The position numbers and the translations under genes were made by a program. DNA of 64,000 nt from Sanguibacter keddieii (lineage in GTDB: Bacteria > Actinomycetota > Actinomycetes > Actinomycetales > Actinomycetaceae), in the NCBI RefSeq assembly GCF_001064145.1, contig NZ_JVOJ01000032.1, forward strand, positions 20,927 to 84,926. The letters run 5' to 3'. Of the stretch, positions 1-64,000 are shown one piece after another (the first letter of the stretch is position 1; each line of letters starts with the position of its first letter). Under the pieces are notes generated by a model. The model saw nothing but the letters and a program-made list of their open reading frames with translations. It was not told the DNA's origin and did no database searches.

Positions 1-20
1 CCGCCCCACATCGCGTGAGA

Positions 21-419
21 TCAGTTCACGCCCAGGATGTCGGTGACGAACACGAGGGTCGCGCCACCGGGGATGCCGGCCTGCGGGACGCCTCGCGCGC
101 CGTAGCCGAGCTCGGAGGGGATGGACAGCAGGACGCGGTCGCCCACGTGCTTGCCCACGAGGCCCTCGTCCCAGCCGGGGATGACCATTCCGACGCCGAT
201 CTGGAAGGACAGTGCGCCGCCGCGGTCGAAGGAGTTGTCGAAGTCCACGTCGGACCCGAAGACTGCACCGTAGTAGTGGCACGTGATCGTATCGCCGGCC
301 TCGACCTCCTGGCCGTCACCTGCATGGAGGACCTCGACGACGAGCTCGTCGGAGGGGGTGCCGTCGAAGGACAGGGCGGGCTTGCGGCCGAATTCGCCGG
401 CAACAGAGATGTTTTCCAT
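21..419 (-). CDS. FKBP-type peptidyl-prolyl cis-trans isomerase
   Basis: A 132-residue cytoplasmic FKBP-type prolyl isomerase, which speeds cis-trans isomerisation of Xaa-Pro bonds during folding. No signal peptide or membrane segment is visible. The FKBP core covers most of the chain, with DTITCHYYGAVF near residue 42, the FDNSFDRGG loop, the VIPGWDEGLVGKHVGDR helix region, and a C-terminal GGATLVFVTDILGV strand. The start ATG follows an AGGAAAG ribosome site. It lies about 35 nt downstream of the BI-1-like gene on the same strand, so the two may be co-transcribed. Confidence 0.93.
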   Translation of the reverse strand: MENISVAGEFGRKPALSFDGTPSDELVVEVLHAGDGQEVEAGDTITCHYYGAVFGSDVDFDNSFDRGGALSFQIGVGMVIPGWDEGLVGKHVGDRVLLSIPSELGYGARGVPQAGIPGGATLVFVTDILGVN

Positions 420-452
420 GGTGTCTTTCCTAAGGGGCGGTGAAGCGGCGCG

Positions 453-1439
453 TCAGTTGCGGCGCATGAGGTAGGACAGGATCTTGAGGATCTGGAGGTA
501 GATCCAGATGACGTCGGTCATGATGGCGAAGGTGCACAGCCACGAGTACTTCTCGGGCACGTTGCTCGCGACGCCGACCTTGACGGCATCGAAGTCGCGC
601 ACGAGGCATAGCACGCCGATGAAGACCGCGAGGACGCCGATGATGACGCCGAGCGGGATACCAAAGACGGTGGTGTTGTTGACGGCCCGCATGTCCACCA
701 TGCCGGTGACCGACAGCGCAAAGGTGACGAGGTAGTAGAAGAAGAAGGCAACGGAACCGATCCCCGCGACGCGGGTCAGCGTCGACGAGTTACGCACGAA
801 GCCCATCATGAAGGCAGCCAAGGTCGTGCCGATGACGACGAGGGTCGCCAGAACAGCACTGATGACAATGCCCGGGAAGTAGGCCTCGAAGGTGTAGGAG
901 ATCACGCCGAGGCTGAAGCCCTCAATGAGGGAGTAGGTGACGATGGCACCCGGGCGAATCTTCTTCGAGAACTGGATGAAGAGCGCCAGGCCCAGCGTCA
1001 CGGCGCACGAGGCGAAGAACAGCACCAACGCGAGACCCATCGCAACGATGCCCGTCATCCACCCGGCCGTCGCACCCACAAGAAGCAGGCCGAAGCACAT
1101 GATGGACTTGACCACGACGTCGTCGAAGGTCATCGTGCCGCGGTCCACGGCGTCGGCGGCGGGAGCGTTCATCATTGCCTCGTAGGAGGCCATGGAGTCG
1201 GCGTAGGCGCCCTGCTGCCCCTGGGGGACGCCGTACACGGGCGTTCCCTGGGGCACCGGATAGGTGGCCTGCGCGGCGTCGCCGGCTCCGCCCTGCGCGT
1301 AGGGGTTCGTCGAACCGCCGTAGGGATTCTGCGCCTGCGCCGAGGCAGGCTGGTACCCCGGCATCGCAGGGTATCCGGCAGGAGTCGCCTGCTGGGTCGA
1401 CCAGTCTTTGACGATCGAATTCATCACCGGGTTGGCCAT
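453..1439 (-). CDS. Bax inhibitor-1/YccA family integral membrane protein
   Basis: A 328-residue membrane protein of the BI-1/YccA (TMBIM) family. Residues 1 to about 110 are a low-complexity, probably cytoplasmic Pro/Gln/Gly/Tyr-rich extension. Six or seven hydrophobic segments follow, beginning near VVVKSIMCFGLLLVGATAG and ending near WIYLQILKILSYLMRRN. The long disordered N-terminus is typical of actinobacterial members. The start is well supported by AAGGAGG seven to eight nt upstream. Family members are linked to ion leak and membrane stress, but the physiological role in bacteria is unclear, so no function is assigned. Confidence 0.9.
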   Translation of the reverse strand: MANPVMNSIVKDWSTQQATPAGYPAMPGYQPASAQAQNPYGGSTNPYAQGGAGDAAQATYPVPQGTPVYGVPQGQQGAYADSMASYEAMMNAPAADAVDRGTMTFDDVVVKSIMCFGLLLVGATAGWMTGIVAMGLALVLFFASCAVTLGLALFIQFSKKIRPGAIVTYSLIEGFSLGVISYTFEAYFPGIVISAVLATLVVIGTTLAAFMMGFVRNSSTLTRVAGIGSVAFFFYYLVTFALSVTGMVDMRAVNNTTVFGIPLGVIIGVLAVFIGVLCLVRDFDAVKVGVASNVPEKYSWLCTFAIMTDVIWIYLQILKILSYLMRRN

Positions 1440-1593
1440 TTTTCCTCCTTGGTCAGTGATGTACTACCACTAGTGTCGCACGTGGCACCCACAAGTGGGA
1501 AACGTTCCATTATGCGCGCAGCGCAACCCTGCGTCCACGCGAGGTCAGGTATGCCCGCCGAGCCCCAGCCTCGTCGATGAGGCCTGCCGTCAG

Positions 1594-1667
1594 TACCCCC
1601 GGTGGGACTCGAACCCACAACACACCGATTTTAAGTCGGTTGCCTCTGCCAATTGGGCCACGGGGGC
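1594..1667 (-). tRNA. tRNA with anticodon UAA (Leu codon UUA) but a short class I variable loop
   Basis: On the minus strand a full cloverleaf can be drawn. The acceptor stem is GCCCCCG/CGGGGGT (one G-T pair at the tip), followed by a D arm, an anticodon stem ACCGA/TCGGT with loop CTTAAAA, a variable loop of only GTGTT, a T arm GTGGG-TTCGAGT-CCCAC, and discriminator A. The anticodon (positions 1631-1633 on the plus strand) reads UAA, which decodes UUA leucine. Bacterial tRNA-Leu normally has a long class II variable arm; this one does not. CCA is not encoded. The cloverleaf is certain; the charging identity is not. Confidence 0.85.
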
Positions 1668-1720
1668 GCGCCGGGGCGCAGGTCCAGCCTACGGGAGGCT
1701 GGCGCGCTCCTCAAGCTCCG

Positions 1721-2689
1721 TCAGATCATCGCCTGGGCGATGCCGTCGAGGATGTCGTGCTCGGAGGTGGCGATCTGCTCGATCGGGTGCCCGGCCGCCT
1801 CGGCGCGCGCCAGAACGCGCGTGACGATGCGGCTCCAGATAAGCGCGCCCGCCGCGATGACGTCCTCGCGCCCCTCGGGCATGAAGCCCAGGGAGGCCTT
1901 CACGGACGTCGGCTGATCGACCATGAAGCGCACGGCCTCCTCGAACTGTGCCGCGCTCAGGCGCGCGCCGTGGATGCGCTCGGGCTGGTACGACGTGAGC
2001 CCCAGCGCCTGGGCCGTCAGGGTTGTCACCGTGCCCGCTACGCCCACGAGGGAGCGCACGCGCGCCAGGTCCACGGACTTTTCAGCGCCGTCCAGCTGCT
2101 CATCGATCCACGCGATCGCGCGCTCCTGGTCCTCGAGCGGCACTCCGCCTGCCGGATCCACGTGGGAGAAGAACTTCTCGGTGACACGCACAGCACCCAT
2201 GTCGATCGAAATCGCCTGCTCAACGCGAGTCGAGCCGAGCACCAGCTCCGTCGACCCACCACCGATGTCGACGACCAGCATCGGGGCGCACACGGACTCG
2301 CCCAGGCCGCTCACCGCGCCGTTGAAGGACAGGGAGGCTTCCTCCGTGCCGACAACGACCTCAGGCTCCACGCCGATGACAGCCTTGATCTGACGCACGA
2401 AGTCGGCGCTATTGGACGCGTCGCGCGTCGCAGAGGTCGCCACGAAACGGGTGCTCGTCGCTCCCAGGGCCTCAATCATGCGCTGGTATTCGACCGTGGC
2501 CTCCACCGTACGCTCGATCGCCGCGGGATCCAGGTAGCCGCGCGCATCCACGCCCTGCCCCAGGCGCACAATGCGCATCTGGCGGGTCAGGTCGGACAGA
2601 TGGGGACGGCCGTCCTCGTCGATATGTCCATCGGCGACGAGCAGTCGGATCGAATTGGTTCCACAGTCAATGGCAGCTACGCGGGTCAT
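1721..2689 (-). CDS. ppx: Ppx/GppA family exopolyphosphatase
   Basis: A 322-residue Ppx/GppA phosphatase of the ASKHA superfamily, expected to hydrolyse polyphosphate or pppGpp. Phosphate-binding motif 1 is at the N-terminus (AAIDCGTNSIRLLVADG) and motif 2 is the central VVDIGGGSTELVLG. The short single-module length fits actinobacterial Ppx1/Ppx2-like proteins rather than the longer enterobacterial enzyme. The MTRVAAIDCG start is chosen because homology begins there; an open frame 18 codons upstream is not family-like. The eno-ftsB-DUF501-ppx order is a common actinobacterial arrangement. Which substrate is preferred cannot be told. Confidence 0.9.
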   Translation of the reverse strand: MTRVAAIDCGTNSIRLLVADGHIDEDGRPHLSDLTRQMRIVRLGQGVDARGYLDPAAIERTVEATVEYQRMIEALGATSTRFVATSATRDASNSADFVRQIKAVIGVEPEVVVGTEEASLSFNGAVSGLGESVCAPMLVVDIGGGSTELVLGSTRVEQAISIDMGAVRVTEKFFSHVDPAGGVPLEDQERAIAWIDEQLDGAEKSVDLARVRSLVGVAGTVTTLTAQALGLTSYQPERIHGARLSAAQFEEAVRFMVDQPTSVKASLGFMPEGREDVIAAGALIWSRIVTRVLARAEAAGHPIEQIATSEHDILDGIAQAMI

Positions 2690-2750
2690 CGCTTCGTTTC
2701 TACAGGGGTGTTTCCCGGACGAGGCCGGGGCGGGCACGGGCAAAAAGCGC

Positions 2751-3260
2751 TCAGCAGGAGCAACGGGAGGTGGAGAACAGGCCTCGCTCGTCGAGCATCG
2801 CGAGCGCGCGATCCCCGATCGGATTCACGCCGGGGCCGGCGGCCAGAGAGTGGCCAACGAGGGCGTGCAGGCACTTGACGCGCGTGGGCATTCCGCCAGC
2901 GCTCACGCCCGAAATCTCCGGAACGTCACCCAGGGTCAGGCGCGCCTGAATGTAGGCCTCGTGGGCGCGCGCATAGGCGGCACGCAGCTCCTCATCGGCC
3001 GCGAGTTCCTCGTTGAGGGTCTCCATGACGTGCTCGGCCTCAAGCGTGGAAACGCCCTTCACGGCCGCCGGGTGCGTCAGATAGTAGGTCGTGGGGAACG
3101 GCGTCCCATCAGGCAGGCGCGGCGCGGTTGCCACAACGGTGGGCCGACCGCACACGCAGCGCGCAGCAATACCAACGACCCCTCGGGGCACGCGGCCCAG
3201 CTGGGAACGCAGGACCTCCAGGTCATCTTCTGTGGCGTCGGTGGTGTTAACGAGGCTCAT
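2751..3260 (-). CDS. DUF501 domain-containing protein
   Basis: A 169-residue cytoplasmic protein of the DUF501 family, function unknown. Recognisable features are the N-terminal LRSQLGRVPRGVVGIAARCVCGRP, the central YYLTHPAAVKGVSTLEAEHVM, and the C-terminal GGMPTRVKCLHALVGHSLA. The conserved Cys and His residues in these segments could form a metal or catalytic site, but this is inference. Its start overlaps the stop of the FtsB-like gene by 4 nt, so it is probably translated in tandem with that division gene. ppx follows immediately. Confidence 0.88.
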   Translation of the reverse strand: MSLVNTTDATEDDLEVLRSQLGRVPRGVVGIAARCVCGRPTVVATAPRLPDGTPFPTTYYLTHPAAVKGVSTLEAEHVMETLNEELAADEELRAAYARAHEAYIQARLTLGDVPEISGVSAGGMPTRVKCLHALVGHSLAAGPGVNPIGDRALAMLDERGLFSTSRCSC

Positions 3261-4015
3261 TCTCCGCTTTCTTGGCTGGTTGTGGGGGCCTGTCCCGACT
3301 GGCTGGTCTCGGCCGACGGGACAGGCGTCGCACTCGGCGGCTGATCCGCCTTCCCCACTAGGATACCGAGCTGCTGCACCCAGGGGCGCGCCGGTCCGGT
3401 GGAAGCAGCTGCGGCCGCCAGCGCCGAGTCCTGATATTGCGGCCCCGGATCCACGACCGTGTATTGGGTCTCACCGGGTCGTACGAATCCGAGCCGCTCG
3501 CGCGCCTGAGTGGAGATGTAGTCGGGGTCATTCCACAGGTCAAGCTGACGCTGCATGTCAGCGTTCTGCTGCTGCTGCTGCGCAACCTGAGTCTTGATCT
3601 GCGCGAGTTCACGCTCCTGCTGCCACCACTGGTAGAGGCTGGGCACCAACATGACCGACAGGATCGCGGCGACGATCAGGACGACGAGAAGTCGCGTAGA
3701 CACGTCGAGACCACCGATGGACAGGACCGACGAGCCATCCGCGGAGGGACGCACAAAAGAACGCGACGAGCCCTTCTCGACGCCCTTATTCCTGCGGAAA
3801 AAGCTGCGCTTTGCGCCTTGTTCCCCCCGGGTACCCTTCGCCGACTTCTGGCGCTTCGCCGAGGCCTCGGCCCCCTTCGAGGACTGTGCAGCCTTCGCGG
3901 CCGCCCTGCGCTGGCGCGACTTTTCCGCGTTGATCTCACGCGTCGTACGCGCCGCCTCCGAACCGGAGGAGCGACGACGCGAGGAGGGGCGGGAAGAAGG
4001 ACGACGGCTAGCCAT
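3257..4015 (-). CDS. FtsB/DivIC-like septum formation initiator
   Basis: A 252-residue bitopic membrane protein of the FtsB/DivIC family, a divisome component linking FtsQ and FtsL homologues. Residues 1 to about 100 are a highly basic, Ser/Lys/Arg-rich cytoplasmic tail. One transmembrane helix follows (LLVVLIVAAILSVMLVP), then a Gln-rich coiled coil. The family signature DPDYISTQARERLGFVRPGE comes next, and a Pro/Ser-rich tail ends the protein. The long basic N-terminal extension is typical of actinobacteria. The position downstream of eno and the 4-nt overlap with DUF501 support the call. Confidence 0.88.
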   Translation of the reverse strand: MASRRPSSRPSSRRRSSGSEAARTTREINAEKSRQRRAAAKAAQSSKGAEASAKRQKSAKGTRGEQGAKRSFFRRNKGVEKGSSRSFVRPSADGSSVLSIGGLDVSTRLLVVLIVAAILSVMLVPSLYQWWQQERELAQIKTQVAQQQQQNADMQRQLDLWNDPDYISTQARERLGFVRPGETQYTVVDPGPQYQDSALAAAAASTGPARPWVQQLGILVGKADQPPSATPVPSAETSQSGQAPTTSQESGE

Positions 4016-4062
4016 TCTTCTATCGTGCCCTACATCGACGCATTTGGCTGATCCCCACGCCG

Positions 4063-4100
4063 AAAAAACTCCGCGCGGACCCTTGCGGGCCCGCGCGGAG
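4063..4100 (-). terminator. Rho-independent terminator of eno
   Basis: A perfect 10-bp stem (CTCCGCGCGG / CCGCGCGGAG) lies 22 nt past the eno stop. On the minus strand it is followed by a run of six T residues (plus-strand AAAAAA at 4063-4068). It should separate eno from the ftsB operon. Confidence 0.85.
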
Positions 4101-4122
4101 CTATGCGGCTAGTTGCCTAGGC

Positions 4123-5469
<1,347 letters not shown>

Positions 5470-5561
5470 TCACCCCCCGGCGAGGGGGACGTTGTGGTTT
5501 TTGGGGCTATGAACCCCGGTTATGTGCCCGGACAAGCGACATTAGTCCCTGCCGGAGACGC

Positions 5562-5579
5562 TGTGAGTGAATACTCACA
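5562..5579 (-). terminator. Short inverted repeat after the lipoprotein gene
   Basis: TGTGAGT-GAAT-ACTCACA forms a 7-bp stem with a 4-nt loop just beyond the lipoprotein stop codon. There is no T run, so terminator activity is uncertain. Confidence 0.35.
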
Positions 5580-5583
5580 AGGC

Positions 5584-6174
5584 TCACTGGGCGCTGCCAC
5601 CCAGGAGCGCGGCCGTGGGATCATCCTTGGCTCCAGATACGGCGTCACCGAACAGGGGCATGGTCGGGGCCTGGCCTCCACCCAGGGTCGGCTGGACGAA
5701 ACGCGGGTTCACGCGCACGTCGGAGCTGTCGCGGGCCTGCGCGAGGACCTGGTCAAGCTGCTGCACGGCCGATGGATTGGACTGCACGACCTGGTTGAGG
5801 TTCTGGGTGAGCAGGATCGACTTCACGGTTGCGCGGGTGGCGGGACCCAGCGTGCCGAGAGACTGATCCCCCAACTGCTCGGAGGCGCGCGCGGCAATCT
5901 GGTCGATCTGCTCGTCGGAGACGTCTGCGCCCACAGAGGCACCGGCGGCCTCCAGGAGCGGCAGGTTCACGAGCTGCGAGCGAATTTGCGCATCGGTGAT
6001 CTGCTGGCCACCCGTGAGCACAGACATCTGCTGGGCGGCCTGCGCAACCTCCTCGTTGGAATACGAGCCGGACGAGCTGACGACGGCGGCACCGGGATGG
6101 GCGGAGCACGCCCCCATTCCCAGTCCTGCGGCCGCGATCAGGGCGGCGGTGGCGAGCTGGCGTGTGTAGCGCAC
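5584..6174 (-). CDS. SurA_N-like secreted lipoprotein
   Basis: A 196-residue exported lipoprotein with an N-terminal hydrophobic signal (YTRQLATAALIAAAGLG) and the lipobox LGMGAC, so the mature protein should be anchored through Cys. The mature part has a helical region with SNEEVAQAAQQMSVL, GQQITDAQIRSQLVNLPLLEAAG and SDEQIDQIAA. This resembles the SurA N-terminal chaperone fold found in actinobacterial lipoproteins beside mfd, but no PPIase domain follows. GTG at 6174 is chosen because GAGGAAGGA precedes it at good spacing. A chaperone role is plausible but unproven. Confidence 0.75.
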   Translation of the reverse strand: MRYTRQLATAALIAAAGLGMGACSAHPGAAVVSSSGSYSNEEVAQAAQQMSVLTGGQQITDAQIRSQLVNLPLLEAAGASVGADVSDEQIDQIAARASEQLGDQSLGTLGPATRATVKSILLTQNLNQVVQSNPSAVQQLDQVLAQARDSSDVRVNPRFVQPTLGGGQAPTMPLFGDAVSGAKDDPTAALLGGSAQ

Positions 6175-6234
6175 GAGCGTTCCTTCCTCAGATGTGTTGC
6201 GACGCAATAGGACCAGTGTATTCCACCACAGGCA

Positions 6235-9200
6235 CTACTCGCCAAAAGGCACAAGAATCTTGGTCACCAGAGTCTCCACCCACTCCAGGAGCGGGCCGTC
6301 GGTGAGCGGGGAGCCACCGACTCGCGAGGTGAGCGGAAGCGGCACGAGGACCTGGCGAACGGCGGCTTTGATGACCGTTCCGGGGTGCAGGCGCTTGAGG
6401 CGCATGACCTGGGAATCGCGTAGTTCGACGGGCGAGACACGCAGGTACTTGCCCTGCGTGGCGATCTCGGTGATCCCCGCGCGGCGCACGATCTCGCGCA
6501 GCCGTGCGACGGCGAAGAGCAGGTCGACCTGGGGCGGGATGGGACCGTAGCGGTCGACGAGTTCCTCGCGTACGTCCGCTTCCTGTTCGGGTGTGGAGAT
6601 GGCCGCAATCTTCGCGTACACCTCGAGGCGCAGGCGTTCGCCGCGCACGTAGCCGTCGGGGATGTGCGCGTCGACCTGCAGGTCCATGCGCACATCGGTC
6701 TTTTCGGTGGGTGTATCACCCCGGTAAGCGGCGACCGCGTCAGAGACCATGCGCACGTACAGGTCGAATCCGACGCCCTCGACGTGGCCGGACTGAGCCG
6801 CACCCAGGAGGTTGCCGGCGCCTCGGATCTCGAGGTCTCGCTGGGCGACAGCCAGGCCCGCGCCCAGCTCTGTGTTGGCGGCGATCGTCTTGAGGCGCTC
6901 GTGCGCGGTCTCGGTGAGCGCCTTGTCGCCCGGGTAGAAGAAGTATGCGTAGGCGCGTTCTCGGCCTCGTCCGACGCGGCCGCGCAGCTGGTGGAGCTGG
7001 GACAGGCCGAAGGTGTCGGCGCGGTCCACGATGAGCGTATTCGCGTTGGAGATGTCCAGGCCGGTCTCGACGATGGTCGTGCACACGAGAACGTCGAACT
7101 CGTGGTTCCAGAAGTCCTGGATGACGGCCTCGAGCTGGTGTTCGTTCATCTTGCCGTGGGCCGTGCGTACGCGCGCCTCGGGAACCAGCTCCGCGATGTG
7201 GGCGGCGACCGAGGAGATCGAATCGACGCGGTTGTGCACGTAGAAAACCTGGCCGTCGCGCAGGAGCTCGCGTCGGATCGCGGCGCTGACCTGGGCGTCC
7301 GTGTAGGCACCGACGAAGGTCAGGACCGGCTGGCGTTCCTCGGGCGGGGTCTGGAGGATCGACATCTCGCGGATGCCGGAGATCGCCATCTCGAGGGTAC
7401 GAGGGATCGGTGTGGCGGACATCGACAGGACGTCCACGTCGGTGCGCAGGGCCTTGAGGGTTTCCTTGTGCTCAACGCCGAAGCGCTGCTCCTCGTCGAT
7501 GATGACGAGGCCGAGCTTCTTGAACGAAACCGTGCCGGTCAGCAGCGAGTGCGTGCCGATGACCAGGTCAACTTCGCCCGAGGCCAACCCCGCCTTGACC
7601 TCCTCGGTTTCCTTCGGTGTCGAGAAGCGCGAGAGCGTGCCGATGCGCACGGGGAAGCCCGCGTAGCGCTCGGCGAAGGTCTCCGCGTGCTGGGTGACCA
7701 GCAGTGTCGTGGGCACGAGAACCGCGGCCTGGTAGCCGTCCTGGATGGCCTTGAACGCGGCGCGCACGGCGATCTCGGTCTTGCCGTAGCCGACATCGCC
7801 CGTGAGCAGGCGGTCCATGGGCACGGGCTTTTCCATGTCGGCCTTGACCTCGTCGATGGTGACGAGCTGGTCCGGGGTCTCGACGTAGGGGAAAGCGTCC
7901 TCGAGTTCACGCTGCCAGGGCGTGTCGGGGCCGAAAGCGTGGCCCTTGGTCTGCTGGCGCACGGCGTACAGGCGAATGAGCTCCTTGGCGACCTCGTTGA
8001 CGGCCTTCTTGGCGCGGGCCTTGGTCTTGGCCCAGTCGGCGCCGCCCATCTTGGTCAGGGAGGGCTCGTCGGATCCGGTGTACTTCGAGATCTGGTCCAG
8101 CGCGTCGGTGGGCACGAAAAGGCGGTCGGCGGGCTGGCCGCGCTTGGAGGGCGCGTATTCGATGACCAGGTAGTCGCGCGTCGAGGCGGCGTCCCCGCGC
8201 CCGATTGAGCGGGAGACGAGCTCAATGAAGCGTCCGATGCCGTGCTGGTCGTGGACGATGTAGTCCCCGGGGTGCAGTGTCAGAGGGTCGACGCCCTTGC
8301 GCCTGCGCGAAGGCATGCGGCGCATGTCGCGCGTGGACGCGCCCGCTCGCCCGGTGAGGTCGCCTTCGGTGAGGATCGCGACCTTGAGATGGGGCGCGAC
8401 GAAACCGACACCGGCCTGCGCGGTCGTAATGGTCACGAGGCCGGGGTCGGGGCGCGCTCCCACGTTGTCCGCGAGCGCAGCCGGGCACGAGGCGTCGGTG
8501 AGGATGGAGCGAATGCGCCGCCCCGGGCCGGGGCCTTCGGTGGTGACGACGATGCGCCAGCCGTCTCGGGCCAGGTCGGTGAGGTCAGCGGCGGCGCGGG
8601 CGAAGTCTCCGCGGTAGGGGTGTACGTCGCGGGCACCCACGCGCATGAGGGTGGGCGAGACGACGACGGGGGTGGGGCCGTCCGCAGAGGGTGAACCAGC
8701 CTCGGCCTCGTCGATCGCGGAAGCGAGGTCTGCGGGCGGCAGGTCGGTGAGCTCCCACCAGGGGCGCGTCCCGCTCCCCCACAGGTCGCCCAGGTCGAGG
8801 AACGAGGCCTTGGAGGCCTCGAGCGGGGTGTCCGCTCCCCCGGCGGCGGCGCTCCACGCGGCGGCGAGGAACTCCTCGGTCGTGGCGACGAGGTCGGCGG
8901 CGCGGGCACGGATGCGTTCGGGGTCGGACGCGAGGATCGGCGAGCCGGCGGGCAGCAGGTCGAGGAGGGACTCCATGCCGCCCACGAGGATGGGTGCCAG
9001 GGATTCGATGCCGGGGGCGGCGATTCCTTCGGCAGCGAGGCTCAGCATCTCGGCGGCGCCGGGCAGGCGGTCGGCGGCCTCGCGGGCGCGGGCGCGCACC
9101 GCCTGGGTGAGGAGGAGCTCGCGGCAGGGGACGGCCCACAGGCCGTCGGTGGCCTCGCCGAGGGTTCGCTGGTCGGAAACGGAGAAGGCACGGATGTCAT

Positions 9201-9819
9201 CGACCTCGTCACCCCACAGCTCCACGCGCAACGGGTGGGGTTCCTGGGGCGGAAAGACGTCGAGGATGCCGCCGCGTACGCTCATCTGGCCGCGGCCTTC
9301 GACCATGTCGACGCGCTCGTAGCCGAGCTCGGACAGCCGGTTCGTGGTCTCGGTGAGGTCCAGGATGTCGCCTGTGCGCACGCGCACGGGTTCGAGGTCC
9401 GCCAGGCCGGAGATGATCGGCTGCAGGAAGGCACGGATGGGGACGACGAGGACCGACATCGGGCCGGCGCTGTCGTCTCCCTCGATCGGGTGGACGAGGC
9501 GGCGCAGGACGGCGATGCGACGCGCCATCGTGTCGACCTGGGGCGAGAGCCGCTCGTGGGGCAGGGTCTCCCACGCGGGCAGCATGGCGACGCCCGGGAT
9601 CCACGAGGCCAGGGCGTTGGTCAGCGATTCGGCGTCGCGCCCCGTGGCGGTGAGGACGACGAGGGGCGTGGCCGCGCGCGAGGCGACGGCCGCGAGCAGG
9701 GGCGGCCGTATGCCGACGGGCGCGACGATCGTGCCAGAACGGCCGGCTTCAACGGAGTCGGTGGCCGTCTCGATCGCGGGATCGGTGGTGATGTCCGGGA
9801 GGAGTCCGGTGAGTAGCAC
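6235..9819 (-). CDS. mfd: Transcription-repair coupling factor
   Basis: A 1194-residue Mfd, the ATP-dependent DNA translocase that removes RNA polymerase stalled at lesions and recruits UvrA. The N-terminal third holds the UvrB-homology region (VSDQRTLGEATDGLW, VEGRGQMSVRGGILDVFPP). The CarD-type RNA polymerase-interaction domain has HPGDYIVHDQHGIGRF. The RecG-like motor has Walker A TGDVGYGKTEIA, DEEQRFG, SMSATPIPRTL and the QLRGRVGRGRERAYAYF motif. Length matches the family. The GTG start is preceded by AAAGG. pth and an SGNH hydrolase lie upstream on the same strand. Confidence 0.96.
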   Translation of the reverse strand: MLLTGLLPDITTDPAIETATDSVEAGRSGTIVAPVGIRPPLLAAVASRAATPLVVLTATGRDAESLTNALASWIPGVAMLPAWETLPHERLSPQVDTMARRIAVLRRLVHPIEGDDSAGPMSVLVVPIRAFLQPIISGLADLEPVRVRTGDILDLTETTNRLSELGYERVDMVEGRGQMSVRGGILDVFPPQEPHPLRVELWGDEVDDIRAFSVSDQRTLGEATDGLWAVPCRELLLTQAVRARAREAADRLPGAAEMLSLAAEGIAAPGIESLAPILVGGMESLLDLLPAGSPILASDPERIRARAADLVATTEEFLAAAWSAAAGGADTPLEASKASFLDLGDLWGSGTRPWWELTDLPPADLASAIDEAEAGSPSADGPTPVVVSPTLMRVGARDVHPYRGDFARAAADLTDLARDGWRIVVTTEGPGPGRRIRSILTDASCPAALADNVGARPDPGLVTITTAQAGVGFVAPHLKVAILTEGDLTGRAGASTRDMRRMPSRRRKGVDPLTLHPGDYIVHDQHGIGRFIELVSRSIGRGDAASTRDYLVIEYAPSKRGQPADRLFVPTDALDQISKYTGSDEPSLTKMGGADWAKTKARAKKAVNEVAKELIRLYAVRQQTKGHAFGPDTPWQRELEDAFPYVETPDQLVTIDEVKADMEKPVPMDRLLTGDVGYGKTEIAVRAAFKAIQDGYQAAVLVPTTLLVTQHAETFAERYAGFPVRIGTLSRFSTPKETEEVKAGLASGEVDLVIGTHSLLTGTVSFKKLGLVIIDEEQRFGVEHKETLKALRTDVDVLSMSATPIPRTLEMAISGIREMSILQTPPEERQPVLTFVGAYTDAQVSAAIRRELLRDGQVFYVHNRVDSISSVAAHIAELVPEARVRTAHGKMNEHQLEAVIQDFWNHEFDVLVCTTIVETGLDISNANTLIVDRADTFGLSQLHQLRGRVGRGRERAYAYFFYPGDKALTETAHERLKTIAANTELGAGLAVAQRDLEIRGAGNLLGAAQSGHVEGVGFDLYVRMVSDAVAAYRGDTPTEKTDVRMDLQVDAHIPDGYVRGERLRLEVYAKIAAISTPEQEADVREELVDRYGPIPPQVDLLFAVARLREIVRRAGITEIATQGKYLRVSPVELRDSQVMRLKRLHPGTVIKAAVRQVLVPLPLTSRVGGSPLTDGPLLEWVETLVTKILVPFGE

Positions 9820-9872
9820 GCGCTGCCTTTCGCGGTGAGGGTGCGCGGCGACGCCAGGGGTCGCCGCCTCGA

Positions 9873-10475
9873 TCAGGACCCGGTGTGCAGGGCCATCTGG
9901 GTGGGGGCAAATCCCTTGGTCACGATGTCTTCGACGACGTCGGCGGCCTGCTCGAAGGTGACGTCCCAGTCGGGGCGTTCCTTAGAGGGCAGGGGAGCGA
10001 GCACGTAGTCGGCGGGATCCATGCGCCCCGGCGGGCGGCCCACGCCGATGCGCAGGCGAGCGTAATCACGCGTGCCCAGGTGCTGGCTGAGGGACTTCAG
10101 GCCGTTGTGGCCACCCTCTCCCCCGCCGATCTTGAGGCGCAGCGTGTGCGCGGGCAGGTCCATGTCGTCGTGGATGACGAGGATGCGCGAGGGCTCGATC
10201 TTATGAAAGGTAGCGAGCGCGCTGATCGGACCGCCGGAGGTGTTCATGTAGCTGTCGGAGCGCGCAAGAATCACGCGGGGTCCGGGCACGCCGCCGGGGC
10301 CGATTCCTAGGCGAACGTCAGCGGTGTGCGTGCGCGAGCGGTGCGAGGTCAGGGTCGCACCGCCGCGAGAGGCGAGCACGTCGAGGGTCAAGTACCCGAC
10401 GTTGTGCCGGGTGGAAGCATACTGCGCGCCGGGGTTACCTAACCCGACGACGAGCCACGGTCCGTCAGTCGTCAT
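9873..10475 (-). CDS. pth: Peptidyl-tRNA hydrolase
   Basis: A 200-residue Pth that recycles peptidyl-tRNA released from stalled ribosomes. It has the N-terminal signature LVVGLGNPGAQYASTRHNVGY with the catalytic His in RHNVG, the NTSGGPISALATFHK segment and the DDMDLPAHTLRLKIGGGEGGHNGLKSL region including the catalytic Asp. ATG 10475 is taken as start because homology begins there; the frame is open much further upstream but is not Pth-like. It overlaps the SGNH gene stop by 11 nt, indicating coupled translation. Confidence 0.94.
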   Translation of the reverse strand: MTTDGPWLVVGLGNPGAQYASTRHNVGYLTLDVLASRGGATLTSHRSRTHTADVRLGIGPGGVPGPRVILARSDSYMNTSGGPISALATFHKIEPSRILVIHDDMDLPAHTLRLKIGGGEGGHNGLKSLSQHLGTRDYARLRIGVGRPPGRMDPADYVLAPLPSKERPDWDVTFEQAADVVEDIVTKGFAPTQMALHTGS

Positions 10476-11328
10476 ACTCCGATTGTGCCACCCGCGCCGA
10501 GAGCATGTCCCACTGGGGGGCGTCCTCGACGACGGGGGCTGCCTCACGTCGAGACGTCGCCCACGCGTCGGCGAAGAGCTGAGCCCACTTGGCGTAGGCC
10601 GCCGAATTCGGGTGGAAGAAGTCCGCCGCGTGGTAGGCGAAGGTGTAGGTCGGCAGCGAGTATTCCTGGGTAAGAGAACGCAGGTCGACCAGGTGCGCGT
10701 CGCTGTCGGCAACGGCGGCCGCGATACGGTCGGACATGTCCTGCGCGCGGCTTTCCTGGGGCATGATTCCGAAGGAAGGGATCGTGGAGACGAGGGCGCT
10801 GCCGGGCAGGGCGGCGAGGACGCGACGCAGGCGTTCCTCGAACTGACCGGGTGCCATGTCCTCGGCCATCACGTCGTTGCCGCCGATGGTCAGCGTGACC
10901 AGGTCGGGGCCGTAGGGTCCATCCAGGAGGCCCAGGCCGCGCATCTGCGGGATCTGGGTGAGTTCGACAGACTCGATGGTCGCGCCCGACAGGGAGAGGT
11001 TGAGCAGCAGGACCTCGCGGTCCACCTGGGCGTTGATGGCCGAGGCGAGGCGTGCCGGGTAGGACTCGGTGATGCGCGAGGCTCCCATGCCTTGCACGGA
11101 GGAGTCGCCGAGGGAGACGATCAGGTAGGGACGCTCGCCCTCGGGATGCTCGTCAAGCTGACGCAGGCGATCCAGGGTCGCCAGATTGTGGTCCTCCCAC
11201 GCCTTGCGGTAATCGCCGCGTTGGGCATCCAAGCGCAGGAGGCGTCCAATCGCCAGGCCACCACCGAAGAGGCTCGCGCCGCCGGCTGCTGCGCCCGCTA
11301 CCTGCCATGCTCGTTTGCTGATCCCCAT
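10465..11328 (-). CDS. SGNH/GDSL-type hydrolase
   Basis: A 287-residue SGNH-family esterase/lipase. An N-terminal hydrophobic segment (VAGAAAGGASLFGGGLAIGRLL) may be an uncleaved anchor or signal. Block I is SLGDSSVQGMG (nucleophile Ser), block III is LVTLTIGGNDVMAED, and block V is the C-terminal DFFHPNSAAYAKWA with Asp and His of the triad. These enzymes remove acyl groups from lipids or glycans; the substrate here cannot be inferred. ATG 11328 has GAAGGA upstream and is preferred over a start 25 codons earlier. Confidence 0.85.
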   Translation of the reverse strand: MGISKRAWQVAGAAAGGASLFGGGLAIGRLLRLDAQRGDYRKAWEDHNLATLDRLRQLDEHPEGERPYLIVSLGDSSVQGMGASRITESYPARLASAINAQVDREVLLLNLSLSGATIESVELTQIPQMRGLGLLDGPYGPDLVTLTIGGNDVMAEDMAPGQFEERLRRVLAALPGSALVSTIPSFGIMPQESRAQDMSDRIAAAVADSDAHLVDLRSLTQEYSLPTYTFAYHAADFFHPNSAAYAKWAQLFADAWATSRREAAPVVEDAPQWDMLSARVAQSEYDD

Positions 11329-11375
11329 CGGAATGTCCTTCCCTCGTGTCTGCTGACCTTCAGTGTAACGAGGCC

Positions 11376-11410
11376 GGGGCCGGTGCTTCAAATGCTGAAG
11401 CACCGGCCCC
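11376..11410 (-). terminator. Hairpin terminator downstream of galK
   Basis: A perfect 15-bp stem (GGGGCCGGTGCTTCA at 11376-11390) with a 5-nt AATGC loop lies 20 nt past the galK stop. No T run follows on the minus strand, so it would be an actinobacterial I-shaped terminator, possibly working in both directions. A GACGAGGCCGGGG-like 13-mer abuts it. Confidence 0.75.
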
Positions 11411-11429
11411 TCGGTTTGTCTCCGATCGC

Positions 11430-12677
11430 TCAGTCCAGGCGTCCGGCGGGAGCTCCCGGGAGGGATCGGATGAAGTGGGGAGGCTCCCAGCCTCGCTCCG
11501 CGTATGCGGCCGCGACGGCTCGCGCCACACCCTCCACGGCATGCGCGTCGACGAGCGCGATCGCGCTGCCGCCGAAGCCGCCGCCCGTCATGCGCGCGCC
11601 ATGCGCGCCAGCGGCGCGCGCAGCCTCCACGGCCACGTCCAGTTCCTCGCAGGAGACCTCGTAGTCGTCGCGCAGCGAGTCGTGCGAATCGTTCAGGAGA
11701 GCGCCCGCGACCGCCAGGCGCGTGCCTTCCAGCGGTCCCTCGTCAAGAAGCTCGATGAAAGCGCGCGTCCGCGCAATTTCGGAGACGACGTGGCGCGTGC
11801 GAGCGGCCAGGCGCTCGCTGCCCAGCGCGGCCGTGGCCTCGTCCAGGTCCTCAACGTCCACGAGCTGGCCCACGCCGAGGATACGCGCTGACTCCTCGCA
11901 GTCCGCGCGACGCGACCCGTACTGGCCGTCCGCCAGAGAATGCTTGGCGCGCGTGTCGATAACGAGAAGCTCCAGTCCGACCGCGCTCAGATCGAAGGGA
12001 ACCTGGCGCGTCGACATGTCGCGGCAGTCGAGGGCCAGCGCATGACCCTCGCGGCAGCGCAGGGACGCCGTCTGGTCCAGGCCGCCCGTGTTCGCGCCCG
12101 CCACCTGATTTTCCGCGGTGCGCGCGGCATCGACGAGCACCTTGCGCCCCTCGTCGTTGGGGGCCTCGATCGTGCCCGCCAGACCGAGGTCGCACACCTC
12201 GTCGAGGGCCACCGCAGTCGCGCACTCGAGCGCGGCGCTCGACGACAGCCCCCCACCCAGGGGCACGCACGACCACAGGGCCGCGTCAAAACCAGGCAGC
12301 GGTCCGTATCCAGCCTGCTCGAGGGCCCACGCGACACCTGCAAGGTAAGCGGTCCAATGGTTCGTCACCTCACCAGGGGTCTCCTTCGGGCCGATCACGT
12401 CGAGATCGAGGACGTCGATCGCCTCGCGCGTCTGCGGCGAAATCAGGCGGATCGTCCGATCCTCGCGAGGCGCCAGCGCCACGTATGCGCGGTGCGGCAG
12501 AGCGATCGGGACGCACGGGCCACCGTTGTAGTCCACGTGCTCGCCGATGATATTGACGCGCCCGGGCGCGCTCCACACGCCCCGAGGCTCGTAGCCAAAC
12601 GCGTCACGAAACAGGTCTGCGGCCTGCGCGGCCCCTTCATCGGGCGTAGCGGCGTCGGCCCACACGAGATCAGTCAC
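11430..12677 (-). CDS. galK: Galactokinase
   Basis: A 415-residue GHMP-family galactokinase that phosphorylates galactose to galactose-1-phosphate, the first step of the Leloir pathway. The galactokinase signature GRVNIIGEHVDYNGG is near residue 43. The ATP-binding PLGGGLSSSAALE loop is central, and GARMTGGGFGGSAIALV is near the C-terminus. The GTG start has AAGGAGG upstream. galT and galE are not in the window and no sugar-specific regulator is adjacent, so control is unknown. Confidence 0.95.
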   Translation of the reverse strand: MTDLVWADAATPDEGAAQAADLFRDAFGYEPRGVWSAPGRVNIIGEHVDYNGGPCVPIALPHRAYVALAPREDRTIRLISPQTREAIDVLDLDVIGPKETPGEVTNHWTAYLAGVAWALEQAGYGPLPGFDAALWSCVPLGGGLSSSAALECATAVALDEVCDLGLAGTIEAPNDEGRKVLVDAARTAENQVAGANTGGLDQTASLRCREGHALALDCRDMSTRQVPFDLSAVGLELLVIDTRAKHSLADGQYGSRRADCEESARILGVGQLVDVEDLDEATAALGSERLAARTRHVVSEIARTRAFIELLDEGPLEGTRLAVAGALLNDSHDSLRDDYEVSCEELDVAVEAARAAGAHGARMTGGGFGGSAIALVDAHAVEGVARAVAAAYAERGWEPPHFIRSLPGAPAGRLD

Positions 12678-12809
12678 AAGATCCTCCTTGGTCTCACTTC
12701 CTCAAGGCTACGTGAACGCCCTCACACCCTTCAAGCGCTACGGCCTCATCGCGCGCGCCCCGACACCCGGTACAGTGGAGCCACCACAACCGCGACACAG
12801 GCAGGCCCC

Positions 12810-13358
12810 ATGTTCCTCCCCCAACGACTTCCCGGCCAGGACTGGCTCGGTGTCGTCGTCGCGATTCCCGAACCGTGGGTCACGCAGCTCACTGACCTGC
12901 GCCTGCGCCTCGGAGACCTGGCAGGATCACGCATCCCCGCGCACATCACGCTGATGCCGCCCACGCCCGTCGCACGCGAAGCGCGCGCCGAAGTCATCGA
13001 CCACCTGCGCTCCATCGCCTCGAGGCACTCCCCTTTCCGCGTCACCCTGTCGGGCACCGATTCCTTCCGCCCCATCTCCAACGTCGCTTTCATGACGCTG
13101 GCCGAAGGTGCTTCCGACTGCACGGACCTCGCCGAGGAGATCCGCTCCGGCCCCCTCGACCACGAGACGCGCTTTCCCTATCACCCTCACGTGACGCTGG
13201 CTCAGGACGTCGACGACATCACCCTGGACATGGCCCTCGACATCGGCGCGACCGTCGAGGCCTCCTGGATCGTTCCGGGTTTCCGCCTGGACCGCATCGA
13301 CCCCTCGGGCATCTACTCCTCAATGGCACTGTTCGACTTCGACGCCTCCGGGCACTGA
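12810..13358 (+). CDS. 2'-5' RNA ligase family (2H phosphoesterase) protein
   Basis: A 182-residue cytoplasmic 2H-superfamily protein. The two catalytic HxT motifs are HITLMPP (near residue 49) and HPHVTLA (near residue 130), the diagnostic pair for 2'-5' RNA ligase/cyclic phosphodiesterase enzymes. They act on 2',3'-cyclic phosphate or 2'-5' linkages; the cellular substrate is unknown. The gene stands alone, divergent from galK. ATG 12810 is the first start giving a family-length protein; its ribosome site (GCAGG) is weak, so the start is moderately sure. Confidence 0.82.
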   Translation: MFLPQRLPGQDWLGVVVAIPEPWVTQLTDLRLRLGDLAGSRIPAHITLMPPTPVAREARAEVIDHLRSIASRHSPFRVTLSGTDSFRPISNVAFMTLAEGASDCTDLAEEIRSGPLDHETRFPYHPHVTLAQDVDDITLDMALDIGATVEASWIVPGFRLDRIDPSGIYSSMALFDFDASGH

Positions 13359-13732
13359 CTTCCTGCCAGACTGTCGCCTGCTCTTTTCACCGCCCGCTTT
13401 CCGCGCGGCAGGATCCCTGTCTGCCCGCTCATCGCCCACTCATCACGCGCTCATCACACGCTGGTGTTCCGGGCGCCGAATGGCCCGGCCGTGGGGCCGG
13501 GCTGCGCCGTGGGCGGCGGCCCGCCCGCGAGCCGTCCGCGCCGCGAGCTTCGCTCGGCGCGTCGGCTCGTTGTCCGGCCAGGCCCCGCCACCGCCCACGG
13601 GCACCGCAGCCAGGCCTTCCGGCCCCTCCGGCGCCCTCCACACCGGCGCTCTCCTTACTGCGAGTAGCCAGCCCAAGCCACACCACAATCTGCAAGCACC
13701 GCCAGGACCCACAGCCCCATCTTCGGGGCATT
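13359..13732. other. GC-rich intergenic stretch, no credible gene
   Basis: No codon-plausible frame is seen on either strand. It contains three CTCATC copies at an exact 11-bp spacing (13428, 13439, 13450) and a very GC-rich, hairpin-prone segment around 13480-13620. Confidence 0.5.
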
Positions 13733-13894
13733 ATCCGGATAGGTTGCGCGCACGCGGATAGGTTATGCACATCCGGATAGGTTATTAAGCTATCCGGATG
13801 ATCGTTACCTATCCGGATATTCGCTTCCTATCCGGATGATCGTTACCTATCCAGATGTTCGCTTCCTATCCGGATATTCGCTTCCTATCCGGAT
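13733..13894. repeat. Inverted array of ATCCGGATAGG units, 19-bp period (3 forward + 6 reverse)
   Basis: Forward units ATCCGGATAGG (one degenerate) start at 13733, 13752 and 13771. The orientation then flips, and reverse units CCTATCCGGAT start at 13789 (first base differs), 13808, 13827, 13846 (one mismatch), 13865 and 13884. Spacing is exactly 19 bp within each arm and 18 bp across the flip. The 8-nt spacers are semi-conserved (TTATGCAC in the left arm; GATCGTTA and ATTCGCTT alternating in the right arm). It lies between the convergent RNA-ligase-like and exonuclease III genes, next to a copy of the 106-bp element. Confidence 0.95.
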
Positions 13895-13926
13895 GCGTAT
13901 TGGCCCCTGGGACAGCCCCACCAATG

Positions 13927-14031
13927 TCGCACGCAATTCCCCCACACCTATTTCAAACCATGAATTCACTTTGTTGGAATTGCAACGTTTCCAGCGATTG
14001 TTGAAACTTCATCCAAACGAATTACGTGCGA
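13927..14031 (+). repeat. 106-bp dispersed element, copy A
   Basis: This 105-bp AT-rich element is bounded by TCGCACGCAATTC on the left and its inverse GAATTACGTGCGA on the right (one mismatch). An internal CAACGTT begins 56 nt from the left end. The same architecture recurs at 37941-38046 and, inverted, at 60322-60428. No reading frame is present. Confidence 0.9.
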
Positions 14032-14084
14032 AATTTTGGAAAACAGTGCCACAGCTCACACAACAGGCCTCCCGCAGACACGAA

Positions 14085-14132
14085 AGGCCGTGGCCACCCC
14101 AGAACCCGATAGTCCCAGGCCAGCCACGGCCT
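14085..14132 (-). terminator. Probable terminator of exonuclease III gene
   Basis: AGGCCGTGGC and GCCACGGCCT form a 10-bp stem with a long 28-nt loop just past the stop codon. The right arm is part of the recurring CACGGCCTCGTCGATGAAA motif. Confidence 0.5.
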
Positions 14133-14145
14133 CGTCGATGAAACG

Positions 14146-14973
14146 TCAGATCTCGTAGGTTACCGAGACCGGCGCATGATCCGAGAAGCGCTCCGCATAC
14201 TCGTCGGCGCGGCCGATCTCGAAGGAACACGCACGCTCACCCAGGGCGGGCGTCGCGTACTGATAGTCAATGCGCCAACCCGCGTTGTTCACGAAGGCCT
14301 GGCCTCGCCACGACCACCACGAGTAGGGGCCCTGCACGTCGCCAGCCAGGTCGCGCACGGTGTCGCGCCACCCTTCCTCCACCCACTGATTGAGGAAAAC
14401 GATCTCCTCGTCGAGGACACCGGCACGCTTGTTGTGGTTCGGCTTCCAGTTCTTAATGTCGGCCTCCGAGCGCACGACGTTGAAGTCGCCACACACGAGC
14501 GAGGAGATACCCCCGGCAGCCTCCTCGGCGAGCAGCTCGGCCATGCGTGCACCGATGCGCGGCAGGTGCGCCATCTTGGCCTCCTGCTTGGGAGTGTCCT
14601 TCTCACCCGAGTGGAAGTATGCGGAAACCACGCGCACGGGAGTCTCGCCGCCCTCGGGACGCACGATGACCTCGAGCCAGCGACCCGAATCCACGTCCGT
14701 CTCGGCGTCGTCGAGAACCAGACGGGGCTCGCCTTCGCGGACCGCTCGCCCACGTCGCACGGCTACGCCCACGCCCGCGCGGCCCTTGATGCGGCAGGGA
14801 ACCCACACGCTGTCCCAGGCCTCGCCCATAATCTCGCGGGAAATCTCCTCGGGCGCGCGCACCTCCTGCATGAGCAGCACATCCGTGTCGGACCCCTCCA
14901 GCCAGTCGAGGAAGCCGCGCTTATGGGCGGCGCGGATGCCGTTCAGGTTCACGGTGGTCACCGTCAGAGTCAT
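14146..14973 (-). CDS. xth: Exodeoxyribonuclease III (AP endonuclease family)
   Basis: A 275-residue Mg-dependent exonuclease III/AP endonuclease for base-excision repair. Motifs in order are TTVNLNGIRAAHKRGFLDWL (metal-ligand Asn), VLLMQEVRAPEE (catalytic Glu), VVSAYFHSG, LVCGDFNVVRSEADIKNW (Asp/Asn), and the C-terminal WRIDYQYATP and FSDHAPVSVTYE (catalytic Asp-His). An AAGGAGAAAACG ribosome site supports the ATG. No regulatory box is evident. It converges on the repeat-rich intergenic region. Confidence 0.94.
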   Translation of the reverse strand: MTLTVTTVNLNGIRAAHKRGFLDWLEGSDTDVLLMQEVRAPEEISREIMGEAWDSVWVPCRIKGRAGVGVAVRRGRAVREGEPRLVLDDAETDVDSGRWLEVIVRPEGGETPVRVVSAYFHSGEKDTPKQEAKMAHLPRIGARMAELLAEEAAGGISSLVCGDFNVVRSEADIKNWKPNHNKRAGVLDEEIVFLNQWVEEGWRDTVRDLAGDVQGPYSWWSWRGQAFVNNAGWRIDYQYATPALGERACSFEIGRADEYAERFSDHAPVSVTYEI

Positions 14974-15101
14974 CGTTTTCTCCTTAACAAGACTTTTCTT
15001 CAGTCTAGATGAACGAGGAGGCGCGGCGAGGAATGGATATCCTCACCGCGCCTCCACAACGTTCGCGCGACCCCCACATGTGCCGAGGCCACGCAGGCCT
15101 G

Positions 15102-16010
15102 TCAGTTCACGCTGATTCCCGCCTGGCGTTCGGCTGCCTCAACGACGTTCGTCACGAGGAGCGCCCGGGTCATCGGCCCAACGCCGCCGGGATTGGGGCT
15201 GAGCCAGCTGGCCACCTCATCCACGCCGTCCGCAACGTCGCCCATCAGACGAGCCTTGCCGTTCTCGCCCTGCACGCGGCTCACGCCAACGTCGAGGACG
15301 ATGGTGCCGGGGGCCACCATGTCGCGAGTGATGATCCCGGCGGATCCCGCCGCCGCCACGATGACGTCCGCACGGCGCACGTGATCAGCCAGGTCGGTCG
15401 TACCCGTGTGGCACACGTCGACCGTCGCGTTCACTTCCTTGCGCATGAGCAGCAGGCCGATCGAGCGGCCCACGGTCACTCCTCGTCCGATGACGCACAC
15501 ATTCTTTCCGGCCAGGTCGATCCCATGGCGTTCCATGAGCTCGATGACCGCGCGCGGCGTGCACGGCAGCGGCGAATCGATGGGACCCGAGCCTCGCAGC
15601 ACGAGGCGTCCGAGGTTCATCGGATGCAGGCCGTCCGCATCCTTCGCGGGGTCGATACGCTCCAGGACGGCGTTCGTATCGATTCCGCGCGGCAGGGGCA
15701 GCTGCACGATGTAGCCCGTGCAGGCAGTGTCCGCGTTGAGCTGATCGATCGCAGCCTCGACCTGCTCCTGCGTCGCGTCGGCGGGCAGGTCCACGCGGAT
15801 GGACTCCGCTCCGATCTCCGCGCAGTCGCGGTGCTTTCCGGCGACGTAGGCGACGGACCCGGGGTCCTCGCCGACGAGGATCGTGCCGAGGCCCGGGACG
15901 ACCCCGGCCTCGCGCAGGCGATCGACGCGCTCCTTCAGCTCCGCCTTAATGGCGGCAGCGGTCGCCTTTCCATCCAGGACCCTCGCGGGGCCCTCCCAGG
16001 GAGCCCTCAC
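15102..16010 (-). CDS. folD: Bifunctional methylene-THF dehydrogenase/methenyl-THF cyclohydrolase
   Basis: A 302-residue FolD interconverting 5,10-methylene-THF and 10-formyl-THF with NADP. The catalytic Tyr-Lys region is [16 protein letters not shown], followed by [37 protein letters not shown], and the Rossmann motif [17 protein letters not shown]. It ends with [14 protein letters not shown]. The GTG start lies 2 nt after the glyA stop, so the genes form a one-carbon operon, both under the ZTP riboswitch upstream of glyA. Confidence 0.95.
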
Positions 16011-16012
16011 GA

Positions 16013-17296
16013 TCAGAGCCCGGCGTACAGCGGGTGCTTGTCCGTCAGCTTCTTGACGCGAGCGCGCAGGGCGTCCACCTCAACATTGCCGCCGGACGCA
16101 CCCTGGGACAGGGTCGTGCCGATAATGTCCGCAACCTCAGCAAAGTCTTCGGCATCGAAGCCGCGAGTCGCGAGGGCGGGGGTGCCGATACGCAGGCCCG
16201 AGGTGACGGCCGGCGGACGCGGGTCGAAGGGGACGGCGTTGCGGTTGACGGTAATGCCGACCTCGTGCAGCAGATCCTCGGCCTGCTGACCGTTGAGCTC
16301 GGAGTCGACCAGGTCAACGAGGACAAGGTGCACGTCGGTGCCACCCGTGACGAGCTTGATGCCAGCATTCTTCGCATCATCAGCGCCCAGGCGCTCAGCG
16401 ATGATCTGGGCACCCTCGAGGGTGCGGCGCTGGCGGTCCTTGAATTCGTCGGTCTGCGCGACCTTCATGGCGATGGCCTTCGCGGCAATCACGTGCATGA
16501 GGGGGCCGCCCTGCTGGCCGGGGAACACGGCAGTGTTGAGCTTCTTGCCCCACTGCTCGCCGCGCGAGGACAGGATCATGCCGGAACGAGGACCACCCAG
16601 GGTCTTGTGGACCGTCGTCGTCACCACGTCGGCGAAGGGGACGGGGTTCGGGTGCAGACCCGCGGCCACGAGGCCGGCGAAGTGAGCCATATCCACCCAG
16701 AGGGCGGCGCCAACCTCGTCCGCAATGTCTCGGAAGGCCTGGAAGTCAAGGTGACGCGGGTAAGCGGACCAGCCGGCGATGATGACGCGCGGATGCTCCG
16801 CAAGGGCAGCCTCACGAACCTTCTCAGGCTCGATGCGCATGGTCTCGCGGTCGACCTCGTAGGCGACGGCACGATAGTTCTTACCCGAGAAGTTCAGGCG
16901 CATGCCGTGGGTCAGGTGACCGCCGTGGGCCAGCGACAGGCCGAGGATCGGGTCGCCGACGTTCGCCATGGCCATGAGCGCGGCGGCGTTGGCCTGCGCG
17001 CCGGCATGGGGCTGAACGTTCACGTAGTCGCCGCCGAAGACCTGCTTCGCACGTTCGATGGCGAGAGACTCTGCGACGTCCACGAACTCGCAGCCACCGT
17101 AGTAGCGGCGACCCGGGTAGCCCTCGGCGTACTTGTTGGTGAGCACCGAGCCCTGCGCCTCGAGGACGGCGCGCGGCACGAAGTTCTCCGAGGCGATCAT
17201 CTCGAGAGTGTCACGCTGGCGACCAAGCTCGGCGTCCAGAACGGCCTGAATCTCAGGATCCAGCTGCGCAAGTGTCATGTCATTGAGGGAATCCAT
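16013..17296 (-). CDS. glyA: Serine hydroxymethyltransferase
   Basis: A 427-residue PLP enzyme converting serine and THF to glycine and methylene-THF. It has [19 protein letters not shown], the [21 protein letters not shown] substrate region, the HGGHLTHG segment, and the PLP-lysine motif [17 protein letters not shown]. Length matches the family. It heads the glyA-folD operon and is preceded by a ZTP (pfl) riboswitch, so expression should rise when ZTP signals 10-formyl-THF shortage. Confidence 0.96.
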
Positions 17297-17340
17297 GGGG
17301 TTCTCCTATTGATCATCCGATGATGGTTGGCAGTGGCCTC

Positions 17341-17412
17341 TAGCCCAGGCGGGCGGCTATCGATGCCGACGCGTCGCTCCCCGGTGGTGGCCCACCTGTT
17401 CGCCAGTCACGA
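17341..17412 (-). promoter_or_regulatory. ZTP (pfl) riboswitch upstream of glyA-folD
   Basis: On the minus strand the leader reads CGTGACTGGCGAACAGGTGG, then GGCCACCACCGGGGAGCGA, a variable hairpin, and GCCGCCCGCCTGGGC. These are the conserved blocks of the pfl motif, which binds ZTP/ZMP and often precedes glyA, folD and pur genes in actinobacteria. It sits about 45 nt upstream of the glyA start. Recognition is by eye. Confidence 0.85.
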
Positions 17413-17553
17413 CACGATTACCAGTCTATCGCTCGGCAGTTTTCCGCGCATTCTGCCAAGGTGTCAGCAAGCTACCAGCTGGTCATGCAGCGTTCAGATC
17501 TGACGTGCACAACTCGTCAGGTGTACGAAATCACAGCGTTTTTTCGCTTGTAC

Positions 17554-17604
17554 TTAACCCTTTGGTTAGCAACCAAGCTAACCATATGGATAGACTAGGG
17601 TTAA
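17554..17604. promoter_or_regulatory. Nested inverted repeats upstream of the sugar transferase gene
   Basis: TGGTTAGC-AACCAA-GCTAACCA (17563-17584) is a perfect 8-bp inverted repeat. It is nested within TTAACCC (17554) and GGGTTAA (17598). The AT-rich setting 130-180 nt before the ATG suggests a regulator-binding region. No regulator can be named. Confidence 0.5.
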
Positions 17605-17635
17605 CACCTAACGGTGACTGAGTTGCGCGAGGGAC

Positions 17636-17650
17636 ATTTACCCAGTAAAT
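17636..17650. promoter_or_regulatory. ATTTAC-CCA-GTAAAT palindrome
   Basis: A perfect 6-bp inverted repeat with a 3-nt centre, 80 nt before the sugar transferase ATG. It resembles the TTACCCACTAAAT repeat in front of the TagD-like operon at 35825, hinting at shared control of the two glycan units. Confidence 0.45.
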
Positions 17651-17729
17651 CTCCCAGTCCAGAGCGGTTTTCCCGCCTCTAACCGACATGCAGCATTTGA
17701 GTTTGATGAAGTAGAAGGAAGACGCACAG

Positions 17730-18425
17730 ATGACAACCTTGACGAAGCCCACCGCACGAGCCGCATCCACGGCTCTCGCATTCGAGCACGCGTCGGATCT
17801 TGCCGCCTCCGCCGACAACGCCATCAAGCGCATGTGCGACATTTTCGCGGCTCTTTTCGGCATTATCCTGCTGACTCCGCTGTGGATCATCGTCGCCGCG
17901 ATGGTGCGCCTGAACGACGGCGGCCCCGCTTTCTTCACTCAGGAACGCGTCGGTCTCAACGGCAAGACTTTTACCATGTTTAAGTTCCGCACCATGCGCG
18001 TGGACGCCGAAGATCTCAAGGCCTCCCTCATGAAGGCGAACGAGGCCGACTCCTCGGCCGGAAATTCGATCATGTTCAAAATGGCCAACGATCCGCGCAT
18101 CACGCGCATCGGAGCCTTCCTGCGCAAGACGTCGATCGACGAGCTGCCCCAGCTGTTCAACGTCCTGCGTGGCGACATGTCCCTCGTGGGCCCGCGACCC
18201 CCGCTCCCCAGCGAGGTCGCTCAGTACGAACCCCGCGTGATGGGCAAGTTCGCAGTCCGACCCGGCATCACCGGCCTCTGGCAGATCTCCGGCCGCTCGA
18301 ACCTCTCCTGGGATGAGACCGTCCACCTGGACCTCTCCTACGCCCAGCACCGCTCCCTCACCCTTGACGCGTGGATCATGCTCCAGACTGTTCCCGCGCT
18401 CCTGCGTCACGAGGGCGCCTACTAA
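17730..18425 (+). CDS. Polyprenyl-phosphate sugar-1-phosphate transferase (WbaP/RfbP-like)
   Basis: A 231-residue monotopic phosphoglycosyl transferase that loads the first sugar-phosphate onto undecaprenyl phosphate, starting glycan repeat-unit synthesis at the membrane. One hydrophobic re-entrant helix (IFAALFGIILLTPLWIIVAAMV) is followed by the catalytic domain: FTQERVGLNGKTFTMFKFRT, then TSIDELPQLFNVLRGDMSLVGPRPP, and the closing RPGITGLWQISGR. The length fits the short single-domain class. It is the only such enzyme in the window, so it probably serves the 27-36 kb glycan genes although it is transcribed separately. Confidence 0.93.
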   Translation: MTTLTKPTARAASTALAFEHASDLAASADNAIKRMCDIFAALFGIILLTPLWIIVAAMVRLNDGGPAFFTQERVGLNGKTFTMFKFRTMRVDAEDLKASLMKANEADSSAGNSIMFKMANDPRITRIGAFLRKTSIDELPQLFNVLRGDMSLVGPRPPLPSEVAQYEPRVMGKFAVRPGITGLWQISGRSNLSWDETVHLDLSYAQHRSLTLDAWIMLQTVPALLRHEGAY

Positions 18426-18450
18426 GTCTTTGCTTTCTGTGTGTGATTGG

Positions 18451-18482
18451 GTGTGGCCCGAGCCGATCGGCTCGGGCCACAC
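18451..18482 (+). terminator. Terminator of the sugar transferase gene
   Basis: A 32-bp perfect palindrome (half-site GTGTGGCCCGAGCCGA) begins 25 nt after the stop and is followed by CTTTACTTTC. Confidence 0.85.
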
Positions 18483-19002
18483 CTTTACTTTCAACGCGCG
18501 CCAAGCTCTCAACAGCCCAGCAGGACGCGAACAACGGCGTACACGCACACCCCTCGCGCATTATGAGATCGAGCCGTCAAACAACCATCTCTCGATAGCG
18601 ATTGATTCACATTGCACAGCAGTATTCACACAATGAGCAGTTGATAAGTCCCGCGAGAGTTTGACACCCACACATAGGAACGCCCTTCAGCTCCCGCATC
18701 ACAGGGAACCGTCACACCCACATAATGTTTTGTGCGGGCCACGCCATTCACTGCATAACCCTTTTCGAGCATCCATCTCGAAGCGTTTCGAGGCACGTTC
18801 AGCGCCGCTCACTCCCCTGTCGTCACACCCATTGTCGCCTCCAAAAGACGACCACTCCTCATGTACGAAAGAGGGGCTGAACTGCCGCTTTCCGTCTTCG
18901 TGCAGCACCTGTCGGCGGCCACACTCCGAGACACAGGACCGACCGATATCAGCCATGCAATCGGCATGCCTCGCCCACACGCCGGGAGGATGCGTCATGA
19001 CG
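18483..19002. other. Intergenic stretch with no credible gene
   Basis: No codon-plausible frame is visible. The only structure noted is a GACACCCA/TCACACCCA motif repeated three times (near 18662, 18710 and 18823). Confidence 0.45.
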
Positions 19003-19049
19003 ATGCGGATAGGTTATGACGATATGGATAGGACAATGACCTATCCAGA
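19003..19049. repeat. Small inverted array of ATCCGGATAGG-type units (2 forward + 1 reverse)
   Basis: Degenerate forward units begin at 19003 (ATGCGGATAGG) and 19022 (ATATGGATAGG), 19 bp apart. One reverse unit CCTATCCAGA begins at 19040. The 18-bp junction equals that of the arrays at 13.7 and 55.1 kb. It lies between the convergent sugar transferase and WecG-like genes. Confidence 0.85.
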
Positions 19050-19145
19050 ACAGCCCGTTGCAAGCGCCTGGAGCGCACGTCGGCATATGCGAGCCCAGGC
19101 CGCATTCGTGGACGCTGGCAGCCGTCACCCCCCATCACAGAACAC

Positions 19146-19180
19146 GAAGGAGGCCGGACCCGCAGGGTCCGGCCTCCTTC
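19146..19180 (-). terminator. Terminator of the WecG-like gene
   Basis: A perfect 15-bp stem (GAAGGAGGCCGGACC) with a 5-nt loop lies 24 nt past the stop codon. The stem and loop sizes match the hairpin after galK. Confidence 0.8.
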
Positions 19181-19203
19181 GCAACGACAAGCGTCAACCT
19201 CGG

Positions 19204-19983
19204 TCAGCGAAGCGTCACGCCTCCGACCAGCCCGAGATCGTCGAAGCTACCCATCGCCTCAAGCCGAGAGATCAGCTCGGGCGCGTGAGCGACGAAGTCG
19301 AGGGCCTCAACGGTGTAGCGCTTCGTGAGGCGCTTGGGCTCGTGCGCGATGCGCCACGCCCAGCCGAGGCGCGCGGCATGTACCCAGTTCGGGAAATAGT
19401 CGTCGGCTGCTCGCGCGTACTGGTCGATCCACCCACCCGCGGTGCACACGGAGGCCTCGGGAACGAGCCCGAGCGCGACGGATGCAACGACCTCCTGGAG
19501 GCCAGCCCCCAGGCCGACGATGACGAGTCGCGGGTCGAAGGCGGTGAGCACAGACGGATCCGCCTTCAATCGACGCAAGCCCTCGTAGCCGTCGATGACC
19601 TGCACGTCGAAGCGGTGCAGGCGCTCAGCTGCCGCCGCACCGGCCTCGGGCACAGCCCCGATGAGGGTGATGCGGGTGCCGTCCTCGAGGCGTTCGAAGA
19701 CGTGCGGCAGGACGAGGTCCGCGGAGGTGCGGGCGACCTCGTGGCCTGCTGCGCGCAGACGCATCTGCAGGAGGGTCCCGTCGAAGCCGACGGTGTGCAT
19801 GCGAGCAAGTGCGCGGAAGTCGGCGTGCAGAAGGGACCAGTGGTTCAGCCACGTGGTCGTGTGCCCTCGGGTGAGCACGCGCTGCGCCATGGCGTCGAAT
19901 GCGGGGTCGGTCGCGGGGGCACCGACCGCGCCGGCGGCCTCGGGCACGTCCGGGCCGCCAGCGGGGGCTGACTGGTCAGTCAT
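19204..19983 (-). CDS. WecG/TagA/CpsF-family glycosyltransferase
   Basis: A 259-residue glycosyltransferase related to WecG/TagA/CpsF (GT26), which typically adds ManNAc-type sugars to a lipid-linked acceptor. After a low-complexity N-terminus it shows HTVGFDGTLLQMRLRAAG, ITLIGAVPEAGAAAAERL, DPRLVIVGLGAGLQE and CTAGGWIDQYARAADDYFPN. These align with the family's DG, GG, GLGxPxQE and GVGGxFD segments, but FDG and GAGLQE depart from the usual residues. Activity on a non-standard donor or acceptor is therefore possible. It starts 6 nt after the giant secreted protein gene ends, so the two are probably co-transcribed. Confidence 0.8.
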   Translation of the reverse strand: MTDQSAPAGGPDVPEAAGAVGAPATDPAFDAMAQRVLTRGHTTTWLNHWSLLHADFRALARMHTVGFDGTLLQMRLRAAGHEVARTSADLVLPHVFERLEDGTRITLIGAVPEAGAAAAERLHRFDVQVIDGYEGLRRLKADPSVLTAFDPRLVIVGLGAGLQEVVASVALGLVPEASVCTAGGWIDQYARAADDYFPNWVHAARLGWAWRIAHEPKRLTKRYTVEALDFVAHAPELISRLEAMGSFDDLGLVGGVTLR

Positions 19984-19989
19984 GGGCGC

Positions 19990-22900
19990 TCACCTCAGCA
20001 GGCTTGCCGTGAGATCGAAGGTGACGGATGTGGCTCCCTTGTAGTTGGCGTGCTCTTCGACGGCGATACGGTTGACGCCGTCCTTGAGGAGCTTACGCGG
20101 GACCGTGATACGCACGAGGTTATCCTTCGCCTTGGCCAGCCCCACGTTGGAGGTGGCTCGCGTGTTGGCATCGATAGTGCCCTCGGGCATGTTGACTCGC
20201 TGAACTTCAGTGCCGTTAACGTAGATAACGGCACCATCGTCGGCGCGGACATTGAGGACGAGCTCGAAGTCTGCACTAAGGGTTCCAAAGTTGACGTCTC
20301 GGACGAAGTAGTTCGTGATGGCTCGGTCCGCCGCCGGCATCGTGAAGGGCGTGCCCGCGTCGCGGTCGCCCCAGCCGAGCGGGCTAGCGCCGTGCTTCCA
20401 CGAGGAGAGGTCGGCCGTGGAGTTCCAGTTGGCACCCGGCGCTTCCTTGGAGTTCCAGTAGTTCCAGTTCATGCCGGAGTACAGGAAGGTACCGAAGTTC
20501 AGCGCGGACACGTCGAGGACTTCAAGCGGCTTGTCGGGGTCAGGAACCAGCGGCGTGTTGGGGTCCGGCGCAGGCTGCGGGTCGGGCTGCGGGTCAGGGG
20601 CTGGCGCGGGTGCGGGCTCGTTGCCCTTGGCGACAACCGTCACCGTGCCGTCGATGGTCATTGACGAGCTAGAGCGGTAGTTAAGGTGCGTTTCGACGGC
20701 GAGCGTGTTCGTGCCAGCCACCAGGGAAGACGCGGGAACGAAGACGATCTGTCGGTCGGCTCGCGCGGAGGGCGTGGCAATGGAGGCGTTCGCGAAGGTC
20801 GAAGCGTCAATCGTTCCATCGCCCATGCGCTGGCGAGCGACCTCGGTCCCGTTAACGTACACCACGGCACCGTCGTCGGCCGTCACGGCGACGTTGACTC
20901 CACCGATGGCGGTGGGGTCAGCGACCTTGAAGTTCACGCGCGCGTAGGTGGTGACGGGGCGCTTCTTGGCCGCACCCGGGGTCAGCGTCGTGTTGAGTCC
21001 GGGGCCGCCGTAACCGATCGGGGAGGCACCGCGGCTCCATGCGGAGTCGTCGTACGAGGTCTGGGCCCAGTTGTCGGCAACCGGATCGGTCGACCAGTGG
21101 TACGCCCAGGTGTCGTCCTCGTCCACGAGCAGCGTAGAGTCGTCAGGCTGGCCGGGCTTGCCCTTTGAGTCGACCGCGTAGGCGTGGGTGGACGCGCCAC
21201 GCAGGCCATCTGCGGCGACAGCGCGCACGAAGAACCGGTTGTTACCGCCGAGCGGAACACTTGCGCTGGTCTCCGTCGTGGTGGCGATCGTGCGGTCGTC
21301 ACGCAGGATGTCGTATGAGACAGCTCCGGGCACACTCGACCACTTGAGGGTCACCTGCTGGGAGTTGCCGGACGAGGCACGCAGATTGGCGGGCACGGCG
21401 GGCGCGGTGGCGTTGCGCGCGGGCATGCGCACGAAGCCGCCGGACCACTGTCCCGAGGTGAGCGACGTGTAGGAGTAGTTGAAGTCGCCGCCTGCCCACA
21501 GCGCGCCGTCGTCACCCATTTCGAGTGCCCACGCACCGGTGGAGCGCAGGGAACCGAGGCGGTAGGGGGTCCAGCCGATCTGGCGGCCGGTGGCCTCGTC
21601 CCATCCGCCGACCCACTGGATTTCGTCGGCACGCGTCCAGGAGGTGCCCAGCGTCAGGTAGTGGTAGGCGTCCTGAAAGGCGAAGTCGGAGCAGTGGCAG
21701 GAGGCATAGACGACGCCCGTGGCGGAGCGGGTGCTCGCCTGGACGTCTCCGCCGTTCTGCATGGTGATGGAACCCGAGGTGCGGGTCATCGAGTCGGAGT
21801 TGTATCCGAAGAGCGAGTGCTGCGAGCCGCCGAAGTAGACGCGGCCGTTGCGCGCGGTAACGGTCTGCTGGTACTTGCCGATCAGGAAGGAGTGCTGGAA
21901 GGTCCAGGACGAGTCCAGCGCAGCGCCAGCGGCAGTGGAGACTCGGCCCGCGTTTTCAACAACCTGGTTGTGGGCGCGCGTGAAGTAGCCGGCCGCGTAG
22001 TAGTAGTCCTCGTTCTCGTCGACATCAATATCGATGACGGAGCCATTAAACTCGGGGTTCCATGTGCGGTCGGGCTTGCCGTTGATGTCGAGACGGGCAC
22101 CGTTACGGGCGTAGGTCCACGACGCGCCGTTGCCCTGGAAGTGGGTGAAGATACCACCCAGGTAGATGTGATCGTTGATGATCTTGATGGACTTCACGGA
22201 GACACGGCCACCGTTGGTTCCAGTGCGCGCCTGGAGGGTCCACGACGGGTCGATCTGGCCGGTCGCAGGATCGATGAGGACCGTGCCGACATGGGTTTCG
22301 CCGTTGACCTTCGTGAAGTCACCGGCGACGAGCAGCTTGCCGCCCGGCAGCTCAGCAAGGTCCTTCACCTGGTTGTTGAAGGAGAAGGTTTGGCCATTCC
22401 ACTCCCCCGTCGTCGCGTCGAATCCGGCGAGGCCACTGGAGGCGATTTCCTGGCCGTTCTTACCCTTTTTGACGCCGGTGAAGTTACCGCCAACGTACAT
22501 GGTCGAGCCGATCTGCTCGAATGCCTGGACCTGGATGTTGCCTTCCTGGATGGAACCATTAAGGTTGCCGGTCACGCCCCAGGACATGGGGGACGCAAAC
22601 TCGGAGGCGGACGCCTTCTGCTGCTCAGCCGCGACGCCGCCGTCACCGATCGCTTTGAACCCGGAGTCGTTGGAACGCAGCTGCGGGCGGATGTAGGCCT
22701 CGGCGTAGGGGTTGATGATCGATCCGTTGCGGTGGAAGTATGACGTCGAGGAGGAGGTGTCGTACCAGGACGTGGCGAGGGGGCCGTAGCCCCAGCCCAT
22801 CGTGTACTTGTTTTGCGCGGACGCAGTCAGATTGACGTATCCCCAGCCGGCGTTCGTACCGAAGCCAGACCACACGATGCCACCGTTGACCCACCATTCA

Positions 22901-23460
22901 CGGTTGAACTTCACGTCCACGGGGTGGGCGCTCTTGAAGGGCCAGATGAAGTCGCGCATCTTCGGGAAGCGCATGCGCACAGTCTGGTAGGCGGTGCCCC
23001 TGTGGTTCCAGGCGCGCTGAACCATGATGCCGTCGTCAAGGTCAGAGACCGCTGTTCCGCCGAGGAGGCCGTTGACAGTTTCATGCGAGGCCTGAACGAC
23101 CTCGAAGTCACCGGCTGTACGCGGGCGGGTCTTGAGCTTTTCCTGGTCGCCCTTACCCTGGCTCCAGGTCTCCCAGCCTTCGCGACCGCGCCCGATGAGG
23201 ACCCAACCGCCGCCATCGGTGGTCTGGTCGCAGAAGAACTGGCCGGGCGCGTCCATGGTGGGCGTTTGCAGCCAGTAGGTTCCATCCTGAGAACGCGGGT
23301 CATTCTGCTTGATTTCCCAGCACGAGGCCGCAGCCGTTGCCGCGCTCAGGCCATCATGAAGCGGGTCAGCGGCTGCATGGGCAGCCGGAGAAAAAGCAAG
23401 CACGCCCAGGCCGGTCACTGATGCCAGTCCGAGCGCCAAGCAACGGCGTATAAAATTCAT
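19990..23460 (-). CDS. Giant secreted protein: fibrinogen-like GGGW domain, propeller-like repeats, FN3, two jelly-roll modules
   Basis: An 1156-residue exported protein. Residues 1-31 are a Sec signal peptide ending AAHAA. Residues about 46-260 form a fibrinogen-like domain: AASCWEIKQ, then FFCDQTTDGGGWVLIGRGREGW (Cys 47 and Cys 77). Residues about 285-660 contain GGNFTGV/GGIFTHF/AGDFTKV repeats like delta-60 or beta-propeller blades. An FN3 domain follows (VTLKWSSVPGAVSYDILRDD), then two related jelly-roll modules with ADDGAV(V/I)YVNGTEV separated by a PAPDPQPDPQP linker. No LPXTG motif or anchor is present. A 1151-residue paralogue lies directly upstream. A lectin-like surface or matrix role is inferred. 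Confidence 0.85.
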   Translation of the reverse strand: MNFIRRCLALGLASVTGLGVLAFSPAAHAAADPLHDGLSAATAAASCWEIKQNDPRSQDGTYWLQTPTMDAPGQFFCDQTTDGGGWVLIGRGREGWETWSQGKGDQEKLKTRPRTAGDFEVVQASHETVNGLLGGTAVSDLDDGIMVQRAWNHRGTAYQTVRMRFPKMRDFIWPFKSAHPVDVKFNREWWVNGGIVWSGFGTNAGWGYVNLTASAQNKYTMGWGYGPLATSWYDTSSSTSYFHRNGSIINPYAEAYIRPQLRSNDSGFKAIGDGGVAAEQQKASASEFASPMSWGVTGNLNGSIQEGNIQVQAFEQIGSTMYVGGNFTGVKKGKNGQEIASSGLAGFDATTGEWNGQTFSFNNQVKDLAELPGGKLLVAGDFTKVNGETHVGTVLIDPATGQIDPSWTLQARTGTNGGRVSVKSIKIINDHIYLGGIFTHFQGNGASWTYARNGARLDINGKPDRTWNPEFNGSVIDIDVDENEDYYYAAGYFTRAHNQVVENAGRVSTAAGAALDSSWTFQHSFLIGKYQQTVTARNGRVYFGGSQHSLFGYNSDSMTRTSGSITMQNGGDVQASTRSATGVVYASCHCSDFAFQDAYHYLTLGTSWTRADEIQWVGGWDEATGRQIGWTPYRLGSLRSTGAWALEMGDDGALWAGGDFNYSYTSLTSGQWSGGFVRMPARNATAPAVPANLRASSGNSQQVTLKWSSVPGAVSYDILRDDRTIATTTETSASVPLGGNNRFFVRAVAADGLRGASTHAYAVDSKGKPGQPDDSTLLVDEDDTWAYHWSTDPVADNWAQTSYDDSAWSRGASPIGYGGPGLNTTLTPGAAKKRPVTTYARVNFKVADPTAIGGVNVAVTADDGAVVYVNGTEVARQRMGDGTIDASTFANASIATPSARADRQIVFVPASSLVAGTNTLAVETHLNYRSSSSMTIDGTVTVVAKGNEPAPAPAPDPQPDPQPAPDPNTPLVPDPDKPLEVLDVSALNFGTFLYSGMNWNYWNSKEAPGANWNSTADLSSWKHGASPLGWGDRDAGTPFTMPAADRAITNYFVRDVNFGTLSADFELVLNVRADDGAVIYVNGTEVQRVNMPEGTIDANTRATSNVGLAKAKDNLVRITVPRKLLKDGVNRIAVEEHANYKGATSVTFDLTASLLR

Positions 23461-23564
23461 GGAGTCCTCACAGGTATTGCGTAAATGGTTACTTCTATAG
23501 TGTCACGATAATTGCCTCCGCTCAACCACTTGGTTAGGACGAGGCGGGAGTCGTTTACCACATA
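23461..23564 (-). promoter_or_regulatory. Likely promoter region of the first giant secreted protein gene
   Basis: On the minus strand TTGAGC and CTATAG are separated by 19 nt, about 40 nt before the start codon. Together with the upstream hairpin at 23565-23603 this suggests separate transcription from the upstream paralogue. Confidence 0.4.
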
Positions 23565-23603
23565 CAGGTACAGCCCCCGCCACAAAGGCGGGGGCTCTAC
23601 CTG
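23565..23603 (-). terminator. Terminator between the two giant paralogues
   Basis: AGCCCCCGCC-ACAAA-GGCGGGGGCT, extended by CAGGTA/TACCTG, lies 85 nt past the stop of the upstream paralogue. Confidence 0.8.
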
Positions 23604-23687
23604 TCAGCACGATTCACGAGCTGCATCGAACCATTTTCACGGGCTCAAATCTCCCGCGAACTCGAGCGAAGAAAGACGATTCTTCCC

Positions 23688-26600
23688 TTATTTCGCAACA
23701 GTCGCGTTCAGGTCAAAGGTCATCGAGGGCGTCCCCTTGTAGTTGAGGTGTTCCTCGACGCCGATGCGGTTCACGCCGCTCGTCAAGAGGCTCGCGGGGA
23801 TGGTGACCTCAAGCAGGTCGGAGGACGCCTTGGCGGCACTCACGGCCGAGTTCGCGTAGGTGGTGTGAGTAATGTTGCCATCCGACATACGTTTCGTGTC
23901 GACGATCTTGCCATTGACTCGCAGGACGGCACCGTCATCCGCGCGCACCTTCACGGTCAGCGTGGTGTTCGGGGTGATCGCGCCCAGGTCGATGTCACGC
24001 GCGAAGTAGTAGGTGACCGCGCGGTCTTTCTTCGCAATGTCGAGGGCGGTCGCTGCGCCGGAGTCTCCCCAGCCGATCGGGCCGGAGCCGCGGTTCCAGC
24101 TCGCGAGCGAGCCGGTGGTGGCCCAGTCGGAGGACGGCTCGTTCGTGGAGGTCCAGTAGTTCCACTCGGCGCCGGTATCGATGACCGTGCCGGACTTGAC
24201 GGTGGCCGCGTTGATCGGCTTCGTCGCATCGTCGGACTCAGTGTTGTGGTCGGAGGGAATAGAGCTGTTGTTCTCCGGGGTGCCGTCCACGCGGACGATG
24301 GAGGCCTGCATGGACACGGTCGGCGTACGCAGGTAGTTGACGTGCGTTTCCACTGCGATGACGTTGTCGCCGGTCGTGAGCGCGGAGGCGGGGACGAAGA
24401 CCTCGGAGAGCGAGGCGGAGGCCGCAGCGTAGTTGGGAGCGGCGTCGGCTCGCGTCGTGTAGCTGACCGTGCCGGATCCCATGCGGGTGCGGTCCACCTC
24501 GACGCCGTTGACGTAGACGACGGCACCATCATCGGCCAGGTACTTGACGTTGATGCCCTTCAGGGCCTTCGCGTCAGCGACCTGGAAGTGCGTGCGGTAG
24601 TAGGTCGTCACGGGGCGCGTACCCTTGGCGGCGATCTGGGTGGCGATCGCGGAGTCGCCGTAGCCGAGGGGTGCTGCGCCGGTCGGCCACGCGGAGTCGT
24701 CGAACGAGGCCTGGGCCCAGTTCTCGGGTGCGGCGCTGGCTTCAGCGCGGTAGCTCCAGGTGGCGCCCGCCTCGAGGAGGACGGGGCTGGCCGGATCGAC
24801 CTGGCCGTAGGCCGGCGCGGTGTAGACCGGGGTGGTCGCGGAGCGGTTGCCCTCGGCGTCCACGGCGCGCACGAAGAAGCGGTTCTCGCCGCCGCGCGGC
24901 ACCTCGACGCTGGTGGTGTCGGAGGTGGCGATCGGACGGTCGTCGCGCAGGATCTCGTAGGAGACGGCGTCGGAGACGCCTTCCCAGGCGAGGGTCACGG
25001 TCGAGGCCGTAGCCGCGGAAGAACGCAGCAGGGTCGGTGCCTCGGGGGCGACGTTGTCGCGGTTGTCGTAGCGGGCGAAGCCGCCGTTCCACTGGGTGTG
25101 CGTGGCGTCGGTGTGGGAGAGGGTGAAGTCGCCGCCCACCCACAGGTTGCCGTTGCTGTCAGTGGTCAGGGCCCAGGCACCGGTCTTGCGGCGCGAGGAC
25201 AGCTCGAAGGGAGTCCACTTGAGGCTTTCGCCGGTGGCAGCATCCCAGGCACCGACCCACTTGATCTCGTCGACGCGAGACCAGGACATGTTCATGGACC
25301 AGGTGTACATGTCCTGGTACGTCGCATCCGAGCAGTGGCAGGAACCGTAGATGACGCCCTTCGCGGAGACGGTGCTGGCCTGCAGGTCACCGCCATTGCT
25401 GAACATCATGGCGCCGGAGAGGCGCTGGTTGCTGGCGGCGTCGTATCCGAACAGGGAGTGCTCGGATCCGCCAATGTACACGCGGTCACCCGCCGTGGAG
25501 ATGGTCTGCTGATACTTGCCCGCGGAGGGAGCCGAGGGCTCGAAGGAGAAGCCCGCATCCAGGGCGGCACCGGCCTGCGTAGAGAACTTGGCCGCGTACC
25601 AGGCGCGCTGGTTGCCGTGCGCGGTGGTGAAGTGGCCGCCCGCGTAGAAGGCGCTGTTGGCCTCGGACACACCGACTGCCTGGACGGAGCCGCTGATCTC
25701 GGGGTTCCACGAGCGATCGGGGCGTCCGCTCAGAGAGACGCGTCCGGCGTTACGGGCGTAGACCTTAGAACTGCCGCCTCCGGTCAGGTGCGTGAAGACA
25801 CCTCCCATGTAGACGTTGCCGTCGTAGTAGGTCAATGCACGCACGCTGACGGCGCCGCCGCGCAGCGCGTTGACGATCTGCAGGTCCCAGGAGGGGTCGA
25901 TCTGGCCGGTCGAGGGGTTGATGACGACGGTACCAACGTGGGTCTCGCCGTTGACGCGGGTGAAGTCACCACCGACGAGGAGTCGACCATCGGGCAGAGC
26001 CAGGAGGGCCTTGACCTGGGCATTAAAGTCGAAGGTCTGGCCGGTGAAGTCGCCGGTGTTCACGTCGAAGGCGGCGAGGCCACGCGAGGAGATCTCCGCA
26101 CCCTTGTCGCCCTGCTTGACGCCGGTGAAGTTGCCGCCCACGTACATGGTGGAACCGACCTGAGCGAGCGCCTGCACCTGGATGCTGCCTTCCTTCACGG
26201 AACCGTTGAGGTTACCGCTCACGCCCCACGAGGTCTTCGCGGCGAAGTTGGAGACCGCTCCAGAGACGGTGGAGCCACTCATACCCTCGTCGGGGATGCG
26301 AGTGAAGGAGGACGAGTCCGAGGAGATGCGCGGACGCACGTAGACCTCGGCGTAGGGGAAGACCGTCAGGCCGGACTTGCGGAAATAGGAGTTGGCGGAG
26401 GAAACGTCGCCGCCCCAGTTAGAGGCTTGGGCACCGTAGCCCCACCCCATCAGCCAGCCCGTCGTGCGGGCGCTCGGGTAGGTCTGCAGGCCGTTCCACT
26501 CATTGTCGTAGCCGGTCTGGTTCCACATGACGCCGGGGCGCCAGCCACCCTTATCGAGCTGAATGTTGATCGGGTGGGCCATCTTGAAGGGCCACACGAA

Positions 26601-27143
26601 GTCCGTCATCTTCGGGAACTGCAGGTCGACCGTCTGGTAGGAGCGGCCGGACGCACTCCAGGAACGCATGACACGCACGCCGTCAGCCTGGTCCTTGACC
26701 GGCTCGTTGTTGAGCAGCTCGGTGATGGCCTTGTTGGACAGCTGAACGACATCGAAGTCGCCCGGGGTACGCGAGCGGGAGGTCAGCTTCGCTGGATCAC
26801 CCTTGCCGCCGCTCCAGGATTCCCATCCTTCACGGCCGCGGCCGACCATGACCCAACCGCCACCGTCCGTCGTCTGATCACAAAAGAACTGTTCGGGGTG
26901 ATCCATCGCGGGGGTCTGGAGCCAGTAGGCTCCGTCCGTTGCCTCGGGATTCCGCTGTTTAATGTCCCAGCACGACGCTGCGGCGGTGGCAGCACTCAGA
27001 CCATCATGAACGGCAGCCTGACCGGGTGCAGAATCCCCTTGACCTGCACCAACAGCCTGTGCCATCGGAGCAATAGCAAGGGAAGCGCAAGCAACAATCG
27101 GCGCGGTTGCAAGGATTGCAAGGCGTGAAAGTGCGGAAGCCAT
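23688..27143 (-). CDS. Giant secreted protein, paralogue of the 19990-23460 gene
   Basis: A 1151-residue exported protein with the same domain order as its neighbour. Signal peptide 1-30 (cleavage after MAQA) is followed by the fibrinogen-like domain with AASCWDIKQ and FFCDQTTDGGGWVMVGRGREGW. Propeller-like repeats come next (GGNFTGV, GGDFTRV, GGVFTHL, AGGHFTT). An FN3 domain (VTLAWEGVSDAVSYEILRDD) and two jelly-roll modules follow (ADDGAVVYVNGVEVDRTRM; ADDGAVLRVNGKIVDTKRM). The linker lacks the Pro-Asp repeat of the other copy. ATG 27143 is chosen because AAAGG precedes it and the signal peptide starts there. The pair looks like an old tandem duplication; no cell-wall sorting signal is seen. 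Confidence 0.85.
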   Translation of the reverse strand: MASALSRLAILATAPIVACASLAIAPMAQAVGAGQGDSAPGQAAVHDGLSAATAAASCWDIKQRNPEATDGAYWLQTPAMDHPEQFFCDQTTDGGGWVMVGRGREGWESWSGGKGDPAKLTSRSRTPGDFDVVQLSNKAITELLNNEPVKDQADGVRVMRSWSASGRSYQTVDLQFPKMTDFVWPFKMAHPINIQLDKGGWRPGVMWNQTGYDNEWNGLQTYPSARTTGWLMGWGYGAQASNWGGDVSSANSYFRKSGLTVFPYAEVYVRPRISSDSSSFTRIPDEGMSGSTVSGAVSNFAAKTSWGVSGNLNGSVKEGSIQVQALAQVGSTMYVGGNFTGVKQGDKGAEISSRGLAAFDVNTGDFTGQTFDFNAQVKALLALPDGRLLVGGDFTRVNGETHVGTVVINPSTGQIDPSWDLQIVNALRGGAVSVRALTYYDGNVYMGGVFTHLTGGGSSKVYARNAGRVSLSGRPDRSWNPEISGSVQAVGVSEANSAFYAGGHFTTAHGNQRAWYAAKFSTQAGAALDAGFSFEPSAPSAGKYQQTISTAGDRVYIGGSEHSLFGYDAASNQRLSGAMMFSNGGDLQASTVSAKGVIYGSCHCSDATYQDMYTWSMNMSWSRVDEIKWVGAWDAATGESLKWTPFELSSRRKTGAWALTTDSNGNLWVGGDFTLSHTDATHTQWNGGFARYDNRDNVAPEAPTLLRSSAATASTVTLAWEGVSDAVSYEILRDDRPIATSDTTSVEVPRGGENRFFVRAVDAEGNRSATTPVYTAPAYGQVDPASPVLLEAGATWSYRAEASAAPENWAQASFDDSAWPTGAAPLGYGDSAIATQIAAKGTRPVTTYYRTHFQVADAKALKGINVKYLADDGAVVYVNGVEVDRTRMGSGTVSYTTRADAAPNYAAASASLSEVFVPASALTTGDNVIAVETHVNYLRTPTVSMQASIVRVDGTPENNSSIPSDHNTESDDATKPINAATVKSGTVIDTGAEWNYWTSTNEPSSDWATTGSLASWNRGSGPIGWGDSGAATALDIAKKDRAVTYYFARDIDLGAITPNTTLTVKVRADDGAVLRVNGKIVDTKRMSDGNITHTTYANSAVSAAKASSDLLEVTIPASLLTSGVNRIGVEEHLNYKGTPSMTFDLNATVAK

Positions 27144-27259
27144 GACACGACCTTTCGGAGATAACGAGAACTTGTTGCATAAATAATTACACAACAATCC
27201 CCATTAGATCAACCGAACGGTCAAGCGGGTCTTTCACAGGTGCATCACGCGCCCCACTC

Positions 27260-28747
27260 CTAGCCCCGACGACGCCTCGCGAGGGACCCAAGTCCCGAGA
27301 GGTGGAGACGCTCCCTAAACACCCAGCAAACACAAGCAAAAGCAAGGATTGAGAGAGCAGAGCCAACAACGGTCGCAACGAAAGAATCGCGCCCCAGCCA
27401 CCACGCTATACACCCGCCCGGAATCACCGCAGACACGCCCACAACGAGAATCGGCTTGACCACTTCCGACAATTTCGGTGTCACGCCGATAAACCGCGAG
27501 ACCTGAACGGTCGCCAGGGCCGCGTCAAGCACCATGCACACAGCCCAGACGATCGCCGCAGCGACCATTCCTCCGCGAGGAATAAAGATGACGTTACCCA
27601 CAACGTTGAGGGTCAGGACCACGATCTTGTTGACCGCAGCCCATCCGGAGCGCCCGCTCATGATGAGCAGCGAGTGAATATTTCCCGCCATGAAAGTAAC
27701 GATCGAGCCGATACACAACACGACGAGGACGTTCGCACCCGGGGCAAAACCGTCGCCGAGGATGCGCATGAGCGCGGGCGCGTAGATCGCCATGAGTGCG
27801 TAGATGGGTGCGGCGAACAGGACGAGCCAGATCGAGGCCGTGCTGTAGAGGTCGCGCAGCTCCTTCGTCTTGCCCTGGTGCAAAAGCTTGGAGAACTGCG
27901 GGGAGACGACGACGCGCAGGGCCGTGTCGACGACCATGCCCGCCTGAATGAAGCGAATGGCACCACCGTAGATGCCCGAGGCCGCATCGCTCGCCAGGAG
28001 ACCGACGAGGAGGACGTCGAGCCACTGCAGCGCTTGCTCGAGGCCGGCAGTGAGGGTGCGAGGCAGCGCGAAGGAGACGACTTGACGACGCCGCTGGGCG
28101 CTCGGCCAGCGTCCCACCGAGTCGGCCGCCGAGGGCATGTGTCGCAGCAGCAGCCACCACGCGGCCACGAGGACGACGACGAAGGGCAGCGCCCAGGCGA
28201 CCGACACGAAGGCCAGGGAGCCGGTGAACGCGGCCGCGAGCGCAACGAGGAGCGGGCGCAGGCCGGGCAGCAGCAGATTCTGAACGAGGACATACTCGCG
28301 CATGTTGCCCAGCGCCCGCAGGGCGGCGGATGCGACCAGGGTGAGGGCACCGATTGGCACGAACCACAGCACCGCCCGGGTGGAGGCCGCGACCTGCGCG
28401 TTCCAGATCAAGGGAGCCACGGCCTCGAGAATGAGGACGCACACGGTCGACACTCCCACCGTCATGGAGGCCATGAAAGACAGGGTCGCGCGGATCTCCT
28501 CGGGTGCATCCAGGGACAGGCGCGGCATCAGGTAGATGGCTGTGGAGTCAAGGCCCACCTTGGCCAGGGCCATGACGATCGCGAAGACGCCGGTGGCCTG
28601 GGTGACGATACCCGCCCCTTCGGCACCCAGCATGCGCGACAGGATGATCGTGAACACGAAGCCCAGGACCGCGGAGGCGGCCGCTCCAACGAAGCCAACG
28701 ATGCCTCCGCGCGCGAGGGAACGCCGGGCTTGATTTGCCTCACTCAT
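27260..28747 (-). CDS. Polysaccharide flippase (Wzx/MviN-like, MOP superfamily)
   Basis: A 495-residue polytopic membrane protein with about 12-14 hydrophobic segments, resembling Wzx-type flippases of the MOP superfamily. The N-terminal GGIVGFVGAAASAVLGFVFT and ILSRMLGAEGAGIVTQATGVF are typical of family helix 1 and loop. It would move undecaprenyl-linked repeat units to the outer face of the membrane. It lies beside the Wzy-like, Wzz-like and glycosyltransferase genes, though the plus-strand gene 28807-29460 separates it from that operon. The two giant secreted protein genes follow downstream on the same strand. Confidence 0.88.
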   Translation of the reverse strand: MSEANQARRSLARGGIVGFVGAAASAVLGFVFTIILSRMLGAEGAGIVTQATGVFAIVMALAKVGLDSTAIYLMPRLSLDAPEEIRATLSFMASMTVGVSTVCVLILEAVAPLIWNAQVAASTRAVLWFVPIGALTLVASAALRALGNMREYVLVQNLLLPGLRPLLVALAAAFTGSLAFVSVAWALPFVVVLVAAWWLLLRHMPSAADSVGRWPSAQRRRQVVSFALPRTLTAGLEQALQWLDVLLVGLLASDAASGIYGGAIRFIQAGMVVDTALRVVVSPQFSKLLHQGKTKELRDLYSTASIWLVLFAAPIYALMAIYAPALMRILGDGFAPGANVLVVLCIGSIVTFMAGNIHSLLIMSGRSGWAAVNKIVVLTLNVVGNVIFIPRGGMVAAAIVWAVCMVLDAALATVQVSRFIGVTPKLSEVVKPILVVGVSAVIPGGCIAWWLGRDSFVATVVGSALSILAFACVCWVFRERLHLSGLGSLARRRRG

Positions 28748-28760
28748 GATTAACCTTCCC

Positions 28761-28789
28761 GCTACCGCGCGGTAGCCTTTTTCTATAAC
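28761..28789 (+). promoter_or_regulatory. Palindrome and -10-like box between divergent genes
   Basis: GCTACCGCGCGGTAGC (28761-28776) is a perfect 16-bp palindrome in the -35 region of a plus-strand promoter whose -10 is TATAAC (28784-28789), 18 nt before the ATG of the 28807 gene. It may be an operator acting on both divergent genes. Confidence 0.45.
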
Positions 28790-28806
28790 CTACCGATGGG
28801 ACACAC

Positions 28807-29460
28807 ATGGACTTCATCAACTCGCTCTCCCCTGCCCGCAAGAAGATCCTGCTGGCAGTAGCGATTCTCCTCATCATTGCGCTCGTCATCGCCGGCTTCC
28901 TACGCCTGACGGGCTCCTCCGAGACGGATACGGCCACCTCCGCGGCATCCGGCGCACAAAGCGCCGAGGACGACGCGCAGTCCGACATCCCGCAGTCCGT
29001 CGCGAAGACCATCACCCCGCAGTCGGGTGGGCCCGCGAACGCATCCGGCTCGCTGGCCACGGACGCTGAGGCCGCCGGACAGGCCACCTTCGTCATGAAC
29101 ACGCTGTGGGACGCGTACGCGGACCCCGAGCAGGCTCGGGCGACCGACCTGTCCTCCGTGCTCACCGGCTCTGCGCTGGAGGAGTTCGACGCGCAGGCCT
29201 TCGAGTGGACGCGGGACGGCACCCACACCACCGGCACGCCCACCCTCGAGGACGTGCACATCCTCAGCGATGACGGGGCCGGAAACATCACGGTCTCGGT
29301 GTGCGTCGACTCTTCCAATGTTCGCGTCCTCAACGACGCAGGCACTGCGCTGACGGACGACACGACCATGACCCGTGCCCTCACCTATTTTCAGTTTGTG
29401 AAGGACGGTGAGACGTGGAAGCTGTCCGGCTTCTCGTTCCCCGACGACCCGACCTGTTGA
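28807..29460 (+). CDS. Membrane-anchored protein of unknown function
   Basis: A 217-residue protein with an N-terminal membrane anchor (ILLAVAILLIIALVIAGFLRL), a Ser/Ala/Gln-rich linker (about residues 38-90) and a folded C-terminal domain of about 120 residues. ATFVMNTLWDAYADPEQA and ALTYFQFVKDGETWKLSGFSF look NTF2-like, the closing strand being typical. The two Cys residues (VCVDSS and the final DPTC) could pair outside the cell. It is transcribed against the whole glycan operon, and its last 80 nt overlap the end of the polymerase gene tail to tail. Function is unknown. Confidence 0.8.
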   Translation: MDFINSLSPARKKILLAVAILLIIALVIAGFLRLTGSSETDTATSAASGAQSAEDDAQSDIPQSVAKTITPQSGGPANASGSLATDAEAAGQATFVMNTLWDAYADPEQARATDLSSVLTGSALEEFDAQAFEWTRDGTHTTGTPTLEDVHILSDDGAGNITVSVCVDSSNVRVLNDAGTALTDDTTMTRALTYFQFVKDGETWKLSGFSFPDDPTC

Positions 29461-30898
29461 GTCGAGCAAGCATCGAAGTGGCAAAAGCCCCGTCGTTCGC
29501 GGCGGGGCTTGTCCATTGCCCCATGCGCACGGCCCGCTGGGCGCGGACGGTTCCCGCGACGCTACCGGCGCTCGCGCGGCCCTCGCGGTCGGCCTCGGCG
29601 CGCTTGATCGGGTCGCTCTCCTCCTCAAGGTGGCGCGACAGGAGCGCCACCGCGACGACGGAGATCATGAGGCCGGTGTTCATGCCGTAGTAGAACTGCT
29701 CCACCAGGGTCGCCAGGATGATGCCACCCAGGATCGAGCCGTACACGTCCGTGGCACGCCAGATGCGCGGGAACATGCGCAGGAAGAAAGCGAGGAACAG
29801 GGCCAGGCCGACCAGGCCGTAGGAGAAGATGACCGTCCAGAACTGGCCCTGCGTGCCTAGGGAGGGCAGCCACGGCGAGGCCGAGGGACGCGGGGCGCCG
29901 AAGCCCAGGAGCGGGGACTGCTGGAGCTCGTACAGCGTCTCGAAGTAGTTGGAGGCACGGTCTACCGTCGAGGAGGAGGCCGCGACGCGCTCGAGCAGCG
30001 ACTGCGAGGCCGGGGTGGCCAGCCACGCGCCCACGCCCACGACGATGGCCGCGATGATGCCCAGGACGGTACGCCAAGCTCCCGCGCGCAGGCGCTGGAA
30101 GCCCACCCACACGACGATGACGACGAGGCCGATGTACATGCCACGGTTGAGCGTCGCAGCTGCCGGGATGACCGACAGCGCACACACGGCGGCCACGATG
30201 ACACGCCACTTGGAGCGCTCGCGCCACAGCACGTAGGCGAAGATCAGCGCAAGCGGGAAGATCAGCGAGTAGACGTTGCCGTATGTGTTGGAGTAGATGA
30301 AGGGGGCCGACGGGCGCGGGTCGGAGAGGATCCACGACGAGGGGTTCCACTGGGTGGTCGCGCGCTTCGTAAACTCCTTGACGAAGTCGTTGGAGTGCAG
30401 GGCGCGCGGCACCAGGTAGTACATGAGCGTCTTGAAGCGCAGCGTCGGGGCCGCCATGGCGATAAAACCGCCGATGGTGGTCGAGGCCAGGAAGCCCCAC
30501 ATCGTGCCCACGATCGTGCGCACGCTCAGGGACTTGCGCGCGTTGTAGGCGTAGACCGCGAAGATAGCGGGCGAGAGCTCCAGCAGGAAGCGATAGAATG
30601 CGCCGATGACGCGACCGCCCGTGTCGAGCATCGTCATCGAGGCCAGCACCCACGCCAGGAAGAACACCCACAGGATGGATCCGGGCGGGAAACGCAAGCC
30701 GTGTCGGCCGATCATGAAGACAAGCATGATCGACGCGAACAGCGGCCACATCAGGTCACCGGAGCCGAGCACCCACCACAGGAAGTACGCCGAATAGGCC
30801 ACGATGAAGGGCCACGCGGGCAGATCCTGCGCGTCCTCTCGTAGCGGCCCGATGCGGGCGGGGGCGGGTTTGGCCCAGAGTCCTCGGCGCGGGCTCAC
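29381..30898 (-). CDS. O-antigen ligase/polymerase-like membrane protein (Wzy/WaaL type)
   Basis: A 505-residue integral membrane protein with about 10-12 hydrophobic segments and a large central extracytoplasmic loop (ALHSNDFVKEFTKRATTQWN to FIYSNTYGNVYS), the layout of Wzy polymerases and WaaL ligases. The segment CALSVIPAAATLNRGMYIGLVV is typical of the O-antigen ligase domain. The last 90 or so residues are a charged cytoplasmic tail, unusually long. Its 3' end overlaps the opposing gene by 80 nt, and that gene's terminator lies in this tail. The start overlaps the GT2 stop by 4 nt. Confidence 0.87.
   Translation of the reverse strand: MSPRRGLWAKPAPARIGPLREDAQDLPAWPFIVAYSAYFLWWVLGSGDLMWPLFASIMLVFMIGRHGLRFPPGSILWVFFLAWVLASMTMLDTGGRVIGAFYRFLLELSPAIFAVYAYNARKSLSVRTIVGTMWGFLASTTIGGFIAMAAPTLRFKTLMYYLVPRALHSNDFVKEFTKRATTQWNPSSWILSDPRPSAPFIYSNTYGNVYSLIFPLALIFAYVLWRERSKWRVIVAAVCALSVIPAAATLNRGMYIGLVVIVVWVGFQRLRAGAWRTVLGIIAAIVVGVGAWLATPASQSLLERVAASSSTVDRASNYFETLYELQQSPLLGFGAPRPSASPWLPSLGTQGQFWTVIFSYGLVGLALFLAFFLRMFPRIWRATDVYGSILGGIILATLVEQFYYGMNTGLMISVVAVALLSRHLEEESDPIKRAEADREGRASAGSVAGTVRAQRAVRMGQWTSPAANDGAFATSMLARLNRSGRRGTRSRTASTSHRPSQTENR
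29485..29510 (+). terminator. UUCG-loop hairpin inside the polymerase coding region
   Basis: AAGCCCCGTCG-TTCG-CGGCGGGGCTT is an 11-bp stem (one G-T wobble) closed by a UUCG tetraloop, 24 nt after the stop of the plus-strand gene 28807-29460. It lies wholly within the coding sequence of the opposing polymerase gene. Confidence 0.75.
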
Positions 30899-32238
30899 GC
30901 GTGACCGTTCCCTTCGCCGGTCGTCTCCGTCGCAGACGAGGCCTGGGCCTCCTCAACGCTGCTCGACGGGGTTGCGCTGCCGCTCGCGTCGGTCTGCTCA
31001 GCCTGGCGCGGGGCGCCAAGCCTGTTGCGCTTGCGCGACGACAGATAGAGGAACGGGCCCTCCAGGAAGCCCTTGATTTCGGACTTGGTGAGCGAGCCGG
31101 GCACATCCTCGTCGGTGCCGGCGACGCGGGCACCTCCGGGCTTGATACGGTTCAAGATGCCGGGGACTCGGCCGATGAGGGTGCCTAGGACGGAGGGCTT
31201 GTCGATGATCGCCTTCGTCAGGAGCGCCGCCATGCCGGAGCCGTTGCCACGGATCTGCTTGTCCAGGCCGGCCTCGTCCACGCGGTGACGGTGGTGCACG
31301 AGGGCGTCGGGCGTGTGGATGATGACGTCACCCGTGGCCAGGATGCGTGCGAACATATCGAGGTCCTCGCCACCGCGCGTCGAAGTGCCGGCACCGAGCG
31401 CCGGGTCGAAGGGTCCGACCTCCATGAGGACGTCGCGACGCATGGCCATGCACACGCCTGCGCCCACGCGCGCCGTCGTGATCGGGAACAGCGGGCCGCC
31501 GTCACCCTTCTCGCCCAGGGCCTCCAGGCCCTCGGGAATGTCGCCAACGCACCACACGCGCGGGGACATGTCCTTGGGGAAGCCGCCGCGCGACTCGAAC
31601 CACCGCTGGGGGGCGTAGCGCTGCTCCAGGGGCAGCGCGATGCCCGTCGTGGCAGCCACGTAGGGCGAGGCCGTGAACGGGTCGATCATGGCGGTGAGCC
31701 AGTGCGAATCGACGATCGCGTCATCGTCCGTGAAGACGATAACCTCGCCGCGGGCGGCGAGCACGCCGCGGTTACGGGCGCGCGACAGGCCGGGACGAGA
31801 CGCAGAGACGATGCTCAGGCGAGTGTCCTCGATGCCCGCAAGCTTCTCGCGGGTCAGGCCCGTCTCCGGCGCGTTATCCACCACGACGAGCGTGAAACGC
31901 TGGTGATCCTGAGCCAGGATGGCACGCACAGCGTCCTCGAGCATGTCGCACGAGCCGACCGTGCACATGACGACGGTCGCATCCACGTCGGCACCAGCGC
32001 CCTCTTCCCAGCCGCGCGCGGGGGCCGGTTCGACCTCAAGCACGCGAGGATCAGCCTCCGGGTGGTCCGTGCCCTCGATCTCGACGAACGCCGAATTACG
32101 GCCGTTGTCGCGCACGAGCACGAGCGCTCGCGGGTCTGAGGGGTCGCCCGAAATCAGCTGGGAGACGCGCGCAGTGCGGTCAACGTGCCAGATGGAGGCG
32201 GCCTTGTCGTCGAGAGTGGTGATCTCCTCGGCGCTCAC
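30895..32238 (-). CDS. Glycosyltransferase family 2 protein
   Basis: A 447-residue cytoplasmic GT2 (GT-A fold) enzyme. About 85 residues precede the catalytic domain, which starts at ATVVMCTVGSCDMLEDAVRAIL and includes GLSRARNRGVLAARGEVIVFTDDDAIVD (metal-binding DDD), the acceptor-side TRGGEDLDMFARIL, and LVHHRHR. The C-terminal 80 residues are low-complexity Ser/Glu/Ala. It should add one sugar to the lipid-linked glycan; the donor is not predictable. It overlaps both neighbours by 4 nt in the translationally coupled operon. Confidence 0.88.
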   Translation of the reverse strand: MSAEEITTLDDKAASIWHVDRTARVSQLISGDPSDPRALVLVRDNGRNSAFVEIEGTDHPEADPRVLEVEPAPARGWEEGAGADVDATVVMCTVGSCDMLEDAVRAILAQDHQRFTLVVVDNAPETGLTREKLAGIEDTRLSIVSASRPGLSRARNRGVLAARGEVIVFTDDDAIVDSHWLTAMIDPFTASPYVAATTGIALPLEQRYAPQRWFESRGGFPKDMSPRVWCVGDIPEGLEALGEKGDGGPLFPITTARVGAGVCMAMRRDVLMEVGPFDPALGAGTSTRGGEDLDMFARILATGDVIIHTPDALVHHRHRVDEAGLDKQIRGNGSGMAALLTKAIIDKPSVLGTLIGRVPGILNRIKPGGARVAGTDEDVPGSLTKSEIKGFLEGPFLYLSSRKRNRLGAPRQAEQTDASGSATPSSSVEEAQASSATETTGEGNGHA

Positions 32239-33614
32239 TTCTTACCCTTCGTGTCGGTCGAATTCTTCTTCGTCGAACCCTTCTTGTCGGCGGTGTCCTC
32301 GGTGGCCTTGTCGGGCATCGACTCCTTCGCGGGCGCAGCTTCCGTCGCCTCCTCCGCGACCGGCTCCACGGCCTCGTCCTCGGGCTCGATGACCTCGAGG
32401 GCGGGCGCAGCGACGGTCTCGGCGCTGCCGGCGACCTGCCCACCCAGGTAGATCATGCCGTTCACCTCGCGGTTGATGATCGCCAGCTCATCGAGCAGGT
32501 GGTGCAGCTTCTTCAGGTCGTGGCCCTTACGCACGGCGACGAGGACGTGACGGGAGGGGCGCACCTCGTCGAGGAGCGAGGCCAGGGGCTGGTTGATGTC
32601 GATGAGGCGCGGCGCGGGCACGCGGGTCTCAGCCAGGGAGCGCGACAGGACGCGGTGCAGGTCGCGGGCCTGCGGGTCAGAGGCGTCGACGATCAGGTCC
32701 ACCCAGTGGTCGCGGTCGATCGCCATCGCGAGCATGCGAGTGGGGGCGAGCCACGGCTCGGAGGCACCCTCCTCGGCACTCCACACGGGCAACGCCGTCA
32801 GATCGGCGAGCTGCGTGGGCGAGGCCAGGGAACGCGAGCGGGTCTCACGGATGAGCACCAGGACCAGGCCGGCGAAGACGCCAACGACGGTCGTGATGAG
32901 GATCAGGCGAACCTTCGAGGGCGAGACCTCGTCGCTCGAGGATGCGGCCGGGGTGATCACGCGGCCAGCGGTGGCGTGGTAGGGGGCGAGCTGCTCGGCA
33001 TCCGCAGCGAGCTTGGTCAGCTCGGTGCGGATCTCGGCGGCGCGCGGGTTATCCTTCGTGTTGCCGTCCTCGTCGACCGAGGGCTGGAGGGAGGCAAGCT
33101 CAGTCTCGAGAGCCTGGATCTGCTCGTTGATGTCGGCGGTCATCTCGTCGGCGCGCTGCTCCACCAGGGCGGTGCGCTCGGTCAGGTAGGCGTTGGCGAT
33201 CGCGTCGGCGGCGTCAACGGCCTGCTGGCGCGTGGGAGCCACGTACTCGATCTTGACGATCGTGCCGTTCGTGTCGCCCGACACCTCCACCTTGGAACGA
33301 AGCTCCTCGGCAGTGACACCGTTGCCGAGGCTCGCAGCAGCGACGTCGAGGACGGCGGCGGACTTCGCGATGCCCTGCTCGGTCACCATGTCCGTCGTGT
33401 TCGACAGGGAGGCACGCACGACAGGAGCCGGGGTGATCGACGGAGACGTCACGGTCATCGACACGGTCGCCGAGTGCGACGAGGGGGCACCAAAGGCGGC
33501 TGCGACACCTACGACCAGGCCAGCCACGGTCCCCGCAACGATCGAGGTCCAGCGGCGTGCCAGCGCGTGACGAAGGATCTGCTGGCCGCCCGTGGGCGGA
33601 GGGGTCAGGATCAT
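32235..33614 (-). CDS. Wzz/YveK-like chain-length determinant protein
   Basis: A 459-residue membrane protein resembling polysaccharide co-polymerases. The first TM helix is near residues 22-44 (WTSIVAGTVAGLVVGVAAAF), followed by an extracellular coiled-coil stretch (VEQRADEMTADINEQIQALE). A second TM segment (VRLILITTVVGVFAGLVLVLI) leads into a cytoplasmic domain with degenerate, ATPase-like sequence lacking a Walker A. The C-terminus is a Lys/Asp/Glu-rich tail. It likely controls glycan chain length with the Wzy-like protein. ATG 33614 overlaps the upstream gene's stop by 4 nt; an open frame further upstream is not homologous. Confidence 0.82.
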   Translation of the reverse strand: MILTPPPTGGQQILRHALARRWTSIVAGTVAGLVVGVAAAFGAPSSHSATVSMTVTSPSITPAPVVRASLSNTTDMVTEQGIAKSAAVLDVAAASLGNGVTAEELRSKVEVSGDTNGTIVKIEYVAPTRQQAVDAADAIANAYLTERTALVEQRADEMTADINEQIQALETELASLQPSVDEDGNTKDNPRAAEIRTELTKLAADAEQLAPYHATAGRVITPAASSSDEVSPSKVRLILITTVVGVFAGLVLVLIRETRSRSLASPTQLADLTALPVWSAEEGASEPWLAPTRMLAMAIDRDHWVDLIVDASDPQARDLHRVLSRSLAETRVPAPRLIDINQPLASLLDEVRPSRHVLVAVRKGHDLKKLHHLLDELAIINREVNGMIYLGGQVAGSAETVAAPALEVIEPEDEAVEPVAEEATEAAPAKESMPDKATEDTADKKGSTKKNSTDTKGKK

Positions 33615-34519
33615 GACTGTTCTCCTTGGATGTGAGAGCGCACCCACGAGGCGCGCGCATTGAGCCGGCGCTCGAGAGCGCGGCGAGACGTTGCGGGTCG
33701 AGACGCGACCCCCTGAGTGTAGACCTGCACGAATCGGTCGAGCTCGCGCTCGGCCTCGTCGCGAGGAAGCGAAACGAGCGAGACCAGGCGCGGCAGCGCC
33801 TCTCCCGTCAGAGACACCGACAGGTCTGCGAAGGCCTGGGCCTGCTCGGGATTCTTCCACGAATCCGAGCGCCACGAGGCGTTTCCGGTGACCTGGCCCG
33901 GGTGGATGCGGTACAGCAGCCCCCAGGGCGCGATGCGGCGGATGCGACCACCCGCGGAGGCCACGCGCATCCACAGGTCGTAGTCCTCGGCGGGGACGGC
34001 GCGGTAGCCGCCGACGCGGTCCATGATCTCGCGGGTCGCGAGCATGGTCGGGTGGCACACGGGGTTGGTGAGCAGCAGGTGCCAGCCCATGTCCTCGGGC
34101 GTGATCTCGTAGGGCATGCGGGGCACCGGGCGCGAGCCGCGCAGCTCGATCATCTGCGTGAAGACCATGTCGTCGCCGCGCTCGATTGCGCGCATTGTGC
34201 GCTTGAAGCGGCCCCTGAGGGACACGTCGTCGGCATCCATACGACCCACGAGGCGCGAGTCGGTGCGCTCCATGAGCTGGGTAAGGACGCGGGAGACGCC
34301 GCCCTCGCCCGGGGTAATGTCCTCGATGCGCAGGCGAGGATCGACCACTCCCCCACGCGACGCGCCGCGGATGGCCTCGCCGACCGTCGAATCAGACGAC
34401 GAGTCGTTACCGACGACCAGCTCGGCGTCACGCGGCATGGCCGCCAGCGTCGAGGCCACGGCGCGCGTGATCGTGCCCGCAGCGTTGCGCGCGGGCAGCA
34501 GGACGGACAGCTCAGGCAC
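33611..34519 (-). CDS. Glycosyltransferase family 2 protein
   Basis: A 302-residue GT2 enzyme. The N-terminal PELSVLLPARNAAGTITRAVAS is the nucleotide-sugar binding start, followed by ELVVGNDSSSDSTVGEA and the metal-binding VGRMDADDVSLRGRF. The acceptor motif is PAEDYDLWMRVASAGG. The C-terminal 80 residues are helical and charged. GTG 34519 is preferred because GGGGGAG lies upstream and the GT2 fold starts at the next residue. It overlaps the CDP-alcohol phosphotransferase gene by 8 nt and the Wzz-like gene by 4 nt. Sugar specificity is unknown. Confidence 0.88.
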   Translation of the reverse strand: MPELSVLLPARNAAGTITRAVASTLAAMPRDAELVVGNDSSSDSTVGEAIRGASRGGVVDPRLRIEDITPGEGGVSRVLTQLMERTDSRLVGRMDADDVSLRGRFKRTMRAIERGDDMVFTQMIELRGSRPVPRMPYEITPEDMGWHLLLTNPVCHPTMLATREIMDRVGGYRAVPAEDYDLWMRVASAGGRIRRIAPWGLLYRIHPGQVTGNASWRSDSWKNPEQAQAFADLSVSLTGEALPRLVSLVSLPRDEAERELDRFVQVYTQGVASRPATSRRALERRLNARASWVRSHIQGEQS

Positions 34520-35294
34520 GGGACTCCCCCTGCGTGGCGGCCTGCTTGGCGGCCGCATCCAGGGCGCGCAGGTCGCGGAAGCGGCGACGCAGCGAGATCG
34601 AGGAATGCGCAACTGCAATAGCGGCGAGGAACGTGTAGAGCACCATGAAAGGAACGCCGAAGCCCCACGCCGCGAAGGACCAGCACAGCACGCCCGGGTC
34701 GGTGGGCAGCAGCACGAAGGAACGCAGGTTCCCGCCACGCGTCTGCTTGCGGCCCGCCGCGCGCACGAACTGCTCGGCGAGGATCTGGCTCATGAACTGG
34801 CCCGACGTCACCCAGCCGTAGACGAGCGCGACGATGGCCAGCCACCACGACTCGGGGCGGTAGACCATGACGGCGGCGGCGGTGCAGAAGTGAATCGCCG
34901 GGGAGCGGAACGCGTCGGCGACATGATCCACCCACTCGCCCGTCTTCGAGGACGCACCCGTGACGCGGGAGACCTGGCCGTCCGCGGAGTCGAACATGAA
35001 GCCGACCGCGAGAGCCGTGCCCACGATAAGACCCGTCCACCACGCGGGTTCACACGCGACGAGAACGATGAGGCCCACCGTCGAGAAACACACGGAGATG
35101 AAGCTGACGAAATTCGGGGTCCAGCCGAAAGCTGCGCAGGCCGCGGCCACGACGCGCGCAGCGCCGCGGTTCACCCAGCGCATGTAGGCGGGGACGCCCG
35201 CGCCCGGCTTCTGCGCGGCAGCGAGCGCACAGCGGTAGGCACTAAAACGAGTCCCCCACGAGGACCCCGGCTCGAGCACGACGGGCAGGCTCAC
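34512..35294 (-). CDS. CDP-alcohol phosphatidyltransferase family protein
   Basis: A 260-residue integral membrane enzyme with about six hydrophobic segments. The CDP-OH-P motif is present as DSADGQVSRVTG with the following GEWVDHVAD, i.e. Dx2DGx2SRx8Gx3Dx3D; only the usual Ala before Arg is Ser. These enzymes move a phosphoalcohol from a CDP-alcohol to an acceptor. Next to a TagD-like enzyme and glycosyltransferases, it may attach a phosphoalcohol such as glycerol-phosphate to lipid or glycan rather than make a housekeeping phospholipid. That role is inference. Confidence 0.85.
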   Translation of the reverse strand: MSLPVVLEPGSSWGTRFSAYRCALAAAQKPGAGVPAYMRWVNRGAARVVAAACAAFGWTPNFVSFISVCFSTVGLIVLVACEPAWWTGLIVGTALAVGFMFDSADGQVSRVTGASSKTGEWVDHVADAFRSPAIHFCTAAAVMVYRPESWWLAIVALVYGWVTSGQFMSQILAEQFVRAAGRKQTRGGNLRSFVLLPTDPGVLCWSFAAWGFGVPFMVLYTFLAAIAVAHSSISLRRRFRDLRALDAAAKQAATQGESRA

Positions 35295-35785
35295 TGCGCC
35301 TCCCCTTCCACCTTTTCCGCGTCCTGCGCCGGGGCCTCGTCAGAGAAGTCCTCGGGCGCGATGAAGCGGCGCAGCTTCGTCGACGACGTCGACGGCGTGT
35401 AGGGCAGGTAGACGACGCGCGCGCCGACCTCGGCCATTTCGGCCTCAAGCTGAGCGCCCTTGGGAGTGCCCTTCCAGTCGTCACCCTTGAAAAGGACATC
35501 GAAAGGCTGGAGACGCCACGCGAGGCGCTTGTCCTGATCCAGGTCCACGACAACCGCATCCACGAAACGCAGCGACGACACGAGATCGCAGCGCTCCTTG
35601 AGCGGGATGACGGGGGCACGGCCCTTCATGCGAATGAGGGCCTCGTCCGAGGTCACGCCGACGACGAGGCGATCGCAGCGCTCACGCGCGGCGCGCAGGA
35701 TGTTGAGGTGTCCCTGATGGAACATGTCAAAACCCCCGGGCACGTAGCCGGTGATGGGGGTGCGTTGCTGAGTCGTTTCGTCCAC
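35291..35785 (-). CDS. Glycerol-3-phosphate cytidylyltransferase-like (TagD-type) nucleotidyltransferase
   Basis: A 164-residue cytosolic nucleotidyltransferase. GYVPGGFDMFHQGHLNILRA has the HxGH signature (His 23, His 26). Residues RMKGRAPVIPLKERCDLVSS and LRFVDAVV match TagD's RxxxI and IRYVD segments; VLFKGDDWKGTPKG and TPSTSSTKLRR match GDDWxG and the RTxxISTT loop. TagD makes CDP-glycerol from CTP and glycerol-3-phosphate. The adjacent CDP-alcohol transferase (4-nt overlap) fits use of that product. Adenylyltransferase specificity cannot be excluded. First gene of the operon. Confidence 0.85.
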   Translation of the reverse strand: MDETTQQRTPITGYVPGGFDMFHQGHLNILRAARERCDRLVVGVTSDEALIRMKGRAPVIPLKERCDLVSSLRFVDAVVVDLDQDKRLAWRLQPFDVLFKGDDWKGTPKGAQLEAEMAEVGARVVYLPYTPSTSSTKLRRFIAPEDFSDEAPAQDAEKVEGEAQ

Positions 35786-35824
35786 GTAACAAGTGTGCCA
35801 TTTATCAGGCGGTCAACGCGACGC

Positions 35825-35876
35825 TTACCCACTAAATGACCGAAAGATCACGTCTCAGCGTTGCCCACCAAGTGAC
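35825..35876. promoter_or_regulatory. Two 16-bp direct repeats upstream of the glycan operon
   Basis: TTACCCACTAAATGAC (35825) and TTGCCCACCAAGTGAC (35861) are 36 bp apart, 40-90 nt before the first gene of the operon. They probably bind a regulator. A related TTACCCAGTAAAT palindrome precedes the sugar transferase at 17.64 kb. Confidence 0.5.
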
Positions 35877-36055
35877 AAGAGGCTTCACACAGGGACACCA
35901 TATCGAGCAAATATGACCAGATGGCCGCACGTCACCTTGTTACAGGGCGCGACACGCCAGCCAGGTGTCACGAGGTCAGCGCGCCGTTCGGGCGGTCAGG
36001 CTCTGCGCGCGCACAGACCGCGCCCCGGCCTCGTCGACCTCCCTATGAGGGGGCA

Positions 36056-36910
36056 TCAGCGAGAGAAGACGACCGTTCGGTTGCCGTTCATGAGGACGCG
36101 ACGCTCCGCGTGGAAGCGGACCGCCTGGGCGAGGACACGGCGCTCCACGTCCTGGCCGAGGGCCACCATGTCCGGCGTGGAGTCGGCGTGAGAGACGCGG
36201 GTGACGTCCTGCTCGATGATCGGACCCTCGTCCAGATCGGCGGTCACGTAGTGGGCGGTCGCGCCGATCAGCTTGACGCCGCGATCGTGGGCCTGCGCGT
36301 AGGGGCGCGCCCCCTTGAAGGAGGGCAGGAATGAGTGGTGGATGTTGATGACGCGGCCCTGCATGGCGCGGCAGACCTCGTCGGAGAGGATCTGCATGTA
36401 GCGCGCCAGGACGACGAGCTCAACCTTTTCGGAGGCGATGAGGTCGAGGAGCTGGCGCTCCGCCTGGGCCTTCGTGTCCTTCGTGACGGGGATGTTGAGG
36501 AAGGGAACGCCGTAGAACTGGGCAACGGGCGCCAGGTCCGGGTGGTTGCCGACGACCGCGATCACGTCAATGGGCAGGCCCTGCGTCTGCTGGCGGTACA
36601 GGAGGTCGGTGAGGCAGTGACCTTCGCGCGACACCATGATGATGGTGCGCAGCTTGCGGCCCAGGTCGTCGACGCGGTAGGTGGCATTGAATTCTTTGGC
36701 GACGTGGGCCAGGCCCTCGTCGATGGGCGCGCGGCCCTTCGGAGAGTCCACCTCGACGCGCATGAAGAAGGTACCCGTGTCGGCATCGCCGAACTGCTGA
36801 GACTGGATGACGTTGCCGCCGGACTCGCCGATCACGCCGGTCACGGCGTGCACGATCCCGGGGCGGTCCGGGCAGGACAGGGTCACAACAAGCTGCGCGT
36901 TTTCAGTCAT
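36056..36910 (-). CDS. purU: Formyltetrahydrofolate deformylase
   Basis: A 284-residue PurU releasing formate from 10-formyl-THF. The N-terminal ACT domain (LVVTLSCPDRPGIVHAVTGVI) is followed by a formyltransferase-fold domain with PIDVIAVVGNHPDL, LVVLARYMQIL, the catalytic INIHHSFLPSFKGARPYAQA (Asn-His) and LDEGPIIEQDV. Length is typical. ATG 36910 begins the ACT domain. It is unlinked to the glyA-folD operon but balances the same one-carbon pool. A short inverted repeat (GCGGTC/GACCGC near 35992-36020) may end its transcript. Confidence 0.94.
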   Translation of the reverse strand: MTENAQLVVTLSCPDRPGIVHAVTGVIGESGGNVIQSQQFGDADTGTFFMRVEVDSPKGRAPIDEGLAHVAKEFNATYRVDDLGRKLRTIIMVSREGHCLTDLLYRQQTQGLPIDVIAVVGNHPDLAPVAQFYGVPFLNIPVTKDTKAQAERQLLDLIASEKVELVVLARYMQILSDEVCRAMQGRVINIHHSFLPSFKGARPYAQAHDRGVKLIGATAHYVTADLDEGPIIEQDVTRVSHADSTPDMVALGQDVERRVLAQAVRFHAERRVLMNGNRTVVFSR

Positions 36911-36957
36911 GCGTTCCAGTCTAGCCAGCTTCATACCCCCAAACGAGGCAAGGGCAG

Positions 36958-37057
36958 GGTTTGCGGGCGATGCCACGGGGTTGCGGGGTGGGTTGTGGCG
37001 TTGTGAGCGGGGGCGCGTCGTTGTGGGCGGGGTTGCAGTGTTGCGGGCGAGCAGCGC
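36958..37057. repeat. Five tandem 20-bp units with TTGYGGGCG core
   Basis: TTGCGGGCG, TTGCGGGGT, TTGTGAGCG, TTGTGGGCG and TTGCGGGCG start at 36961, 36981, 37001, 37021 and 37041, an exact 20-bp period, with divergent remainders. The stretch lies upstream of purU and the divergent GNAT gene. No coding frame. Confidence 0.8.
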
Positions 37058-37061
37058 TTTG

Positions 37062-37122
37062 GTTTCACGCACGTTTCACGGGCCGGCGGCGCTAGCGACA
37101 CCAGTTTCACGCGCGTTTCACG
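37062..37122. repeat. Two pairs of GTTTCACG half-sites
   Basis: GTTTCACG occurs at 37062, 37073, 37104 and 37115: two direct pairs 11 bp apart, with 42 bp between pair starts. The half-site matches one arm of ParB's parS, but no inverted arm is present. Confidence 0.7.
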
Positions 37123-37232
37123 CCTGGCTAGCGTGCCCCTCCCCCGATATTCCTGAGGATGCGCGCCCGAGCCGCGGCCGAATAGCGCCGACCGGCACGA
37201 AGGCTGGCACGTCGGCCCGATGGGCGGCAACC

Positions 37233-37280
37233 TTAACCCTCCAGGTGGCAGCCTTAACCCCTCAATGCGCACGTTAACCC
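37233..37280. repeat. Three TTAACCC repeats, 20-21-bp period
   Basis: TTAACCC occurs at 37233, 37254 and 37274, with an inverted GGGTTAA at 37324, 70-165 nt before the GNAT gene. The helical-turn spacing suggests protein binding. Confidence 0.6.
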
Positions 37281-37397
37281 CTTAAGTGGCGGCCTGGGCG
37301 CGCCGCCAGCACTGCCACCAAGCGGGTTAACTCTCCACCTCATGGGCCCAGGACGCCACCCGTCGAACACACCACCAACGCGACCTATCATTGAGAA

Positions 37398-37904
37398 ATG
37401 CAGATTCGCATCGCATGCCACGAAGACCTCGCGTTTATCGAGGCGGCGTATGAGCAAGCCCGGGCATTCATGCAGGCGAATGGGAATGCGACTCAGTGGC
37501 CCAACGGATATCCGGGGCGCACTGACGCTGAGGAAGACATCGCACGCGGACACTGTTTCCTTGTGGCCGACGACGAGGGGCCGCTCGCCGTCTTTTCTTT
37601 CGCTGCCGGACCAGACGAGACCTACGCCGAGATCGATGGTGCGTGGCATTCCGATGCCGACTACTACGTCATTCACCGCGTGGCCGCGGTGCGTGGGCGT
37701 GGGGTCGCGCGGGCAATTTTCAGCTTTGCGGCCAAGCATGCGGACTACCTGCGCTGCGACACCCACGAGGACAACGCACCGATGCGGCGCGCGCTCACGT
37801 CCTTCGGATTCCGCGAGTGCGGCACGATCACGGTCGCCAACGGCACGCAGCGCGTTGCCTACGACTGGATCAAGAAGCCGCGCACCAGCACGACCACCCA
37901 CTAG
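37398..37904 (+). CDS. GNAT family N-acetyltransferase
   Basis: A 168-residue GNAT acetyltransferase using acetyl-CoA. The first strand RIACHEDLAFIEAAYEQARAF is typical of small GNATs. The acetyl-CoA pyrophosphate loop is VIHRVAAVRGRGVARAIFSFA (R-x-x-G-x-A form). DTHEDNAPMRRALTSFGFRECGTI is the motif-B segment. The substrate cannot be assigned. It is monocistronic, preceded by the repeat cluster at 36.96-37.33 kb and followed by a copy of the 106-bp element. Confidence 0.88.
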   Translation: MQIRIACHEDLAFIEAAYEQARAFMQANGNATQWPNGYPGRTDAEEDIARGHCFLVADDEGPLAVFSFAAGPDETYAEIDGAWHSDADYYVIHRVAAVRGRGVARAIFSFAAKHADYLRCDTHEDNAPMRRALTSFGFRECGTITVANGTQRVAYDWIKKPRTSTTTH

Positions 37905-37940
37905 CCGTCCCGCATGCCCACGCTGCTTTACCAAACAATC

Positions 37941-38046
37941 TCGCACGTAATTCCTAGACACCACGAATTTGCGAGGCCCCAGAAAGCGCAGAATTTCAAC
38001 GTTCTGATTTCAAATTCTGAAGGACTCTGAATAGAATTACGTGCGA
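37941..38046 (+). repeat. 106-bp dispersed element, copy B
   Basis: Bounded by TCGCACGTAATTC (37941-37953) and its exact inverse GAATTACGTGCGA (38034-38046). CAACGTT begins 57 nt from the left end. It begins 37 nt after the GNAT stop and is followed 28 nt later by the GCATTACACCCG array. Confidence 0.9.
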
Positions 38047-38073
38047 AGTTTTGAAGGCTGCACCCGTTATGGA

Positions 38074-38210
38074 GCATTACACCCGATCAGTGGGCATTAC
38101 ACCCGATCAGAACGGGTGCAATGCCTACAACGCCCTCGTGCGCGTCGACTCCGTCAGTGGGCATTACACCCGATCAGAACGGGTGCAATGTTCACTGATC
38201 GGGTGCACGC
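38074..38210. repeat. Two inverted arrays of GCATTACACCCG units, 20-bp period
   Basis: Forward GCATTACACCCG at 38074 and 38094 is followed by reverse CGGGTGCAATGC at 38113. A second array has forward 38161 and reverse 38180 and 38200 (last degenerate). The period is 20 bp. The junction between heptamer starts (TTACACC to GGTGCAA) is 18 bp, as in the ATCCGGATAGG arrays. Confidence 0.9.
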
Positions 38211-38363
38211 CCTCATCGGCGACAAGCTCTATCGCGGATGCGCTTCCTACGCGGAATGGACACCACGACTAAACCCCACTCCACACACCGACGCTCTAGC
38301 CAAGGCCACTCACGATGGCACTCACCGACGTGTAGTAGGCATCAGGCCGCAATGATGCTTGTT
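38211..38363. other. Intergenic stretch between arrays, nothing recognised
   Basis: No credible reading frame, RNA or repeat was seen between the 38.1 and 38.4 kb arrays. Confidence 0.4.
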
Positions 38364-38456
38364 CCTAAGTGGTGTTACACCACTTAGGGGGCATTACACC
38401 AGCTCGGAGATGGTGTAATGCCCCCTAACTGGTGTAATGCTCCCTAACTGGTGCAG
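38364..38456. repeat. Inverted array of TTACACC/GGTGTAA units, 19-bp period
   Basis: TTACACC at 38375 and 38394, then GGTGTAA at 38412 and 38431 and GGTGCAG at 38450: 19-bp period, 18-bp junction. Two perfect hairpins overlap it: CCTAAGTGGTG/CACCACTTAGG (38364-38388) and the 15-bp GGGGGCATTACACCA stem with a 9-nt loop (38387-38425). Confidence 0.9.
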
Positions 38457-38540
38457 GGGTGCCCAGCACGGCTCGGCTGACATCTTGTTGGAGCAGCTAT
38501 CGGGCAGATCTCGCCGCGCGCAGGCTTGTTGCTCAGTAGC

Positions 38541-38632
38541 GTTGCACCACTTCGCGCAGCATTGCACTGGGTAGTAAGCAGTGCATTGCCGCGCTATCTA
38601 GTGCATTGCTGCCGTACCTAGTGAATCGCTCC
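38541..38632. repeat. Inverted array of TTGCACC/AGTGCAT units, 20-bp period
   Basis: TTGCACC at 38542 and TTGCACT at 38562, then AGTGCAT at 38580 and 38600 and AGTGAAT at 38620: 20-bp period with the same 18-bp junction. It is the most diverged of the three local arrays. Confidence 0.8.
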
Positions 38633-38793
38633 ATTATGGGGGTCTGCCACACGTCACCGAGGTGCCACGACCGCGCCACACTCACAGATGAACCCCGCGG
38701 CCCCCAAGCCAAGGCCCCCCAAGCCACGACCCCGCACACACGGGTGCACACCAAGCCCACACCCAAACACACGGCCACACCCCGCATACATGC

Positions 38794-38829
38794 GGGCGCG
38801 CGCCCGGCCAATCAGCCGGGCGCGCGCCC
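38794..38829 (-). terminator. Terminator of mdh
   Basis: A perfect 15-bp GC-only stem (GGGCGCGCGCCCGGC) with a CAATCA loop, 30 nt past the mdh stop. Confidence 0.85.
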
Positions 38830-38859
38830 TTCCCACCAACCGCCACGAGGGCGGTAGCC

Positions 38860-39936
<1,077 letters not shown>

Positions 39937-40051
39937 TCACACTCAGACCCGGGCACCCAGTCCCAAGACGCCCCACCCAGGCAGTGATCTGCGACATACC
40001 GAGCGGTCGGAGGCCTCGACGCAGAGCCCATTCGGAACGTACAGTAGGAGC

Positions 40052-41083
40052 ATGTCCGACAGTTGCCTCAGCCCCTCCCCCGGTGCCGGATCCGCACGAG
40101 AATCGGCCCCTGCCTCGTCCCACGTCGACGAGGCCGTGGCTCACTCCCACGAGCACGCGCATTCCCCGAAAAGCGGGCAGGGCGGCCACTCGCACGATCA
40201 CTCCCACGCGGGGGCCTCGACCAAGCGCCTAGGGTGGGCGCTCGCGGTGACGAGCGCAGTTGTCATCGCCGAGCTGGTCGGCGCCTTCTGGTCGGGCTCC
40301 CTGTCGCTGGCAGCGGACGCGGGGCACATGGTCGTGGATGCCTCCGGACTCGTTATCGCGCTGATCGCCACGCGCCTCATGCGCCGCCCGCGCGACGAGA
40401 AGCACACGTGGGGGTGGGCGCGCTCCGAGGTCTTGGCTGCCGCCCTGCAGGCCGGCATGCTCCTCGTCATCTGCGTCATGGTCGCGTGGGAGGGGGCGTG
40501 GCGTCTTGCTTCCCCGCCCGAGGTCGAGGCCGGCCCCATGCTCCTCGTCGGCGTCATCGGCTTGGTCGCGAACGTCGTGTCGTTGGTGATCCTCGCGGGC
40601 GGGCGCGAGGCGAACCTCAACATGCGTGCTGCGTTCCTGGAGGTCGCGAACGACGCGCTCGGCTCCCTCGCGGTCATCGTCGCGGCCGGCGCAGAGTGGG
40701 CCTTCGGGTGGACCCGCGCCGACGCGGTCGCATCGCTGCTCATCGCCGTCCTCATGGCCCCGCGCGCGCTCACGCTCCTGCGCCGCTCTGTCGCGATCCT
40801 CATGGAGGAGGCCCCCGCTAGCGTGGACGTGGCCAATCTGCGCGCGCACATGATGGGCGTCGACGGCGTGCTCGACGTGCACGACCTGCACGTGGCCGCC
40901 GTGTCCTCGCACCTCGTGACTGTCACCGCGCACGTGACCGTCACGCACGAGGCCGACGGACCTTCGCGCGACCGCATCATCCATGAGCTCGGCGAATGCG
41001 CGTGCCACCACTTCCCCATCGCGCACTCCACGTTCCAGCTCGAATGCCCCGAGCACGCAAGCCACGAGCACATCGAGCACTAA
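40052..41083 (+). CDS. Cation diffusion facilitator (CzcD-like zinc exporter)
   Basis: A 343-residue CDF-family metal/proton antiporter. Residues about 25-55 are His-rich (HSHEHAHSPKSGQGGHSHDH), likely a metal sensor or buffer. Six TM helices follow: TM2 has the HxxxD metal site (DAGHMVVDAS) and TM5 carries EVAND. The C-terminal cytoplasmic domain (VDGVLDVHDLHVAAVSSHLVTV) ends with CACHHFPIAHSTFQLECPEH, another metal-binding stretch. It most likely exports Zn. ATG 40052 has GTAGGAG upstream; longer upstream frame is non-homologous. No metal-regulator gene is adjacent. Confidence 0.92.
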   Translation: MSDSCLSPSPGAGSARESAPASSHVDEAVAHSHEHAHSPKSGQGGHSHDHSHAGASTKRLGWALAVTSAVVIAELVGAFWSGSLSLAADAGHMVVDASGLVIALIATRLMRRPRDEKHTWGWARSEVLAAALQAGMLLVICVMVAWEGAWRLASPPEVEAGPMLLVGVIGLVANVVSLVILAGGREANLNMRAAFLEVANDALGSLAVIVAAGAEWAFGWTRADAVASLLIAVLMAPRALTLLRRSVAILMEEAPASVDVANLRAHMMGVDGVLDVHDLHVAAVSSHLVTVTAHVTVTHEADGPSRDRIIHELGECACHHFPIAHSTFQLECPEHASHEHIEH

Positions 41084-41108
41084 GCGACGCCTCGTCCTCA
41101 TACACAGC

Positions 41109-41141
41109 GAGGCGGCGGGAGCTCCACGCTCCCACCGCCTC
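41109..41141 (+). terminator. Terminator of the CDF gene
   Basis: GAGGCGGCGGGAG and CTCCCACCGCCTC form a 13-bp stem (one mismatch) with a 7-nt loop, 25 nt past the stop. Confidence 0.75.
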
Positions 41142-41181
41142 ACCGCAGGTACGACTCGGGGGGCCGCACCTTTTGGGGTTA

Positions 41182-41259
41182 TCAGCCCTCGCGGAACATG
41201 ATGCCAAAGCTACCGCGCGGGTAGTGCCACGTGAGCACGCCCTTGACAGCGACGTAGCG
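41182..41259 (-). pseudogene. Possible 3' remnant of a displaced gene
   Basis: In this minus-strand frame 25 codons end in VLTWHYPRGSFGIMFREG-stop, which reads like a genuine folded-protein C-terminus. The frame is closed upstream by TGA at 41260. The TTGACA of the merR promoter lies inside it. It may be the tail of a gene cut off when the MerR-ABC module arrived. Chance cannot be excluded. Confidence 0.3.
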
Positions 41260-41276
41260 TCACAGTGTTCGATAGT
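41243..41276 (+). promoter_or_regulatory. Putative MerR-type promoter, possibly leaderless
   Basis: TTGACA (41243-41248) is followed after 19 nt by TTCGAT (41268-41273), overlapping GATAGT. A 19-nt spacer is typical of MerR-controlled promoters. Transcription would start at or near the ATG (41281), implying a leaderless mRNA; no ribosome site precedes the ATG. Confidence 0.5.
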
Positions 41277-41280
41277 ACCC

Positions 41281-42147
41281 ATGAGAGTGAAAGTGATGGC
41301 CGACCTGGCGGGGACCACGACGCGGACGGTGCGCTACTACCACCGTTTGGGGCTGCTGCCCGTGCCCCCACTCGTCGCGGGGCGCCGCGACTACGGCATC
41401 GAGCACCTGGCGCGCCTGCTGCGCATACGGTGGCTGGCCGAGTCCGGGATCCCCCTGGCGAAGATCGCCCAGATGCTGCCCGACGAGCCCGCCCAGGGCC
41501 GCAGCGCCATCGAGGCGGACCTGCTCGCCACGCGGGCGCAGATCGACGCCCGCATCGAGGTCCTGCACCACCAGCGGACCCGCATCGACGAGCTCGTGGC
41601 CAGGGTGCGCTCCGGCGAGGCGCTCTCGCCCCTGCCCATTGTCCTGGAGCGCTTCTACGATCACCTCGAGGGCCTCGTCGAGGACCCGGCCACGCTGCCC
41701 ATTATCCGCACGGACCAGCGCATGGTCCTGGCGCTGGCGATCTCGGGCCTCATCCCGGCCTCGCTGGGCCCGTTCATCGAAGGGCTCAGCGACGAGGATC
41801 ACCGCGCGCTGGTCCGCATGTTCACCGCGTTCGCCAAGCTCGACCGCAACCGCTACCCCGGCACCTACAGCGACGAGGAGAGGGAGCGCGTCATCGAGGA
41901 TTTCGAGGAGGCCGAGTGGGCCGTCCTCGAGCGCAACAGGTCGACCGCCCTCGCGATGCTGCGCGACCTGCCCAGCGGCGGGCCCGGGCACCTGCTGTGG
42001 AAGCGGGTGGCCCAGCTGTCCAAGATCGGCTACCCCGAGCCCGACCAGAGGCAAGTCATCGACGACCTGTTCCGCCGTTTGCAGGCGGACCCGGAGTTCG
42101 GGCCCGTGCTCGAAGAGAAAACAGGAAAGGACTGGAACATTGTCTAA
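41281..42147 (+). CDS. MerR family transcriptional regulator
   Basis: A 288-residue MerR-family regulator. The N-terminal winged helix-turn-helix reads MADLAGTTTRTVRYYHRLGLL, then RRDYGIEHLARLLRIRWLAESGIPLAKIAQML. A coiled-coil dimer helix follows (LLATRAQIDARIEVLHHQRTRID). The 170-residue C-terminal domain resembles TipA/BltR-like drug-sensing effector regions and lacks metal-binding Cys clusters. It should act on its own promoter and the ABC exporter genes that overlap it by 8 nt, so it is probably a drug- or peptide-responsive activator. Confidence 0.9.
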   Translation: MRVKVMADLAGTTTRTVRYYHRLGLLPVPPLVAGRRDYGIEHLARLLRIRWLAESGIPLAKIAQMLPDEPAQGRSAIEADLLATRAQIDARIEVLHHQRTRIDELVARVRSGEALSPLPIVLERFYDHLEGLVEDPATLPIIRTDQRMVLALAISGLIPASLGPFIEGLSDEDHRALVRMFTAFAKLDRNRYPGTYSDEERERVIEDFEEAEWAVLERNRSTALAMLRDLPSGGPGHLLWKRVAQLSKIGYPEPDQRQVIDDLFRRLQADPEFGPVLEEKTGKDWNIV

Positions 42148-43054
42148 TCTCATCGAGGCCGAGGGCCTCATCAAGAGTTTCGGGAGGGTCAAGGCCCTGG
42201 ACGGCCTCGACCTGGGGGTCGGAAGGGGCCAGATCCACGGCTTCCTGGGCCCCAACGGCGCGGGGAAGTCCACGACGATCCGCGTGCTGCTGGGCATGTA
42301 CCACACCGACGGCGGCCGCGCCCGAGTCCTGGGGATGGACCCCGCCCGCGAGGCCTCCGCCATCAACCGCCGCCTCGCCTACGTGCCCGGCTCGGTGAGC
42401 CTGTGGCCCAGCCTCACGGGCGGGCAGGTGCTCGACACCCTGGCGGGCCTGCGCGGCTCGCGCGACCGCGCCCGCGAGGAGGAGCTCACCGAGCGCTTCG
42501 ACCTGGACCCCACCAAGAAAGTGCGGACCTACTCCAAGGGCAACGCGCAGAAGGTGGCGCTCGTGGCCGCCCTGTCCGCGCCCGTGGACCTGCTCATCCT
42601 CGACGAGCCGACCTCGGGCCTGGACCCCCTCATGGAGCGCGTCTTCACGGATACGGTCCGCGAGGCCGCCGAGGGGGGTGCCACCGTCCTACTGTCCAGC
42701 CACATCCTGGCGGAGGTCCAGGACCTGTGCTCGCACGTGACGATCATCAAGGGCGGGCGGACCGTGGAGAGCGGCGACCTGTCGTATCTGCGCTCCCTGG
42801 CCGAGACCGCCATCCGCATCGGCATCGGGGAGTCGGACGCGCGCCGCCCCCGCCTCGTCGAGGCCCTGGCCGGGCTCGGCGCCCCTGTCCGCCCCACCGG
42901 CACCCGCGTGGAGACCCGCGTCCCCTCCTCCCTGGTGCCCGGGATCCTGGGCGCGGTCGCGGAGCTGGGCGTGGACGACGTCCAAGTGGAGCCCGCCAGC
43001 CTGGAGGACTTGTTCATGAGCCACTACTCGGGGGACCAGGGGGCGCGGTCATGA
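42140..43054 (+). CDS. ABC exporter ATP-binding protein
   Basis: A 304-residue ABC ATPase of the drug/antibiotic exporter class. It has Walker A GPNGAGKSTTI, a Q-loop region, signature YSKGNAQKVALVAAL (SKGN rather than LSGGQ), Walker B LLILDEPTSGLDPL and the H-loop SSHILAEV. The C-terminal 90 residues are the regulatory tail seen in DrrA-type proteins. TTG 42140 is the start, supported by AAAGGA nine nt upstream; it lies inside the merR 3' end (8-nt overlap). The permease follows with an ATGA overlap. Confidence 0.9.
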   Translation: MSNLIEAEGLIKSFGRVKALDGLDLGVGRGQIHGFLGPNGAGKSTTIRVLLGMYHTDGGRARVLGMDPAREASAINRRLAYVPGSVSLWPSLTGGQVLDTLAGLRGSRDRAREEELTERFDLDPTKKVRTYSKGNAQKVALVAALSAPVDLLILDEPTSGLDPLMERVFTDTVREAAEGGATVLLSSHILAEVQDLCSHVTIIKGGRTVESGDLSYLRSLAETAIRIGIGESDARRPRLVEALAGLGAPVRPTGTRVETRVPSSLVPGILGAVAELGVDDVQVEPASLEDLFMSHYSGDQGARS

Positions 43055-44652
43055 GCGCGTTCACGGGATTCCGGCGGTGCCTGGGACTGGCGACGCGCCG
43101 CTACAGGTGGCAGGCGCTCGCGTGGATGGTGCCGCTGTGGCTGTTCCTGCTGGGCCGCCCGATCGCCCTGCAGCGCACCTACCCCTCGTTCGAGGAGCGC
43201 ACCGCGATCCTGTCCCAGATGCGCGACGTGCCGGGCGTGCGCCTGCTCTTCGGCCCCCTCCCCGCCGCCGGCTCCATGGGGGAGTTCGCGAGTTGGCAGG
43301 ACGGCGGGTACCTGCTGTGGCTCGTGGCGATCATGGCGATCATGCTCACGACCGCGCTGGCCCGGCGCGACGAGCAGGACGGGCACGTCGAGGTCGTCCT
43401 CGGGGCGGGCGCGGGCCGATGGGCGCCCTTCGCCTCGGCGACCGCGTGGGCGATGGGCACCATGGCGCTCACGGGCGCGGGCCTGGCGGCCTCGCTGGTG
43501 GGCGTGGACGCCGTCGTGGGCGAGACGCCCCTGCGGGGTGCGCTCGTGTTCGGCGGCGTGGCCATCGCCCAGGGATGGGCTTTCGCGGGCGTCGCCCTGG
43601 TGGCCTCGCAGTTGGTGCGGGACGCCTCGGCCGCACGGGGGCTATGTTTCACGGTCTTCGGGGTGGCCTTCGCCGTCCGCGTTCTGGCCGATGAGACGGG
43701 GGCCGCGTGGCTGCGGTGGCTGAGCCCTCTGGCCTGGCGGGACGTGGCCGGGCCCTTCGGGGCGGATCGCGTGTGGGTGCTCGCCGTCTTCGCGCTCGTC
43801 GCCGTCGCACTGGTGGCGCTGGCGGCGTTGCTCCACTCCCGCCGCGAACTGCTGGGGGCGGTGCTGGCTGACCGCTCCGTGTCCGCCAGGCGGTGGCGCG
43901 TGCGCGGCCCCCTGGGCCTGACCGCGCGCCTGGGCGCACGGCGCCTGGCGGCCTGGGCCTTCGCACTGGTGCTCACAGCGGCGCTCTTCGGCACGATGTC
44001 GGGCAGGCTGTCCGACCTGATCGCCAACACCCCAGAGAGCGCCGCCTTATTCGACAAGATGGCCCCCGAGATGCGGCCCGTCGTCCAGTTCACCACGTTG
44101 TTCACGGTCGTGATGGTTGCTCTCGTAGCCACAGCGGTCGTCCAGCGGGTGCTCGGCCTGGCCGCGTCGGAGGAGAAGGGGCTGTCCGAGGCGGTGCTGG
44201 CCTGCGGCGTCCCGCGCACGCGCGCGCTCTTAGCGGCCGTGGCCGACGCCATCGGTGCCGGGGTAGTCTTGCTCCTCGTGTCTGGGGCAGCGCTGGCAGC
44301 CGCGATGGCCACCCAGGTGAGCGAGGACCACGCTGTCGGTCGCGCGCTCGTCTCCACGCTCACCCAGCTACCGGGGGTCGTGGCGGCGGCGGGCATCGCC
44401 GTGTTCCTGGTGGGCGCTGCGCCCTGGTGGCGGTCCCTGGCGTGGGTGGTCATCGCGTGGAGTTCCTTCGTACGTCTCTTCGGGGGCCTCATCGACATGC
44501 CGACGTGGGCGCAGGATCTGACCGTCCTCGGGCACGTGGCCGACCCGTGGGGGACGACCCACTGGCTCCCCTTGGCCGTCCAGCTCGGCGTGGGCATCGC
44601 GTGCTGTGCTGGCGGCCTCATCGCCTACCGCGTGCGAGACATTCCCGCGTGA
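43051..44652 (+). CDS. ABC exporter permease (ABC-2-like, double-length)
   Basis: A 533-residue polytopic membrane protein with about 12 hydrophobic segments arranged as two similar halves, the layout of exporter permeases such as the tetronasin type. WLVAIMAIMLTTALARRDEQDGHVEVVLGAG and the second-half TTLFTVVMVALVATAVVQRVLGLAASEEKGL occupy equivalent positions, each with a conserved D/E-E-x-G-x-x-E-x-V-L cytoplasmic loop. It pairs with the preceding ATPase. The substrate is probably a hydrophobic drug or peptide. ATG 43051 overlaps the ATPase stop. Confidence 0.88.
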   Translation: MSAFTGFRRCLGLATRRYRWQALAWMVPLWLFLLGRPIALQRTYPSFEERTAILSQMRDVPGVRLLFGPLPAAGSMGEFASWQDGGYLLWLVAIMAIMLTTALARRDEQDGHVEVVLGAGAGRWAPFASATAWAMGTMALTGAGLAASLVGVDAVVGETPLRGALVFGGVAIAQGWAFAGVALVASQLVRDASAARGLCFTVFGVAFAVRVLADETGAAWLRWLSPLAWRDVAGPFGADRVWVLAVFALVAVALVALAALLHSRRELLGAVLADRSVSARRWRVRGPLGLTARLGARRLAAWAFALVLTAALFGTMSGRLSDLIANTPESAALFDKMAPEMRPVVQFTTLFTVVMVALVATAVVQRVLGLAASEEKGLSEAVLACGVPRTRALLAAVADAIGAGVVLLLVSGAALAAAMATQVSEDHAVGRALVSTLTQLPGVVAAAGIAVFLVGAAPWWRSLAWVVIAWSSFVRLFGGLIDMPTWAQDLTVLGHVADPWGTTHWLPLAVQLGVGIACCAGGLIAYRVRDIPA

Positions 44653-44728
44653 GCTCATGTCCCGCCCGTCGCTCGCTCACGAGGCCTGCGCGGCCCCGCG
44701 GGCGAGCGGCGCTTTGGCGGACACGTAG

Positions 44729-45103
44729 ATTCGCCTGACCGCCATTCAACTGTGCCGCGTCACCGCGATGCGTGCACTGCGAGAACCGGTCACCGTCATC
44801 TTCGCGCTTCTGTTCGCCCCCGCCTTCATCGGGTGCATGGGCCTCATCTTCGGCAACAACCCGGTACCCGAGTTCGGGGGAAATGGATTCCTCAAGGCAA
44901 ACTTCACCGCTTTCCCCGGGATCGTCATCGCGATCAGCGCGCTCATCATCGTCCCCGTCGACCTCGTGACCCAGCGGGGGGCGGGAGTCCTGCGCCGCTT
45001 TCGCGCCACCCCACTCAACCCGGCCCTCTGCCTGGCCGCCGACGTTGTCTCCCGTTTGACGCTCGGCCTGATCTGCTACTGGCGTCGGCGTACAACCCGA
45101 TAA
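44729..45103 (+). pseudogene. Truncated ABC-2 type permease
   Basis: The frame RLTAIQLCRVTAMRALREPV then FALLFAPAFIGCMGLIFGNNP matches the start of ABC-2 permeases, whose first TM follows an RLTxxxxxxxLREP motif. VIAISALIIVPVDLVTQRGAGVLRRFRATPLNP is the next conserved stretch. The protein stops after about 125 residues, within the region of the third TM (VVSRLTLGLICYW), and no standard start precedes the homologous N-terminus; the first ATG (44768) is internal. No partner ATPase is adjacent. It looks like a degraded fragment. Confidence 0.6.
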
Positions 45104-45109
45104 CACAGA

Positions 45110-45139
45110 GGGGGCCGTGCCACACACGGCACGGCCCCC
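45110..45139 (-). terminator. Hairpin after pgi
   Basis: GGGGGCCGTGCC-ACACAC-GGCACGGCCCCC, a perfect 12-bp stem 20 nt past the pgi stop. It may also stop transcription from the left. Confidence 0.8.
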
Positions 45140-45159
45140 CGAGTATCGCTCAGGCGAGA

Positions 45160-46839
45160 CTACTTCGTGCGATTCGCGCGGTAGTACTCGATGAGAGCGC
45201 GGGTGGACTGATCCTGCGCGTCCAGGGCCTCGGACGAGCCCTCGATGGCGGGGAGGATCTGCTTGGCCAGGACCTTGCCCAGCTCGACGCCCCACTGGTC
45301 GAAGGAGTCGATGCCCCACACGGCACCCTCGACGAAGGTGATGTGCTCGTACAGGGCGATCAGCTGGCCCAGGACCGACGGGGTCAGGGCGGGGGCCATG
45401 ATCGAGGTCGTGGGACGGTTGCCGGTGAACACGCGGGCCGAGACGATGGCCTCGGGCGTGCCCTCGGCGCGCACCTCTTCGCTGGTCTTGCCGAAGGCCA
45501 GGGCCTTGGTCTGGGCGAAGAAGTTCGACAGGAACAGCTCGTGCATGTCGGCGTCACCATCGCCCAGCGCCCACGTCGGGTTCGCGAAGGCGATGAAGTC
45601 GGCGGGAACCATGCGGGTGCCCTGGTGAATCAGCTGGTAGAAGGCGTGCTGGCCGTTGGTGCCGGGCTCGCCCCAGAAGACCTCGCCGGTCTCGTAGGTG
45701 ACGGGGCTACCGTCACGGCGCACGGACTTGCCGTTGGACTCCATGGTCAGCTGCTGCAGGTACGCGGGGAAGCGGTGCAGGTACTGGGAGTAGGGCAGGA
45801 CGGCGTGCGTGTCGGCGCCCAGGAAGTTCGAGTACCACACGTTGAGCAGGCCCATCAGCAGGGGCACGTTCTTCTCGGGGGCAGTCTCGACGAAGTGACG
45901 GTCCATCGCGTTAAAGCCGGCGAGGAAGTCGGCGAAGCCCTCGGGGCCAATCGCGACGGCCAGGGAGGTACCCACGGCGGAATCCACGGAGTAGCGGCCA
46001 CCCACCCAGCTCCAGAAGCCGAAGGCGTTGGCGGGGTCGATGCCGAACTCGGCGACCTTGTCCAGGGCGGTGGACACGGCGACGAAGTGCTTGGCGATGG
46101 CTTCCTTCTCGGAGGCCTCGTCGGTGACGATGCCGCGCTCACGCAGGCCGTCGAGCAGCCAGGCGCGCACGACCTTTGCGTTCGTGATGGTCTCGAGCGT
46201 CGTGAAAGTCTTAGACGCGACGATCACGAGAGTCGTCTCGGGGTCCAGGTCCTTCGTGGTCTCACCCGCGTCAGTGGGGTCAATGTTGGAGATAAAGCGG
46301 CACTCCAGGCCCTCCTGCACGTAGGGCTTGAGGGCCTCGTACGCCATGACGGGGCCCAGATCGGAGCCGCCGATGCCGACGTTGACGACAGTCTTGACGG
46401 GCTTGCCCGTGATGCCGACCCACTCGCCGGAGCGGACGCGGCGGGCGAAAGCGTAGACCTTCTCCAGCACCTCGTGCACGTCGGCGATCGCGTCCTGGCC
46501 GTCGACCGTCAGGGAGTCGGTCGCGGGGCGGCGCAGCGCGGTGTGCAGGACGGCGCGGTCCTCGGTGACGTTAATGTGCTCGCCCGCGAACATGCGGTCG
46601 CGCAGCTCCAGGACGCCCGTCTGCTCAGCGAGGGCGAGGAGGTGGCCCACCAGCGTGGGGCACACGAGGTTCTTCGACAGGTCGACATGCAGGTCGGCAG
46701 CATCGAAGGTGAAGGTCTGGGTGCGGTTGGGGTCATCCGCGAAAAGCTTGCGCAGATCGGGTTCAAAGTTGTCGGCCAGCTGGTCGAGCGTGTCCCACGC
46801 GGGGGTCATCGTCGGGTCGATCACGGGGATATCACTCAT
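45160..46839 (-). CDS. pgi: Glucose-6-phosphate isomerase
   Basis: A 559-residue isomerase interconverting glucose-6-phosphate and fructose-6-phosphate. Signatures are [53 protein letters not shown] and the C-terminal [17 protein letters not shown]. The catalytic Glu and His are in [13 protein letters not shown] and [15 protein letters not shown]. Length matches the 550-residue bacterial form. AGGAGACCCC precedes the ATG. The phosphofructokinase gene lies about 150 nt upstream on the same strand, with a hairpin between. Confidence 0.96.
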
Positions 46840-46927
46840 GGGGTCTCCTGACAGTAGAGATAGGTTCGCACTCTAGTTTAGCGGGGACTTGGCCCCTGGT
46901 CACCCCCGCTTCGCTCTCCTGAAACGA

Positions 46928-46968
46928 CGAGGCCGTGGCCCGCGAGCGCTCACGGAACCACGGCCTCG
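46928..46968 (-). terminator. Hairpin after the phosphofructokinase gene
   Basis: CGAGGCCGTGG and CCACGGCCTCG form a perfect 11-bp stem with a 19-nt loop. Both arms contain the recurring CACGGCCTCG motif. Confidence 0.65.
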
Positions 46969-46991
46969 GACGCCGCGCGAATTCGACGGGG

Positions 46992-49247
46992 TCAGGCGAC
47001 CGGATCGTCGATGGGGATAGGCGTGGCCTCGATGCCCGGGTTCTGCAGCGACACGATGCGCTGGACGGGCACGAGGTCGAGCCACCACTGGTGGAAGGGA
47101 CGACGATTCACCAGGTCGAGGTCGTCGAACATGTTCTTCACCGGACGCGCCTCCATCGCGGCGCCGACCTGACCGATGTAGTAGGCGCCGCGGTCGCCGC
47201 GCTCAAACTGGTCCACCAGCTGCTCGAAGGCGCGCGCCACGAGGCGCGTGGCGAGCAGACGGTCGTACGGCGAGGGCGAGCCGCCCTGCTGCATGTGGCC
47301 GAGGGCCTGGTGGCGCACGTCGTAGATCCCCTCGGACTCCGCGTTGAACACGTCGGCCAGGAACTCGCGGTCGTAGTACTGGGAGGCCGACTCGTTGAGC
47401 AGCGTGAGGAACAGGCGTCGGCCGGACTTGAAGGAGGCGACCATCCGCTCGGCATCCGCGGCGATCTGCTCGAGGGAGGGGGACTCCTCGTTGATGTACA
47501 TGTACTCCGCGCCGCTGGACAGTGCGCTCATGAGAGTCAGGTAGCCGCAGCGGCGGCCCATCGTCTCGGCGATGAAGCAGCGCTTGGAGGCGGCCGCGCT
47601 CTCCTTGATACGGTCGATTGCCCACGTCGCGTTGTTGATCGCCGTGTCCGTACCGATCGCGAGCTCGCAGCCGGGCAGGTTGTTGTCGATCGAGGCGGGG
47701 ATGAGCAGGATCGGGATCTGGAACGCCGGGTAGCGGTCCTTCTCCGAGGTGATCGCGTGAACGCCCAGGTAGGCGTTCATGCCGCCGATGACGAGGAGCG
47801 CGTCAATCTCGTTGCGTTCGATGGCGCGTCCCAGCGCGTAGAACTGCTCGACCGGCGGAATGTCGCGCTTCGTGCCGAGCTCGGCGCCGCCCTTGAAGGC
47901 CCAGCCTTCCACGTCGGACCAGCTCAGTTCACGCACGCGGTCATCAGCCAGGCCGCTCCACGAGCCGTCCACGCCGAGCATCGTCCACCCGCGCGCGATG
48001 CCCAGGCGCACGGCCACGCGGGCCGCCGTGTTCATGCCGGGGGCCAGGCCGCCCGCGTGCAGGATCGCGACCCGCTTGGACTCGCCCGTCGGCTCAGGGG
48101 TGAGCTGCGGAGGCGTGGACAGGATCTGGTTGATACCCACCATCGAGGAGAAGGACGAGCCGCGCGAGGCCTGGGCAGCCGCGTAGTCGCCAGCCGCGAT
48201 GAGGTCCTTGACCGCGCGCGTGTCGTGGACGGCCTTCATGAGGGGGACGCGCGTGATGCGGTTGCGGCGCACGCCCAGGATGACGGGCTCATCCTCGGCC
48301 GTGGACTCGAGGATCTCCTGGACGGCGGCGTAGCCCAGCAGCGTCGACATCCAGCGGTCGTAGGCCGAGGGAGTGCCGCCGCGCTGCACGTGGCCCAGGA
48401 TCGTCACGCGCGCATCCTCGCCCGTGCGCTCCTGGATCGTGTCGGCGATCAGCTGGGTTGACAGCTCGTTACCGTCGCGGTCGTGCGCGCCCTCAGCCAC
48501 CAGGACGATGGACTCGCGGCGGCCGGCCTCGCGACCGAGGCGCAGGTGCTCAGCCAGGTCGTCCTGCCAGCCCGGGCCCGCCGGATCCTCCGGCGTGAAC
48601 ACGTAGTCGGCGCCGCCCGCAACAGCCGCCATGAGGGGCAGGTAGCCGCAGTGGCGGCCCATGACCTCGACGACGAAGGTGCGCTGGTGCGAGGCCGCCG
48701 TGCTGGTCAGCTGGTCGATGGCATCCAGGATGCGGTGCAGCGCAGTGTCCGCGCCGATCGTCATATCCGTGCCCACCATGTCGTTATCGATCGAGCCGAC
48801 GAGGCCGACGATGATGAGGGCGGGGTGAGCGGCCGCGGTCTCGGCCGAGATCACGCCCTCGGCGGCCAGCTCGGCGACGTGCTGGGCCCACTCGCCGCGG
48901 AACTCGTTCGTACCCGACAGGGAACCGTCACCACCGATCACCACAAGGTGATCGATGCCGTGCTCAAGCAGGTTCGCGGCCGCGCGGTGGCGACCTTCGT
49001 ACGTGCGGAAGTCCGCGCTGCGAGCCGTGCCGATCACCGTGCCACCCTCGGCGAGGATCGACGAGACGTCCGACCACTCCATCTTCTTGATGGAATCGCC
49101 GCCCGCGCAGGCTCCCTGCCAGCCTTCGTAGATCGCGTAGGGCTGCGCGCCACGCGCCAGCGCCGTGCGCACGACGGCTCGAACAGCCGCGTTCATTCCC
49201 TGGGCGTCACCGCCCGACGTGAGGACACCGATACGAACTGTGCTCAT
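46992..49247 (-). CDS. 6-phosphofructokinase, fused double-domain form
   Basis: A 751-residue enzyme about twice the length of bacterial PfkA (near 320), made of two tandem PFK domains as in eukaryotic PFK. The N-half has the ATP loop LTSGGDAQGMNAAVR, VIGGDGSLSG and catalytic SIDNDMVGTDMTIGADTAL. The C-half has the equivalent LHAGGLAPGMNTAAR, VIGGMNAYLG (Asp lost from GGDGS) and ASIDNNLPGCELAIGTDTA (catalytic SIDND changed to SIDNN). Both halves keep MGRxCGYL and GHxQxGGxPSxYDR. The C-half is therefore probably regulatory. It catalyses fructose-6-phosphate to fructose-1,6-bisphosphate; ATP use is likely. Confidence 0.93.
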   Translation of the reverse strand: MSTVRIGVLTSGGDAQGMNAAVRAVVRTALARGAQPYAIYEGWQGACAGGDSIKKMEWSDVSSILAEGGTVIGTARSADFRTYEGRHRAAANLLEHGIDHLVVIGGDGSLSGTNEFRGEWAQHVAELAAEGVISAETAAAHPALIIVGLVGSIDNDMVGTDMTIGADTALHRILDAIDQLTSTAASHQRTFVVEVMGRHCGYLPLMAAVAGGADYVFTPEDPAGPGWQDDLAEHLRLGREAGRRESIVLVAEGAHDRDGNELSTQLIADTIQERTGEDARVTILGHVQRGGTPSAYDRWMSTLLGYAAVQEILESTAEDEPVILGVRRNRITRVPLMKAVHDTRAVKDLIAAGDYAAAQASRGSSFSSMVGINQILSTPPQLTPEPTGESKRVAILHAGGLAPGMNTAARVAVRLGIARGWTMLGVDGSWSGLADDRVRELSWSDVEGWAFKGGAELGTKRDIPPVEQFYALGRAIERNEIDALLVIGGMNAYLGVHAITSEKDRYPAFQIPILLIPASIDNNLPGCELAIGTDTAINNATWAIDRIKESAAASKRCFIAETMGRRCGYLTLMSALSSGAEYMYINEESPSLEQIAADAERMVASFKSGRRLFLTLLNESASQYYDREFLADVFNAESEGIYDVRHQALGHMQQGGSPSPYDRLLATRLVARAFEQLVDQFERGDRGAYYIGQVGAAMEARPVKNMFDDLDLVNRRPFHQWWLDLVPVQRIVSLQNPGIEATPIPIDDPVA

Positions 49248-49369
49248 TTTTCTGCCATCTTTCGTTGACGGAGCGGGCCGCGAGGCCCAGTGTGCCTATC
49301 GTTAACCATTCTACGTGACCCGCGCCTCCACCACTAGGGCCTAACTCCCATTTACCGAGGAAACGACAA

Positions 49370-49401
49370 GCGCGCGCCCACCGTTTTCGGCGGGCGCGCG
49401 C
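49370..49401 (-). terminator. Terminator of the symporter gene
   Basis: GCGCGCGCCCACCG-TTTT-CGGCGGGCGCGCGC, 14 bp with one A-C mismatch, about 20 nt past the stop. Confidence 0.8.
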
Positions 49402-49419
49402 TCACGCAGTCACTGGAAA

Positions 49420-50751
49420 CTAGGCGACAGTTTCGCTGCTGTTGCGAGCGGCAGACTCTGCCAGTTCCTCCGGGCTGACAACGCCCTCGACGGAGACGCG
49501 ATCCAGGTAGGCCATACCGTCAAACGCCAGCTCGCGAGCGTTCTCCGGGTCGCCCTCGTTGCCGATCGAGCCGTGGGCCATGCGGTCCACGACGAGCGCG
49601 ATCGCGCCGTCGCCTGTCACGTTGGTGGCGGTACCGAAGGAGTCCAGGGCGATGTAGGTGGCGATCATGAGCGCGACCTGGGCATCGTTGAAGCCCAGCA
49701 TGGAGCTCAGCAGGCCGGTGGCGGCCATGATGGCGCCGCCGGGGACGCCGGGGGCGGCGACCATCGTGATGCCCAGCATGAAGATGAAGCCGACCCACTG
49801 CAGGGAGGAAACGGTCAGGCCCTGAGTCAGGACGATCGCGAACGCGAAGGAGAAGATCTTCGAGGTCGAGCCGGCCAGGTGGATCGTCGCGCACAGCGGA
49901 ATCGTGAAGGATGCGACCGCGTCGGACACGCCGTTCTTCTTGGTCTGACGCAGGGTCACCGGGATGGTGGCCGCGGACGAGGACGTGCCCAGAGCCGTCA
50001 GGTAGGCAGGCATCATCGTCAGGAGGGCCTTGAAGGGGTTGCGACGTGCGACGATGCCGGCGAAACAGAACTGTGTCAGCAGGATGACGACCTCGAGAAC
50101 CAGGACCACGACGACGACGCGCAGCAACGTACGAATAACCGAGGCAGCCTCGCCCGTGTAGGTCAGGTTCAGGAAGATGCCGAAAATGTGCAGCGGCAGC
50201 AGCGGGATAATGATCGTCTCGATGAGGCGGGTAATGATGGCGCGGAACTCGATGAACCCCTTGCGCAGCACGCCGCGCGGGACCATCGACAGGCCCAGAC
50301 CCACCACGAAGGACAGGAGCAGCGCCGTCATCACCTGCAGCGGCGCAGGCATCTCGATCGTGAAGTAGGACTCCAGGGCACTGCCCGGCTCGGCGACATC
50401 GCCCAGCTGGGTGGAGGCGAGGATGCGCGGAAAGAGCGAGGCACACACCAGGTAGGTGAGGAAGCCCGAGAACAGCGTCGACGCGTAGGCAATCGCGGTC
50501 GTAATGCCCAGCCACTTGCCCGCGCCTCGGCCCAGGTCAGCGATAGCGGGGGTCACGAGGCCGATGATGATCAGCGGGATCGAGAAGGACAGGAACTGGC
50601 TGAAGATCGCCGAGAAGGTCGCGAAAATACGGCCGATCTCGACGGGAACCAGGTGGTTGCCTCCGATACGGACGGATCCGAGGACGGTCGCGAGGATGAT
50701 CGCAGCGATCACCCACACGAGGATTCCGGATTTACGCAGGAACTCGCGCAT
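49420..50751 (-). CDS. Dicarboxylate/amino acid:cation symporter
   Basis: A 443-residue DAACS-family (GltP/DctA) secondary transporter with about eight TM helices and two re-entrant hairpins. The substrate-binding motifs are the Ser-rich ALGTSSSAATIPVTLRQ (HP1) and TATNVTGDGAIALVVDR (TM8, Asp/Arg). GVPGGAIMAATGLLSSML is HP2. It takes up dicarboxylates, Glu/Asp or Ser/Thr with Na or H. ATG 50751 follows AAGGTG and is preferred over a GTG three codons upstream. It is monocistronic. Confidence 0.93.
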   Translation of the reverse strand: MREFLRKSGILVWVIAAIILATVLGSVRIGGNHLVPVEIGRIFATFSAIFSQFLSFSIPLIIIGLVTPAIADLGRGAGKWLGITTAIAYASTLFSGFLTYLVCASLFPRILASTQLGDVAEPGSALESYFTIEMPAPLQVMTALLLSFVVGLGLSMVPRGVLRKGFIEFRAIITRLIETIIIPLLPLHIFGIFLNLTYTGEAASVIRTLLRVVVVVLVLEVVILLTQFCFAGIVARRNPFKALLTMMPAYLTALGTSSSAATIPVTLRQTKKNGVSDAVASFTIPLCATIHLAGSTSKIFSFAFAIVLTQGLTVSSLQWVGFIFMLGITMVAAPGVPGGAIMAATGLLSSMLGFNDAQVALMIATYIALDSFGTATNVTGDGAIALVVDRMAHGSIGNEGDPENARELAFDGMAYLDRVSVEGVVSPEELAESAARNSSETVA

Positions 50752-50917
50752 GTGTTTCACCTTGACAATAGGGATGATGGGTCACGCATAGCATGCCCGA
50801 ACTTTACGAAATCTTGAAGCGGTGGCCAGGATTCGGGATAGATGCGGCAAAACTCACGTGATGAAGAAAGCGCCGTAGTGAGGGCATTGCCCCCGCCCAA
50901 CGGCCATTTTCGTGGAT

Positions 50918-51208
50918 TTAACGCACCGCGAGCGTCGACACGTACGGGGCAAACCACCAAATGATCGCGGCGAGGATCACGTACACCGCAACATCCATGA
51001 GGCGAGCGCGCGACGCGAACCAGGGGCGTCCCGGCGTCCACAGGCGCAGCGTCGCCATGCCGACGAGCACGGCGACCATCAACATGACCGCTCGGTGGCG
51101 GTGATCGGTCACGGCCAGCGCAATCACACCGAGTACACCGCCCGCGCTGAGGGTGCCGCCGAGCCAGCCACCCAGTCGGGCGCGCACGGTACTCTCCTCA
51201 ATATCCAC
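50918..51208 (-). CDS. DUF3017-like small membrane protein
   Basis: A 96-residue protein with three hydrophobic helices (GGTLSAGGVLGVIALAV, AVMLMVAVLVGMATLRLW, VAVYVILAAIIWWFAPYV) and a PGRPWFASRARLMDV loop, resembling the actinobacterial DUF3017 family. Function is unknown. It starts with GTG. It stands alone here, divergent from pta. Confidence 0.65.
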   Translation of the reverse strand: MDIEESTVRARLGGWLGGTLSAGGVLGVIALAVTDHRHRAVMLMVAVLVGMATLRLWTPGRPWFASRARLMDVAVYVILAAIIWWFAPYVSTLAVR

Positions 51209-51383
51209 GCCCCTACCCTATCGCACGAGCGCTCGTGATCATGCGAATGTTCATCTGCACCCCGCCAAGCCAACCGCTACCTCGTCATTTCAAAAGAATA
51301 GGAATAAGAGGCATGCGGGTTTAGTATTGGTCCAAAGGTCCCTGAGACCCGCAACATATTTCTCGCACCAAAGGAGCATTCGA

Positions 51384-52862
51384 GTGTCCCGCTTCATCGT
51401 CGTCGCCCCCGGATCGTCGGAGGCAGCCGCCCTCGCTACTGACGAGCTGGCCCGCGTTCTCGGCGTCGCCACCGTCGACGCCCTGGCCGGCACGACGGCT
51501 ACCGACGCCGCCCTCCGTCCCGCCTCCGCTCTGCCCGCCGTGGTCGAAGCCGTCCGCGCCGCCGGCGACGACGCGCTCATCGTCCCCGCCCGTGAGGCCT
51601 CGAACCGCGCCTTCGACCACGTGGCCTGGAACCTGAGCCTCGCCGCCTCCACCCGAGCCGGCGTCGTCCTCGCCTTCGACGCCGAGGGTGCCAGCGCCGA
51701 GCTCCTCTCCGAGGAAATCGCCGCCGCCCGCCTGCGCGCCGAGGCCTCTGCCGCCTCTGTCGTCGCCGTCGTCCTGACCGGTGGCGCCCCCGCGCTCGAG
51801 GTCGACGTGCCCGTCCTGACGCTGCCGCTGGGTGAGGAGGCCGCCGCCACCCTGCGCGGCACCGAGGCCCCCACCGCCGTCACCCCGCTCGCCTTCCAGG
51901 CCGACCTCATCGAGCGCGCCCGCGCCGACCGCAAGCGCATCGTCCTACCCGAGCCCGACGACGACCGCGTCCTGCAGGCCGCCGCCCAGGTCCTCGCCGC
52001 CGGCATCGCCGACATCACCTTCGTGGGCGACGCCGACTACGTTGCCAAGCGCGCCGGCGAGCTCGGCCTCGACCTAAGCGCCGCCCAGGTCGTCTCCGTG
52101 AACGATCCCGCCTACCTCGAGCGTTACGCCGAGGAGTTCGCGCGCCTGCGCGCCAAGAAGGGCGTCACCCTCGAGCAGGCCCGCGAGAAGGTCACCGACG
52201 TGTCCTACTTCGGCACCATGATGGTCCACATGGGCGACGCCGACGGCATGGTCTCGGGCGCTGCCCACACGACCGCGCACACGATCGTTCCCTCCTTCCA
52301 GATCATCAAGACCGCCCCCGGCGTCTCCGTCGTCTCCTCCATCTTCCTCATGGCGATGAAGGACCGCGTGTGGGCGTTCGGCGACTGCGCCGTCAACCCC
52401 AACCCCACCGCCGAGCAGCTGGCCGACATCGCCGTGACCTCCGCGCGCACCGCCGCCCAGTTCGGCGTCACCCCGCGCGTCGCGATGCTCTCCTACTCCA
52501 CCGGCACCTCCGGGGCCGGCCCGGACGTTGACGTCGTCGTCGAGGCCACCCGCCTCGCCCGCGAGAAGGCCCCCGAGCTGGCCATCGAAGGCCCCATCCA
52601 GTTCGACGCAGCCGTCGACGAGGCCGTCGCCTCCAAGAAGCTGCCCGGATCCGAGGTTGCTGGCAAGGCCACCGTCTTCGTCTTCCCGTCGCTGGAAGCC
52701 GGAAACATCGGCTACAAGGCGGTTCAGCGTTCCTCCGGCGCGCTCGCCGTCGGCCCCGTCCTCCAGGGCCTCAACAAGCCCGTCAACGACCTGTCGCGCG
52801 GCGCCCTCGTCGAAGACATCGTCAACACCGTCGCCCTGACCGCCGTCCAGGCCCAGGGCTGA
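51384..52862 (+). CDS. pta: Phosphate acetyltransferase
   Basis: A 492-residue Pta converting acetyl-CoA and phosphate to acetyl-phosphate. The N-terminal 160 residues form a shortened DRTGG/CobB-like regulatory region without an intact P-loop. The catalytic domain begins at FQADLIERARADRKRIVLPEP. It has VSYFGTMMVHMGDADGMVSGA, NPNPTAEQLADIA, MLSYSTGTSGAGPDVDVV and VFVFPSLEAGNIGYKAVQR. GTG 51384 follows AAAGGAG. ackA lies 96 nt downstream, giving the pta-ackA acetate pathway with ATP production. Confidence 0.95.
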   Translation: MSRFIVVAPGSSEAAALATDELARVLGVATVDALAGTTATDAALRPASALPAVVEAVRAAGDDALIVPAREASNRAFDHVAWNLSLAASTRAGVVLAFDAEGASAELLSEEIAAARLRAEASAASVVAVVLTGGAPALEVDVPVLTLPLGEEAAATLRGTEAPTAVTPLAFQADLIERARADRKRIVLPEPDDDRVLQAAAQVLAAGIADITFVGDADYVAKRAGELGLDLSAAQVVSVNDPAYLERYAEEFARLRAKKGVTLEQAREKVTDVSYFGTMMVHMGDADGMVSGAAHTTAHTIVPSFQIIKTAPGVSVVSSIFLMAMKDRVWAFGDCAVNPNPTAEQLADIAVTSARTAAQFGVTPRVAMLSYSTGTSGAGPDVDVVVEATRLAREKAPELAIEGPIQFDAAVDEAVASKKLPGSEVAGKATVFVFPSLEAGNIGYKAVQRSSGALAVGPVLQGLNKPVNDLSRGALVEDIVNTVALTAVQAQG

Positions 52863-52869
52863 ACGGTAC

Positions 52870-52925
52870 CGAGGTCCCGGGGTCCGGTTACCATTGAACG
52901 TAAACGGGCCCCGGCCTCGTTCTTT
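52870..52925 (+). terminator. Imperfect hairpin between pta and ackA
   Basis: CGAGGTCCCGGGGTCCGG pairs imperfectly with CGGGCCCCGGCCTCG and is followed by TTCTTTT. It may attenuate ackA or end part of the pta transcripts. Confidence 0.55.
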
Positions 52926-52958
52926 TACTCCCAACCCCACAACACGAAAGGCGAACGC

Positions 52959-54158
52959 GTGACCTCGTCCTCCGTTCTCGTCATTAACTCCGGTTCCTCC
53001 TCCATCAAGTACCAGCTCGTCGATCCCGAAACCGGCGACGCCATCGCCAAGGGTATCGTCGAGCGCATCGGCGACACCATGGGCTTCATCAAGCATGAGT
53101 ACGGCGACGCCGTCACCGAGGAAGAGATCCCGGTTCCCGACCACACCGTCGGCATGCGTGAGGTCCTGCGCATCTTCGACACGGAGGGCCCGTCCCTGGC
53201 CGAGGCCCACATCCTCGCGGTCGGCCACCGCGTCGTTCAGGGCGGCCGCTACTTCGACGGCCCGGCCCTCATCACCGACGAGGTCCGCAACCTGATCGAA
53301 GATCTGTGCCCGCTGGCTCCTCTGCACAACCCCGCCCACCTCAAGGGCATTGACGTGGCGCGCGAGCTCATGCCCGACGTCCCCCACGTCGCCGTCTTCG
53401 ACACCGCGTTCTTCCAGCAGCTGCCCGACAAGGCCGCCCTGTACGCCCTCGAGACCGAGACCGCCGAGAAGTACTCGGTGCGCCGCTACGGCGCCCACGG
53501 CACCTCCCACCAGTTCGTCTCCCAGGAAATCTCCAAGATGCTGGGCCGCGACGACCTCAAGCAGATCGTCCTGCACCTGGGCAACGGCGCATCCGCGTCC
53601 GCTGTCAAGAACGGCAAGCCGATCGACACCTCCATGGGCCTGACCCCCCTCGAGGGTCTCATGATGGGCACCCGCACCGGCGACATCGACCCGGCCGTCG
53701 TGTTCCACCTGCAGCGCGTCGCCGGCATGAGCGTCGACGAGGTTGACACCCTCTTCAACAAGAAGTCCGGCATGAAGGGTATGACCGGCGAGTCCGACAT
53801 GCGCTCCGTGTGGGGGGTCATCAACAACACCTCCGACCCCGAGGCCTCCAAGCGCGCCCGTACCGCCATGGACGTGTACATCAATCGCCTGCTGAAGTAC
53901 GTGGGTTCCTACGCCGCTGAGCTCGGTGGCCTGGACGTCATCACCTTCACCGCCGGCATCGGCGAGAACGACGACGACGTGCGCCGCGAGCTGGCCGAGG
54001 CCCTCGCTCCCTTCGGCGTCAAGATCGACGTCGAGGCCAACAAGGGCCGCGTCAAGGAACCGCGCATCGTGTCCGCTCCCGACTCAGCCGTGACCCTCGT
54101 CGTCTACCCGACCAATGAGGAGCTGGCGATCGCCCGCCAGGCGCTGACCTTCGCCTGA
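52959..54158 (+). CDS. ackA: Acetate kinase
   Basis: A 399-residue acetate kinase making acetate and ATP from acetyl-phosphate. It has VLVINSGSSSIKYQLVD (phosphate 1 motif), VGHRVVQGGRYFDGPALIT, VAVFDTAFFQQLPDKAALYAL, RRYGAHGTSHQFVSQ, LHLGNGASASAVKNGKPIDT, and the C-terminal ITFTAGIGENDDDVRREL. The start is GTG with AAAGGCG upstream. It is probably co-transcribed with pta, and the following sirtuin may offset acetyl-phosphate-driven acetylation. Confidence 0.96.
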   Translation: MTSSSVLVINSGSSSIKYQLVDPETGDAIAKGIVERIGDTMGFIKHEYGDAVTEEEIPVPDHTVGMREVLRIFDTEGPSLAEAHILAVGHRVVQGGRYFDGPALITDEVRNLIEDLCPLAPLHNPAHLKGIDVARELMPDVPHVAVFDTAFFQQLPDKAALYALETETAEKYSVRRYGAHGTSHQFVSQEISKMLGRDDLKQIVLHLGNGASASAVKNGKPIDTSMGLTPLEGLMMGTRTGDIDPAVVFHLQRVAGMSVDEVDTLFNKKSGMKGMTGESDMRSVWGVINNTSDPEASKRARTAMDVYINRLLKYVGSYAAELGGLDVITFTAGIGENDDDVRRELAEALAPFGVKIDVEANKGRVKEPRIVSAPDSAVTLVVYPTNEELAIARQALTFA

Positions 54159-54168
54159 TCGGTTTTTC

Positions 54169-54211
54169 CGCCCGAGGCCGGGGTTCCCGCGTGGGGCCCC
54201 GGCCTCGGGCG
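54169..54211 (+). terminator. Terminator of ackA
   Basis: A perfect 15-bp stem (CGCCCGAGGCCGGGG / CCCCGGCCTCGGGCG) with a 13-nt loop begins 10 nt past the ackA stop. Confidence 0.8.
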
Positions 54212-54246
54212 TATCCTGGGAATGTAGCGCGAGCGAGGAGGCCTTC

Positions 54247-55002
54247 ATGAACGATGATGTTTCGACCCTGGCGGAATGGATCGCTGCCTCACCGTCCACC
54301 GTGTTTTTCGGCGGCGCGGGCGTGTCCACCGAGTCGGGGATCCCCGATTTTCGCGGGGCAAACGGCTTCTACTTTCAGGAGCGCGAGATTCCCCTGGAGA
54401 CGGTGCTGAGCATCGACTTCTTTGAGCGGCATCCGCAGGCCTACTGGGAGTGGTTCCACGAGATCTACCGTCCGGTGGAGCCCAACGGCGCGCACAGGGC
54501 ACTGGCATCTCTGGAGGCCGCGGGGCGCCTGGACGCGGTCATCACGCAGAATATCGACGGCCTGCACCAGCGGGCCGGGTCGCGCGCCGTGTGGGAGCTA
54601 CACGGCAACTGGGAGCGGCTCGTGTGCACGAGCTGCGGGGCCGTCGCATCATTAGGGGATGCCGTCACGGTTGACGGTGATCCCGTGCCCGCGTGCCCGT
54701 CGTGCGGAGGGCAGATGCGCCCAGACATCGTCATGTACGGGGAAGGCCTCGACCAGGGCGTCATCGAGGCCGCCGTGTCCGCCATCGCGCGAGCGTCCGT
54801 GCTGATCGTGGCGGGCACGTCCCTCGTGGTCTACCCGGCGGCGGGCCTCATCAACTACTTCTCGGGGGACCACCTGGTGCTCATGAACGCCACCCCGACC
54901 TCGGCCGACGCACACGCCGACCTGATCATCCGCGAGCCGGTGGGCGCGACCCTCGACCGCGTCATGGACCAGCTGCGCGCGCGGGGCGTCGTTCCCGCGT
55001 AG
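54247..55002 (+). CDS. cobB: Sirtuin-type NAD-dependent protein deacylase
   Basis: A 251-residue sirtuin that removes acyl groups from lysines while cleaving NAD. NAD-binding motifs are FFGGAGVSTESGIPDFRGANG, then ITQNIDGLHQRAGS with catalytic His in ELHGNW. A Cys4 zinc site comes from CTSC and CPSC. DIVMYGEGLD and VAGTSLVVYPAAGLINY complete the fold. YxxR deacylase-pocket residues typical of SIRT5-like enzymes are not clear; FYFQEREI is the candidate loop. AGGAGG precedes the ATG. Position after pta-ackA suggests it counters acetyl-phosphate acetylation. Confidence 0.94.
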   Translation: MNDDVSTLAEWIAASPSTVFFGGAGVSTESGIPDFRGANGFYFQEREIPLETVLSIDFFERHPQAYWEWFHEIYRPVEPNGAHRALASLEAAGRLDAVITQNIDGLHQRAGSRAVWELHGNWERLVCTSCGAVASLGDAVTVDGDPVPACPSCGGQMRPDIVMYGEGLDQGVIEAAVSAIARASVLIVAGTSLVVYPAAGLINYFSGDHLVLMNATPTSADAHADLIIREPVGATLDRVMDQLRARGVVPA

Positions 55003-55069
55003 GGCTTGCGGCGCACAGTATCCACTCACAGGCCACGGCCCCAACGCACAGGACCCCTCCCCTGCGCAC

Positions 55070-55174
55070 ATCCGGATAGGTTGTGCGCATATGGATAGGT
55101 TATGCACATCCGGATAGCTTATTTTCCTATCCGCATCTTCATAACCTATCCGGATGTTCGTAACCTATCCGCAT
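55070..55174. repeat. Inverted array of ATCCGGATAGG units, 19-bp period (3 forward + 3 reverse)
   Basis: Forward units start at 55070, 55089 (degenerate) and 55108. Reverse units CCTATCCGCAT, CCTATCCGGAT and CCTATCCGCAT start at 55126, 55145 and 55164. The period is 19 bp and the junction 18 bp. Left-arm spacers TTGTGCGC and TTATGCAC nearly match those of the 13.7-kb array (TTGCGCGC and TTATGCAC). It sits between the convergent sirtuin and NAD-kinase-like genes. The rest of 55003-55315 shows no gene. Confidence 0.95.
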
Positions 55175-55315
55175 ATGCGCGCCTTGCGCCACCCCGCTGC
55201 CCTGCGCGATGTCATCAGCCCCATCGGCACGCTCTCGAACATCCCCCCGACACAGTGAACGAGGTGTGCGCGCGAGTAGCACGTAGTCTCAGTGCGATCA
55301 TGCACACCCACAGGA

Positions 55316-56221
55316 TCAGCCCTCCCCCAGGCCGGCGGGGTCAACGAGGGACAGGGCACGCGGGGCGCGCGAAATCCGCACGCTTTGGCCCCACGTCAGG
55401 GTCAGGCGGTCAGACTCCATGCCATCGCCGAACAGGACGAGGGATTCGGAGGCGACGACGAGGCCGAGGTCTTCGTCCTCATCCAAGATCCCCTCGGTGT
55501 GCTCGACGCCGGTGAAGGGCGAGGGCCACGCCTCGCGCACGAACCACGCGAGCGAGCGCGAGGTCGGCGCGGGCAGGTCCCCCATGTGGCGGCCGCGTTT
55601 GAGGGATGCGCCCCACCCGGTCGCCCCGGTCCCGGTCGAGACAACGACGCCCGAGGAGGACTGCCGCTCGACGGTGGTCCCAAGGGCCAGCTCGTAGCGG
55701 GCGCTCTGGTGGCTCGGATGCCCGATAAACACTTCGTTGAGGGCGGTGAGCGTGCGTGAGTCATCGGCGGTTGCCCGGACCATCGTCAGCTGGTCCACCC
55801 GCAGGTCGGCACCCGCCTCGATGCGCCCGAGGGCCGCGACCCCCTGGTCGGGAGTGCATCGAACGAGCACACCTGCGTTCGACTGAGGCACCGAGTTGAC
55901 GCCGACTACGGCCTGGTCGCCCGCATACTTGGCAACGTTGGCGACCAGACCGTCGGGTCCCACGACGACGATGACGTCCTCGGGGGCGAAGAGGAAGCGC
56001 GACAGGGAGTCACGCTCGACGTCGGCGCTCGCCCACCCCTGCGGTATTCCTGCCCGCACGCGAGCCAGGGCGGCCACGTGAGACTCGTGCGCACGCTCGA
56101 CGGAGGCGAGGGTGCGCCCACGGCTGCGCAGGACAAATTCAACCTGGCCGCGCGTGGAATAGCGGTCCATGAGCTCGTCTAACTCGGTGGGGCGTCGGAC
56201 GATGACGGCGCGGCGGCGCAT
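55316..56221 (-). CDS. NAD-kinase-like protein
   Basis: A 301-residue protein of the NAD kinase/diacylglycerol kinase superfamily. VIVVVGPDGLVANVAKY aligns with the catalytic GGDGT loop but reads GPDG. LTALNEVFIGHPSHQSARYELAL matches the NE motif and SGVVVSTGTGATGW the TGSTAY-like motif. The N-terminal 90 residues are divergent. It could be an NAD(H) kinase of unusual specificity or a paralogue with another nucleotide substrate. It follows the SPFH gene by 2 nt, forming a two-gene operon divergent from an NrtR-like regulator and nadE, which favours a role in NAD metabolism. Confidence 0.75.
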   Translation of the reverse strand: MRRRAVIVRRPTELDELMDRYSTRGQVEFVLRSRGRTLASVERAHESHVAALARVRAGIPQGWASADVERDSLSRFLFAPEDVIVVVGPDGLVANVAKYAGDQAVVGVNSVPQSNAGVLVRCTPDQGVAALGRIEAGADLRVDQLTMVRATADDSRTLTALNEVFIGHPSHQSARYELALGTTVERQSSSGVVVSTGTGATGWGASLKRGRHMGDLPAPTSRSLAWFVREAWPSPFTGVEHTEGILDEDEDLGLVVASESLVLFGDGMESDRLTLTWGQSVRISRAPRALSLVDPAGLGEG

Positions 56222-56223
56222 GT

Positions 56224-57234
56224 CTACTGACCCGCCTTCGCGGAGCCGGTGAAGGCCGCGACGAGGTCGCTGAGCACGTCGGCGGTGATCGTGATGTTCC
56301 CGAAGGACGGCATGTTCTTCGCCATTTCCTTCAGGGCGAGGGCGCGGGCCACTTCGGGCCCGGCTGCCGCGAGGGCCTGGATGTAGGCCGCGTCGTTGGC
56401 GATGCGTGCGCGGCCCGCGGTGTTCCAGTCGACCTCGTACGCTTTGGCTTTTTCGGTGATACGGCGCGCTTCCGCTTCGACCTCAATCGCGTCAGCGGCG
56501 GCCTTTTCTTCGGCCTCACGCCTGGCGTTATGGCCTTCCTGATCGACCAGGTCAGCACGCTTACGGGCCAAGTCGAGCTTGGACTGCATCTCGTTTTCGG
56601 AGATCTGGGACTCTCGTTCGACCGCGAGCGCCCGGCGCTCGTAGAGGGCGCGGTCGGCCTCGGCCTGGAGCTGCTCGAGGAGAGGGGCGCGCAGGGAGGA
56701 TTCGACTCCTTCGTCCGGGCGCAGACTCAGGAGGCGTGCGTCGACGACAGCGACGCCGGTGGCCCGCAGCTGCTCATCGGAGGCAAAGGCCTGGGCCAAC
56801 ACTCGGCCGACCCGTTCGAGGGATCCGGAAATGGCGTCGGTCAGCGTCATCTCGCCAATTGCCGAGGCCAGGGCGGAGAAAGCGATGCGGGTGACGGTTT
56901 CGTCGATCTGCCACAGGCCCTGGGCGTCCGCCCCGGCCTCGCGCGGATAGAGCCCGAAGTCGTAGTGCGCGGCGGCAGCCTCGGCGTCGTCGATGTGGTA
57001 GGTGATCGAAACCTGCGCGTTGATGTTCTGCTGGTCAGCGGTGGTCGTCTGGACCAGGAAGCTGTGGGCGCGGTTGGCGGTGGGGACTTCCGCGAGCGCG
57101 CAGCGTCCGGCTCGCAGCCAGAAAGACTGGCCGACGCCGGACCGGATGGTGCGTCCGGCGCGGATCTGGACGACGTGGTCGCCGGCTCCGCCCTGGTAGC
57201 GGATGAGGAAGGGGTGGCGGTGAAGGGTTCCCAT
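56224..57234 (-). CDS. SPFH/band 7 domain protein
   Basis: A 336-residue SPFH-domain protein without an obvious TM helix. The N-terminal LIRYQGGAGDHVVQIRAGRTIRSG and ALAEVPTANRAHSFLVQTTTADQQNINAQVSITYHIDD form the SPFH core. A long charged helical segment follows (DRALYERRALAVERESQISENE, then KRADLVDQEGHNARREAEEK) and would drive oligomerisation. Such proteins scaffold membrane microdomains. It is the first gene of the SPFH-NADK-like operon, and its promoter overlaps the operator-like palindrome at 57289-57307. AAGGAG precedes the ATG. Confidence 0.85.
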   Translation of the reverse strand: MGTLHRHPFLIRYQGGAGDHVVQIRAGRTIRSGVGQSFWLRAGRCALAEVPTANRAHSFLVQTTTADQQNINAQVSITYHIDDAEAAAAHYDFGLYPREAGADAQGLWQIDETVTRIAFSALASAIGEMTLTDAISGSLERVGRVLAQAFASDEQLRATGVAVVDARLLSLRPDEGVESSLRAPLLEQLQAEADRALYERRALAVERESQISENEMQSKLDLARKRADLVDQEGHNARREAEEKAAADAIEVEAEARRITEKAKAYEVDWNTAGRARIANDAAYIQALAAAGPEVARALALKEMAKNMPSFGNITITADVLSDLVAAFTGSAKAGQ

Positions 57235-57288
57235 GATGGCTCCTTGGTTGGTGACCCATTTGTTTATGTCAGGATGACGATAACCTCA

Positions 57289-57307
57289 TTAGACATTTAA
57301 TGTCAAA
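57289..57307. promoter_or_regulatory. Operator-like palindrome, probable NrtR site
   Basis: TTAGACAT-TTA-ATGTCAAA is an 8-bp inverted repeat (one imperfect pair) midway between the divergent SPFH and NrtR-like genes. On the minus strand it contains TTGACA, 18 nt before TATCGT, so a bound protein would block the SPFH promoter. Confidence 0.65.
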
Positions 57308-57334
57308 TCGACACAAATAAGCTAGGCTTACACC

Positions 57335-58090
57335 ATGACCTCACCCCTCACCATCCCCGTCGCGGTCGACATCGTCGCCCTGACGGTCATCAAGAACACG
57401 CTCCACACCCTCGTCGTGCGGCGCGGAATTGAGCCTTTCAAGAACCACCTGGCCCTGCCAGGCGGTTTTCTTCGCGAGAGCGAGCAGACCGTGGAGGCCG
57501 CAGCGCGCGAACTCGAAGAGGAAACCGGCATTACTCCGCCAGGACATCTCGAACAGCTGCGTTCCTACGGGCCGGAAGGCCGCGACCCGCGCGGGCCCGT
57601 TCTCTCCGTCGCCTACCTCCTCCTCGCCCCCTCATTCTCACCAACCCGCTCGGGCGGCGACGCCGCAGGAGCCCTCTGGCATCCCGTCGACGCTCTCCTT
57701 GCTCCCACCTCACCCCTCGCCTTCGATCACGCGGCAATCCTCGCAGACGGAGTCGAGCGCGCCCGCTCCAAGATCGAATACTCACCCCTAGCCACGTCCT
57801 TCTGCGGCCCCGAGTTCACGATCACACAACTGCGTAACACCTACGAAGCCATCTGGGGGTCGGCGCTCGACCCGCGCAACTTTCACCGCAAAGCAACAAA
57901 GACAGCATCATTTATCGAGCCGACGGGAGGCACGGTGCGCGAGGGCGCCGGACGCCCGGCAGCCCTCTACCGCCTGGTCCCGGGCGTCGACGACACCGCC
58001 TTCGTCCTCGACCCACCCCTGCGCCGCCCACCCGCCCCAGCCCCGGCCTCGTCAATGAAAAGCGCGAGCGCGCCGAGTGCGCAAGAATAA
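57335..58090 (+). CDS. NrtR-like Nudix-family transcriptional regulator
   Basis: A 251-residue protein with an N-terminal Nudix fold and C-terminal winged helix. The Nudix box LPGGFLRESEQTVEAAARELEEETGI is largely intact (GxFx...E-REL-EE), so hydrolase activity is not excluded. The C-terminal FTITQLRNTYEAIWGSALD and NFHRKATKTASFIEPTG match the NrtR winged helix. A Pro/Ala tail (APAPASSMKSAS) ends the protein. NrtR repressors sense ADP-ribose-type compounds and control NAD genes. The position 21 nt before nadE and next to a palindrome supports this. Confidence 0.85.
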   Translation: MTSPLTIPVAVDIVALTVIKNTLHTLVVRRGIEPFKNHLALPGGFLRESEQTVEAAARELEEETGITPPGHLEQLRSYGPEGRDPRGPVLSVAYLLLAPSFSPTRSGGDAAGALWHPVDALLAPTSPLAFDHAAILADGVERARSKIEYSPLATSFCGPEFTITQLRNTYEAIWGSALDPRNFHRKATKTASFIEPTGGTVREGAGRPAALYRLVPGVDDTAFVLDPPLRRPPAPAPASSMKSASAPSAQE

Positions 58091-58111
58091 GCCCAGTACC
58101 AAAGGAGAACT

Positions 58112-60193
58112 ATGAACTTCCATTCCCTCTACGATCAGGGTTTTGCGCGCGTTGCCGCCGTGACCCTGCCCACACACCCCGCTCGCCCGTTCGAGAACGC
58201 GCGCGAGATCATCGACGCAGCCCGCCAGCTCGATACTCGCGGCGTCGCGATGGGTGTTTTCCCCGAACTGTGCGTCTCCGGCTACGCCATTGACGATCTC
58301 CTCCTGCAGGACGTGCTACTCGATAACGTCGAGAAGGCCCTCGCCACCATCGTCGAGGCAAGCGCCGACCTGCTGCCCCTCCTCATCGTGGGTGCACCCC
58401 TGCGCAAGGACAACGCCCTGTACAACTGCGCCGTCGCCATCCACCGCGGACGCGTCCTCGCGATCGTCCCCAAGTCCCACCTGCCCAACTACCGCGAGTT
58501 CTACGAGAAGCGCCACTTCGTCACCATGCCCCCGCGCGCCTGCGAGCGCATCGAGGTGCCGTGGGGCGGCGTCGAGGAGTTCAGCGGCGGCCCCGTGTGG
58601 GTTCCCTTCGGCCAAGTCCTCCTGTCCGCCGACGACGTGCCCGGCCTGACCATCGGCATCGAAGTCTGCGAAGACATGTGGGTACCCGTCACCCCATCCA
58701 CGGAGCTGGCGCTCGCGGGCGCGACCGTCCTGGCGAACCTGTCCGCCTCCCCGATTACCGTCGGGCGCGGCGCGGATCGCGAGCTCATGGTGCGCTCGGT
58801 GTCCGCGCGCTGCTCGGCCGCCTACGTGTACACGGCGGCCGGCATGGGCGAGTCCAGCACGGACCTCGCCTGGGACGGCGAAACCATGATTTACGAGGCC
58901 GGGGAACGCCTGGCGATCGGCGAGCGCTTCCAGGAGGGCGCGCACATCACGATCGCCGACGTGGACCTGGAGCGACTGCGCACGGAGCGCAAGCGTCAGA
59001 ACTCGTTCACGGACAACGCCCAGCGCTACTTCGCGGGGGATGAGCGCTTGTCCCCGCAGGAGGTGGAGTTCACGCTCGACCCGCCGCGCACCGACTTGGG
59101 CCTGGAGCGAGCCGTCAACCGTTTCCCCTTCGTCCCCAACGACCCGACGCGCCTGGAGCAGGACTGCTACGAGGCCTACAACATTCAGGTGGCTGGCCTG
59201 GTCCAGCGCCTGCGGGCGATCGGCAACCCGAAAATCGTCATCGGCGTGTCGGGCGGCCTGGATTCGACGCACGCGCTGGTCGTGGCCTCCCGCGCGATGG
59301 ACCTGCTGGGCCGTCCGCGCACGGACATCCTGTGCTACACGCTGCCCGGTTTCGCCACCTCCGAGCGCACGAAGAAGAACGCGACCCGCCTGTGCGAGTA
59401 CCTGGGCACCTCCTTCCAGGAGATCGACATCCGCCCGGCGGCCACGCAGATGCTGGCCGACATCGGTCACCCCTACGGCGAGGGCGAGGCCACCTACGAC
59501 GTGACCTTTGAGAACGTCCAGGCGGGCCTGCGCACCGACTACCTGTTCCGCTTGGCCAACCACCTGGGCGGTATCGTTCTGGGCACGGGTGACCTGTCCG
59601 AGCTGGCGTTGGGCTGGTGCACGTACGGCGTGGGCGACCAGATGAGCCACTACGCGGTCAACACGGGCGTGCCGAAGACCCTCATACAGCATCTGATCCG
59701 CTGGGTGGTGGCCTCCAAGCAGTTCGACGATCGCGTCGGCGAGGTCCTCCTGTCGATCCTCAACACGGAGATCTCTCCTGAGCTGGTTCCCGCCAAGCCG
59801 GGCGAGAAGATGCAGTCCACGCAGGACAAGATCGGCCCTTACAACCTGCAGGACTTCACGCTCTACTACGTGCTGCGCCGCGGCGCGCGCCCCTCGAAGA
59901 TCGCATTCCTCGCTGAGAAGGCCTGGTCGGACGCCTCGGTCGGCTCCTGGCCGGTCGGCTTCCCCGAGGAGGACAAGGTCGCATACTCGCTCGAGGAGAT
60001 CGTCAAGTGGGAGCGCCTGTTCCTGTGGCGTTTCTTCAGCCAGCAGTTCAAGCGCAGCGCCCTGCCCAACGGCCCGAAGGTCATGGCCGGCGGCTCCCTG
60101 TCCCCGCGCGGGGATTGGCGCATGCCCTCGGACGTGTCGGGCGCGGATTGGGTCGCCGAACTTGACGAGGCCGTGAAGGGCCTGGTCGACTGA
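58112..60193 (+). CDS. nadE: Glutamine-dependent NAD+ synthetase
   Basis: A 693-residue two-domain NAD synthetase. The N-terminal nitrilase-type glutaminase has catalytic Glu in [15 protein letters not shown], Lys in [19 protein letters not shown] and Cys in [11 protein letters not shown]. The C-terminal synthetase domain has the PP-loop [55 protein letters not shown] and [15 protein letters not shown]. It makes NAD from nicotinate adenine dinucleotide with ammonia channelled from glutamine. Length is typical for actinobacteria. AAAGGAG precedes the ATG; co-transcription with the NrtR-like gene is likely. Confidence 0.96.
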
Positions 60194-60264
60194 CCTGACA
60201 TTTCGCTCAGAATTCCGGGCTAGTTCCCGACTTCACGCTCGCTCGGCTGACCGAGCTAGTTCCC

Positions 60265-60292
60265 GGGGCGGTGCTCACGTGAGCACCGCCCC
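60265..60292 (+). terminator. Terminator of nadE
   Basis: A 28-bp perfect palindrome (half-site GGGGCGGTGCTCAC), about 70 nt past the stop. Confidence 0.75.
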
Positions 60293-60321
60293 TCGGCTTA
60301 CTCACAGCAGCACTCACAATT

Positions 60322-60428
60322 TCGCACGTAATTCCCCCGAGACGTCGCGGGATCACATGCCAAAAACGTTGAAAATACGCCATTTTTCAATGTACTAATA
60401 TATTTTAGGTGAGCCAAATTACGTGCGA
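60322..60428 (-). repeat. 106-bp dispersed element, copy C (inverted)
   Basis: Bounded by TCGCACGTAATTC (60322-60334) and AATTACGTGCGA (60417-60428). Read on the minus strand, CAACGTT lies 57 nt from its end, the same offset as in copies A and B, so this copy is in the opposite orientation. The interior is AT-rich (TACTAATATATTTTAG). It lies between nadE and the iron-transport operon. Confidence 0.9.
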
Positions 60429-60581
60429 AATTTCTGAAATGCGTGAGCTTGACAACAAGCGACCACAGTCAGCGCGAGGGAAGTGCGGTCGACGAACGCG
60501 TGAGCGTGGAGCCCAACGGAGCAGCGCGAAACTATGTGCACACTCACACGCACGAGACCCTAAATTTCGGTATGGTTGGTT

Positions 60582-60613
60582 TTGACAGTTAGGTAAGCCT
60601 AGCTTTTTCTATT
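60582..60613 (+). promoter_or_regulatory. Iron box (DtxR/IdeR-like) and promoter of the iron-uptake operon
   Basis: TTAGGTAAGCCTAGCTTT (60589-60606) closely matches the DtxR/IdeR consensus TTAGGTTAGSCTAACCTAA. TTGACA (60582-60587) immediately precedes it and TCTATT/TATTTT follow, so the box would lie across the promoter and repress it when iron is plentiful. Confidence 0.8.
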
Positions 60614-60648
60614 TTAGCCCCAGCACAGCAAACCTCTACGGAGAAATG

Positions 60649-61662
60649 ATGTCTCGTACGACCACCTCCCTGGCCGCCATCGCCGCCGTTGCCGCCCTCG
60701 GCCTGGCCGCATGTTCTTCCGGCACCACCACTTCGTCTTCCCAGTCCTCCGCTTCGCCCAGCGAGACCACGCAGGCCACCCAGGCCTCGTCCGTGAGCAT
60801 CGAAGCGAACGACGGCACAGTGGAGATCAAGCTGCCCGTCACCCGCGCGGCCTCCCTCGACAACCGCACCTTCGAGGTGCTGCAGCAGTGGGATGTGCCC
60901 CTCGTCGCGGCCCCGAAGAAACTGCTGCCTTCGACCATCACCGCTTTCCGTGGCGATGAGGTTGCGGACGTGGGAATGCACCGCGACCCCAACCTGGAGG
61001 CCCTAGTCGCAGCCGAACCCGACCTCATCATCTCCGGCCAGCGCTTCTCCAAGTACGACGCGCAGATCAAGGAGCTGGCACCCGACGTCCCGCTCATCAA
61101 CCTGGAGCCGCGCGAGGGCCAGCCCTTCGACCAGGAGCTCATCCGCGAGGTCACCGACCTCGGCGAGATCTTCGGCAAGCAGGACGAGGCCAAGAAGCTC
61201 GTCGACGATTTCAACGCTTCGATCGAGCGCGCGAAGAAGGCCTACGACGGCTCCTCGACCGTCATGGCCGTTGACGTCTCCGGAGGCAACATCGGCTACG
61301 TGGCACCCGGCAAGGGCCGCACGTGGGGACCGGTCTTCGACCTGCTCGGCCTGAAGCCCGCCCTCGAGGTCGAGGGGTCGACCGACTCGCACACCGGTGA
61401 CGACATCTCCGTCGAGGCCATCGCCGAGGCCAACCCGGCGTGGATCTTCGTCCTCGACCGTGATGCCGCCATCACCAAGGACGGATCGAACACCCCGGCC
61501 GAGACCGTCATCAACGACAACGCCGCCCTGCAAAACGTCGCCGCGCTGCAAAGCAAGCACGTCATCTACGCGCCCAACGACACGTACACCAACGAGTCCA
61601 TCATCACCTACACGGAGATCTTCAACTCCATCGCGGACGCCTTCGAGGCCGCGAAGAAGTGA
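60649..61662 (+). CDS. Iron-siderophore ABC transporter substrate-binding lipoprotein
   Basis: A 337-residue exported lipoprotein. The signal peptide SLAAIAAVAALGLAACSSG has lipobox LAAC. A Ser/Thr linker precedes a type III (TroA-like) binding fold with ALVAAEPDLIISGQRFSKYDA, PLINLEPREGQPFDQELI and NIGYVAPGKGRTWGPVFDLLG, resembling CeuA/FepB-like siderophore receptors. ATG 60649 is favoured over 60646 because GGAG sits 5 nt from it. It is the first gene of the operon behind an iron box, and a terminator follows, so it is probably made in excess of the permeases. Confidence 0.92.
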   Translation: MSRTTTSLAAIAAVAALGLAACSSGTTTSSSQSSASPSETTQATQASSVSIEANDGTVEIKLPVTRAASLDNRTFEVLQQWDVPLVAAPKKLLPSTITAFRGDEVADVGMHRDPNLEALVAAEPDLIISGQRFSKYDAQIKELAPDVPLINLEPREGQPFDQELIREVTDLGEIFGKQDEAKKLVDDFNASIERAKKAYDGSSTVMAVDVSGGNIGYVAPGKGRTWGPVFDLLGLKPALEVEGSTDSHTGDDISVEAIAEANPAWIFVLDRDAAITKDGSNTPAETVINDNAALQNVAALQSKHVIYAPNDTYTNESIITYTEIFNSIADAFEAAKK

Positions 61663-61677
61663 CCCTCTGACACGCAA

Positions 61678-61718
61678 GCGGGTGCCGCCTTCCCGGGCGG
61701 CACCCGCACCCCGTTTTC
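61678..61718 (+). terminator. Partial terminator between receptor and permease genes
   Basis: GCGGGTGCCGCC-TTCCCG-GGCGGCACCCGC (12-bp perfect stem) followed by CCGTTTTCTT. Located inside the operon, it likely lowers permease expression relative to the receptor. Confidence 0.8.
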
Positions 61719-61720
61719 TT

Positions 61721-62746
61721 ATGACGCACTCCCCCACCACCACCCCGCCCGCGGACGTGGCGCTTCAGCGCGAGGCCACCCCGGCCTCGTCGAAGCATCG
61801 CCCCCTGGCGCTTGCCCTGGCCACGCTCGCCGTGGTTGCGCTCCTCATCCTGTCCCTGTCGACCGGCGAGTACTCGATCCTCTCCCAGGACGACGGCTGG
61901 CAGATCTTCCTCGCCGTGCGCGTCCCCCGCACGATCGCGCTCGTCCTGTCGGGTGCCGCAATGTCGATGAGCGGCCTCGTCATGCAGCTGGTCACCCAGA
62001 ATCGCTTCGCTGAGCCCTCGACGACGGGCACGACCGAGTGGGCGGGGCTGGGCCTGCTCGTCATCATGATCGTGTGGCCCGGTGCCCCGATCCTCGTGCG
62101 CATGACCTGCGCGATCGTCTTCGCGTTCGTGGGCACGATGGTGTTTTTCGCGCTGCTGCGCCGCGTCTCCCTGCGCTCCTCGCTGCTCGTGCCGATCATG
62201 GGCATGATGCTCGGCGCGGTTGTCTCCGCGATCTCGACGTTCCTGGCGCTCGAGACGAACACCCTGCAGAGCGTGTCCGTCTGGTTCCAGGGGTCCTTCA
62301 CGTCGGTCTACGAGGGCCAGTACGAGGTCCTCTGGATCGTCACCGTCGTCGTCGCGGTCGTGTTCATCATGGCGGACCGGCTGACGGCCGTGTCCCTCGG
62401 CGAGGACATCGCGATCTCCCTCGGCGTCAACTACCACCGCATGGTCCTCATCGCGACGGGGCTCGTGGCCGTGGCGACCGGCGTCGTCACCGTCGTCGTC
62501 GGATCGCTTCCCTTCCTGGGCCTCATCGTCCCCAACCTCGTGTCCATGTCGATGGGTGACAACCTGCGCACGAACCTCCCCTGGGTATGCCTGGCGGGCA
62601 TCGCCCTGGTCACGGTCACAGATCTGCTGGCACGCACAATCATCTCCCCCTTCGAGATGCCCGTGTCGGTCATCCTGGGTGTCCTCGGAGCCTTCGTCTT
62701 CATCGCGCTCGTGCTGCGCCAGGCCAGGAAGGGAGCCGTCCTGTGA
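61721..62746 (+). CDS. FecCD-family iron ABC transporter permease 1
   Basis: A 341-residue FecCD permease with about nine to ten TM helices. RVPRTIALVLSGAAMSMSGLVMQLVTQNRFAEPSTTGTTEW is the conserved N-terminal region (R-x-PR, GxxLaxxGxxxQxxxxNPLAxPxxLG form). GSLPFLGLIVPNLV, preceding SMGDNLRTNLPW, is the EAA-type ATPase contact. The first 30 residues carry a PASSKHRP stretch encoded by the recurring CCCCGGCCTCGTCG motif. No clear ribosome site precedes ATG 61721. The next gene overlaps by 4 nt. Confidence 0.92.
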   Translation: MTHSPTTTPPADVALQREATPASSKHRPLALALATLAVVALLILSLSTGEYSILSQDDGWQIFLAVRVPRTIALVLSGAAMSMSGLVMQLVTQNRFAEPSTTGTTEWAGLGLLVIMIVWPGAPILVRMTCAIVFAFVGTMVFFALLRRVSLRSSLLVPIMGMMLGAVVSAISTFLALETNTLQSVSVWFQGSFTSVYEGQYEVLWIVTVVVAVVFIMADRLTAVSLGEDIAISLGVNYHRMVLIATGLVAVATGVVTVVVGSLPFLGLIVPNLVSMSMGDNLRTNLPWVCLAGIALVTVTDLLARTIISPFEMPVSVILGVLGAFVFIALVLRQARKGAVL

Positions 62747-63828
62747 GCGTCATGACTTCCCCCGCGCAACGCGAGGCTGCCTCCCCGGTCCCCGCCCCGG
62801 CCTCGTCCGTGCCCACGAAGCGCCCCGCCCGACGCACGGGCGCGTTCACGTCCCCGGCCGCCCGGCGCCGCTGGTGGATCATCTTCGGTCTCGTGTGCGC
62901 AGTGGCGATCCTCGCCTGCATCGGCCTCCTGACGTGGAAGAACCCCGCACAGTTCGGCACCCCGGTGTTCTGGAGGCTCGCCCGCCGGCGCGCCTTCGCG
63001 GTCCTCGCGATCGCCATCGTCGCGGTATGCCAGGGCATGGCGACGGTCGCCTTCCAGACGGTGGCGAACAACCGCATCATCACGCCCTCGATCCTTGGTT
63101 TCGAGTCCCTGTACCGGGCGATCCACACCTCCACGATCTTCTTCCTGGGCGTCGCCGGCCTCAACGCGTCGGCGACGGTCGGCAACTTCGTCGGGCAGCT
63201 CGCCCTCATGATCGCCCTGACCCTCGCGCTCTACTCGTGGCTGCTCACCTCGCAGCGCGCCTCGATGCACGCGATGCTCCTCATCGGCGTCATGCTGGGC
63301 GCTGGCCTCGGTTCGATTTCCACCTTCATGCAGAGGCTGCTCACTCCCTCGGAGTTCGACGTGCTCACGGCGCGCCTTTTCGGGTCGATCGCGAACGCCC
63401 AGAAGGAGTATTTCCCGATCGCGGTCCCCCTCGTCGCAGCCGCAGCCATCGCCCTCGTGTTGCTCACGCGCCAGCTGTCGGTGCTCTCACTCGGCCGCGA
63501 GACGGCCACCAACCTGGGCCTGAACCATCGCCGCACGTCCGTGCTCGTCCTCGTCCTGGTGTCGATCCTCATGGCCACGTCGACCGCCCTCGTGGGTCCC
63601 ATGACGTTCCTCGGGTTCCTCGTGGCGACGCTGGCCTACCAGTTCTCGGACACGCACGACCACCGCTACATCTTCGCGATGTCCGTCGCCCTGGGTGCCG
63701 CGATCCTGGCCAGCGCGTACTTCGTCATGAATCACGTGTTCAACACGCAGGGCGTCGTCTCCATCATCATCGAGTTCGTCGGCGGGCTCGCGTTCATCGT
63801 CACTATTTTGCGGAAGGGCCGCCTGTGA
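62743..63828 (+). CDS. FecCD-family iron ABC transporter permease 2
   Basis: A 361-residue FecCD permease, partner of the preceding one. ARRRAFAVLAIAIVAVCQGMATVAFQTVANNRIITPSILGFESLY is the conserved first region and GPMTFLGFLVATLAYQFSDTHDHRY the ATPase-contact region. The 40-residue N-terminus is a Pro/Ala-rich tail (PVPAPASSVPTKRPARR) that includes another copy of the 13-mer motif. GTG 62743, which overlaps the upstream stop, has GGGAG at good spacing; ATG 62752 is the alternative. Confidence 0.92.
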   Translation: MSVMTSPAQREAASPVPAPASSVPTKRPARRTGAFTSPAARRRWWIIFGLVCAVAILACIGLLTWKNPAQFGTPVFWRLARRRAFAVLAIAIVAVCQGMATVAFQTVANNRIITPSILGFESLYRAIHTSTIFFLGVAGLNASATVGNFVGQLALMIALTLALYSWLLTSQRASMHAMLLIGVMLGAGLGSISTFMQRLLTPSEFDVLTARLFGSIANAQKEYFPIAVPLVAAAAIALVLLTRQLSVLSLGRETATNLGLNHRRTSVLVLVLVSILMATSTALVGPMTFLGFLVATLAYQFSDTHDHRYIFAMSVALGAAILASAYFVMNHVFNTQGVVSIIIEFVGGLAFIVTILRKGRL

Positions 63829-64000
63829 TCTCCATCAATTCCGTCGTCAAGCAGTACTCGCCGTCAGTGCGCATCGGCGAGGTCTCCCTCGACATCCCCA
63901 CGGGCGGCATCACGGCTCTCGTGGGCCCCAACGGCGCGGGCAAGTCCACGATCCTCACCATGATCGGGCGCCTCCTCGGCATCGACGAGGGCACGATCGA
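63825..64000 (+). CDS. Iron ABC transporter ATP-binding protein (cut by the window edge)
   Basis: The first 58 codons of an ABC ATPase of the iron-siderophore type. SINSVVKQYSPSVRIGEVSLDIPTGGITALVGPNGAGKSTILTMIGRLL includes the full Walker A (GPNGAGKST). GTG 63825 overlaps the permease stop by 4 nt, so all three transport genes are translationally coupled. The rest lies beyond the window. Confidence 0.9.
   Translation, partial: MISINSVVKQYSPSVRIGEVSLDIPTGGITALVGPNGAGKSTILTMIGRLLGIDEGTI

Follow-up and report, generated by a model that had tools for sequence, protein, structure and literature searches.

Head-to-Head GGATAGG Arrays in the Intergenic DNA of a Schaalia odontolytica-like Genome and a Candidate Vsr-like Nuclease Partner

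Arrays and Genes of the Window

The DNA analyzed in this work, hereafter the window, is a stretch of 64,000 nucleotides (C32:20927-84926) of the 2.36-Mb genome of an oral, Schaalia odontolytica-like actinobacterium (G000). It harbors three arrays of short oriented units built around the motif GGATAGG, as well as arrays of a second kind (Table 1). An initial annotation, made from the bare sequence, had placed three GGATAGG arrays here, and all of them were found in place; moreover, the palindrome ATCCGGAT, which it regarded as the core of the unit, occurs in 10 copies in the window, above the 1.1 expected by chance and the maximum of 4 obtained in 100 shuffles. The unit numbers it gave are correct for arrays 1 and 3, while the 2+1 of array 2 describes a decayed copy, whose ortholog in G023 consists of 3+3 units.

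Table 1. Position of the arrays and of their neighboring genes in the window.
Feature	Position	Strand	Description
LigT/2'-5' RNA ligase-like gene	11940..13358	+	Pfam PF13563 (3e-23); left neighbor of array 1
Array 1	13733..13894	.	3+6 units ATSYGGATAGG-N8, head to head; center GGATAGGTTATTAAGCTATCC
Exonuclease/endonuclease/phosphatase family gene	14146..14973	-	Pfam PF03372; right neighbor of array 1
Array 2	19003..19049	.	decayed, 2+1 units (3+1 with two mismatches allowed); center GGATAGGACAATGACCTATCC
WecG/TagA glycosyltransferase-like gene	19204..19983	-	Pfam; right neighbor of array 2
Two group-2-like arrays	38059..38212	.	cores TTACACCCGATCAG / CGGGTGCAATG, by eye; junction 37904-38860
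Group-2 array	38362..38456	.	CCACTTAGGGGGCATTACACC / GGTGTAATGCYCCCTAACTGGTG; C32:59301-59382; kind found around the nuclease paralog of contig C20
Array-like variant	38541..38628	.	TTGCACCACTTCGCGCAG / AGTGCATTGC repeats, by eye only
Sir2-family gene	54247..55002	+	Pfam; left neighbor of array 3
Array 3	55070..55174	.	3+3 units; center GGATAGCTTATTTTCCTATCC

Genes were called with a home-made gene caller and their strand was cross-checked by Pfam. According to the gene caller, the junctions of all three GGATAGG arrays are convergent, and Pfam backs both neighbors of array 1 and one neighbor each of arrays 2 and 3. The true start of the LigT/2'-5' RNA ligase-like gene is probably downstream of the called one, and a terminator-like hairpin was seen by eye between the exonuclease-like gene and array 1. 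The initial annotation spoke of three convergent junctions, which is right for these arrays; however, the window also contains a fourth (37904-38860), which carries arrays of the second kind. Three or four of them, together with a TTTCGCACGTAATTC / GAATTACGTGCGAAA palindrome, lie within 38056-38628, and one of the two at 38059..38212 is matched by a motif search with 3 mismatches (C32:58984-59009).

Other repeats and signals were encountered along the way. The TTTCGCACGTAATTC / GAATTACGTGCGAAA sequence, named after its ends, is a dispersed imperfect palindrome of about 115-125 bp found beside arrays (window 13925-14045 and 37938-38050), with further copies at 4010-4145, 4440-4560, and 5690-5800 of locus L175. 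It occupies the array-1 junction in G023 and G010, both lacking an array there; downstream of the exonuclease-like gene, the G010 junction (L185) also has 18-bp units (GCGCAAAGGCTTGGTAAN) repeated in tandem. Repeats of the GCGGTGCCCGTGGGCGGTGG type are located near gene ends at about 13500-13640 of the window and at L183 of G025. The Rfam scan of the window retrieved only tRNA and a ZMP/ZTP riboswitch (17336-17420), upstream of the serine hydroxymethyltransferase gene.

Geometry of the GGATAGG Arrays

The period within the arms is exactly 19 bp, as rigid as initially described, and at the orientation flip of the window arrays the distance from GGATAGG to CCTATCC is 7 nt. In the whole genome of G000, 28 arrays with a recognizable center were parsed; in these, the GGATAGG units come first and the CCTATCC units follow, the period is 19, and the innermost pair is 7 nt apart, the intervening sequence being mostly TTAWTAA. 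An extra GGATAGG cluster devoid of a center is located near a contig start (L155). A larger set of 102 arrays was obtained from fetched regions of five species (G000, G025, G028, G023, and, in part, G019); three units make up 148 of its 204 arms, and outside the outermost unit strong information ends at position -4.

A neutral microsatellite or an assembly artefact can practically be dismissed as the origin of these structures. Unit numbers do vary, as this explanation would have it, but the geometry is common to many assemblies, the preference for three units per arm and the fixed 7-nt center run against it, and no arrays were found in shuffled sequence.

The initial annotation had further proposed that a dimeric protein might bind the successive sites on one face of the DNA. 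Since 19 bp corresponds to about 1.8 helical turns, which is no whole number, successive sites would not lie on one face, and this part of the proposal was dropped.

Gene Orientation and Terminators

The distribution of the arrays with respect to the flanking genes was analyzed in the five-species set. None of the 102 arrays lies inside a called gene; 54 are at convergent, 45 at tandem, and 2 at divergent junctions, and one is at a contig end. The background consisted of 200 array-free gaps longer than 100 bp from the same regions, of which 15 are convergent, 130 tandem, and 55 divergent. Convergent junctions are thus in excess among the arrays (54/101 vs. 15/200, P 1.9e-18) and divergent ones in deficit (2/101 vs. 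55/200, P 4.5e-9). The location between converging genes, correctly assigned to the three window arrays, is therefore enriched genome-wide but not exclusive.

Such a location might be expected of a bidirectional terminator, or of a long RNA hairpin selected at converging transcripts, the second possibility raised by the initial annotation. The arrays do lie at gene ends and the cores of their two arms are complementary by geometry. However, a terminator-like hairpin is present between the stop codon and the array in 86 of 144 gaps (37 in shuffled and 33 in antisense sequences), so that the array often lies beyond the gene's own terminator. Moreover, the GGATAGG arrays inspected by eye lack a T-run, and hence the layout of an intrinsic terminator (a hairpin, then a T-run, as primary terminator). 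Selection for an RNA stem should make the spacers of opposite arms pair better within arrays than between arrays. At the inner level, pairing shows no excess on either strand (7.47 vs. 7.46 and 7.59 vs. 7.56 of 12; n = 100), being the same as in the shuffled comparison; at the outer level (n = 77), it reaches 7.17 vs. 6.93 on one strand (P 0.117) and 7.43 vs. 7.10 on the other (P 0.047, uncorrected), the latter value being in favor of a hairpin. Because the arm spacers show no clear covariation, a long RNA hairpin is unlikely, and we regard the terminator or hairpin explanation as a whole as very improbable.

Conservation and Turnover at Orthologous Junctions

The array-1 junction carries an array in 4 of 10 clade members (G000 and, as orthologs, G019, G022, and G011; none in the other six), whereas the array-3 junction carries one in 7 of 10, that is, in six members besides G000 (degraded in G028), and lacks it in three. 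Array sizes vary among the clade members at both junctions. Over 51 comparisons in which both flanks are homologous (recognizable arrays only, and not independent, some loci recurring), differences affect 50 of 1988 cells (2.5%) at the seven core positions and 639 of 2184 (29%) in the spacer. The cores are therefore kept while the spacers drift. Within the unit, GGATA is almost invariant, and the two bases preceding GGATAGG, which complete the palindrome ATCCGGAT, changed in 43% and 41% of the orthologous cells, more than all other positions; the palindrome initially taken as the conserved core is thus not what is conserved. The number of units is identical in 16 of the 51 comparisons, and local duplications of an array plus its flank were also seen.

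The initial annotation had associated a neutral microsatellite with random gene orientation and absence from orthologous junctions, or with variable copy number at junctions that are not conserved. The outcome is mixed, although for the most part favorable to the initial annotation: orientation is non-random and many arrays stand at orthologous junctions, but copy number does vary, and arrays have been gained and lost. As for its idea of a protein-binding site, this is favored, leaving aside the one-face geometry, by the in-place conservation of the core next to freely varying spacers.

The turnover would also suit purely selfish or neutral repeats that owe their spread to the nuclease described below or to other machinery and are tolerated only where harmless: gains and losses at orthologous junctions, changes in unit number, and local duplications with the flank are all in keeping with this explanation, and the bias in location is what the removal of insertions from genes and promoters would produce. 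On the other hand, neutral copies should decay evenly, which the core and spacer counts contradict, within the limits of a set of recognizable arrays and 51 non-independent pairs. We consider this explanation rather unlikely; the conservation of the core in place suggests a use by the host, which a purely selfish reading does not predict.

Distribution Among Genomes

The pattern GGATAGG-N12-GGATAGG occurs 85 times in G000 and was matched in 12 of 58 genomes (G000 included), all belonging to one genus; ten have many copies, and G016 and G026 have one each. Arrays of this type are also present in S. odontolytica FDAARGOS_732 and Actinomyces sp. HPA0247, and, among the matches listed in the scan of named genomes, those outside Schaalia/Actinomyces are mostly single pairs.

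Different modes of carriage were considered. Phage carriage was set aside, no viral contig showing the exact center pattern. The array as a transposon end was discarded as well, since strong conservation outside the outer unit does not reach past -4. No target-site duplication was detected at the arrays, single offsets at 4 to 8 bases falling within the shuffles, with totals slightly raised (72 vs. 60 at 4 bases and 26 vs. 17 at 5); a 3-base signal (21 vs. a shuffled maximum of 12) is a product of the motif's own AT. The arrays do not appear to border general cargo, either: inter-array segments have few called genes, the exceptions being a nuclease gene and a nucleotidyltransferase/HEPN-like pair. 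This pair, at 4731-5557 of L175 (contig C59 of G000), consists of an Xre-HTH/nucleotidyltransferase gene (Pfam) and a HEPN-like neighbor (by eye) between two arrays, and in L326 of G028 two called genes of similar sizes also lie between arrays. At the contig ends L161 and L169, arrays are followed by a common GGGTCAAGTCCTGTG sequence, perhaps an insertion sequence adjoining them.

A Nuclease-like Gene Bracketed by Arrays

Outside the window, contig C37 of G000 harbors a gene coding for a protein of 344 residues between two GGATAGG arrays, in a segment of low G+C content (0.571 vs. 0.665 for the window). The gene, at 61% identity or more to the G000 protein (group 1), has GGATAGG arrays on both sides in all nine species possessing it. 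The gap to the array measures 21-106 bp at one border of the gene and 103-584 bp at the opposite border; the two bracketing arrays match best as direct repeats at six of the nine loci and as inverted repeats at three. In two sister species, G006 and G021, the nearest homologs (48% and 44% identity, respectively) lie between ATTGGGG arrays, the downstream one of G021 having been recognized by eye. No adjoining array was retrieved by two finders at the homologs of G016, G018, G024, and G026 (46-48%), where degenerate one-side repeats are visible by eye. In the protein tree, these four are the closest to group 1, with a support of 85/94; the G006 and G021 proteins branch separately, so that their orthology with group 1 is not established by the tree. 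G023 possesses 23 parsed arrays and no close group-1 gene; in this genome, as in G016 and G026, the outer flanks of the C37 locus enclose a single array and no gene.

A group of paralogs, located at one chromosomal site (group 2), is bracketed in 8 of 8 cases by arrays with species-specific cores, as judged by eye. The first finder retrieved none of the eight, probably because their two arms can differ in period, and the second, which tolerates such differences, retrieved arrays on both sides of two and on one side of a third; in all eight, the upstream flank is similar to the downstream one over a stretch of 60-531 bp. Altogether, 70 homolog loci of the genus were read; among the 47 more distant homologs, only five (first finder) or three (second finder) have an array, in each case on a single side.

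The analysis was extended to the order, where a profile search retrieved strong homologs in 33 of 198 genomes (G000 and G019 included). Twenty-eight loci, one per genome, were read with 1.5-kb flanks and compared with 120 random 3-kb windows from 16 of these genomes. Arrays flank 14 of the 28 homologs vs. 4 of 120 windows with the first finder (P 5.5e-9), and 13 vs. 3 with the second, 14-15 homologs being without an array depending on the finder. Bracketing on both sides was found at four loci (first finder) or two (second finder), one locus (L481) being cut at a contig end, and another positive (L474) may represent coding repeats. When 8-kb regions were re-read for 20 loci, all 6 positives included (of the 14) had arrays next to the gene and nowhere else, and none appeared in 14 of 14 negatives. 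In a representative of another genus (G102), TGCCGAGTTCGC arrays adjoin the nuclease homolog, and the core found beside the gene forms 124 pairs in that genome vs. 0 in 7 other genomes.

Predicted Structure of the Partner Protein

Pfam gives weak DUF559 and MTES_1575 matches at residues about 230-310 of the protein. Among seven homologs, one (L404) reaches the DUF559 cut-off with 20.6 bits and the others are below it or unmatched; MTES_1575 is below the Pfam gathering cut-off in all seven. The structure of the group-1 protein was predicted with a pLDDT of 87 and a pTM of 0.87. Among the fold families compared, residues 215-321 of the model match I-Bth0305I (Z 11.7; rmsd 2.0 over 91 residues), a gonococcal endonuclease-like protein (10.8), and Vsr (10.5), a fold that does not by itself show function, and residues 49-212 match AbiEi (Z 9.3, 128 residues) and, almost equally well, the MenT1/MenT-type nucleotidyltransferases (9.2 and 9.0). 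The region matched in AbiEi is its C-terminal domain (chain residues 55-195), not the DNA-binding winged helix. With Foldseek on its own, no hit fell below E 0.001.

According to the predicted fold, the partner protein carries a Vsr-like PD-(D/E)XK nuclease domain. All 27 aligned homologs share residues D251, E262, D264, and K268, an invariance that suggests an active nuclease in which these four residues would be catalytic.

Arrays with Other Cores and Their Change with the Protein

In 400 kb of G021, a genome devoid of GGATAGG arrays, a motif-free finder retrieved head-to-head ATTGGGGYAGG arrays with a period of 20. Pairs of this motif were found, among 35 genomes of the genus, 43 times in G006, 61 times in G021, and once in G031. 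Their center is AGG-N7-CCT, as in the GGATAGG arrays; core and period differ and the plan is common. The group-2 arrays are likewise dispersed in G000, with 37 matches (at most 3 mismatches) in about 17 places, including 38362-38456 of the window.

For group 2, four core types, assigned by eye, were compared with the proteins, divided into an N-terminal part and a C-terminal one with the nuclease domain. Pairs with different cores share 43-72% identity (mean 52) in the N-terminal part and 72-90% in the C-terminal one, vs. 73-94% and 81-97%, respectively, for pairs with a common core, and the core types track the group-2 protein tree. G031 departs from this rule, having its own core, yet an N-terminal part about 70% identical to that of four other group-2 proteins. 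G000 and G011 share the protein type (92%) and the core, even though one marker protein places G000 nearer to G019, G023, and G034. The comparison of group 1 with G006 and G021, which have different cores, does not discriminate, both parts being more diverged in these pairs (37-44% in the N-terminal and 50-57% in the C-terminal one). Judging from these identities, the N-terminal part diverges with the array core in paralog group 2.

This joint change bears on a further explanation, in which the arrays are chromosome-organizing sites of the host, or sites for gyrase or a nucleoid protein, placed at gene ends in a BIME-like manner; a host protein would bind them at convergent junctions, where positive supercoils accumulate, and the nuclease gene would just happen to be adjacent. 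The strong convergent excess and divergent avoidance reported above, the conservation of the core in place, and the persistence of arrays in G023 in spite of its lacking a close group-1 gene all agree with it. Nevertheless, the core varies by clade and by paralog locus in step with the protein type, which a conserved host protein is not expected to follow, and arrays occur beside the nuclease family far above background. We therefore consider such host sites unlikely as the full account, while the G023 arrays and the core conservation may leave room for a host function independent of the enzyme.

A Possible Gene-Array System

The reading that we prefer, with modest confidence, is that the arrays represent copies, scattered over the genome, of the DNA sites cognate to the Vsr/I-Bth0305I-like nuclease protein, gene and arrays forming one REP/RAYT-like system. 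It is built on the arrays themselves, their geometry and dispersal, the bracketing of the gene, the joint change in group 2, the core conservation, the predicted fold, and the invariant acidic and lysine residues; binding, cutting, and spreading by the protein are steps that we infer, and the host may or may not gain from them. Against this reading stand the unbracketed homologs of G016, G018, G024, and G026, the array-rich G023 with no close gene, the scarcity of arrays beside the more distant homologs, the mixed relative orientation of the bracketing arrays, the failure to find a target-site duplication, and the small number of group-2 core types, to which G031 makes an exception. In this scheme, the gene would be bracketed by its own arrays, with array copies scattered in extragenic DNA, and the N-terminal part of the protein may help to read the iterated core. 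It is the joint change that points to this role, since the DNA-binding domain of AbiEi has no match here. The head-to-head arms and the fixed, AT-rich 7-nt center suggest that several protomers may assemble on the tandem units of an arm and contact those of the opposite arm at the flip. Breaks provoked by the nuclease, followed by recombinational copying, might spread the arrays, which would persist where genes and promoters are uninterrupted, their cores being kept by selection; a change in protein type would entail a change in array core as well.

A wider form of this scheme is more tentative, and we give it slightly less than an even chance: an order-wide class of repeats plus enzyme, in which a Vsr-like nuclease propagates its own arrays and is re-targeted through the N-terminal part, and selection keeps, at gene ends, the clade-specific arrays with which many genomes have been seeded, would represent a second, independent invention of the REP/RAYT way of life. 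If so, repeat populations tied to a single gene would be a general solution, and a poorly characterized nuclease-like family would acquire a role. Furthermore, the natural variants of core and protein at one locus in close relatives offer material for studying the DNA recognition of the protein. The partnership of arrays and nuclease looks previously unrecognized: no paper on these arrays or on repeat-bracketed DUF559/MTES_1575 genes was found in the literature searched, from which subscription journals and preprints were mostly absent.

Comparison with Known Systems

Tn7-type transposons end in short direct repeats of about 20 bp, which are sites of the transposase and make up two inverted arms. 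The arrays resemble them in these repeats and arms; in contrast, their arms are joined by a fixed 7-nt center, and neither a conserved outer terminus nor a target duplication was found.

With I-Bth0305I, the EDxHD homing endonucleases, and Vsr, the partner protein shares the predicted fold of its C-terminal domain, and the gene-less loci of G016, G026, and G023, with their outer flanks and a single array, would be compatible either with insertion of the gene, as for a homing endonuclease, or with its deletion. The protein differs from I-Bth0305I and Vsr in its extra N-terminal part, and its candidate site takes the form of an iterated array, of which the genome contains dozens.

That N-terminal part (residues 49-212) resembles the C-terminal domain of AbiEi, from a type IV toxin-antitoxin system, and almost as closely MenT-type nucleotidyltransferases; the winged helix of AbiEi is unmatched, and the present protein has a nuclease domain in addition. 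Binding of AbiEi to DNA is cooperative and involves two 23-bp inverted repeats (PMC7319586). This property cannot simply be transferred to the present protein, because it belongs to full-length AbiEi, whose DNA-binding domain has no counterpart here. Moreover, unlike the AbiEi operator, the arrays are not limited to a promoter but flank the gene at either end and are scattered over the genome.

To our knowledge, dispersed bacterial repeats with a dedicated enzyme are essentially only those of the REP/RAYT systems. A REP transposase was rejected as the array partner, the Y1/HuH transposase domain PF01797 being found in 0 of the 35 genomes of the genus (the control matches 5 of 14 genomes); the enzyme here carries a Vsr-like nuclease domain instead. 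The repeats differ as well. REP is a palindrome of 20-40 nt (PMC3733652), whereas the arrays consist of two arms of 19-20 bp direct repeats and a 7-nt center rather than one palindrome. The GT(A/G)G head of REP (PMC2817692) is lacking in the GGATAGG unit consensus, while GTAG does occur inside ATTGGGGTAGG. BIMEs alternate the orientation of their units (PMC2817692); the arrays share with them the intergenic position and the oriented short units, but switch orientation once per array. In RAYT systems, the repeats are multi-copy and extragenic and also border the RAYT gene on both sides, a different enzyme goes with a different repeat, and the enzyme diverges fast (PMC2817692). The system described here is alike in all these traits, having multi-copy extragenic arrays, a bracketed enzyme gene, an array that changes with the enzyme, and a fast-diverging enzyme.
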